A stretch of DNA of 39,506 bases from Paludibacteraceae bacterium (GTDB lineage: Bacteria > Bacteroidota > Bacteroidia > Bacteroidales > Paludibacteraceae): positions 1 to 39,506 of the forward strand of contig JAIKXR010000112.1 in NCBI GenBank assembly GCA_024683975.1, read 5' to 3'. The translations under genes were made by a program, and so were the position numbers. Every line of letters begins with the position of its first letter. The first letter of the stretch is position 1. Below the pieces are notes generated by a model that saw only the letters and a program-made list of their open reading frames with translations, was not told where the DNA came from and did no database searches. Shown piece by piece: positions 1-39,506 of this stretch.

Positions 1-304
1 CACCTTTCAGTACATTCCACAACTGGGGCAACTCATCTATCTTGTATTTACGAAGGTAGTAACCCGCCTTTGTCACTCTGCAGTCACGACCGCCCACCGT
101 CAGTAATCCTCTTTTATCGCTGTCGGTCTGCATTGTGCGGAACTTCAATATCGAAAAGTCCCGATTGCCCCTCCCTACACGTATCTGGCGATAGAAAACG
201 CCTCCATGGCTGTCTGACAGTATCCATATCGACACTGCCAGCAGTAGTGGACACAATATAATCAACCCAAACAGTGATAGCAATATGTCACACAATCGTT
301 TCAT
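1..304 (-). CDS. Bacterial sugar transferase (undecaprenyl-phosphate sugar phosphotransferase, PF02397-like), 3' part runs off the left edge
   Basis: Manual minus-strand translation from ATG at 304: MKRLCDILLSLFGLIILCPLLLAVSIWILSDSHGGVFYRQIRVGRGNRDFSILKFRTMQTDSDKRGLLTVGGRDCRVTKAGYYLRKYKIDELPQLWNVLKG; characteristic FRTM / LRKYKIDELPQLWNVLKG motifs. Absent from the ORF track because it has no stop in the window. Confidence 0.93.
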   Translation of the reverse strand, partial: MKRLCDILLSLFGLIILCPLLLAVSIWILSDSHGGVFYRQIRVGRGNRDFSILKFRTMQTDSDKRGLLTVGGRDCRVTKAGYYLRKYKIDELPQLWNVLKG

Positions 305-1490
305 GCATCGACTGAATTATGTATGCTACTTCCTCATCGGTTAGTCGTGAGTATAAAGGCAAAGTTATTTCATTCTCATACAGACGGTATGCATTAGGAT
401 AATTCCGTATATCAAGCCCTAACCGCTTATATGCAGTCATCATCGGTAACGGTTTGTAATGCACATTAGTCGCAATACCTCTTTCCGCCATCTTCGCTAT
501 CACTTCATTACGCTCCTGTTCCGTCTTGTCCGTCATACGGACCAAGTATAAATGTCCGGATGAAGCATGGTGGGCATCGTAGTGGTTGAGAACCTTCACC
601 TTCAAATCAGACAACCCCTTGTCGTACGCCTCTATAATTTCTCTGCGACGATTGAGCAGAGTAGGGTATCTGTCCATCTGTGCCAAGCCTATGGCTGCCA
701 TTATGTCGGTCATGTTGCATTTGTAGTACGCGCCTTCTATGTCATATTCCCACGCGTTCAGACCGGTTTTAGCCAAAGCGTCCTTGCTCTGTCCGTGTAG
801 CGAAAGCAACTGATACTGATGGTATAACTCATTATTATCCACTCCTGATATCGTACGCCACGTCACGGCTCCACCCTCGGCTGTTGTCAGGTTCTTGACT
901 GCGTGAAAACTGAACGAAGTGAAGTCTGCTGTCTCACCGCACATTTTGCCGTCTTGTCGGGCTCCAAAAGCGTGAGCTGCATCTGCCATCACAATAACCC
1001 TGCCTATCGCTCTCTGTATGTCTGTTGAAGGAACAAACATTCCTTTCTTTGACTCCACAACCTCAAAAATCCTCTTGTAATCGCACATTATACCGCCCAA
1101 ATCAACAGGTATAATCACTTTCGTTCTTGGCGTAATGGCTTTCTCCAAGGCTTCGTAATCCATCTCCACACTGTTTTCCTGCGAGTCAGCCATCACTACT
1201 TTTGCCCCTACATGTACCACTACCGATGCCGTTGCCGTATAAGTGTATGCCGGCACTATCACCTCATCGCCTTCACCAACTCCCAATACACGCAAAGTCA
1301 TCTCCATCGCTGCTGTTGCCGAATTGAGACATACTGCGCGCTCTGTATGGCAATATGCGGCTATACGTCTTTCCATCTCTTTGGTTCGCGGACCAGTCGT
1401 TATCCAGCCAGACCGTAAAGCCTCACCTGCCTGAATTATCTCCGCTTCTGTTATATCAGGTGGTGAAAAAGGTATGTGTTTGTTTGTCAT
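288..1490 (-). CDS. DegT/DnrJ/EryC1/StrS family aminotransferase (sugar aminotransferase)
   Basis: ORF 400 aa; IPFSPPDITEAEI, SGWITTGPRTKEME, ADAAHAFGA, SFSFHAVKNLTTAEGGAV (PLP lysine region). Confidence 0.94.
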   Translation of the reverse strand: MTNKHIPFSPPDITEAEIIQAGEALRSGWITTGPRTKEMERRIAAYCHTERAVCLNSATAAMEMTLRVLGVGEGDEVIVPAYTYTATASVVVHVGAKVVMADSQENSVEMDYEALEKAITPRTKVIIPVDLGGIMCDYKRIFEVVESKKGMFVPSTDIQRAIGRVIVMADAAHAFGARQDGKMCGETADFTSFSFHAVKNLTTAEGGAVTWRTISGVDNNELYHQYQLLSLHGQSKDALAKTGLNAWEYDIEGAYYKCNMTDIMAAIGLAQMDRYPTLLNRRREIIEAYDKGLSDLKVKVLNHYDAHHASSGHLYLVRMTDKTEQERNEVIAKMAERGIATNVHYKPLPMMTAYKRLGLDIRNYPNAYRLYENEITLPLYSRLTDEEVAYIIQSMHETIV

Positions 1491-1496
1491 AGTTGT

Positions 1497-2498
1497 TTAT
1501 CTGTTTGTTGTGACTGTTAATGGGCGATTGAAAATCAGTTTTATTATCCCCGTCAGATATCCCCATCCGTATGACAAATGAATACAAGGGAACACCGGTA
1601 TCAACATGGCGTTCTTGTTTTTTATTGCTATCACTGTTGCGGTCAGTAAGTAAGTCATTACACATATCATATATATTGCCGTTACCCATTTTGACAAAAA
1701 GCACAACGGAAGTCCTGCTGTCAGACCTAAAAGAAAGAACAAAGGCACAAACTGACGTAATGTAGCGGGACAGCCTGCCTTCTTGTTAACCAACGGCTTG
1801 TATAACCCGTACTGATAAAACATTGCCGCTGTTTTTTCTAACCCGTCGCGTGAGTAGTACGTTACTGTCAAGTTAGGAATTAAATATATGTCACCTCCAT
1901 CGCGTATTATTCTGGCGTTCATCTCATCGTCTTGATTGCGTGTCAGTTCGGTATCAAACATGCCTGTCTCCGCAAACATTTCTTTTCGCCAGCAGCCGAA
2001 CGGAACGGTATCAACCTTGGTTGGCTTGTTTACCACCTCTGTACGGAATGTCGAAGTACCCATTCCGAACTTATGCCCCATCGCCGTGGCGATTGCTCTT
2101 GCCGTCGCTGTTTCATTGGTAGGCAAAGTAATACAGGAAGCGCCTACATTATATGCGTTTGGCAGCGTTGTCAGGTAATGCACTAAGGTTGAAACATAAT
2201 TATTGGGAAAGACCGAATGGGCGTCTATGCGTACGATGTATGCGCCCTTTGCCTGCTCTATACCAATATTCATCGCGTAAGGGGCAGTACGTCTTTTATT
2301 ATAACAGAGGCGAATAAAGGCAGGATGGTCTTTCAGGTATGGCTCTATTCTGTCAAGTGTGCCGTCCTCGCTGCCTCCGTCCACAAGTATCAATTCCATC
2401 TGTTTCTGCCCATAGTCTTGAACAAGCATTGACTCAATACAACGGGAAATATACATTTCCTCGTTATAGACAGGACATATTATTGATACCTCAATCAT
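1497..2498 (-). CDS. Glycosyltransferase family 2
   Basis: ORF 333 aa; MIEVSIICPVYNEEMYISRCIESML, VDGGSEDGT, hydrophobic C-terminus. Confidence 0.92.
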   Translation of the reverse strand: MIEVSIICPVYNEEMYISRCIESMLVQDYGQKQMELILVDGGSEDGTLDRIEPYLKDHPAFIRLCYNKRRTAPYAMNIGIEQAKGAYIVRIDAHSVFPNNYVSTLVHYLTTLPNAYNVGASCITLPTNETATARAIATAMGHKFGMGTSTFRTEVVNKPTKVDTVPFGCWRKEMFAETGMFDTELTRNQDDEMNARIIRDGGDIYLIPNLTVTYYSRDGLEKTAAMFYQYGLYKPLVNKKAGCPATLRQFVPLFFLLGLTAGLPLCFLSKWVTAIYMICVMTYLLTATVIAIKNKNAMLIPVFPCIHLSYGWGYLTGIIKLIFNRPLTVTTNR

Positions 2499-2550
2499 CT
2501 ATATTGTTTCCTTTTGTGCAGACAAACTTTGTCGTCGGTGAATAAAAGTT

Positions 2551-3426
2551 CTATTCTATCCAGCCATTTTCTTTTATGAAGCGTAGTGTGGCTTTTATCT
2601 GGTCGTCATTGGTCATCTCGCCGTGACCTTTGACATTGCTTGATTGCAGCGAACTCCCGCTGTGAAAATACTGATAAATAGAATCAAACGACAACACCTC
2701 ATAGCGTTTTTTCGGGGTTATTTTCTTGGTTCCAGCCGCCATACCTGCTGCCCAGAACCATATATCGTCTGCCTGTGGAGCATATTGTCTGGCCAAATTC
2801 CACTCCATCATCTCTTTTTTCAGACTGTGGGGAGGATAGAAAACGCCTGCTGCACCTACCGGCATTGGCATTGGTTGAGGCTCTTCCGGTTGTATGTAGT
2901 CCCATGTCGAATACGGTTCGGCGGCACCGTTTTCTATGTGTGGCTCACGCATCCAAGTGCCTATGATTGCTTCAGGATAGTGAAGATGTGTCATCCATGT
3001 TGTCTCTATTAAGTCTTTTGGATAGAGTATATCGTCATCGGCAGTCAGTATGTAGTCTTCAGGAAACGCTTGATATGCAGGAATCAGTTTCTTGTATGAA
3101 CGCATATTCTCAGTATATCTTATTTCCACCCCCCATAGCCTTAATTCTGCCACTCTCTTTGGTAGAGTGTCGTCCGACCATTCGTCCTTGTCTAACCATA
3201 GTATAATCTTTTCAGGTTGGACACTCTGTCGCAGCAATGAATAAACACTGTAGCACACTATTCCGTTGCTTACCCGTCTGCCGTAGGATGTAAGCGACAC
3301 GATAATGTTTTTTTGTGACCTCTCACCGAGACACGGCACACGAAACAACCTTGTGTCGTAACACCACTTGAGACAAAAGGCATACAGCGATTCAAACAAT
3401 ATGACGAATTTATGCAGTATATTCAT
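2551..3426 (-). CDS. Glycosyltransferase, GT-A-like (polysaccharide biosynthesis)
   Basis: ORF 291 aa; IIVSLTSYGRR ... SLLRQSVQPEKIILWLDKDEW ... YILTADDDILYP (DDD motif). Confidence 0.82.
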   Translation of the reverse strand: MNILHKFVILFESLYAFCLKWCYDTRLFRVPCLGERSQKNIIVSLTSYGRRVSNGIVCYSVYSLLRQSVQPEKIILWLDKDEWSDDTLPKRVAELRLWGVEIRYTENMRSYKKLIPAYQAFPEDYILTADDDILYPKDLIETTWMTHLHYPEAIIGTWMREPHIENGAAEPYSTWDYIQPEEPQPMPMPVGAAGVFYPPHSLKKEMMEWNLARQYAPQADDIWFWAAGMAAGTKKITPKKRYEVLSFDSIYQYFHSGSSLQSSNVKGHGEMTNDDQIKATLRFIKENGWIE

Positions 3427-3435
3427 TATTCACTC

Positions 3436-4404
3436 CTACTCTTCACTTTTTTCCGGTAGGTTTCCGAAATCAAACGACCTGTATTTGTCAAAAACCTCCT
3501 TGCTTACTCCGTCTTGTTTCGATTCTTCTTTAAGCAGCTTTATGAATTTGCTTTGTCCTTTATAACTCAACTCCCGCAAGAAACGGAACCGCATATATGG
3601 CAGATACATGGCTTCCCACAACGCATATTTAAGGCGCGAATAATGCAATCTGTAGTTAATCATTCTGTTGAGTGTATGTATGAACAGCATTCCGTAGTGA
3701 TTGTTGTTTTTCTTCGAACTTGCACTCACCTTGTGATACAGTTTGGCATCTGTCAGACATACCATCTTTACACCGCTTTTTCGCATTCTTATTGAGAAGT
3801 CCATGTCCTCTTCCCCGAAAAAGAACCGTTCGGTAAACAAGTCACCGTTATCCAAACATACTTGTCTGCGGAACATCAGTGCACAACCTGTTACAAAAGT
3901 AATGTCAATCTCTTTCCGTCCTTGTAATACTGCATCTCTTTGATCGGCACCATAGTAACGCCTCCCGCCAAAAACCAGCCGTCCGCCGGCATTCCATAGT
4001 ATATCTCTATTGTCGTAATAGTATATGGCAGGTGTCAATACTTGTACTTCACTATGCTCTTCCATATAGCATACCATTCGCTCTAAACAGTCCTTTGCCA
4101 GCACCGTATCATTATTCAGACATAGTCCATACCGGTACGACTGCTCACCTGCTTTTAGCGCCTCATTATTGCCTCGTGCGAAACCATAATTTTCATCAAA
4201 CCAGATAAGATGCACTTTCTCCTTTGCCCATGCATTTTGCCTATACCAACTGGAAAGACACTGGCGCGACTCCTCTGAAGAACAATTGTCAGCTACAACC
4301 ACACTAAAGTCCTGATAACTCTGCTCCTCCAATGACTCCAGACACGCTGTCGTGTCACTCGTCCCGTTGTAATTGAGTATGATGATTTTTAGCATAACAG
4401 TCAA
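3436..4404 (-). CDS. Glycosyltransferase family 2 (rhamnosyltransferase-like)
   Basis: ORF 322 aa; IIILNYNGTSDTTACLESL, VVADNCSSEESRQCL, FVTGCALMFRRQ. Likely starts at MLKIIILNYN (~4395). Confidence 0.9.
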   Translation of the reverse strand: MTVMLKIIILNYNGTSDTTACLESLEEQSYQDFSVVVADNCSSEESRQCLSSWYRQNAWAKEKVHLIWFDENYGFARGNNEALKAGEQSYRYGLCLNNDTVLAKDCLERMVCYMEEHSEVQVLTPAIYYYDNRDILWNAGGRLVFGGRRYYGADQRDAVLQGRKEIDITFVTGCALMFRRQVCLDNGDLFTERFFFGEEDMDFSIRMRKSGVKMVCLTDAKLYHKVSASSKKNNNHYGMLFIHTLNRMINYRLHYSRLKYALWEAMYLPYMRFRFLRELSYKGQSKFIKLLKEESKQDGVSKEVFDKYRSFDFGNLPEKSEE

Positions 4405-5605
4405 CTAAATAGATCAGAAACAACAATACGGGTACCTCGATGGTGTTCATAAGCCAGAAATAGAAATCGAACCACCCCATTGCCATAATGGCGCATAACC
4501 ACGCGTCAATAGCGGCAATATAGATTGATTTCGTTTTCAGTGATGCTATCCGTACTACGTAAAAAAACAAACCTGATACAACGGGATAAATCATATAGAA
4601 GGCCATCCCGCCCCTAAGGTAAATCGAACCGAAATGTGTGCGGACATTGTTATAGATTTGTGTGTCCGAATTGATAATTACCGACACCGTGCTGATAGGC
4701 GACACCACCTCATCGCCGGTCAGGGTGTTTACCACATTGATGAAAGGTGCAAAGAACACTCTCGGGTCGGTTGGTACAGTTAATCCCAAACGCATCTCTT
4801 CGCTCAAACCCAACGCACCGCTGAACAGATAATGCAAGAAATGCTCAACAATGAATGTCCCCATCTGTTTGCTGTAATGGGAACTGCCGCCGACAATGAA
4901 GTTCAGAAGGTAACTTCCCGCGTAAATAGTTGAACCCGACAAAGCAATCAGCAGCACCACACGCCAATTCAGATGGATACGGCGCATCAACAAACACAGT
5001 ATAAAGCCGGCAACAAGCGGAATGATAACCCAGCTTTTCACCTGGTTGGTCATCGTCAATGCCGCAATAGCAATAATGCATACTATCGGCAAAAGTATAT
5101 TATGCCTCCTTACGGATGCGAACAGCAAAACTGTCATTGCCCCTAAAAAGACAATTATATGGCCATACAGACCATAGATGGCATATTCGTCCGCAAACTC
5201 ATCGGTGCCGAAACTATATATGGACGAACCCAAAACCGCCTTCAGATGCCAGGTCGCCAACAGAATAGACAAACCTCCGGCTATCCATAGCCACTTCGGA
5301 AACCGGTAGGCTTCGCCCGGAAACTGATAGGCTTCGTCCGCGGTGTTTGGAATACCGTATATATAAGCAAGAACGGTACTCGGTATCTCCATAAGCAGTA
5401 TGCCCCCCATCCATACCAGCAGACTGGGATAGTAAAACGGAACGAAATGCATTGATTCGGGCAGACTGACAGCCAGCAGGACAATCGCCGCATATGGAAG
5501 AAGCAGAATGTTAATCGGCGTATAGAGTGTTTTCCAGATGCGGTGTTCCCAATAAACGACCGCTATGCACTCTAATAAGAACAATATGAAAATCAACGCG
5601 TTCAT
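4355..5605 (-). CDS. Wzy-like oligosaccharide/O-antigen repeat-unit polymerase
   Basis: ORF 416 aa; multi-pass hydrophobic protein in a polysaccharide operon; no strong sequence motif, call is by context and topology. Confidence 0.7.
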   Translation of the reverse strand: MNALIFILFLLECIAVVYWEHRIWKTLYTPINILLLPYAAIVLLAVSLPESMHFVPFYYPSLLVWMGGILLMEIPSTVLAYIYGIPNTADEAYQFPGEAYRFPKWLWIAGGLSILLATWHLKAVLGSSIYSFGTDEFADEYAIYGLYGHIIVFLGAMTVLLFASVRRHNILLPIVCIIAIAALTMTNQVKSWVIIPLVAGFILCLLMRRIHLNWRVVLLIALSGSTIYAGSYLLNFIVGGSSHYSKQMGTFIVEHFLHYLFSGALGLSEEMRLGLTVPTDPRVFFAPFINVVNTLTGDEVVSPISTVSVIINSDTQIYNNVRTHFGSIYLRGGMAFYMIYPVVSGLFFYVVRIASLKTKSIYIAAIDAWLCAIMAMGWFDFYFWLMNTIEVPVLLFLIYLVDCYAKNHHTQLQRDE

Positions 5606-6954
5606 TTACCCCACAACTCTTTGATCACCATACTTGGCCAACGCCAGTTCTGATAAGCCGCCTGAGCTATGCCGCCTGCCATTATCAGACCCCACATTCC
5701 CCAGTGAAGCCAACCGAGGAAAACTAACAGCAGCACCAGTGTCACTCCGCCGCTTACTAACGATGGTATGAAAAAAGGTATCTTGTTGTCTGCCATTATA
5801 AAGCCTGCCGACATGGCGTGGTTGTCTTCCAGATAATGAATAACCAACATCGCTGTTAGCATTCCTACCGGAACAAAACTTGTCTTGCTTTTTATCAAGT
5901 CCAATGCCCAATCGCCCAAATATATCCACATCAAGCCGCATGCTATATATGTTGCCAATACACTCACGGCACTGATCTTATAGTACCGTCTCAAACTTTC
6001 CTTATCGTCCTCTGCTCTGCATTGCGCTAACTTAGGAATGAACGACCTGTAAGGTACTGTCGCGCATCTTGTCAGCACGTCCATAACTTGCAGCGTGATA
6101 CCGTAGCAAGCCACCTCTCCCAAACTCAGGTACACCGACCCGATCAGCACCGCCGACTTGGTTATTGCGAACGCTCCCAACTGTGTCAGGCCTACCTTCA
6201 CAGCATTCGGATAAATGACACCGAAAATCTCTTTAGCATTCCTTTCCTCCACTCCCTCTAAATTGGTTTTCAACTCCTTTGTGAAGAACGTCTTATATGC
6301 TAATATCCTCCTCACTACTGTTGCTATCAACTGGGCACCCACTATAGCTGACAAACCCATTCCCGCATATATGAATCCAATCGCCACCAACAGATACGTA
6401 CCTTGGGCTACGATGATTATCTGCTGATTGCGTTTCACATATCCTTTGCCCAACAGCAGCGCGTCATAGTACAGTGTGTAGAGATTGTAGCAGTTAATCG
6501 CGATTAGCAGCACCCAAGCCACCATAGCGTCAGTCTTGTCACCCGTATAGTGTTTCAATATATAAGCAAAGTATATCGTTCCGGCTGTTGCCAGCAGAAT
6601 AAAGCACGCAATGGCAATCTGCCTGTAAAACCGTCTCATGGCAGTCAGAGTGCCTTTCAACAGGCCGTAGTCCACCTCGCCGTCTGTCACTTGCCTTACT
6701 CCCTCTTTCTGCAAGTCCTTGGCTCCCGAAAAAATGTAACTCACATTCCTCGCAAACGATGGACTGAAACCGAAGTCTAAGATATTGACCAGCATTATGA
6801 TAACTGTAAAGATGTTCCATATGCCGACCGTCTCTGCCGACATCTTGTTCAGTATGAATGGTAACAGTATAACTCCGGCACCAATGAGGAAAAAGGTCGC
6901 CAAGTACGACCATATTACATCTCCTTTGCTAATATCTTCTATGCCCTTGTTCAA
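5602..6954 (-). CDS. Wzx-type polysaccharide flippase / MATE-like (copy 1). ORF track extends to 7065; homologous start is probably TTG at 6954
   Basis: [49 protein letters not shown] aligns with copy 2 [49 protein letters not shown]; the 37 aa before it lie inside copy 2's coding region. Confidence 0.88.
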   Translation of the reverse strand: MNKGIEDISKGDVIWSYLATFFLIGAGVILLPFILNKMSAETVGIWNIFTVIIMLVNILDFGFSPSFARNVSYIFSGAKDLQKEGVRQVTDGEVDYGLLKGTLTAMRRFYRQIAIACFILLATAGTIYFAYILKHYTGDKTDAMVAWVLLIAINCYNLYTLYYDALLLGKGYVKRNQQIIIVAQGTYLLVAIGFIYAGMGLSAIVGAQLIATVVRRILAYKTFFTKELKTNLEGVEERNAKEIFGVIYPNAVKVGLTQLGAFAITKSAVLIGSVYLSLGEVACYGITLQVMDVLTRCATVPYRSFIPKLAQCRAEDDKESLRRYYKISAVSVLATYIACGLMWIYLGDWALDLIKSKTSFVPVGMLTAMLVIHYLEDNHAMSAGFIMADNKIPFFIPSLVSGGVTLVLLLVFLGWLHWGMWGLIMAGGIAQAAYQNWRWPSMVIKELWGK

Positions 6955-8351
6955 AACGTTTTCTGCTTCTTGTGATTGTAAAACAACTCTCCTATTATTA
7001 CGCTTGGCCACTTCCAATCCTGATACGCCAGTTGCGCGATGCCCGGTGCCAGAATCATTCCCCATACGCTCCAGTTCAAAACATCAAGGAAGAGCCACAA
7101 TAACACTACTGTTGCCGCGCCGCTCAGTAGCGATGGAATAAAGAAAGGTATTCTGTTGTCCGACATAATAAACCCGCTCGCCATTGACTGGTTATCCTCC
7201 AATAGGTGAAATCCTACCATCACGGCGAACATCGCTGTCGGCAGGAACATTGTCTGACTCTTTATCAGTCGTAGCACGTCATCGCCAAACAGCACTGCCA
7301 CACTGCCGCCCGCTACCCATATTGCTAACAATATACTCTCGCAAACCAGGTAATAATGCCGCAGGCCTGACCGGTCTTTTTCTGCCCTGCATTGTGCCAG
7401 TTTGGGTGAAAAAGCCTTGTATGGCACGGTTGAGCAGTTGCATAGTATCTCCAGCATCTGAAGTGTTATACCGTAACTCGCCACCTCTTCTAACGTCAGG
7501 AAAGCGGCGCCTATCAGCATTGCCGACTTGTTCACAGCCAGACTGCCCAGCTGCGTCAGCCCGATTTTTATCGCATTAGGATAGATAGCCCTCATTATTT
7601 CTTTCGGGTCATCTGCTTTCACACCTGACAATGCCTCCTCCATCTCACGTGTGAAGAACACACGCCGTGACAACACTCTGCGAAGAACTATGGCAACCAA
7701 CCTTGATGCCACTATCGCGCTCAAACCCAATCCCGCATAGATAAGACCTATTGCCAACGCTACATATACTGCCTGGCTCAATATCACAATCTGCTGGCTC
7801 CTGCGCACATAACCCTTGCCCCTTAGCAGCGCATCATAGTATAGTGTATAGAGGTCATAGCAGTTAAGACTAATCAGCAGTACCCACCCCACGATAGCAT
7901 CTGTCCTGTCACCGTTGTACTTGTCAAGGATGTACATAAAATAAGCCGTCCCCGCCGTGGCTAACAGCACAAAAGCCGCTAACGAGATAAGGCGGAACAA
8001 CCTCTGCATCGCCAATAAAGTCCCTTTCAGCAACCCGTAATCCACTTGTACTCCCGTCTTGACCAGTTCAGCGTCCTTAACTTCCAACGTTGCAACGCCC
8101 TCTTTCTTAAGGCTCTTGACACCGCTGAAAATGTAACTCAGGTTACGTGCAAACGATGGCTGGAAACCGAAGTCCAAGATTGCCACCATCACCGATATGG
8201 TCTGAAAAATGTTCCAGATACCTACCGTCTCTGCCGGCATCTTGTTCAGTATAAACGGGAAAAGCAGCAGGCCCGAACCTACCCAGAAAAACGTAGCGGC
8301 GTACGACCATATAACGTCGCGTTTGCCTATATGTTCAACGCCTTTAGTCAC
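6951..8351 (-). CDS. Wzx-type polysaccharide flippase (copy 2, paralog of the preceding gene)
   Basis: ORF 466 aa; colinear similarity to 5602-6954 product over the full length (e.g. [35 protein letters not shown]). Confidence 0.9.
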
Positions 8352-9606
8352 GACGGAAGATATCGCGTGTATATACTTTGTCTTTCACCACGTCCAGACA
8401 CGACTCATATCTGTTGGCTATGATGGCTTGCGAACGACGCATAAACTCCTGTAAGTCGTTTACTATCAAGCTCCCGAAGAACGTTGTGCCGTCGGGTAGG
8501 GTAGGCTCATAGACTATAACTTTCGCACCCTTCGCCTTGATGCGTTTCATTATGCCTTGTATTGACGACTGACGGAAATTGTCCGAATTGGACTTCATCG
8601 TCAGCCGGTATACGCCTATAATACACTCTTTCTCTTGGCCTTTGTCCCAATTGTTGTCTTCAGAGTAGGAGTAGTAACCGGCTTTTGCCAATACTCTGTC
8701 GGCTATAAAGTCCTTCCTCGTCCTGTTGCTCTCCACTATCGCGCCAATCAGGTTCTCGGGTACGTCAGAGTAATTGGCAAGCAACTGTTTGGTGTCCTTT
8801 GGCAGACAGTAACCGCCGTATCCGAATGAAGGGTTATTGTAGTGCTGGCCAATTCGCGGATCCAAACATACACCGTCGATTATTTGCTGTGTGTTCAGAC
8901 CTTTCATCTCCGCGTATGTGTCCAACTCGTTGAAATAACTCACTCTCAACGCCAAGTACGTATTGGCGAACAGTTTGACTGCCTCTGCTTCCGTGAAACC
9001 CATAAAGAGGGTAGGGATGTCTTTCGCCGCCGCGCCTTCTTGCAACATTTCCGCAAACTCCTTTGCGGCAGCTGTCAGCCTTTCGTCCTGCAGGTCTGTA
9101 CCTACTATGATACGCGATGGATACAGGTTGTCATACAACGCCTTGCTCTCGCGCAAAAACTCCGGCGCGAACAATATGTTCCTGTTGCCGGTCTTTTGCC
9201 GTATGCTTTCCGTAAAACCTACCGGTATAGTCGATTTGACCACTATCAGTGCCTCCTTGTTGACACGCATCACCTGCTCTATTACCGATTCTACGGCACT
9301 CGTGTCAAAGTAGTTCTTCTGCGGGTCATAGTTGGTAGGTGTCGCTATCACCACCCATTCGGCTTCAGAGTATGCCTTGTCGCCGTCCAGAGTGGCTGTC
9401 AAGTCCAACTCAACTGGCTTGCCATTGGCATCCATACCCCCGAAATAACGCTCTATATAGTCGTCTTGTATAGTCGTCTCACGGCGGTTGATTTTATCCA
9501 CACGGTCAGGCGCTATATCTACCGCAACCACTTTGTTATGCTGGGCCAGCAAAGTCGCTATCGACAGACCTACATAGCCAGTACCTGCTACTGCTACTCT
9601 CTTCAT
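8344..9606 (-). CDS. ugd: UDP-glucose 6-dehydrogenase
   Basis: [24 protein letters not shown] at 9606; [40 protein letters not shown]. First 17 aa of the ORF-track product are probably not translated. Confidence 0.95.
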
Positions 9607-9622
9607 ATAGTGCTGTTTGTGT

Positions 9623-10927
9623 TTATAGCCTGCCGTCAACCAATGCTCTGTCCACAAAGTTCTTCACATCGTAGATAACGGCATTGTCAGCTTTGTATTT
9701 TGCAAAGTCAAAAGTCTTGAACTCATCGTGGCTTACGCAGGCAATGATGGCCGCGTATCGCTTGTTCTCGTCTATCTTGTCTGTCAGTTCTTTGCCGTAT
9801 TCGTGCTTGACCACCTCTTTTGATGCCCACGGGTCATATATATCCACGTTGCAGCCGAACTCTTCCAACTCGGTTGCTATATCCACTACCTTCGTGTTTC
9901 TGCAGTCGGGACAGTTCTCTTTGAACGTAACGCCTAACATCAGGATGTTGGCACCCTTTATCTTGTGGTCTTTCTGTATCATCAGTTTAAGCACCTTGTC
10001 GGCAATGAACTTGGCTATCGAGTTGTTCACCGCTCTGCCCGACAGTATCACTTGCGGGTCATAGCCCAGTGCTTTGGCTTTGTGAGCCAAATAATACGGG
10101 TCCACCGATATGCAGTGACCGCCTACCAGGCCGGGACGGTATTTGAGGAAGTTCCATTTCGTGCCTGCGGCCTCTATCACATCGTTGGTGTCTATGCCCA
10201 CGCGGTCGCATATCAGTGCCAACTCGTTCATAAAACTGATATTGACATCTCGCTGGCTGTTCTCCACTGCTTTCGCTGCCTCTGCCACCTTCATGTTCGG
10301 CGCTCTGTGGGTGCCGTTCTCCAAAATGGAGTTGTACAGAGCATCTACTATATCCGCCACCTCAGGCGTTGATCCAGATGTGATTTTCTTTATCTTGGTC
10401 AGCGTGTTCACCTTGTCGCCCGGATTGATACGCTCGGGACTGTATCCGCAGAAGAAGTCCTTATTGAACTTCAGACCGCTTTCCCTCTCTAATACAGGCA
10501 CGCAGTCTTCTTCAGTGCAACCTGGATAAACGGTACTCTCATATATCACTATATCGCCCTTTCTCAGCGTCTTGCCTATAGTTGCTGAGGCTTTCAGCAG
10601 CGGTGTCAGGTCAGGGTTGTTAAAGCGGTCAATAGGGGTAGGCACTGTCACTATGTAGGTGTTCACCTGCTCCAGCTCTTTCATGTCGCTTGTCAGCGTC
10701 AGGCCGATGGTATGGGTTTTCTCGTACAGGGCGCGGGCCTGCTTCATGCCGGCGAGGTCTGCTTCCATTGTGTGGTCACGACCCGCTTTCAACTCTTCTA
10801 CGCGGGGTTCATACACGTCAAATCCTGTTACACGGTATTTCTTGCCGTATTCTATAGCCAATGGCAGTCCCACATATCCCAAGCCTACTACGGCTATCGT
10901 TCTGTTACTCAAGTCTGTTTGTTGCAT
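9623..10927 (-). CDS. tviB: UDP-N-acetylhexosamine 6-dehydrogenase (TviB/WbpO-type nucleotide sugar dehydrogenase)
   Basis: ORF 434 aa; [91 protein letters not shown]. Confidence 0.92.
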
Positions 10928-11115
10928 AATTTTATATGTTTTTATTGTTGTTCAAATTGTTGTTCGGGAGTGCGGGTGTCCCGCTCGCTGTAATGCCTCC
11001 CTGCCGGGGATGCGGGTATTGCCTGCGGTCATTCCCATCCTGTCGTCACATGTACCTTGTACCGCCCGGTATTCTGCCTGCGGGCAAATCCGCCCGCATA
11101 CGCGCATAAAACGCG

Positions 11116-11147
11116 CAAAAGTAAGCTTTTATCATTATCTTTCCAAA
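11116..11147 (-). promoter_or_regulatory. Putative Bacteroidetes sigma-70-type promoter for the polysaccharide operon
   Basis: Minus strand: -7 TACTTTTG (11123-11116) and -33 TTTG (11147-11144), 20-nt spacing; matches TTTG / TAnnTTTG. Confidence 0.6.
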
Positions 11148-11237
11148 ACAGTTTGTAATAATTGCGAAAAAAGTGTCCTTATTTTATTAAAATCACGCAT
11201 AATTGCAAAATGTCTTTCCCGCTTTGACAAGAAAAAC

Positions 11238-11245
11238 TACTTTTG
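11238..11245 (+). promoter_or_regulatory. Putative -7 element (TACTTTTG) for the DUF2723 gene
   Basis: Plus-strand TAnnTTTG match upstream of 11466; no convincing -33. Confidence 0.4.
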
Positions 11246-11465
11246 CACGCTCATTGCTATGCCCTTGCTGTATCATTGCCATGTCTTGGTCATATCCTTG
11301 CAGTATCATCGCCTTTGTCCTGTCGGCGGAACCCTGTTTTCATAGCAGGCTTGTCGGAGGCAGGACGATAACGACACGACAACGACACGATAACGACTTT
11401 GACAATTTGCAACCGCATCGCTTGGAGCATACCCCTGAAAAGATAAAAGTGACAAAAAAATCAAT

Positions 11466-14400
11466 ATGAAAAACTTCAAACTTTGGAATACTGTCGGCGG
11501 ATGGCTCGTCTTTGCCATTGCTGCCGCCACGTATCTGCTCACTATGGAACCCACGGCATCTTTCTGGGATTGCGGTGAGTTCATCTCCAGTGCCTACAAA
11601 CTTGATGTCGGACACCCCCCAGGAGCGCCTTTCTTCATGCTTATGGGACATTTCTTCTCCCTCTTTGCATCCGATACAACCCACGTTGCCATGTGTGTCA
11701 ATGCCCTTTCGGCACTCGCGTCAGCGTTCACTATACTTTTCCTCTTCTGGACTGTCACAGCTTTGGCGCGCAAACTGATTACTCCCGACACCCTTGCCAA
11801 AACTGTCATCGTCCTCGCTGCAGGGGCGGTCGGCGCACTCGCATACACTTTCTCCGACACCTTCTGGTTCTCTGCCGTCGAAGGAGAGGTCTATGCATCC
11901 TCGTCGCTTTTCACTGCCTTGGTCTTTTGGCTCATTCTTAAGTGGGACGAACACGCAGATGAGGAAGGTTCGGATAAGTGGCTCATTCTCATTATGTATC
12001 TCATGGGACTCAGCATAGGTGTCCATCTGCTTAATCTCCTTACCATTCCTGCTATTGTCCTCGTCTATTATTTCCGCCGCTACACTTTCTCGTGGAAAGG
12101 TGTCATCTTCGCTTTCCTCGTGTCTGTCGCTGTTTTGGCTACCATCCTTTATGGTATCATTCCGGGTGTTCCTACTGTTGCCGGCTGGTGCGAACTATTC
12201 TTCGTCAATACGCTCGGTTGCCCGTTCAATACAGGTCTCTTCGTTTATCTCATTCTGACGGCTGTCCTTATTGTAGCGGGAATTATTTTCACCTATCGCA
12301 AGTTGGAGCGGCAAGACGAAAAAGACACGTCACAACTTTGGCGTTGGTGCAACACAGCCCTTATCATGCTGGCTGTTATACTCGTGGGATACTCCTCCTA
12401 TGCCGCTATTGTCATCCGCTCCTCGGCTGACACGCCTATGGATCAGAACTCACCGGATAACGTCTTCTCTCTCAAGTACTACCTCAATCGTGAGCAGTAC
12501 GGCGATCGCCCGCTGCTCTACGGGCAGACATACAACGCCCCCGTCGAGCTGCGCATAGAAGGCAATATGTGTATCCCCGTTGAGAAACGAGGACACGCCC
12601 AGTATGCACCTGCACCAAAAGAAGAAGGCGGGAAAGACCACTACGCCATCACGGGCTACAAAAACTCGTATAAGTATATGGACAAGTTCTGTATGCTCTT
12701 CCCGCGTATGTACTCGCCCCAGTCCAACCATGTCAGTGCTTACAAAGAGTGGGCTCAGATCAAAGGACGCAAGGTGCGCTATGAGTACTGCGGACAGTGG
12801 AAAGCCGAGTATTGCCCCACTTTTGCCGAGAACTTGAGGTTCTTCTTCCGCTATCAGGTGAACTTTATGTATTGGCGCTACTTTATGTGGAACTTCTCCG
12901 GCAGACAGAACGACCTGCAGGGTTACGGTGAACTCCACAAAGGCAACTGGATAACGGGTATCTCACCCATTGATAACCTGATGCTTGGTGACCAAAACGC
13001 ACTGCCGACCGAACTCAAGCAGAACAAAGGGCACAACGTCTATTATATGCTCCCGCTTCTGCTCGGTATAATCGGTATCGTATGGCAGTTGTGCAAGAAG
13101 CAGAAAGGGGCTATGAACTTCACTATCACCTTCCTCCTCTTCTTCCTTACCGGTCTGGCCATAGTTGTCTATCTCAATCAGACTCCTTACCAGCCACGTG
13201 AACGTGACTATGCTTACGCAGGCTCCTTTTATGCCTTCTGTATCTGGATTGGATTGGGTGTCATCGGTCTGTACGAGGCTTTCGAAAAAATAACGCAAAA
13301 AGAAGGCGATAAGATTGCTATTGCCGTTGTCATCACTCTCGTCACACTCCTCGTTCCCGCGCAGATGGCTTCGCAGAACTGGGACGACCACGACCGCAGC
13401 GACCGCTATACCTGTCGGGATTTTGGTGCCAACTATCTCAAATCGTGTGAGTCACAAGGCATCATCTTCTCCAATGGCGATAACGATACCTTCCCGCTCT
13501 GGTACAACCAGGAAGTGGAAGGGGTGGGTACCGACCTGCGCGTTTGCAACCTCTCATATCTCCAGACCGACTGGTACATCGACCAGATGAAACGTCCGTA
13601 CTACGAAAGCAAAGGACTGCCCATCACGTGGGAATATAAGGACTATATGCCTGGTACCAACGAAGTCCTTTGGGTCGAAGACAATGTAGGCCAGCCAATC
13701 TCCGTTGAGCGGGCTTTCCGCTTTGTCCGTTCCGACGACCCGCAGACCAAACTGCGTGAACGCGACAACGACAACTATATTCCTGCCAGGCAACTCTATT
13801 TTGACGGACCTGACGGCGAACAGATAATGCTCAAGGAGGCAAAACGTTACACACGTTCCGAAATGATGGTTATGGAAATGCTTGAGCAGAACAACTTCGA
13901 GCGGCCCGTCTATTTCGCAGTCACAGTCGGTGATGATTACTACCTCGGTTTGCGCCCGTACTTCGAGTTGACCGGTCTTGCTTATCGTGTAACGCCTAAG
14001 AAGAGCGAAGACGGCAGGGCGCGGGTTAATACGGAGGTCATGTACGACAATATGATGCACCGGTTCGCATTCGGCAATATCGACAAGCCCGGTATCTATA
14101 TCGACGAGAACCTTATGCGTATGTGCCATACCCACCGTATGATGTTCCTCGAACTCACCGAGGCTCTATATAAGGAGAGACAGTACGACAAATCAATAGA
14201 AGTCATTGACTATGCGGAGAAGATGTTGCCCGCATATAACATTCCGTTTGACTATACCTCCGCTTGTATGGCGGCTATCCGCTATGCCGCGTCTGACAAG
14301 GTGCAGCAGCAAGGACTCGTAGAGCAGGCGGATTCGGTTATGGCTGCCGTGGCTGACAATTGTGTTGAGTACCTGCGCTGGTCGTCCGCACTTCCCAAGA

Positions 14401-14537
14401 AACAGCGCAAGAGCGTCCAGTCAACTGTCAATCAGAACCTCGGTATTCTCGGTTATGTTCTCCAGAACCTCAATCGTTACCACCGTAACGATCTCTTCAA
14501 CCTTTACTATACCGAGTACGACCGCTACGCGCAATAA
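11466..14537 (+). CDS. DUF2723 domain-containing large membrane protein (putative glycosyltransferase/O-mannosyltransferase-like)
   Basis: ORF 1023 aa; TMEPTASFWDCGEFISSAYKLDVGHPPGAPFFML and NQTPYQPRERDYAYAGSFYAFCIWIGLG are typical of Bacteroidetes DUF2723 proteins. Confidence 0.9.
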   Translation: MKNFKLWNTVGGWLVFAIAAATYLLTMEPTASFWDCGEFISSAYKLDVGHPPGAPFFMLMGHFFSLFASDTTHVAMCVNALSALASAFTILFLFWTVTALARKLITPDTLAKTVIVLAAGAVGALAYTFSDTFWFSAVEGEVYASSSLFTALVFWLILKWDEHADEEGSDKWLILIMYLMGLSIGVHLLNLLTIPAIVLVYYFRRYTFSWKGVIFAFLVSVAVLATILYGIIPGVPTVAGWCELFFVNTLGCPFNTGLFVYLILTAVLIVAGIIFTYRKLERQDEKDTSQLWRWCNTALIMLAVILVGYSSYAAIVIRSSADTPMDQNSPDNVFSLKYYLNREQYGDRPLLYGQTYNAPVELRIEGNMCIPVEKRGHAQYAPAPKEEGGKDHYAITGYKNSYKYMDKFCMLFPRMYSPQSNHVSAYKEWAQIKGRKVRYEYCGQWKAEYCPTFAENLRFFFRYQVNFMYWRYFMWNFSGRQNDLQGYGELHKGNWITGISPIDNLMLGDQNALPTELKQNKGHNVYYMLPLLLGIIGIVWQLCKKQKGAMNFTITFLLFFLTGLAIVVYLNQTPYQPRERDYAYAGSFYAFCIWIGLGVIGLYEAFEKITQKEGDKIAIAVVITLVTLLVPAQMASQNWDDHDRSDRYTCRDFGANYLKSCESQGIIFSNGDNDTFPLWYNQEVEGVGTDLRVCNLSYLQTDWYIDQMKRPYYESKGLPITWEYKDYMPGTNEVLWVEDNVGQPISVERAFRFVRSDDPQTKLRERDNDNYIPARQLYFDGPDGEQIMLKEAKRYTRSEMMVMEMLEQNNFERPVYFAVTVGDDYYLGLRPYFELTGLAYRVTPKKSEDGRARVNTEVMYDNMMHRFAFGNIDKPGIYIDENLMRMCHTHRMMFLELTEALYKERQYDKSIEVIDYAEKMLPAYNIPFDYTSACMAAIRYAASDKVQQQGLVEQADSVMAAVADNCVEYLRWSSALPKKQRKSVQSTVNQNLGILGYVLQNLNRYHRNDLFNLYYTEYDRYAQ

Positions 14538-14593
14538 CCCTTTGCTGAATACGATACGTTGCAGAATACGTTACTGAATACATAGCAGAATAG

Positions 14594-14634
14594 AAGACAG
14601 GGACTGACTCGAAGCCGAGTCAGTCCCTGTCTTT
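14594..14634. terminator. Strong hairpin terminator between convergent genes
   Basis: GACAGGGACTGACTCG AAGC CGAGTCAGTCCCTGTC: 16-bp perfect stem (14596-14611/14616-14631), tetraloop AAGC, followed by TTT on the plus strand; sits between convergent DUF2723 gene and recX. Confidence 0.85.
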
Positions 14635-14685
14635 ATGCGTAGATTGTGTTATCGGGTTGTGTAGAATGGGTTATCGTATTGAAAT

Positions 14686-14713
14686 CATAAATCATAAACC
14701 ATAAATCATAAAT
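14686..14713. repeat. Array of 2 copies of 14-mer CATAAATCATAAA(C/T)
   Basis: CATAAATCATAAAC (14686-14699) and CATAAATCATAAAT (14700-14713); contains the recX stop codon. Confidence 0.95.
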
Positions 14714-15128
14714 TAGCAATCTCCTCATACGTATATCCTCTCTGAAGCATAAACCTTACTAACTTTGCTTTGTCCGCTTCGTTGGTCGCTTTCGGGCGTG
14801 AAGCAATGAGTTTTTCCATGTTCTTTTTATAGACCTCTGTGTCTGTTTCTTCTAATGCTCTTTCGATAAGACCGTCAGGCAGGCGTTTGGCGCGCAGGGC
14901 GTAGCGTATCTTCTGTCTTCCCCATTGGGCGAACGCCACTTTGTCATGAACGAAGGCGCGGCAGTAACGGCTGTCGTCCAGGTAACCGTTGTCATACAAG
15001 TACCTGATGACATCTTCATAATCAGCCTCATCTGCTCCCCATGCGTCTAATTTCTGTTCCACTTCCTGCCGGCACCGTTCAGCTACCGAGCAGTACCTTG
15101 CTGCCTTGTTTCGTATCTCTACTGTCAT
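14706..15128 (-). CDS. recX: Regulatory protein RecX
   Basis: ORF 140 aa; AARYCSVAERCRQEVEQKLDAWGAD, YLYDNGYLDDSRYCRAFVHDKVAFAQWGRQKIRYALRAK, ALEETD: RecX helical repeats. Confidence 0.9.
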   Translation of the reverse strand: MTVEIRNKAARYCSVAERCRQEVEQKLDAWGADEADYEDVIRYLYDNGYLDDSRYCRAFVHDKVAFAQWGRQKIRYALRAKRLPDGLIERALEETDTEVYKKNMEKLIASRPKATNEADKAKLVRFMLQRGYTYEEIANL

Positions 15129-15167
15129 AAATCATAAACCATAAATCATAAACCATAAATCATAAAT
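15126..15167. repeat. Array of 3 copies of 14-mer CATAAATCATAAA(C/T)
   Basis: 15126-15139, 15140-15153, 15154-15167; contains the recX start codon and the prmC stop codon. Confidence 0.95.
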
Positions 15168-16013
15168 TCTTAATTCCGCTCTCACCATTCTGTCTTTCCC
15201 GTAACTGTCTTTCCTGACCACAACATTTTCGTATCCTTCGCTTGTCAGCAGCTTCTTCACCTTGTCTCCCATACTCTCGTTGATCTCAAAATACACTGCG
15301 GGTGCAAGTCTCTTTTGCGCAATGGCGCGGTAGAAAATCAGCGGGTCGTCATCTGGCACAAACAACGCACTCTCCGGCTCATAACCTGTCACGTTCCTGT
15401 CCATCGTACCGCGTTCGGAAGAGAGTATGTAAGGCGGATTGCTCACCACAATATCAAACCTGTACTGATTGCCGTTGCTGTCTTCTTTCTCTGGTCTGCC
15501 ACCCGTTTCAGACAATATGTCCACTCTGTCAAAATCTATCTCCACTCCGTTGTTCCGCGCATTCTCTTTTGCTGTTTCCAATGCCTCCTCGCTCACGTCC
15601 CACGCGCTCACTTCCCATTGTGGCTGTCTCTTTTTCAGCGCAATAGCGATGCATCCGCTGCCAGTTCCGATGTCCAATACACGCAGATGTGAGCCTCTCT
15701 TTCCGTTATCGCTTGTCACCCAGTCCACCAGCTCGCTTGTCTCTGGACGCGGAATAAGGGTGGCTCCCGTAACACGCAGATTCAGACCCATCCATTCAGT
15801 CCTGCCAAAAACGTACTGTATAGGCTCACCTTCTAGCAGCCTTTCTAAATATCCGTCCAATCCTCTGATCTCCAACGGCTCCTGTCTTAACAGTATCTCT
15901 GCTCTTGTCTTGCCTGTCAGCTCCTCTGTCAGCCACATAGCCATAGCACGTGCCTCATCAGGCATGTACCTCTCTTTCAATACATCTGTTATATATCCTA
16001 TCGTTGGCGACAT
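15132..16013 (-). CDS. prmC: Peptide chain release factor N(5)-glutamine methyltransferase
   Basis: ORF 293 aa; QYVFGRTEWMGLNLRVTGATLIPRPETSELVDW, VLDIGTGSGCIAIAL, VVSNPPYI (NPPY motif). Confidence 0.95.
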   Translation of the reverse strand: MSPTIGYITDVLKERYMPDEARAMAMWLTEELTGKTRAEILLRQEPLEIRGLDGYLERLLEGEPIQYVFGRTEWMGLNLRVTGATLIPRPETSELVDWVTSDNGKRGSHLRVLDIGTGSGCIAIALKKRQPQWEVSAWDVSEEALETAKENARNNGVEIDFDRVDILSETGGRPEKEDSNGNQYRFDIVVSNPPYILSSERGTMDRNVTGYEPESALFVPDDDPLIFYRAIAQKRLAPAVYFEINESMGDKVKKLLTSEGYENVVVRKDSYGKDRMVRAELRIYDLWFMIYGL

Positions 16014-16021
16014 GTCAACTG

Positions 16022-16058
16022 CAAAAAAAGGCTGCCTATCGTGGACAGCCTTTTTTCT
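16022..16058 (-). terminator. Intrinsic terminator downstream of rpsA
   Basis: Plus-strand AAAAAAAGGCTG CCTATCGTGGA CAGCCTTTTTT; on minus strand a GGCTG stem followed by a T-tract immediately 3' of rpsA. Confidence 0.8.
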
Positions 16059-16072
16059 TACATCTGTTATCG

Positions 16073-17830
16073 TTATTTCTTAGCCTCTGCCTCCATGCTG
16101 GCTTTCAGTGAAGCCAACGCATCGATATCACCAAGAGTGGTTGTCACCTCTGCCTTTGGCAGTTCGGCCTGTGCCTCTTTCTTGGCTGCTTTTTCCTTTG
16201 CGGGAACTTCTTTGCGCTCTTCCCATGTGCGCAGGTGGCTCAGCAGTATGCGTTTGGCATCGCGGTTGAACTCAATCACGCGGAAGTCCATCGTGTCGCC
16301 TACGGCAACGGGACTCTTGTCCTCTTTCTGCAAGTGACGTGATGTGCAGAAGCCTTCCACGCCGTCTTCCAATGCCACTACGGCACCCTTGTCGTTCAAT
16401 TCAACCACTTTGCCGCTGACGATAGTGTCAAGTCCGTACTTGGCTTCCAGTTCCTCCCACGGGTTTTCTTCCAACTGCTTGTGACCGAGGCTCAGACGGC
16501 GGTTCTCTTTGTCGATTTCCAGAACAACAACCTCAATCTCAGCACCGATGGATGTGAACTCATTGGGGTGTTTGATCTTCTTGATCCAGCTCAGGTCGCT
16601 GATGTGAATCAGACCTTCAACGCCTTCTTCTATCTCTACGAACACGCCGAAGTTGGTGAAGTTGCGCACGCGGGCGAAATGACGGCTGCCTACGGCATAT
16701 TTCATCTCGATGTTCTCCCATGGGTCAACTTTCAGTTGCTTGATACCGAGCGACATCTTTCTCTCTTCGCGGTCGAGGGTCAGGATGATGGCGTCAATCT
16801 CGTCGCCTACCTTAAGGAAGTCGTTGGCACTGCGCAGGTGCTGGCTCCACGACATCTCGCTCACGTGTACCAGACCTTCTATACCGTCGGCTATCTCTAC
16901 GAATGCTCCGTAGTCGGTCATTACCACTACCTTGCCGTGAACCTTGTCGCCCACTTTGAGGTTCGGGTCAAGAGCGTCCCACGGGTGCGGGGTCAGCTGC
17001 TTCAGACCGAGGGCGATACGTTTCTTCTCCTCGTCGAAGTCAAGAATAACCACGTTGATCTTCTGGTCAAGTTCAACCAATTCGTGCGGGTCGTTCACGC
17101 GGCCCCAGCTCAGGTCGGTGATATGGATCAGACCGTCCACGCCGCCGAGGTCAATGAACACGCCGTAAGAGGTGATGTTCTTGACGGTGCCTTCCAGTAC
17201 CTGGCCCTTCTCAAGGTGCGATACGATTTCGCGCTTCTGGGCTTCTAATTCGGCTTCAATAAGCGCCTTGTGTGATACAACCACATTGCGGAACTCGGGA
17301 TTGATTTTCACAATCTTGAACTCCATCGTCTTGCCTACGAAGATGTCGTAGTCGCGGATGGGCTTCACGTCAATCTGGCTGCCGGGCAGGAACGATTCCA
17401 TTCCGAATACATCGACAATCATACCGCCTTTGGTGCGGCACTTGATGTAACCGTTCACAATCTCCTGTTTGTCGTAAGCCTCGTTTACGCGTTCCCAGCT
17501 GCGGGAGTTGCGCGCTTCTTTGTGAGACAATACCAGCTGACCGTCTCTGTCCTCTTGGCTCTCGATATATACCTCTACCTGATCGCCTACTTTGAGGTCG
17601 GGGTTGTAGCGAAACTCGGTGGCAGGTACCACGCCGTCCGATTTGTAGCCGATGTTGACCACCACCTCGCGTTTGTTGATGCTCGTTACTGTACCCATTA
17701 CTACCTCGTTCGTCTTTACAGCGTTCAAGGTCTGGTCATACTTTTGTTTCGTTTCTTCGTTTTGTTTGCCTTGTTTCTCAAGCTCATAGGCATCCCAGTC
17801 GAAGTTCTGGAGTGAAGGATTCTCTGTCAT
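16073..17830 (-). CDS. rpsA: 30S ribosomal protein S1
   Basis: ORF 585 aa with multiple S1 motifs (GTVKNITSYGVFIDLGGVDGLIHITDLSWGRV; GKVVVMTDYGAFVEIADGIEGLVHVSEMSW; FGVFVEIEEGVEGLIHISDLSW). Confidence 0.97.
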   Translation of the reverse strand: MTENPSLQNFDWDAYELEKQGKQNEETKQKYDQTLNAVKTNEVVMGTVTSINKREVVVNIGYKSDGVVPATEFRYNPDLKVGDQVEVYIESQEDRDGQLVLSHKEARNSRSWERVNEAYDKQEIVNGYIKCRTKGGMIVDVFGMESFLPGSQIDVKPIRDYDIFVGKTMEFKIVKINPEFRNVVVSHKALIEAELEAQKREIVSHLEKGQVLEGTVKNITSYGVFIDLGGVDGLIHITDLSWGRVNDPHELVELDQKINVVILDFDEEKKRIALGLKQLTPHPWDALDPNLKVGDKVHGKVVVMTDYGAFVEIADGIEGLVHVSEMSWSQHLRSANDFLKVGDEIDAIILTLDREERKMSLGIKQLKVDPWENIEMKYAVGSRHFARVRNFTNFGVFVEIEEGVEGLIHISDLSWIKKIKHPNEFTSIGAEIEVVVLEIDKENRRLSLGHKQLEENPWEELEAKYGLDTIVSGKVVELNDKGAVVALEDGVEGFCTSRHLQKEDKSPVAVGDTMDFRVIEFNRDAKRILLSHLRTWEERKEVPAKEKAAKKEAQAELPKAEVTTTLGDIDALASLKASMEAEAKK

Positions 17831-17891
17831 AATGGAGAAAATCTTGTTTAGTGTTAGACATGTTATGCTTTTTTCTCGCTAAAAAAGCGCG

Positions 17892-17922
17892 CAAAAATAC
17901 TGCTATTTTTTGTGCAAGCAAA
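17892..17922 (-). promoter_or_regulatory. Putative promoter of rpsA
   Basis: Minus strand -7 TATTTTTG (17899-17892), -33 TTTG (17922-17919), 19-nt spacing. Confidence 0.6.
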
Positions 17923-17987
17923 ATAAAATCACTATTTCTGCAAAATTGTCAACCATACGCCCGTCTCAGTACCTGATGACACACATC

Positions 17988-20900
17988 TCAGTTCTTGACA
18001 ATCCGGCGGGTGAAGGAGGCTGCGGGGGTGTTGACCACGACGAGGTGGATGCCTGCCGGCAGGGCGGACGTATCCACCCGCTGTCCGCTGCGGACCTGCT
18101 CAAGCGTCAGGAGAAGCTTGCCCGACATGCTGTAAACACGCAGACTGAAAACGCCTTCCACACCGGTCACCACAAACGAGTCACGGACACGTGCGGGAGT
18201 CACTTGCATACTGCCGCTGCTCACTTCCTCCGTGCGGGTCTCGACAGAGACAGTGTAGTGCCATGTCCTAACATCGCTCGAACCCTTGCCGTCAATGACC
18301 GCCACAGCCGCGAGGGTGGTCTCCGCGTTGATGACAACAGGCGTGCCGTCGTATAGGATGCGGGTGTCGGAATCCAAAGGACTGCTGCCGTCGAGCGTGA
18401 AATAGATCGCCGCGCCTTCGGTCTTGCAGGTCAGGGTGATTTCCGCGCCTTTCGCCACCTCGGTCTCCGTGGCGACAGAGGCTTCGGGAGCCTCAATCAC
18501 TAACGGGAGTTCCGTAACCACTTTCACCAGTGTGCTTGTGGTCAGTTCGGGGTCTTCCATTGTGAACGTGACAATCTCCTCGCCCGGCAGGTCTCCCTGT
18601 ATGGTTATGTGCGCCTCGCCGTTCGCGTCAAGAACCACTTCTGTCTGTGTGGCGGAAGCGATGATGCCCGACAGGCAGGTCACCGTCACCTTCTTGCCTG
18701 CGGCAGCGGCGGCGGGTGTCCCCTTCACGCGGACGGTTCCCGTACCCTGGTATTCCACATACACTTTCTTCGCTGCCTCAAGGCTCTTGAGTTCCCGTTC
18801 AATCGGCAGAACCGCCTCGTAGGGTTCGTCCATCTCGATGCCGGCATAGCTCTTCACCTGTCCGGAGACAATCAGGGTCACTTCCGTCGCCGTGAACGGC
18901 GTTGCGGGCACGAAGCGCAGCTGCGACGCATAGGCAGCTCCGTCGGGAGCCTCCTCCTCGTCGGTCAGCGAGATAACGCCTTCTACGGCTGTGCCGTTCT
19001 CCTTCACGGTAATCTGTTCCGTGGTCAGGAGGACGGGCTGCATATAGTTGTCGAACTTCACGGTCACGGCATCCTCGTAGGCGTGCGCCGTTTCCACCTT
19101 GGGCAGTCTGGCACGGACGATAGGTATATTGACATCCAGTTGCGGGGGCGGCACGGGCAGCCATTCCGAAGCGTTGTTCTCATAGCCCTCTTTCTGCACG
19201 CGTACCTGCCATATTCCCTGTGGCACATCCCACTGGTACATGCCGTCCGATCCGGTGGTCTGCGGGTTTACCTGGTCATAATTTTCGGCATCCCACATTG
19301 CATCTCTCTCGCCGGAACTGTTCCCGTTTTGGTTGAGCATAAAGTCCTTGTAGTAGATGGTCGCTGTGGCGCCTTCCACGCGGTTGGACGGCACAGCCTC
19401 GTAAACATACCCTTGCGGGTCGATAAGCGGTCTCGCTCTCCCAGAGCACCACCAGGTCGAAGTAGGCGGAAAACCTCTCAGTCTGTCACGTTCGTAGGCT
19501 GCTCTATTATCACTGTAATCATCATCGAAATCATCGTTATTGTCTTCATCGTCATTGTCATCATCATCATCATCGTCTTCATCGTCCTCATCATCATCGT
19601 CCTCATCCTCCTCGTCTTCATCCTCATCGTCACATGGGTCTTCATCTGCTATTTCCTCGTTAATAAATTTCAGTGCTCTTATGATGCTTTCTCCCTGAAG
19701 ATCCATTGTATTCTTATATTCTTTGAAATGACGGTCAAAATTCACGCTTACCATCTCTTCGATATTGGGATTGATATAATGCTTGTCAAGCCAGTCTTTC
19801 CCTAATTGAAGAGTGCTGCCCACTGCATATTGTGCGGCTTCTTCTGCCGCAGACAAGTGGTCAGCCGTTTTTACCAATCCGGCGGCTTTCATACCCGATC
19901 CAAGATATTTGCCTATGCCACTTGTGGCAGCGGAAAAAGTAACATCCCATGCCACCTTTCTGCACAAGTCAACCATTATACTTTTATAGGTTTCACCCCA
20001 TTGGCTGGCAAGTTCATCAAAATCGTTCAGCATTTTGTTTGTTCGATTTTTGAAATATTCTCTCCTGTCGGGCGGGTATGATATTATTTCACCATCTTCA
20101 ATACAATACGATTCCAGCTGCGCGTTTGCTTTTTCGATTTCGTCGTCAATGGCTCTGGCCATTCGTCTATGCCGGCTCCGCATCATATTATCGTAGAAGA
20201 AGATGGCGTCTATATAATCCTTCATTCCTACTACCTCCAAAATATCGGATCCTATGCTGGCTGCCGTTCCCCATGCGTTTACCATGTCCACGGCCGACGG
20301 TCTTTTCATCCTGGGTGCGACCGGCCTTTTGCCCGGCATAGCGCCCAGATCATCGGTCTCGGCATAGGTGATGCCCATCCGCATGGCGGAATGCCCGTTC
20401 ACATCCAAGAGCAGCATTTCCGCCTCATCTGTCCCGTTTATAAAAGTAAAGGCAAAGGTGTCCGTTTCATTGTGGGAGATGAACGGCCAGTCATCCATCA
20501 GGCGCTCCGCTGCCTCGTCATAGTCCATTTCTTTCATGGTGAAAGCAAATGGGGTCTTTCCGCTTACGGTATAACGCATGTTGATCGTTTTCTCGTCACT
20601 CGACAGCACTTCAATCTCCCCTTTCTTCGCGGCTTTGATTGCGGCTTTTTTCAATTTTGTCAGGACGTTTTTACTTGCCTCAGCCTCTGCAGCTTTCTCT
20701 TCTTCGCTGACAGGTGAGTATTCTGCTTCCACATAAGCGTAGGCTGAAACCGGCAGTTTGGATGAGTTGGGATATTTGGACGAGGCATAATAGCATTGTT
20801 TTTCGGCATCGTATTTCGCTTTCAACGTGCGGGTGGTTCCGTCTGACGCCAGCACTTTGATCTTTACGTCATTTGTTTTGGACTCATCCAAGTCGTCAAA

Positions 20901-23900
20901 CAAGGCGAGGAAGTTGAATTTCGTAGTATAGGGGATCACATTTGTCTTCTGCCACCAATCCTGTAACACATAAGTATATGACTTCGCACTTATGCTGTTT
21001 TCATAAAAGTTGAAAACTACAGGTTTCTTTGAGTGTGGCGGCACCATGACCACTATTTTTGCCATGTGATGGTTGTCTTTGAACGCGACATACCTGACTT
21101 CGGATTCAATAACACCTGTTTCCTGGGTCGATGTCCGCGCCTTGATGGCATGACAGTCAGTCGGCTTGTTTGCGTGAAACTTGACACTGACAGACCAGCA
21201 TCCCGTCCCGTCCACTTTGGCGGTACCCACCAGATTGTTGTGGTCATATATTTCAACGTTTTTGCAAACTAATGGTGCCGTACCGCTTACATACAAAGTG
21301 GAGGATGTGACAAATGCGGGTTCGCTTATGGTAAAGCCCTGGGTCAGCACCCAGACTGTTCCGATGGGCTGGACTATCCGCGCACCGTCAAGAATGAAAC
21401 GGACGGAGCCTGTTATGCGGAACTCCCCTGTATTTTTTGGCAACAGACACATTCTGAAAATGCCATCCTCCATATTCTCAACGGGGAAGACATAACGTCC
21501 GTCTTCTATTCGGTAGCTGCTTGGGGCGGAACCCGCGAGTGGCGAGTTCTCCACCAAGTCGATTTCGTCCGGCATATCCAGCAAAAACTCCACATTGCCG
21601 ATCCGTTCCGCATACTGCTTCGCGAAAGACAGTTTGGACTGGATGACCACCGACTGACCGATGCTGATGGTATTCCTGTCGGCGATAAAATAGGTTCTCG
21701 AGTCCGTGAAACGGATTTTCTCCTCATCCAGTACCGGCACATCCGCCACGCTGACTGTCGCGATGCGTCCGTCTTGGACAAGCACCGTGTTTTTCACATA
21801 GTCGGTTCCATCGACTAATCCCATGTCATCCAGCGTGGACAGCTGCAGTATCCTGCTCATAAGGTAGTTGTAGGACATGCTGACAAGGGTGTAGTCGCCC
21901 GAGGCGAGGTTTGAAAAACGGAGACCGGTGGACTTGTATATATTGGAGCGTGAGAAACGCCCGTCTGAGTCATACAGGACACCCATTACCTGAAGGTTCG
22001 CGTCCGAATTCAATACAGCTTCAAGAACGCCTTTCTGCCGAATTGACAGAGTCACGAATGCCGTGCCATTGTTCCCAATCGTACAGGTGGCGCTGACCTT
22101 GCTAAAATAGTCGCCACGGCTGGCTGCGGTAATGTTCAGTTCGTCGCCTGTATCCACGCCTGAAATGATATACAATGCCTTGCCCTTGACGATGAAGTTC
22201 TCCACCGCAGCTTCTTTGGTCTGGTTATAGACTTCATATACGACATCTCCGTTCTCATCATCGAAGCCGTCTATGACTATGCCCTCCTCGCCGTCCTTTG
22301 CCGCTGCGGTATAGGTCAGCCATGTGTTTACGATGACACCGTTGAAAGGCTCCAATTCCACAGTCGGAAGCGCGCCATCCGATGCAGGCGATGCAAACTC
22401 CACTGTTTTGGACAGGTATCCGGGAACTGTCACGGACAGTTCGCCTGCCATGTTCGTCCCCTGCAGTTCGTACCTTCCCTCATCGTCAGTTGTGACGGTG
22501 ACGGATTGGCTTTGGTTTCCGCTCTGTTGCGTCACTGCCACCGTGGCTTCCGCGATGCTTTCGCCCGTCTGTTGGTCTTTCACTTGTCCGTGGAGCGTCA
22601 GCTGCTGTATCGGTTGCAATGCAACCGTCAGGAGGTTCGCTCCCTCTCCGTCCACAGTGATTGGCACGGCACCGGGCGCGACATACTGCTGCGCCAGTTC
22701 GCCGGTAAGGGTGACTTTGCAGTTCAATCTGACGCCTTCCGCCACCGCTTTCAGGCGGTAACTGTGTCCCAACGCCTTGTCCGACTCGTCCGTCCACAGA
22801 ACCAGCACATCGCTGGTTACATCTTTCCCATCGGAGCCGGTGACTTTGAGGGTCACGTCTTTTGTCCGCAGCAGTTTGCCGAAGGTCAGCGTGATGTCCT
22901 CCTCGCCCAATTCCGCTGAGGCGGTCTGCCCCATCACCTGTCCGTAGGCGTTTTTCAGAACGGCTTGGTATTCGCTGCCGCGCATCAGACCGCTATAGAC
23001 AATATCATGCATTTTGAGCACTCTGCGGGCTTGTTCAAACCCGTTGTTGAGGTTGGTGAGTTCCACGGTCATGTCCTCGTAATACCCTTCCGGCACATCG
23101 GTCGGAAGTTTGACGGCGATGCTGCTGGTCTCATAGAGCGGATAGATATTGGGGAAGTCCTTCCATCCTTTCGCCTGTTTGTATAACTCCACGCTTTCAG
23201 GCGGGACACGGACCAGCACCTTGTCCTTGGAAACCGTCATTTTGCTAAAAGATCCATTAGAAGCGCTATACTCAACAGCGCAAATTGGGGGCTTAACGGC
23301 ATAGCAGTCAATTGTACTGATGCCAAATCCGTAGAACGCACTTGCTTTAATGGTATCAAGATCCGGTCCCAGAATAATATGTTCCAACTTAGGGAAATAA
23401 CTGTGTAAAGAACTGCTTCCTTTCAGTATTGACATCCCGCTTGTCTGTGACAAGTCAATTGACTGAAGGTTATTCATATTATAACCTGTCTTATTGAAAT
23501 AATGAAGATCCTCAAAGCCTACGGCACTGTTCAGTTTTCCTATAAGAACCAAACTCTGTACATCGTCCCATTCAAACTGATACCTGTTCTTGGCTATTAT
23601 GAAAGCTTTATTTGTATCACCATTACGTATTTCGTCAAGTGTCAGAACACCCGTAGAAGCGTCAAACCGGTTGGCGTTCGGCGAATAGGGCATCTCCACC
23701 TTATGGGTCAGGACCGCCGTAAGGCTGATGTCCGATTTGCCCACGGTCATTCGCAGTTCCGGGGACGTGGAGCAGACAGCCCCGTCACGCATCCACGCAG
23801 TGAACTCGCTATAGATATTGCCGGCTTCCGTCTGGTTCCCGTTCGGGTTTATCTTTATGGTGTACGTCTCCCCTTCTTCCACTTGGTAGGCACAGATCCG

Positions 23901-24074
23901 TACCGTGTCGTTTCTGACTACGTTTTCCGTGACAGTCTTATTATTGCTTACGGAACGGACTTCTATCAAAGCCTTTGCGTTCCGGTATTCGATGGTAAGC
24001 GTGTGCGTGGGATTCTGTGACCACAGCATCATCGGAATCCATATCGCCGCGAGAATAACTGACAATCTTTTCAT
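17988..24074 (-). CDS. Large secreted multidomain protein with T9SS type A C-terminal sorting signal; BspA-like LRR, carboxypeptidase-regulatory-like, Big_5-like, chitobiase/FN3-type C-terminal domains
   Basis: ORF 2028 aa; signal peptide MKRLSVILAAIWIPMMLWSQ; C-term FSLRVYSMSGKLLLTLEQVRSGQRVDTSALPAGIHLVVVNTPAASFTRRIVKN; TEGAAIYFTLDGSSPLDSDTRILYDGTPVVINAETTLAAVAV (CHB_HEX_C-like); LHGQVKDQQTGESIAEATVAV (CarboxypepD_reg-like). Confidence 0.88.
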   Translation of the reverse strand: MKRLSVILAAIWIPMMLWSQNPTHTLTIEYRNAKALIEVRSVSNNKTVTENVVRNDTVRICAYQVEEGETYTIKINPNGNQTEAGNIYSEFTAWMRDGAVCSTSPELRMTVGKSDISLTAVLTHKVEMPYSPNANRFDASTGVLTLDEIRNGDTNKAFIIAKNRYQFEWDDVQSLVLIGKLNSAVGFEDLHYFNKTGYNMNNLQSIDLSQTSGMSILKGSSSLHSYFPKLEHIILGPDLDTIKASAFYGFGISTIDCYAVKPPICAVEYSASNGSFSKMTVSKDKVLVRVPPESVELYKQAKGWKDFPNIYPLYETSSIAVKLPTDVPEGYYEDMTVELTNLNNGFEQARRVLKMHDIVYSGLMRGSEYQAVLKNAYGQVMGQTASAELGEEDITLTFGKLLRTKDVTLKVTGSDGKDVTSDVLVLWTDESDKALGHSYRLKAVAEGVRLNCKVTLTGELAQQYVAPGAVPITVDGEGANLLTVALQPIQQLTLHGQVKDQQTGESIAEATVAVTQQSGNQSQSVTVTTDDEGRYELQGTNMAGELSVTVPGYLSKTVEFASPASDGALPTVELEPFNGVIVNTWLTYTAAAKDGEEGIVIDGFDDENGDVVYEVYNQTKEAAVENFIVKGKALYIISGVDTGDELNITAASRGDYFSKVSATCTIGNNGTAFVTLSIRQKGVLEAVLNSDANLQVMGVLYDSDGRFSRSNIYKSTGLRFSNLASGDYTLVSMSYNYLMSRILQLSTLDDMGLVDGTDYVKNTVLVQDGRIATVSVADVPVLDEEKIRFTDSRTYFIADRNTISIGQSVVIQSKLSFAKQYAERIGNVEFLLDMPDEIDLVENSPLAGSAPSSYRIEDGRYVFPVENMEDGIFRMCLLPKNTGEFRITGSVRFILDGARIVQPIGTVWVLTQGFTISEPAFVTSSTLYVSGTAPLVCKNVEIYDHNNLVGTAKVDGTGCWSVSVKFHANKPTDCHAIKARTSTQETGVIESEVRYVAFKDNHHMAKIVVMVPPHSKKPVVFNFYENSISAKSYTYVLQDWWQKTNVIPYTTKFNFLALFDDLDESKTNDVKIKVLASDGTTRTLKAKYDAEKQCYYASSKYPNSSKLPVSAYAYVEAEYSPVSEEEKAAEAEASKNVLTKLKKAAIKAAKKGEIEVLSSDEKTINMRYTVSGKTPFAFTMKEMDYDEAAERLMDDWPFISHNETDTFAFTFINGTDEAEMLLLDVNGHSAMRMGITYAETDDLGAMPGKRPVAPRMKRPSAVDMVNAWGTAASIGSDILEVVGMKDYIDAIFFYDNMMRSRHRRMARAIDDEIEKANAQLESYCIEDGEIISYPPDRREYFKNRTNKMLNDFDELASQWGETYKSIMVDLCRKVAWDVTFSAATSGIGKYLGSGMKAAGLVKTADHLSAAEEAAQYAVGSTLQLGKDWLDKHYINPNIEEMVSVNFDRHFKEYKNTMDLQGESIIRALKFINEEIADEDPCDDEDEDEEDEDDDDEDDEDDDDDDDNDDEDNNDDFDDDYSDNRAAYERDRLRGFPPTSTWWCSGRARPLIDPQGYVYEAVPSNRVEGATATIYYKDFMLNQNGNSSGERDAMWDAENYDQVNPQTTGSDGMYQWDVPQGIWQVRVQKEGYENNASEWLPVPPPQLDVNIPIVRARLPKVETAHAYEDAVTVKFDNYMQPVLLTTEQITVKENGTAVEGVISLTDEEEAPDGAAYASQLRFVPATPFTATEVTLIVSGQVKSYAGIEMDEPYEAVLPIERELKSLEAAKKVYVEYQGTGTVRVKGTPAAAAAGKKVTVTCLSGIIASATQTEVVLDANGEAHITIQGDLPGEEIVTFTMEDPELTTSTLVKVVTELPLVIEAPEASVATETEVAKGAEITLTCKTEGAAIYFTLDGSSPLDSDTRILYDGTPVVINAETTLAAVAVIDGKGSSDVRTWHYTVSVETRTEEVSSGSMQVTPARVRDSFVVTGVEGVFSLRVYSMSGKLLLTLEQVRSGQRVDTSALPAGIHLVVVNTPAASFTRRIVKN
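19518..19632 (-). repeat. Low-complexity Asp/Glu-encoding tract inside the 2028-aa protein
   Basis: GATGAC/GAGGAC-type codon run encoding DPCDDEDEDEEDEDDDDEDDEDDDDDDDNDDEDNNDDFDDD. Confidence 0.95.
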
Positions 24075-24102
24075 ATCTCAATCTGTATTTGGATGTTCTA
24101 CA

Positions 24103-26478
24103 TTATTTGACAATCTTGCGGGTGGTCTGTCCTTGTTTGAGGATATACACCCCTTTCTGTATTGCGGACGGATCCGCAACGATGCGTCCTTGCAGGTCGT
24201 AATAAACAGGTTCGCCGGAGTGTTCGCTGACATCCTGAACCGGTGTCGGCATTTTTGCTCCGATGCGTACGCTGAACCGGTCAGCGGCATTGCCAGCCGC
24301 CGCGTCGAACGTGTAAGCCGCTTGGGTCAGGTCCGTCTCTGTGCCGGTGAGAAGGTCGGTCAGAATGACCGGTGTCTGCTCGTCGGGACTGTCCTTCAGC
24401 GACAGCGCATAACTTCCCTTGGCGGGGAACACCATACCGAGGGTGAAAGTGCCGTCCTCAAGCGGTCGTTCGTCGATGGCGTATTGCACGCCGCCGTCCA
24501 GCACATACATTTGCGGGCCGCCCTGCCCCATCATCTTGGCGGCGTCACGCTCTAATTCATAATCGGCAGACGCCTCCTCGTTGATAACGACGCGGGCGCG
24601 GTCATACCCGTCCTCGCCGTTAAGCAGGAAGTTATAGACACGGCGCACAGCACCTGATTCGGAAGCCTGATGTGCCGACGGTCTCTTTGACTGCGGCACT
24701 TCAAACAGCCACAGCCCGTTCGGGTTGTTATGCAGACGGCCTTCTTTCTTGAATGTGACGGACGAGGCACCCTCGGGGCATTGCACGAAAAACGCCTCGT
24801 TGGGGTACAGGTAATACTCATCATCAACGGGTGAGACAGCATAGTAGGTTACGCCGTCCGATACGGTGATGGGGGCTGTGAAATCCAGATGACGGATGTC
24901 GAAGAAGCAGGGATAGGGATTGCCTATGAAATTCCATCCCTGACGGTACTTGGCCTTTGAGGGGTAGGCGGTCAGAGGTACGGAAACATCGCCGCTGGCA
25001 AAAATCTGCTGCTTGTTCCCGGTGTCCATCGCCTTTAGGTGCAACGTGGTCTGTTGGACATACGCATCGTTGGTGACTTGTCCGTAGAACTCAATCAGAT
25101 AGCCACGGTTGGCGTGCAGCACCTCGTCTTTTGATAGTTGCCGCCAGAAGCCGGACCCCGTAACCGTTGCGCGTTTCTCGCCGTCAAACTCCATACATAT
25201 CAGTTCCATGTTGCTTTTGTCCTGCAAGGGCGGAAAGGTGATGTCAGACAGCCGTACATCAAAGGGGAACGAGACCAAATGGTATGTCTTGGTGCCTGTC
25301 TCCCTGTTAGCGTTGGCCGGGCGTTTCCCTTTCCACCGCATTTCGGTCATAACCATGTGGTAAGTCATTTCTATCTCCTCCGCAGTAACGGGTGAGTTGA
25401 AGACGGCTGTTGACGGCGTGACGGCATAGGGCGTGTTATTGACAGGGTGCTTATACTTGGAGAACCAATACTGGCCGCAGTCCTGCTCAAGCCTGAACTT
25501 CCTGAGTGTCACCGGCTTTGCAGCATCCAATGTCAGCTGCGTCGGATACATATCATAAGCCTCCAGATAATTCCAATTATTTGATAACTGATTATTGTAC
25601 ATCAATACATTATAGCCTCCGTTGTAGTAATCCTTGAATCCCCACTCGTTATTATGGCGAAAGACAGATACGTTATAATACGGGTCGGAAGCGTCATTGG
25701 ATATCACGTAGTATCTGGGGACAGTCAGCAGTGCGTCCTCCGCCAGTCCTTCCGTGTTCTGAATGGTGATGTCCGGCCGCCAGCCGACGGTCAGGTGTTG
25801 CACCGGCTCTTCCAACGCGACAAGGTGGGCGTTTTTGTAGGGCTCGGTTTGGGCATACAAGTCCATCGCCATGGCAGGGACGTGCAGGGTGACATTCTCG
25901 AGCGACCCGCTCATGGGCTTGTTCAACCCTTTCTCGTAATCCATCTGCCCCCAATAGGGAGGATAGACGGAATGCAGGTACAGATCCGTGAAACTGTCGG
26001 AGAAGGTCGCGTCGAAACAGACAATGGTCGAAGGCAGTGTGAGGGTCGCCAACGAGCTTTTGGACGGCAGGCAGAACGCCTCCGTGCCTTCGGGAATCGT
26101 GATTCTGTTAAAATTGCACCGATAGGCCGCCTCAGGTATAGCCACCCTCTTTAACGAGGTGCGGTATCCGCGATAGACATATTCCGCAGGGATGTCCAGC
26201 GTTGATTGGTCCGATTCAATCCGGATCAATGACAGATAGAAGTAGCCGGAAGCGTTGTTCCCTGTACCCATGTCATCCTTGAAGAATAGTTTGGTGTCGT
26301 CGGACAGCGTGCAGTACAAGACCTTGTACGCTTTGTTGGTACCGGATGTTGTAAGATACTTCAGGGTGGTGTCCCGCAACTGCATCGGTTCGGGGTTCTG
26401 CACCGGTTCGGGTTCCTGCGCCTTCATCCCCGTGAAGAAGAGGGAGGCGAGGAGGAGAAAGGTTAGTTTTTGTTTCAT
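24103..26478 (-). CDS. Secreted protein with T9SS type A sorting signal
   Basis: ORF 791 aa; signal peptide MKQKLTFLLLASLFFTGMKAQ; C-term VQDVSEHSGEPVYYDLQGRIVADPSAIQKGVYILKQGQTTRKIVK. Confidence 0.85.
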   Translation of the reverse strand: MKQKLTFLLLASLFFTGMKAQEPEPVQNPEPMQLRDTTLKYLTTSGTNKAYKVLYCTLSDDTKLFFKDDMGTGNNASGYFYLSLIRIESDQSTLDIPAEYVYRGYRTSLKRVAIPEAAYRCNFNRITIPEGTEAFCLPSKSSLATLTLPSTIVCFDATFSDSFTDLYLHSVYPPYWGQMDYEKGLNKPMSGSLENVTLHVPAMAMDLYAQTEPYKNAHLVALEEPVQHLTVGWRPDITIQNTEGLAEDALLTVPRYYVISNDASDPYYNVSVFRHNNEWGFKDYYNGGYNVLMYNNQLSNNWNYLEAYDMYPTQLTLDAAKPVTLRKFRLEQDCGQYWFSKYKHPVNNTPYAVTPSTAVFNSPVTAEEIEMTYHMVMTEMRWKGKRPANANRETGTKTYHLVSFPFDVRLSDITFPPLQDKSNMELICMEFDGEKRATVTGSGFWRQLSKDEVLHANRGYLIEFYGQVTNDAYVQQTTLHLKAMDTGNKQQIFASGDVSVPLTAYPSKAKYRQGWNFIGNPYPCFFDIRHLDFTAPITVSDGVTYYAVSPVDDEYYLYPNEAFFVQCPEGASSVTFKKEGRLHNNPNGLWLFEVPQSKRPSAHQASESGAVRRVYNFLLNGEDGYDRARVVINEEASADYELERDAAKMMGQGGPQMYVLDGGVQYAIDERPLEDGTFTLGMVFPAKGSYALSLKDSPDEQTPVILTDLLTGTETDLTQAAYTFDAAAGNAADRFSVRIGAKMPTPVQDVSEHSGEPVYYDLQGRIVADPSAIQKGVYILKQGQTTRKIVK

Positions 26479-26480
26479 GA

Positions 26481-26597
26481 GTTGATGATTTATGGTTTAT
26501 GATTGCAATATAGTTGAAAGTTGAAAGTTGAAAGTTGAAAGAAGTTGAAAGTTGAGAGTTGATAGTTGAAAGAAGTTGGAGAGTTGAGAGTTTATAG
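26481..26597. repeat. Leader motif plus AGTTGAA-type heptad repeat block (copy A)
   Basis: TGATTTATGGTTTATGATTGCAATATAGTTGA followed by (AGTTGAA)n variants ending GTTGATAGTTGAAAGAAGTTGGAGAGTTGAGAGTTTAT. Confidence 0.9.
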
Positions 26598-26735
26598 TTT
26601 TCACCTTAGTATTTTGCCTCAATTTTCTGGGTAGTTTTTGACTTGCTACCGGCTTACTGAATTATTTTCGCATTGCGGACAGATTCTCTACGATGCTCTC
26701 TGCGATGGGCTCTATGATGGTTTCCAGGGGAGTGC

Positions 26736-27130
26736 TTAAATAATAATCTGCCATTTTCCATCTTTACGTCCTCCTTCCCGAACCAAAAAACCAGCTTCTT
26801 GCAATGTGGCTATGTCGCGTTTAATGGTTTTTTCGGAAACCTTTAGCTTTTGGGTCATTTGTGATATGGTCAAGGTGTTATCCTCTCTTATTAAATACAA
26901 AACAATACGCTGTCTATCAGTAAGTTTGTCTAATTTCTCTTTTGGGTCATCTTTTGGGTCATTTCCATTACCTTGTTGTCGTTCCGGTCTGGGGAAGGTA
27001 AGGATGACTTCGTGGGAGGCTACCGAATAGAAAGGAGCGGGAACAGCGGCTTCCTTGCAGAGTTCCATAATACGCTCCACGCCTGACCCCCACTTGTCAA
27101 GGAAAGTGGTGAGGTAAAGGACTTGCTTAA
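26736..27130 (-). pseudogene. 3' remnant of an ATP-binding protein with AlbA_2/RecG-like C-terminal and winged-helix domains
   Basis: Open frame VKQVLYLTTFLDKWGSGVERIMELCKEAAVPAPFYSVASHEVILTFPRPE ... LTDRQRIVLYLIREDNTLTISQMTQKLKVSEKTIKRDIATLQEAGFLVREGGRKDGKWQIII resembles the C-terminal part of AlbA_2-type proteins; no N-terminal domain upstream (GNAT gene abuts). Confidence 0.65.
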
Positions 27131-27684
27131 CGGGAGAGCATTACAGAGAAGGGAGGGATATTCATCGCATACTTCTTCAAATCCAGATACATTGGTACTG
27201 TGAGTTCTTCTGTCGACTGGTTGAGTAAGGGGATAAAGCCATTTTTCTCATAAAACGGAACAGCCTCCTTATATGCATCCACAGTCAAAAAGCGGCAAGC
27301 AGAATACTGCCGGTTGGTGATAAGCGTAATACGGATACCTTCCAAAATCTGTGAACCGATACGGTTCCCTTTTTGAGACAGACTGACACCCAACCGGCCA
27401 ATCTTAACGGCAGGATAACTGCCCATGTGCTTGGAGTGCGGGATTTCTTTGCGCACCTTGCACCATAAGTTCTGCGGTATATTGCTCTTGGAAATCTTGT
27501 CATTAAGCAAACTATAGAACGCAATAGTGCGGTCGTCATCCTCGATAATATACGTGGATGCGAGAAACTGCTGTTGATAAAGAGCCGCATCTTTGAGTAA
27601 AAACTCATTCAAGTCACTATCTCCACAATCAAACGGTTTGATTGCGGAGATGTCCTCCAATCGTACAATCTTCATACCTGACAT
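27127..27684 (-). CDS. GNAT family N-acetyltransferase (candidate toxin of a toxin-antitoxin pair); ORF track starts at 27717
   Basis: MSGMKIVRLEDISAIKPFDCGDSDLNEFLLKDAALYQQQFLASTYII ... AVKIGRLGVSLSQKGNRIGSQIL ... RFLTVDAYKEAVPFYEKNGFIPL; ATG at 27684 overlaps the upstream stop as TGATG. Confidence 0.82.
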   Translation of the reverse strand: MSGMKIVRLEDISAIKPFDCGDSDLNEFLLKDAALYQQQFLASTYIIEDDDRTIAFYSLLNDKISKSNIPQNLWCKVRKEIPHSKHMGSYPAVKIGRLGVSLSQKGNRIGSQILEGIRITLITNRQYSACRFLTVDAYKEAVPFYEKNGFIPLLNQSTEELTVPMYLDLKKYAMNIPPFSVMLSR

Positions 27685-27842
27685 CACATAGGGAACGTAG
27701 CGATACTTTTCATCCACTCATACGAGCGCATGCAACGCTCCATCTCCTCGCGCGAAGCAGGCTGAACATTGTCCATATTGTGCTGGAAACGCTCAGCATC
27801 CAAATCAAACAAAATCGGAGTTTCAGCAATTGGTCGTGCCAT
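27684..27842 (-). CDS. Small protein, candidate antitoxin partner of the GNAT (ORF track starts at 27905)
   Basis: MARPIAETPILFDLDAERFQHNMDNVQPASREEMERCMRSYEWMKSIATFPM (52 aa), translationally coupled to the GNAT gene. Confidence 0.6.
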   Translation of the reverse strand: MARPIAETPILFDLDAERFQHNMDNVQPASREEMERCMRSYEWMKSIATFPM

Positions 27843-27917
27843 AGTTTCGTTGTTTTTGCAAGTGTTATTTAATATCAATTCAAGTTTATGATTTTCAGGT
27901 TTCAATTTTTAACGCCG

Positions 27918-27947
27918 CAAAGGTACGAAAAAAAGAGGGATTTACAA
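27918..27947 (-). promoter_or_regulatory. Putative promoter of the small protein/GNAT operon
   Basis: Minus strand -7 TACCTTTG (27925-27918), -33 TTG (27947-27945), 19-nt spacing. Confidence 0.65.
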
Positions 27948-28072
27948 GAGTTTGGGCATTTTTTTAGTTGAAAGTTGTTTTATAGTTGATAGTTGACAAT
28001 TGATAGTTGATAGTTGATGATTTATGGTTTATGATTGCATGTTTGTTATTTCATGTTTCAAATTTATGGGTG

Positions 28073-28705
28073 TTAGGTTGTGCTGCGGATGCTGTGGGCA
28101 ATAAATGCTTTCAGTTCCGCTTCAGACGGCAGGTGGATATGATACTTTTGCACGAATAAGTTCGGGTCTAATCCTCCGGTCGCATATTTAACAACCGTCT
28201 CTCCATAGTCTGTACAGAGCAACAAGCCTATCGGCGAATTGTCATCCTCGGTCATTACTTCGTGCTTGTAGTAATTGATATACATATTCATTTGCGAAGT
28301 AGCGTTTTCAGATTCGGCGGTCGCTAACCGCCGAATTGGTGTGTCTCCGGATTCGGCGGACGCTATCCGCCGAATTGTATCGGGCAATGCTAATGGGGAT
28401 GCGGGTTGTTGTGCGCCTACATAATCAAGCACCTCCTTGCCTAATTGCGGATACACCAGATAGAGACGGCGGAATTCGCGAAAACGACGTTCGGTCAATC
28501 CTTTGGTATGCAGGCGCTCTTCAAGGCGTTTGAGCAATTTGGTGCCATATTGCGCACGGTCTTCGCCGTTCTGCTCGAACTCAACGATATAACATCCCAT
28601 CAACCAGTTGCGGGATGTCAGCGACAAGTTGACAGCATGTGCCGCTTGCTGCTGCAAGACCGAATGAATCGTCTCAATGTTTTTCGCTAAAAGCTCAAAG
28701 GTCAT
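28073..28705 (-). CDS. DUF1016/YhcG-like protein that appears to lack the PD-(D/E)XK nuclease core (internally deleted or degenerate)
   Basis: N-term NLSLTSRNWLMGCYIVEFEQNGEDRAQYGTKLLKRLEERLHTKGLTERRFREFRRLYLVYP (DUF1016_N-like) joined through a short repeat to MNMYINYYKHEVMTEDDNSPIGLLLCTDYGETVVKYATGGLDPNLFVQKYHIHLPSEAELKAFI (DUF1016 C-terminal end). Confidence 0.75.
   Translation of the reverse strand: MTFELLAKNIETIHSVLQQQAAHAVNLSLTSRNWLMGCYIVEFEQNGEDRAQYGTKLLKRLEERLHTKGLTERRFREFRRLYLVYPQLGKEVLDYVGAQQPASPLALPDTIRRIASAESGDTPIRRLATAESENATSQMNMYINYYKHEVMTEDDNSPIGLLLCTDYGETVVKYATGGLDPNLFVQKYHIHLPSEAELKAFIAHSIRSTT
28312..28375. repeat. Two tandem 25-nt palindromes, 39-nt period, within the DUF1016-like CDS
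   Basis: ATTCGGCGGT-CGCTA-ACCGCCGAAT (28312-28336) and ATTCGGCGGA-CGCTA-TCCGCCGAAT (28351-28375). Confidence 0.97.
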
Positions 28706-28708
28706 TTT

Positions 28709-28829
28709 TGATTTATGGTTTTATGATTGCAATATAGTTGATAGTTGAAAGAAGTTGAAAGTTGAGAGTTGATAGTTGAAAGAAGTTGAAAGTTGATAGT
28801 TGAAAGAAGTTGGAGAGTTGAGAGTTTAT
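28709..28829. repeat. Leader motif plus AGTTGAA-type heptad repeat block (copy B)
   Basis: TGATTTATGGTTTTATGATTGCAATATAGTTGATAGTTGAAAGAAGTTGAAAGTTGAGAG... ending GTTGATAGTTGAAAGAAGTTGGAGAGTTGAGAGTTTAT, near-identical to 26484-26597. Confidence 0.9.
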
Positions 28830-28938
28830 GGTTATTGATTTCATGATTATTTCATGTTATTGATTGCATGTTTACTTTTTAGGGTTGATGAGTTAAGGCG
28901 TTTAGAAGTTTATGGGTTGTTAAGTTGGTTTATGAGGG

Positions 28939-29970
28939 TTAGGTGTTGTCTTGGGTGAAATGCTGTTTGACTTCGTTGACCTCGCGGATTAACTGCTCCT
29001 CTGTAGGCAAATAAAGCTTGTACTCAGAAGCGAGAATCGTAGTGTTGTCTTGCGGAAGGGTTGTGCGGACAAGGGTGTCGTTCTTTCGGGTACAAAGCAG
29101 GATACCGATGGTCGGGTTCTCTTCCGGCAGTTTCTCATTGCGGTCGTAATAATTGACATACATCTGCAACTGCCCGAGATCCTGATGCGTCAGTTCACCT
29201 GTCTTCAACTCCACTACCACGAAACATTTGAGCAGACGGTTATAGAAAACAAGGTCTGCAAAGAACTCGTCGTCTTCAAGCAATATCCGTTTCTGCCGTG
29301 CCACAAACGAGAAGCCTTTGCCCATCTCAAGCATAAAGTCAGCAATATGGGTAATGATGGCTTGCTCGATATCTTTCTCATAATAAGCGGCTTCACGCTT
29401 CAGCCCGAGGAACTCCAATACGGTAGGCTGCTTGATGATTTCCAACGGCGATTCCGGAATGCGCTCTTTACGGGCCACCGCCAGAACCTGCTCCTTCTCA
29501 TTGCTCAGCAAAAGCCGCTCATACAGGAGGGAGTCAATCTGCCGCTGTAACTCACGGCCCGTCCAAGCGTTATTGACCGCCTCCAGTTCGTAGTACTCGC
29601 GCTTGTCAGGGTCGGAGATCTGTATGAGCATACGATACTGGCTCCAATTTAATTGGGAACGCAGTGCGTTCACAATTGGATATTCCTTGTAAAACTGGCG
29701 GCAGAATTTCAGTTGCCGCTCTCCAAACCCGCTGCCAAATTCAGGTTCTAACTGCTTGGCTAAGTTGCGGATAAGGTAAGAACCATAGTCAGCACGCGAC
29801 TTGCCCTGCTGCTCTTCTTCCAAGATGCGCTGGCCCAGATGCCAGTACATCTGTACACGGCAGAAATCGACACTGCGCACCGCATTGGTTTGTGCTGCGG
29901 TAATAATCTGGCGGATGTCACTGACAAACTGACTGCTGATTGGTCTGTCGAGGGAGGCGGTGGCTGACAT
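28939..29970 (-). CDS. PDDEXK nuclease domain-containing protein, DUF1016 (YhcG-like), full length
   Basis: ORF 343 aa; SRADYGSYLIRNLAKQLEPEFGSGFGERQLKFCRQFYKEYP, FADLVFYNRLLKCFVVVELKTGELTHQDLGQLQMYVNYYDR, NPTIGILLCTRKNDTLV. Confidence 0.92.
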   Translation of the reverse strand: MSATASLDRPISSQFVSDIRQIITAAQTNAVRSVDFCRVQMYWHLGQRILEEEQQGKSRADYGSYLIRNLAKQLEPEFGSGFGERQLKFCRQFYKEYPIVNALRSQLNWSQYRMLIQISDPDKREYYELEAVNNAWTGRELQRQIDSLLYERLLLSNEKEQVLAVARKERIPESPLEIIKQPTVLEFLGLKREAAYYEKDIEQAIITHIADFMLEMGKGFSFVARQKRILLEDDEFFADLVFYNRLLKCFVVVELKTGELTHQDLGQLQMYVNYYDRNEKLPEENPTIGILLCTRKNDTLVRTTLPQDNTTILASEYKLYLPTEEQLIREVNEVKQHFTQDNT

Positions 29971-30065
29971 GATGGAAATTTAGGATTTTATATAGTTGAG
30001 AGTTGGATGTTTAGTGTTGAGTGAAGTTGCAAGTTTATGGTCTAATGATTGAAAATTTCACGCCG

Positions 30066-30097
30066 CAAAGGTACGAAAAAAAAAGAGGGATTTGCAA
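30066..30097 (-). promoter_or_regulatory. Putative promoter upstream of the full-length DUF1016 gene
   Basis: Minus strand -7 TACCTTTG (30073-30066), -33 TTG (30097-30095), 21-nt spacing; nearly the same sequence as the 27918-27947 promoter. Confidence 0.6.
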
Positions 30098-30327
30098 GAG
30101 TTTGGGTGTTTTTTTGATAGTAGGGAAGATTTTTGTATTACGGCGTTTGCGGCGTTTTTCCGGAGCGGAGCAAAAGGGTGTATCTTCTGTTGTGATTTTG
30201 GTTGTTATGCAAAATCAAGCAACGGCAGAATAGTCTGCCACCGCCCAGAAGAACACTACACACCACACTCATTTTGCAGGTTAGCAGGTTATTTCCCGTA
30301 CACAGCAAAAATACCAACTTTTTGCTA

Positions 30328-30358
30328 TTGGCTGAACTATGCAATTACACTACCTTTG
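30328..30358 (+). promoter_or_regulatory. Putative promoter of the FeoB-like gene
   Basis: TTG (30328-30330), 20 nt, TACCTTTG (30351-30358). Confidence 0.6.
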
Positions 30359-30467
30359 CCCGCAAAATCACAGGACACGAAACCGATAGGACAAAAATCT
30401 GACAACAAGTCAGGGTGGTATAAAAAGAGCCTGGCAACAGGGCAGGGGACTGAAGAGACGCTGATAT

Positions 30468-32144
30468 ATGATACGCGAAATAGCAATAGTAGGCAACTCA
30501 CAAAGCGGCAAGTCATCACTCATTCGTGACTTGCAGGAAGCGCAGTCGCTGCGGAGGGAATCCCCGGAGCTGCGTTTTGACGAGCACCTGTCGCACGAGG
30601 ATATGGACTTAGAACACCACGATGCCGTGCTGCAAGTGGTGGATGCGACCGATCTGGAAGAGAGCCTTATGCTCACCCCGTCGTTGGTGGATGACCGCCA
30701 CCCTCTCGTTATAGCCGTCACGCGGTACGACCGGCTCGCACAAACGGGACACGCCATCGACATCGCCCGTATGCGGCATCTCATTGGCGTGCCGATAGTT
30801 GTGGTCTCTACACTCACAGGCGAAGGAATAAACGAACTGTTGCAACTGCTGCGCAAAGCGGCAACGCAGCCACATTCGTTCGCGCACCCTGTCGTTCACG
30901 GGTGGGAACAGGAAAACAAAGACGCTTATCGCGCATACGTTCACGGCGTACTTGAGGAAGTCCTGCAACACCCCAAAGAAGACCAATCGACATGGCAAGA
31001 ACGTGCCAACCACCTTCTTACACGCCCGCTTACAGGTTTCCCTGTTCTTGTTCTGATTCTCTGTTTCGTCTTCTGGGCCACCTTCGCGATTGGCGGACCT
31101 ATACAGGATTGGCTTCAAACAGGTGTCGATTGGCTGCACGACTGTCTGACGGACACGCTGTCCATTGGCTGGCTTCGCAGTCTGCTCGCTGACGGCATAG
31201 TACAGGGAGTGGGTTCACTGCTGACAGCCCTGCCCAACATCATAATCCTGTTCTTCTTCCTTTCGCTGATGGAAGATACGGGTTATATGTCGCGTGTGGC
31301 GTATCTGATGGACGGCGTGATGCATAGTGTGGGGCTGCATGGACGCAGTTTCATCCCTATGCTTATGGGTTTCGACTGCAACGTGCCGGCTATTATTGCG
31401 GCCAGAGACATCCAGTCGCCCCAAGACAGGATGCTCACTATGCTGATGATTCCTTTTATGAGTTGCTCGGCACGGCTGCCGGTCTATATACTGTTCATTT
31501 CCATTTTCTTCCCCCGGCACCAGGCACTCGTCCTTGGTTCGCTCTATCTTATGGGCATATCGCTCAGTTTCCTTTTCGCCTTCATTATGCGCCGCACACG
31601 CTGGTTCAATCAGCCCTCTGATATAATAATCAACGAGTTGCCCGCTTTCCACTTGCCTACAGCCAAGAGCATCGGGCGGCATATATGGTTCCGCGTAAGC
31701 GACTTTCTGAAAAAGATCTCCACCGTTGTTCTCGTCGCTTCCGTCATCATCTGGGTGTTGCAGTATTTCCCGTCGCAGGACTTGTCGCAGATAGAGAACT
31801 CGTGGCTGGCTGCTATAGGCAAGGCCATGGAACCGGTAATGAGGCCTTTGGGGTTCGATTGGAAACTGTCAGTATGTCTGCTTACGGGTCTGCCAGCCAA
31901 AGAGGCCATAGCCGCCACCTTTGCCATCCTGTACAACGGCGACCTGACACAGGCGGCTCTCCCTCCTGTCAGCGCTTACGCGTTTATGGTGTTTGTGCTG
32001 CTGTATTTCCCGTGCGTGGCAACCATCACGACCCTGCGGCGTGAGATCAACTGGAAGTGGAGTACTTTCACGGTCATCAATTCGCTTGCCGTAGCCTGGC
32101 TGATGTCCTTTATAGTTCACGCCGTTGGTATGTGGCTGTTCTGA
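30468..32144 (+). CDS. FeoB-like ferrous iron transporter with short, divergent G domain
   Basis: ORF 558 aa; IAIVGNSQSGKSSLI; IIILFFFLSLMEDTGYMSRVAYLMDGVMHSVGLHGRSFIPMLMGFDCNVPAIIAARDI; MLMIPFMSCSARLPVYILF; ALPPVSAYAFMVFVLLYFPCVATI. Confidence 0.92.
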   Translation: MIREIAIVGNSQSGKSSLIRDLQEAQSLRRESPELRFDEHLSHEDMDLEHHDAVLQVVDATDLEESLMLTPSLVDDRHPLVIAVTRYDRLAQTGHAIDIARMRHLIGVPIVVVSTLTGEGINELLQLLRKAATQPHSFAHPVVHGWEQENKDAYRAYVHGVLEEVLQHPKEDQSTWQERANHLLTRPLTGFPVLVLILCFVFWATFAIGGPIQDWLQTGVDWLHDCLTDTLSIGWLRSLLADGIVQGVGSLLTALPNIIILFFFLSLMEDTGYMSRVAYLMDGVMHSVGLHGRSFIPMLMGFDCNVPAIIAARDIQSPQDRMLTMLMIPFMSCSARLPVYILFISIFFPRHQALVLGSLYLMGISLSFLFAFIMRRTRWFNQPSDIIINELPAFHLPTAKSIGRHIWFRVSDFLKKISTVVLVASVIIWVLQYFPSQDLSQIENSWLAAIGKAMEPVMRPLGFDWKLSVCLLTGLPAKEAIAATFAILYNGDLTQAALPPVSAYAFMVFVLLYFPCVATITTLRREINWKWSTFTVINSLAVAWLMSFIVHAVGMWLF

Positions 32145-32176
32145 CAAGCTGCAGGTGTAGTCGAACAAGAGCGTGT

Positions 32177-35100
32177 TCAGCCGGTTATATTTATAGTACC
32201 GGCAGAGTTGTCGCTAACGCGTGAGACTTGAATCTGTACCGGTATGCGCTCGCGCACCTCCTCTATATGGCTGATTATACCCACTTGTCGTCCGGCATGT
32301 TTGCGCAGCGATTGCAATGTGTCGATAGCCTTTTGCAGCGGTTCGCCGCTGAGCGTACCAAAGCCCTCGTCAATGAACAGCGTCTCCACCCGCAGGTTCC
32401 GGCCTATATCGCTCAAAGCCAAAGCCAAAGCCAAGGACACAAGAAAACTCTCACCGCCGGAGATGGTGCTTGTAGGTCGCGACACATACCCCTGATAGGC
32501 GTCTTCAACCGTGATGACCAATGTTCCAGGTACTGAATGGAGCGTATAGCGGTTAGTCAGCCGCTGCATATAGGCGTTAGCCGATTCGGTCAGATTGGCA
32601 AGTATATAACTCTGCGCTATTCGGCGGAACTTGGTGCCGTCCTTGTCGCCGATGAGCGTATTGAGGCGCGACCAACGCAGGTAGTCTGCCTCTTTTCTCT
32701 TGGCATCGTCAATATATTCCTGCAGATTCCGCTTGTCCTCTTCATCTTTTTTGAGTTCCTGACAGAGAGTCACTTTGTTCTCCATCAGTTGTTGCAGCTG
32801 CCGGTCAAGCAGGGCTGTTCTCTCCCTGACAGTCTCGAGTGTGTCATCCTCTGCCAGCTGCGGTCTCTTCAGAGCATGTTCAGCCACAGCTTGCCGTGCT
32901 TTTTCATATAACGCCTTTTTTTCGCCGACAGCGGCATTCTCGTTCTCTATAGTCTGACGAAGCATTTGGATCCGTTCGGCGGAATAACCGTTGAGGTCGT
33001 ACAGCTGTTCCGCCGTGATGCCGGTGTGCGACTCAAGGAATGAACGGATCTTCCGGCTGTCTGTATCAACGAGCGTTTCGGCTTGTTTGAGCATCTCTGC
33101 AGACGTGGCTATGTCGGTTCTCAAAGAATTGAACTGCTCTGTCAACTTTTCTATATGGCATGGAACATCATTCGTTTGCGTTTCCCATTCGGGCATCAAC
33201 TGTCGGATAAACTCTATTGCATCATCTGCTTGCCCTTGCTCCATTTGTTTGTTAACCAACAGGGGAGAGAGAGACTGGCTTTTACTTACGTTGGCGCTGT
33301 ACAACTTTGCGTCCGCAGTCAGTTCTCTTACAAAAGTGCCGGTGTCAGTCCGCCAATCCGTTTGCCACGGCACAACCGACAGATATTTTTCCGCTTCTGT
33401 TTGCGACTTCTCAATGTCCTTGTTCTTCGATGCAATAACGCTCTCTGCATTTTTTATTTGTGTCTGAGCCGAGTCAATCTTCTCTTGCGCTGCGGCTACC
33501 TCTTGTTCTTTCTTTTGCAGCTCATTACGTTTGTTCTCAGCGTTCAGACGCGCTGTTTTAAGTTCATTCTCTTTCGCCTCGCCCTGCTTTATCTGCGTCT
33601 GTAGTGACTGTATCCTGTCGTGTTCTGTTTCCTGTATGGCTTTGATGGCAGTTATCAGTTGTTGCGGATTGTTCAGTATTTCCTCAGGCAGCGCGCACTC
33701 ACGGCATTTCTCTACTGCCTTTCTTTCAGCCTCCGCCGCCGAATTGTCTTTCTCGTGGTTCAGTATTAAAGTTGCAAGAGCCGCCTGCTGCGTCTTTTGT
33801 TCGGCCTGCCACTGATTGAGTTGCAGTTGCAGGCTGTTATACTCTTTTTGCGCAGTGTCAAACGCCTCTTGTGCCTCTTCGTACAGTTTTTGCCATTCGT
33901 CTTCGTGAGGTATGGATGCCGCCACTCTCTGCCCGCAGATGGGACACGTGTCACCAATCTGCAGGCGGGTTCGCAGAGTCTTCGCAAAATCTTCGACGGT
34001 CTCTTTCTGTTTTTTTAGCGTTTGCTCACGTTCCTCCTTTGTCTTGAGAGCTTGTTCAACCTTAGGCGCATGATTGGTTATCTGTTGTTTAAGTTTTTCT
34101 ATGTCTGCTTGTCGCTTGTTTATCTCTTGTCCGTCTGCTTCGTATCTTTCTCTCTTTTCCACCCAAGTCTGAATACGCTCCTGAGCTATAGTCAGATTGC
34201 TGAGCAATCTGTTGGAATCATCGCGTTGCTGCCGGACAACCGGCAACTGCATGTCCTGCAACTCCTTGCTTATAGCTGTTTCTTTATCTTGCAGCTCCTG
34301 AAGCTCACTCCTTGCTTTGCCGGCTTCGGCTGTCAGTTTTTGATGTTCGGGTGCGAGACTGCCGCTGATTAGTTCTTCTTTGCTTTTGATTGTTTGTAGC
34401 CGGTCGGCAATTTCATTGCGGGCATTGATGACAGTGTTCAGGTGTGCCGTTATGGTCTGCGCATTGGCATATACAGAGGCTTTTTCTTTCTCTGTTTCCA
34501 ACTGCTGTCTGACCTCATCCAACTGTCTTCCGATGTCCGCTGTCTCATTGTCCAGGAAGGCTTTTCCACGGAGCAATGCCATAAAGGTCTTTTGGTATTC
34601 CTTTAATGTCAATTGATTGTTCGCTATTGTTTGTTTTGCTCTTGTCTGCTCATTGAGCCATGTGCGCGGTTCAGTGGTGGCATCCCACAGGCTCACAATA
34701 AGGTTCTTCCGTTTATGCTCATCGCTTTCTGTTGTTTCTTGAGCTTTCTTGTAATTCGCTTCGGCTGTCTGCAGTTCAGTGTTCAGACGTTGCTCTTGCT
34801 CTATCCACCCGGCTTTGTCCGTTTCCGCCTGTATGAGTGTCTTTTTTTCTGCACTCTCGTTTTCTAATGTTTGTATCTGCCTGTTCTTTTCCTCTGTCTC
34901 TTCTGGGGTCAGTGTCTTTACGCCTTTTGTTTTCTCATTGGCGGATTCCCATTCCTGCTTGTGTTGTGACATTATCTCAAACACCCTTGCGCCTATGCGT
35001 GAGTAAATCTCTGTCCCCGTCACTTTTTCCAAAATGGCGGCTTTCTCTTTGTCGTCGCTGTTGAGGAAGCGTGTGAACTCGCCCTGCGCGAGCATAGTGG

Positions 35101-35599
35101 TGCGGCAGAATTGCTCAAAGTCCAGTCCGATGGCTGTTTGTATGGCATTATGTATCTGCGTGTCTTTTGAACTGCCTGATCCGTTGCCTTCATCGGGTGA
35201 TGCCTCGGGATGGGTAAGGTTGGTCAGTCTCCATCGGCGGGTGAGGTTGGTGCGTTTTTTCTCAATCGACCATTCAGCCTCATACTCGTTGCCGTCATTC
35301 CCCCTGAATGTCAGCTGCGCAAAAGCCTTGTCGGTATGGCGGCGCATCAACTGGCAGGTGTCGGTGATTGACATCTCTTTGTTGTAGTCCTTGATTTTGC
35401 CCGCGCTCTTTATGTTTCTCATTCTCGGTGTGCCGGCATATAGAGCCAGACAGATGGCATCCAAGATGGTAGATTTGCCGGAACCGGTCTCTCCCGTGAT
35501 AAGAAAAAGCTCACTGTCGCCCAACGGAGCTGACGTGAAATCGATGGTCGCCTCCGCTATAGATGCTATGTTGTGTATGGTAAGTGTCCGCAGTTTCAT
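32177..35599 (-). CDS. sbcC: Exonuclease subunit SbcC
   Basis: ORF 1140 aa; ITGETGSGKSTILDAICLALYAGTPR, long coiled coil with GDTCPICGQRV zinc hook, SGGESFLVSLALALALSDIGRNLRVETLFIDEGFGTL. Confidence 0.96.
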   Translation of the reverse strand: MKLRTLTIHNIASIAEATIDFTSAPLGDSELFLITGETGSGKSTILDAICLALYAGTPRMRNIKSAGKIKDYNKEMSITDTCQLMRRHTDKAFAQLTFRGNDGNEYEAEWSIEKKRTNLTRRWRLTNLTHPEASPDEGNGSGSSKDTQIHNAIQTAIGLDFEQFCRTTMLAQGEFTRFLNSDDKEKAAILEKVTGTEIYSRIGARVFEIMSQHKQEWESANEKTKGVKTLTPEETEEKNRQIQTLENESAEKKTLIQAETDKAGWIEQEQRLNTELQTAEANYKKAQETTESDEHKRKNLIVSLWDATTEPRTWLNEQTRAKQTIANNQLTLKEYQKTFMALLRGKAFLDNETADIGRQLDEVRQQLETEKEKASVYANAQTITAHLNTVINARNEIADRLQTIKSKEELISGSLAPEHQKLTAEAGKARSELQELQDKETAISKELQDMQLPVVRQQRDDSNRLLSNLTIAQERIQTWVEKRERYEADGQEINKRQADIEKLKQQITNHAPKVEQALKTKEEREQTLKKQKETVEDFAKTLRTRLQIGDTCPICGQRVAASIPHEDEWQKLYEEAQEAFDTAQKEYNSLQLQLNQWQAEQKTQQAALATLILNHEKDNSAAEAERKAVEKCRECALPEEILNNPQQLITAIKAIQETEHDRIQSLQTQIKQGEAKENELKTARLNAENKRNELQKKEQEVAAAQEKIDSAQTQIKNAESVIASKNKDIEKSQTEAEKYLSVVPWQTDWRTDTGTFVRELTADAKLYSANVSKSQSLSPLLVNKQMEQGQADDAIEFIRQLMPEWETQTNDVPCHIEKLTEQFNSLRTDIATSAEMLKQAETLVDTDSRKIRSFLESHTGITAEQLYDLNGYSAERIQMLRQTIENENAAVGEKKALYEKARQAVAEHALKRPQLAEDDTLETVRERTALLDRQLQQLMENKVTLCQELKKDEEDKRNLQEYIDDAKRKEADYLRWSRLNTLIGDKDGTKFRRIAQSYILANLTESANAYMQRLTNRYTLHSVPGTLVITVEDAYQGYVSRPTSTISGGESFLVSLALALALSDIGRNLRVETLFIDEGFGTLSGEPLQKAIDTLQSLRKHAGRQVGIISHIEEVRERIPVQIQVSRVSDNSAGTINITG

Positions 35600-36756
35600 A
35601 GTTCCGTTTCGTCTAAAGATTTAATTACCTCTTTCATCATCTCCCGCATTTGACCGTCAAACGCCTCATCCGTGTCCTTGGCAAACATCTCAGCCACCTC
35701 TATCGGATCCATCTGCCGGAATTCCTGAATGGTGACCTGACGTGCCGTGTTCCGCTCCGTTTTTCTTTTCACCACGTTAAGCAGACAAAAACGGCACTGC
35801 TTGTTTTGGGTTATTTGCATGGCTTCCTGCTTTGCCTGAACGGGTATCACCCCTTCGCCGTCAATGTTAAGACGGATATAATCAGGCAGGTCGTCAGGAA
35901 AGTCCATCAGCATCTTTTTTGCCTCTTCCCACGATGCCACTCCTTCCAAGGGCAAAGTGGTCATCGGACGCGGATTGTCTATCGCTATGGTTTCTACTGA
36001 GGGTGTTCCGCCATGACGGTCGATTTCCACCAAACTGACCGTATGTCCGTAGCACTCGTCGAAACTGACTGGCAGTGGCGAACCCGAATAACGGGCGTTA
36101 TGCCTGCCCGTGTGTACGAACTGCGGGCGATGGATATGTCCTAAAGCCAGATAGTCGTAGCCTGTACCAATCTCTTTGATATCCACCGCATCGATGCCGC
36201 CGATTGTCTTTTCTGTAGCGTTTTCATGTCCTGTGAAGTCAGCGCCTGAGACAGATGTATGGGCAGTCAGGACAACGGGCAGATTATCGGTGTTCATCTC
36301 GCCCGCCTTGTCTATCAGATGTTGCAGCAAGCCCTCTTGCAGGTAGCGCTCGTTGGTATAAGGAACGGCTATCACATAACCTATCCCCGCAATCTCAATG
36401 ATATGTCTTTCAGGATTATTCCTGTCGAATGTCCCGACCATGCGGACATTGAGATATTCCCATGGTGTGCGGAAAATCTCGTGTCTGCTTCCGCTGTCAT
36501 GGTTGCCTGCGGTGACGATGACAGTCATTCCGGGGTGGGCATCGTGAAGGCGGACTATCGTTTGGTTGAACATCCTCTGTACGGCCGTAGCGGGTTGTGA
36601 GGTGTGATACACATCGCCTGCAAGCAGGAAGATGTCAGGGCGATGCTCCCGGACTATTGCCACCATCTGGTCAAGCATTTTCTGCTGTTCCTCCGTCCGG
36701 TCGTAACCGACAAGAGAATGTCCTAAATGCCAGTCGCTTGTGTGTAGTATTTTCAT
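35596..36756 (-). CDS. sbcD: Exonuclease subunit SbcD (ORF track start at 36912; likely start ATG 36756)
   Basis: MKILHTSDWHLGHSLVGYDRTEEQQKMLDQM, LAGDVYHTSQP, VTAGNHDSGSRHE, LGHIHRPQ; stop overlaps sbcC start by 4 nt. Confidence 0.95.
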   Translation of the reverse strand: MKILHTSDWHLGHSLVGYDRTEEQQKMLDQMVAIVREHRPDIFLLAGDVYHTSQPATAVQRMFNQTIVRLHDAHPGMTVIVTAGNHDSGSRHEIFRTPWEYLNVRMVGTFDRNNPERHIIEIAGIGYVIAVPYTNERYLQEGLLQHLIDKAGEMNTDNLPVVLTAHTSVSGADFTGHENATEKTIGGIDAVDIKEIGTGYDYLALGHIHRPQFVHTGRHNARYSGSPLPVSFDECYGHTVSLVEIDRHGGTPSVETIAIDNPRPMTTLPLEGVASWEEAKKMLMDFPDDLPDYIRLNIDGEGVIPVQAKQEAMQITQNKQCRFCLLNVVKRKTERNTARQVTIQEFRQMDPIEVAEMFAKDTDEAFDGQMREMMKEVIKSLDETEL

Positions 36757-36803
36757 GTTCTGTTTGTGTGGTTGTGTCAGTGGGGTGTAACATTTTTGCG
36801 GCG

Positions 36804-36811
36804 CAAAGGTA
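36804..36811 (-). promoter_or_regulatory. Putative -7 element (TACCTTTG) upstream of sbcDC
   Basis: Exact TAnnTTTG on minus strand ~48 nt 5' of the sbcD ATG; no well-placed -33. Confidence 0.5.
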
Positions 36812-36924
36812 TTGTTTTTTTTTGAGATAAAGAAGACAAAACGGAATAAAGTGAACGCGAGCCTGACGACTCGCGCTTTTATGGAAAGATATGCCGGATA
36901 ATATCCCGGCACAATGAACGACGT

Positions 36925-38127
36925 TTATATTAAACCAATAAAGTCAGAGAGTGGTCGGATTTTGGCGCGGTAGGTGTTGATACGTTGGCGGAGATTGGGG
37001 TGTCTGGGAAATGGTATAGGTGTGGGGTCGAAATGCAAAACGATGTAATATACGGAGTGTTCGGGATTGAAGCCGTGCGCTTGGAGTGTTTCTTTAGTCC
37101 ATATCTGGAATGTGCCTTTGCGTTTGAGTTTGAATAGTTGTGCTTCTTCGCCGTTGGTATGCAGCAGGACATAAAGCATGTTGTCAAAGCCTTGTGTTAC
37201 TTGCAATGAGCCTTGTGATTCGCCTGCACGAAGGTAACAAATACCTGTTTCTATCATGTGTTGGCGAGTGTTTGTTTTGGCGTGGTTCACAAGAACAGTA
37301 ATCTCTTGCGGGTTCTCACGCATTTTGTTGAGCAACTTCCCGGCGGTGGTTGGGTCACTGATTTCTTGTTTGCGTCGGATGCCGAGTCGCAGATACTCTT
37401 CTGACTGGTCTATGCCTATGAATCTGCGGTTGAGGAGATTGGCTGCAATACCTGTGGTGCAAGAGCCTGCAAAGGGGTCAAGGACAGTGTCGCCCGCGCG
37501 GGTGCATGCAAGAATAATGCGGTATATCAGGCGGAGGGGCTTTTGCGTCGGGTGCTTGCCTTGTGTCTTTTCCCATAAACCTGTGGCGGGTATTTTCCAA
37601 ACATCTGGCATGTGTACTCCGCCGTTGAGAGTTTTCATCAGGTCATAGTTGAAATAGTGCGCGGTTTTCTCCTCACGCCTTGCCCAAATGATATATTCAG
37701 CTGAGAAATTGAAACGTTGGTCGGTAAAGGTAGTTGGTGGGTCAGACTTTTGCCACACAATGATATTGAGTATTTTGAAGCCTTGTTCTTGCAGACATGT
37801 GGCGACATCGAAGATGTTATGATAAGTGCCACTAACCCAAATTGTTCCACTTGGTTTCAATACCCTGCGACAGGCTGCAATCCAATTACTATTAAACTCA
37901 TGTACTTCCGCTCGTGAACGTATTTTGTCCCATTCGCCTTTGTCAAACTCTCGAATATAACCGTTTTTTGTGCGAATTTTGAATCCCTTGCTCAAGAAAT
38001 ACGGCGGGTCGGCAAAAATGCAATCCACACTATTATCACTCAATCCACCACACACCTCTACAGTATCACCAAGATACAGCGTAAAGTCTTTGTCTTGAGA
38101 TTGAAAATAAGGCGTGGGCACAGGCAT
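36925..38127 (-). CDS. Type II DNA methyltransferase (N6-adenine/N4-cytosine, HinfI/DpnA-like architecture) with C-terminal extension
   Basis: ORF 400 aa; SVDCIFADPPYFLSKGF (DPPY), VLKPSGTIWVSGTYHNIFDV, GKHPTQKPLRLIYRIILACTRAGDTVLDPFAGSCTTGIAANLLNRRFIGID. Confidence 0.93.
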   Translation of the reverse strand: MPVPTPYFQSQDKDFTLYLGDTVEVCGGLSDNSVDCIFADPPYFLSKGFKIRTKNGYIREFDKGEWDKIRSRAEVHEFNSNWIAACRRVLKPSGTIWVSGTYHNIFDVATCLQEQGFKILNIIVWQKSDPPTTFTDQRFNFSAEYIIWARREEKTAHYFNYDLMKTLNGGVHMPDVWKIPATGLWEKTQGKHPTQKPLRLIYRIILACTRAGDTVLDPFAGSCTTGIAANLLNRRFIGIDQSEEYLRLGIRRKQEISDPTTAGKLLNKMRENPQEITVLVNHAKTNTRQHMIETGICYLRAGESQGSLQVTQGFDNMLYVLLHTNGEEAQLFKLKRKGTFQIWTKETLQAHGFNPEHSVYYIVLHFDPTPIPFPRHPNLRQRINTYRAKIRPLSDFIGLI

Positions 38128-38963
38128 TATTCTGCTGTTTGATCAAACTTATAAAACTGGAATAGTTTTTGTTTGTTTGGAATATATATACCGTCTTGTT
38201 CCAATAAATCTTTGCGTTGGTTATATATCTCCAATATCATATGCTTGCGTTCACGGTCAATCGCATGGTGAATTTTACGATGACAACATGGGCAGAGGGT
38301 GATATAATTATCTAAAATTTCTATGGTGTGTTCAAATTCGGATGCAAATTCACGAGGAATAAAATGGTGTACTTCTACATAATTTTGATTTTCAGCCTTG
38401 CTCGTAAAATAATGCTCTGCACAATCCTCGCTTTCTTCCAAAATACAGTGATAGTTGCTCTTTTCTTTTGCCATTTGCTTGAGAACATCACTTACTTGAT
38501 TTTGCCTTGCTTGTCCCTGAATATCTGTTGGGTCGATTACTTTTTCTCCATTGATTTCTTCTTTTGTCAGTAGCCCTTGGTTTGTATCCGCCGCAATATC
38601 GTATAGAATGTTATATATGGTTTCAAAAATATCTTTATTCTCCGATATAAAGGCGATGACCTTTGTTGCATCTATCATGTATATATCTCCGTAAAAATTG
38701 ACAACAGAAGAAACACATTCATCGTAACTTATTGTACCTAAAAGTTGCAATTTCCTTGTTACATATAGAATCCAAGCACATTCTACAACCATTGGTTTGT
38801 TAAAATTTCCGCTTTTTTCAAACTTTTTACTCAATATGCAATGCTTATTGTTAGCCAATATATTAGACCTGACATACTTTTTTAATTCTTGCTTATCTTC
38901 ATTTGATGCATGACGAAATTGTTTGAGAAAATCAGTTTGACGGTATGAACGATATAACAACAC
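38127..38963 (-). CDS. HNH endonuclease, likely restriction partner of the adjacent methyltransferase (GTG start; possibly N-terminally truncated)
   Basis: ORF 278 aa; YVEVHHFIPREFASEFEHTIEILDNYITLCPCCHRKIHHAI (HNH with Cys pair); stop/start TAATG overlap with the methyltransferase. Confidence 0.85.
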   Translation of the reverse strand: MLLYRSYRQTDFLKQFRHASNEDKQELKKYVRSNILANNKHCILSKKFEKSGNFNKPMVVECAWILYVTRKLQLLGTISYDECVSSVVNFYGDIYMIDATKVIAFISENKDIFETIYNILYDIAADTNQGLLTKEEINGEKVIDPTDIQGQARQNQVSDVLKQMAKEKSNYHCILEESEDCAEHYFTSKAENQNYVEVHHFIPREFASEFEHTIEILDNYITLCPCCHRKIHHAIDRERKHMILEIYNQRKDLLEQDGIYIPNKQKLFQFYKFDQTAE

Positions 38964-39030
38964 TCCGTTAAAAACGGACTTAATTTATTAAAAATAAATG
39001 CGTTATTGGGCATATTTTAGTATTTGAAAA

Positions 39031-39062
39031 TTTGGTCAAGCGGGAGAAATATTGTACCTTTA
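39031..39062 (+). promoter_or_regulatory. Putative promoter of the transposase
   Basis: TTTG (39031-39034), 20 nt, TACCTTTA (39055-39062). Confidence 0.4.
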
Positions 39063-39086
39063 CAGTCTGACAAACAAAAAGTTACA

Positions 39087-39506
39087 ATGATTTCAGACCC
39101 ACTCAACCAATTCGCTCAATTTTGTGAAGAAACACTGCTATCGTGTACACAAAAAGTCAATAAACCCCTCAAGCAAAACATCATCGAGGTTTTGACATTG
39201 TATATGGCTTTAAACTCGCGTGTCAACTTTACTCAAATGGGAAAAGCAGGCAAACGTATAGAGCAAACTTATCGCAATGTCTTCCAAAAAGACTTTGATT
39301 GGCTGGAGTTTAACTCCATACTTGCAGACAAGTATTTCTCACACGAGACACGCAAAGCCATTGCTATTGACCCGAGTTACATCCCCAAGTCCGGTAAGCA
39401 CACTGCTTTCCTTGACTATTATTGGTCGGGTGCGGCAGGGCAAGCCAAGTGGGGCTTGGAGATTCTCGCCATCGCATTGCTCGGCATAGACACTCACGAT
39501 TGCATC
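39087..39506 (+). mobile_element. Insertion sequence, 5' part: DDE transposase (IS4-like), truncated by the window edge
   Basis: Manual translation: MISDPLNQFAQFCEETLLSCTQKVNKPLKQNIIEVLTLYMALNSRVNFTQMGKAGKRIEQTYRNVFQKDFDWLEFNSILADKYFSHETRKAIAIDPSYIPKSGKHTAFLDYYWSGAAGQAKWGLEILAIALLGIDTHDCI; AIDPSYIPKSGKHT resembles the first catalytic Asp region of DDE transposases. Confidence 0.8.

What the first reader, a model, noticed from the sequence alone, without database searches (positions are those of the whole stretch)
14686..15167. recX is bracketed by arrays of a 14-bp repeat that supply its start codon, its stop codon and the prmC C-terminus
CATAAATCATAAA(C/T) occurs 2x at 14686-14713 and 3x at 15126-15167, same orientation. 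The recX ATG (15126-15128) is the edge of one array and its TGA (14706-14708) lies in the other. The prmC stop (15132-15134) and its last ~11 residues (IYDLWFMIYGL) are repeat-encoded. Direct repeats of >=28 bp flanking a RecA modulator would let recombination or slippage remove recX almost exactly and change the prmC tail. The repeat layout is directly seen; switching is a hypothesis.
Basis: partly seen in the sequence, partly recalled or inferred. Interest (0 to 1): 0.62.

Follow-up and report, generated by a model that had tools for sequence, protein, structure and literature searches.

The report
Heptamer repeat arrays flanking recX
The recX gene of this uncultured Bacteroidales bacterium sits between two short arrays of a 7-letter DNA repeat; they belong to a genus-wide class of 7-bp arrays that fill gene borders and, in related species, repeatedly rewrite the same surface loops of housekeeping enzymes in frame, and nothing shows that they act as a recX switch.

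Summary
The unit is 7 bp (CATAAAT/CATAAAC), in arrays at 14682-14713 and 15125-15167. They supply the recX start, both stop codons and the last 11 PrmC residues.

They belong to a genome-wide class of period-7 arrays, mostly intergenic. Of 103 congeners with adjacent prmC-recX, only this species and its nearest relative (G177) have an array at that junction. G177 has arrays at the same two borders, but of another unit (AGTTGAT). G012, another close relative, lacks both. Sites can persist while units change.

Predicted copy-number changes mostly leave PrmC and the recX ATG intact. A 440-bp recombination would remove recX cleanly, but nothing shows that it happens, and two relatives lacking recX have no array at that joint. 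The switch idea is feasible but unsupported.

The larger result lies outside the given coordinates. In 27 of 96 congeneric PrmC proteins, period-7 arrays of differing units lie in frame in one or both of two loops, before motif I and before NPPY. RibD loops are hit the same way. Inside genes, periods 7 and 14 dominate (53 and 42, against 7 for six other periods).

Verdict: a known kind (heptanucleotide simple-sequence repeats) with a notable coding-loop variant.

The parts
14682..14713 (.). Heptamer array 1 (CATAAAT/CATAAAC, about 4.5 units); carries the last RecX codon and the recX stop
15125..15167 (.). Heptamer array 2 (about 6 units); carries the recX ATG, the prmC stop and the last 11 PrmC codons
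14706..15128 (-). recX, 140 aa, three intact RecX HTH domains
15132..16013 (-). prmC, 293 aa, release-factor glutamine methyltransferase with a repeat-encoded C-terminal tail
14594..14633 (.). Perfect 18-bp hairpin with 4-nt loop between recX and the convergent gene 11466-14537; probable two-way terminator (inference), separate from the arrays

Best explanation
The two arrays are ordinary members of a fast-turning heptanucleotide tandem-repeat class that is active throughout this Bacteroidales genus. Arrays arise or are rewritten by a process tied to a 7-nt period (probably replication slippage or template switching; inferred). They survive mainly where they do no harm: between genes, over the last codons of genes, and in surface loops of enzymes. 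In the direction of prmC-recX the unit carries ATG, and TGA wherever an A-starting unit follows. An array in the operon gap can therefore end prmC and start recX itself, and its copy number can drift almost neutrally. The recX bracket is two such arrays at the two borders of one short gene, not a dedicated switch. Shown: layout, class, positions, unit difference between sister species, in-frame coding-loop arrays. Inferred: the 7-nt mutational mechanism and near-neutrality.
For: Period 7/14/21 (and 11) dominate tandem arrays in 886 kb of the genome, none after shuffling, most outside genes. CATAAAT also at several other places of the genome and in 35 of 178 congeners, reversed control 0. G177 has arrays at the same two borders with another unit; 101 of 103 congeners have none at the junction. 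G012 lacks both. PrmC reading survives most copy numbers. The same class lies in frame in PrmC and RibD loops of relatives with differing units, placed between secondary-structure elements in a model.
Against: Two sister species sharing both borders, with one unit at both ends in each, is slightly more orderly than independent neutral arrays predict (about 0.04 by distant-pair frequencies). No strain-level data show that copy number really varies. The origin of the 7-nt step is not shown.
Confidence: 0.78

Rival explanations
1. Contingency cassette: the direct repeats are kept so that recombination or slippage removes recX in part of the population and changes RecA control.
For: 29 bp of exact direct repeat at 454 bp (or 28 bp at 440 bp); a 440-bp deletion removes recX and leaves PrmC unchanged. 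G177 also has a 26-bp direct repeat around recX, of different sequence.
Against: Junction arrays in 2 of 103 congeners only; no deletion seen; two recX-less relatives have no array at the joint; the same kind of array lies at many unrelated places.
Confidence: 0.06
2. Translational regulation: the array between prmC and recX binds a protein or shapes the mRNA and sets recX translation, as proposed for TAACTGA repeats upstream of start codons in Beggiatoaceae (PMC4679880).
For: The array ends exactly at the recX ATG, in G177 it lies just upstream of the start; the same layout is described for TAACTGA repeats.
Against: The unit differs between sister species and arrays also follow genes and fill coding loops; most congeners have no array, and most have overlapping genes.
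Confidence: 0.09
3. Concerted evolution: the two arrays around recX exchange sequence with each other, so a new unit replaces the old one at both borders together.
For: Same two sites, different unit, same unit at both ends in G000 and G177; near-identical composite arrays cluster locally in G177 (L351) and in the window at 26482-28872.
Against: Neighbouring arrays do not share units more than expected in G177 (10 of 27 against 9.1), and only p 0.05 from 3 pairs in G000.
Confidence: 0.2

Closest known systems
Heptanucleotide long simple-sequence repeats of bacteria (Mrazek et al. 2007, as cited in PMC4679880 and PMC4692102)
   Same: 7-nt tandem units, mainly intergenic, over-represented, imperfect copies
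   Different: Here many units coexist in one genus, an 11-nt class accompanies them, and arrays recur in frame in the same enzyme loops
TAACTGA heptamer repeats of Beggiatoaceae, Cyanobacteria and some Bacteroidetes (MacGregor 2015, PMC4679880)
   Same: Arrays overlapping an upstream stop codon and lying at the next start codon; stop codons from the repeat; some arrays in reading frames, mostly at protein ends
   Different: Unit is not TAACTGA (none in this genome as a direct repeat); units vary between species; arrays also lie inside conserved enzymes
G-rich heptamers GGGAATC of Xanthomonas and GGGGA(C/T)T of Nostoc (PMC4692102)
   Same: Heptamers between the same genes in related species with length and sequence variation
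   Different: A+T-rich units without G-runs, so no G-quadruplex; more complete unit replacement
Rickettsia palindromic elements (from general knowledge, not tested)
   Same: Repeat DNA tolerated in frame in housekeeping genes
   Different: Those are palindromic single insertions; these are non-palindromic 7-nt tandem arrays

Membership tests
Heptanucleotide simple-sequence repeats | Head-to-tail units of 7 nt beyond chance | tested here: met
Heptanucleotide simple-sequence repeats | Many loci per genome, mostly intergenic | tested here: met
TAACTGA repeats | Unit TAACTGA in direct repeat | tested here: not met
   no TAACTGATAACTGA in the genome
Phase-variable contingency locus | Copy-number change alters expression or reading frame of the gene | tested here: inconclusive
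   in silico most copy numbers keep PrmC near 293 aa and the recX ATG; expression not testable
Phase-variable contingency locus | Variation within a population or between strains | not testable with these tools
   One genome per species, no reads
Palindromic repeat elements (REP, MITE, Rickettsia palindromic elements) | Inverted-repeat structure of the element | tested here: not met
   no inverted repeat in the arrays; the only one is the hairpin at 14594-14633

The most novel reading that the evidence does not exclude
A mutational process with a 7-nt step in this genus keeps creating and replacing heptamer arrays, both at gene borders such as prmC-recX and in frame in the same loops of conserved enzymes (PrmC, RibD), so that differing 7-mers rewrite the same protein loops again and again in related species.
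Probability: 0.6. Interest if true: 0.68.

Novelty: new variant of a known kind. Interest (0 to 1): 0.48.

Why it matters
The excess of 7-nt repeats in bacteria has been noted since 2007 without a settled explanation. Here one genus offers about a hundred natural replicates in which the same protein loops and gene borders gain and lose heptamer arrays of different sequence. That makes the birth, turnover and cost of such arrays measurable. It also warns against reading a repeat-bracketed gene as a switch without a genus-wide background.

Tried and rejected
Neighbour sharing of units as proof of local copying: not significant in G177, borderline on 3 pairs in G000. Conserved array positions between G000 and G177 over sampled contigs: only 33 shared gene pairs, too few (p 0.06). 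Inheritance of PrmC-loop arrays: labels not significantly clustered on the tree. One heptamer superfamily NNRRTTG: 15 of 52 distinct units against 5.6 in shuffles, a tendency only, and part of the sample was fetched by the CATAAAT pattern. AGTTGAA search over the order: its reversed control matches the same sites, so it is uninformative. Loop length: loop A does not differ with arrays (median 19 aa both), loop B is longer with arrays (32 against 25). Literature searches found no report of heptamer arrays in PrmC or RibD loops; most subscription papers are not in the library.

Full report
Observation. The sequence is as described. The real period is 7 bp. Read in the direction of the genes, the units are ATTTATG and GTTTATG. 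Array 2 (15125-15167) lies over the end of prmC and the ATG of recX; array 1 (14682-14713) lies over the last RecX codon and its stop. Chance is excluded: with one mismatch there are 13 matches against 0.09 expected.

Genome background. I sampled 886 kb of the same genome. Among periods 4-21, tandem arrays are dominated by 7/14/21 and by 11, and none appear after local shuffling. Of 45 merged arrays of periods 7, 11, 14 and 21, 38 lie outside called genes although about 89% of the sequence is coding. At a slightly lower threshold there are 19 period-7 arrays in the 886 kb and 50 in 376 kb of the relative G177; the G177 stretches and some own contigs were chosen around known repeats, so these densities are biased upward. 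The exact 13-mer occurs 21 times on 7 contigs of the own genome. Three copies of CATAAAT in a row occur in 35 of 178 species of the genus, with no match to the reversed control. The organism is an uncultured Bacteroidales-type bacterium whose relatives have genomes near 2 Mb; its named identity was not established.

The prmC-recX site across the genus. Of 103 species with adjacent prmC and recX, 101 have no period-7 array between the genes; in most of them the two genes overlap or abut. The window species and G177 (RecX 81%, PrmC 65-68%) are the exceptions. In G177 both borders carry AGTTGAT, so PrmC ends ...LIVDS and RecX ends ...EIVDS. G012 (RecX 70%) has no array at either border; its junction GTTGAACAATTGAAGGTTGAATG is only faintly heptameric. 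Four other species have an array after recX only. Thus two sister species share the two sites but not the unit. That fits sites that persist or are hit again while units are replaced; length and sequence variation between the same genes is also described for close Xanthomonas species (PMC4692102).

Consequences for the genes. RecX keeps its three HTH domains. PrmC orthologues mostly match up to about query residue 277-283, so the repeat-encoded tail is an addition. In silico, 5 to 10 units leave PrmC at 293 aa; 1, 2 or 4 units give 286-306 aa, and exactly three units ending in a G-unit would fuse PrmC to RecX (428 aa). The recX ATG stays the edge of the last unit. A recombination that deletes 440 bp removes recX and leaves PrmC unchanged; one of 454 bp gives a 308-aa PrmC. 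Against it: rarity in the genus, no variants to inspect, and two relatives (G066, 73% complete; G166, 90% complete) in which recX is missing between prmC and a recO-like gene with no array at the joint.

The larger finding. In 109 distinct PrmC reading frames of the genus, arrays of period 7 (37) and 14 (25) occur, against 8 for all other periods tested from 4 to 16. They sit in frame, mostly at two places: about 8-17 residues before motif I (LDIGTGSG) and about 12-25 residues before NPPY; two species have a third before the FFEINE strand. Among 96 proteins with clear motifs, 21 have an array in the first loop, 15 in the second, 27 in at least one and 9 in both. Units differ even between close relatives (for example L288 and L293, or L285, L119 and L118). 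On the tree (short search, many weak branches) no label is significantly clustered: for proteins without arrays 44 of 500 shuffles were as low, for the other groups more. Gain, loss and replacement therefore seem fast. RibD shows recurrent sites too, before CTLFVSLEPC and after WAQTADGF; single cases occur in other enzymes, including what looks like lysyl-tRNA synthetase (gene names other than PrmC and RecX are my reading of motifs, not database results). Inside genes, periods 7 and 14 total 95 cases against 7 for periods 4, 5, 8, 10, 11 and 13 together, some arrays being counted under both 7 and 14. The 11-nt class, common between genes, is nearly absent inside them. Named genomes show the same: CAMJDT010000041.1, ONQO01000107.1 and a Prevotella MAG, JAILFH010000015.1. 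An AlphaFold model of the L022 PrmC (mean pLDDT 93) places its two arrays between helices 37-42 and 50-60, and between helix 90-103 and strand 113-116, in the blocks of lowest or near-lowest confidence. The sample is biased, because loci were fetched around prmC; in the sampled stretches of three genomes only 6 of 74 period-7 arrays lie inside genes.

Mechanism. Shown: 7-nt arrays, their positions, the difference of units between relatives and their tolerance in frame. Inferred: a mutational process with a 7-nt step (polymerase slippage has been proposed in the literature, PMC4692102 and PMC4679880), filtered by selection. Sharing of one unit at both ends of recX may be chance (about 0.04 for both species from distant-pair frequencies) or may reflect exchange between the two arrays; the neighbour test does not support a general rule.

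Known kind. This is a member of the heptanucleotide simple-sequence repeats. It is not the TAACTGA family. Placement over an upstream stop and before a downstream start is already described for TAACTGA repeats. I found no report of recurrent in-frame heptamer arrays in enzyme loops, but the library is incomplete.

Noticed in passing
window 26482-26600, 27960-28058, 28705-28872: Three composite blocks join AGTTGAA/AGTTGAT arrays in phase with TGATTTATGGTTTATGATTGCA and stand around two small genes; units ATAGTTG, ATGATTT, ATGGTTT and ATGATTG follow each other in one array.
   Followed up: partly
PrmC and RibD loops of relatives, e.g. L299, L292, L303, L110, L288, L266: In-frame heptamer arrays of differing units recur at the same loops of conserved enzymes.
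   Followed up: yes
own genome, e.g. L146 21-99, L178 1740-1814; window 11365-11397: A second class of tandem arrays with an 11-nt unit is about as common as the 7-nt class between genes but nearly absent inside genes.
   Followed up: partly
L322 (G066) and L328 (G166): recX is missing between prmC and a recO-like gene; L328 keeps a short remnant that resembles the start of recX of its relatives.
   Followed up: partly
L253 (G177) 2768-2968: Gene order changes right after the array behind recX (an ATPase-like gene instead of the homologue of window 11466-14537), so the array lies at a synteny break.
   Followed up: no
window 14594-14633: Perfect 18-bp hairpin between convergent genes, probably a two-way terminator.
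   Followed up: no
window 19518-19632: Long imperfect repeat of ATCATCGTC-type units (periods 6, 15 and 24).
   Followed up: no
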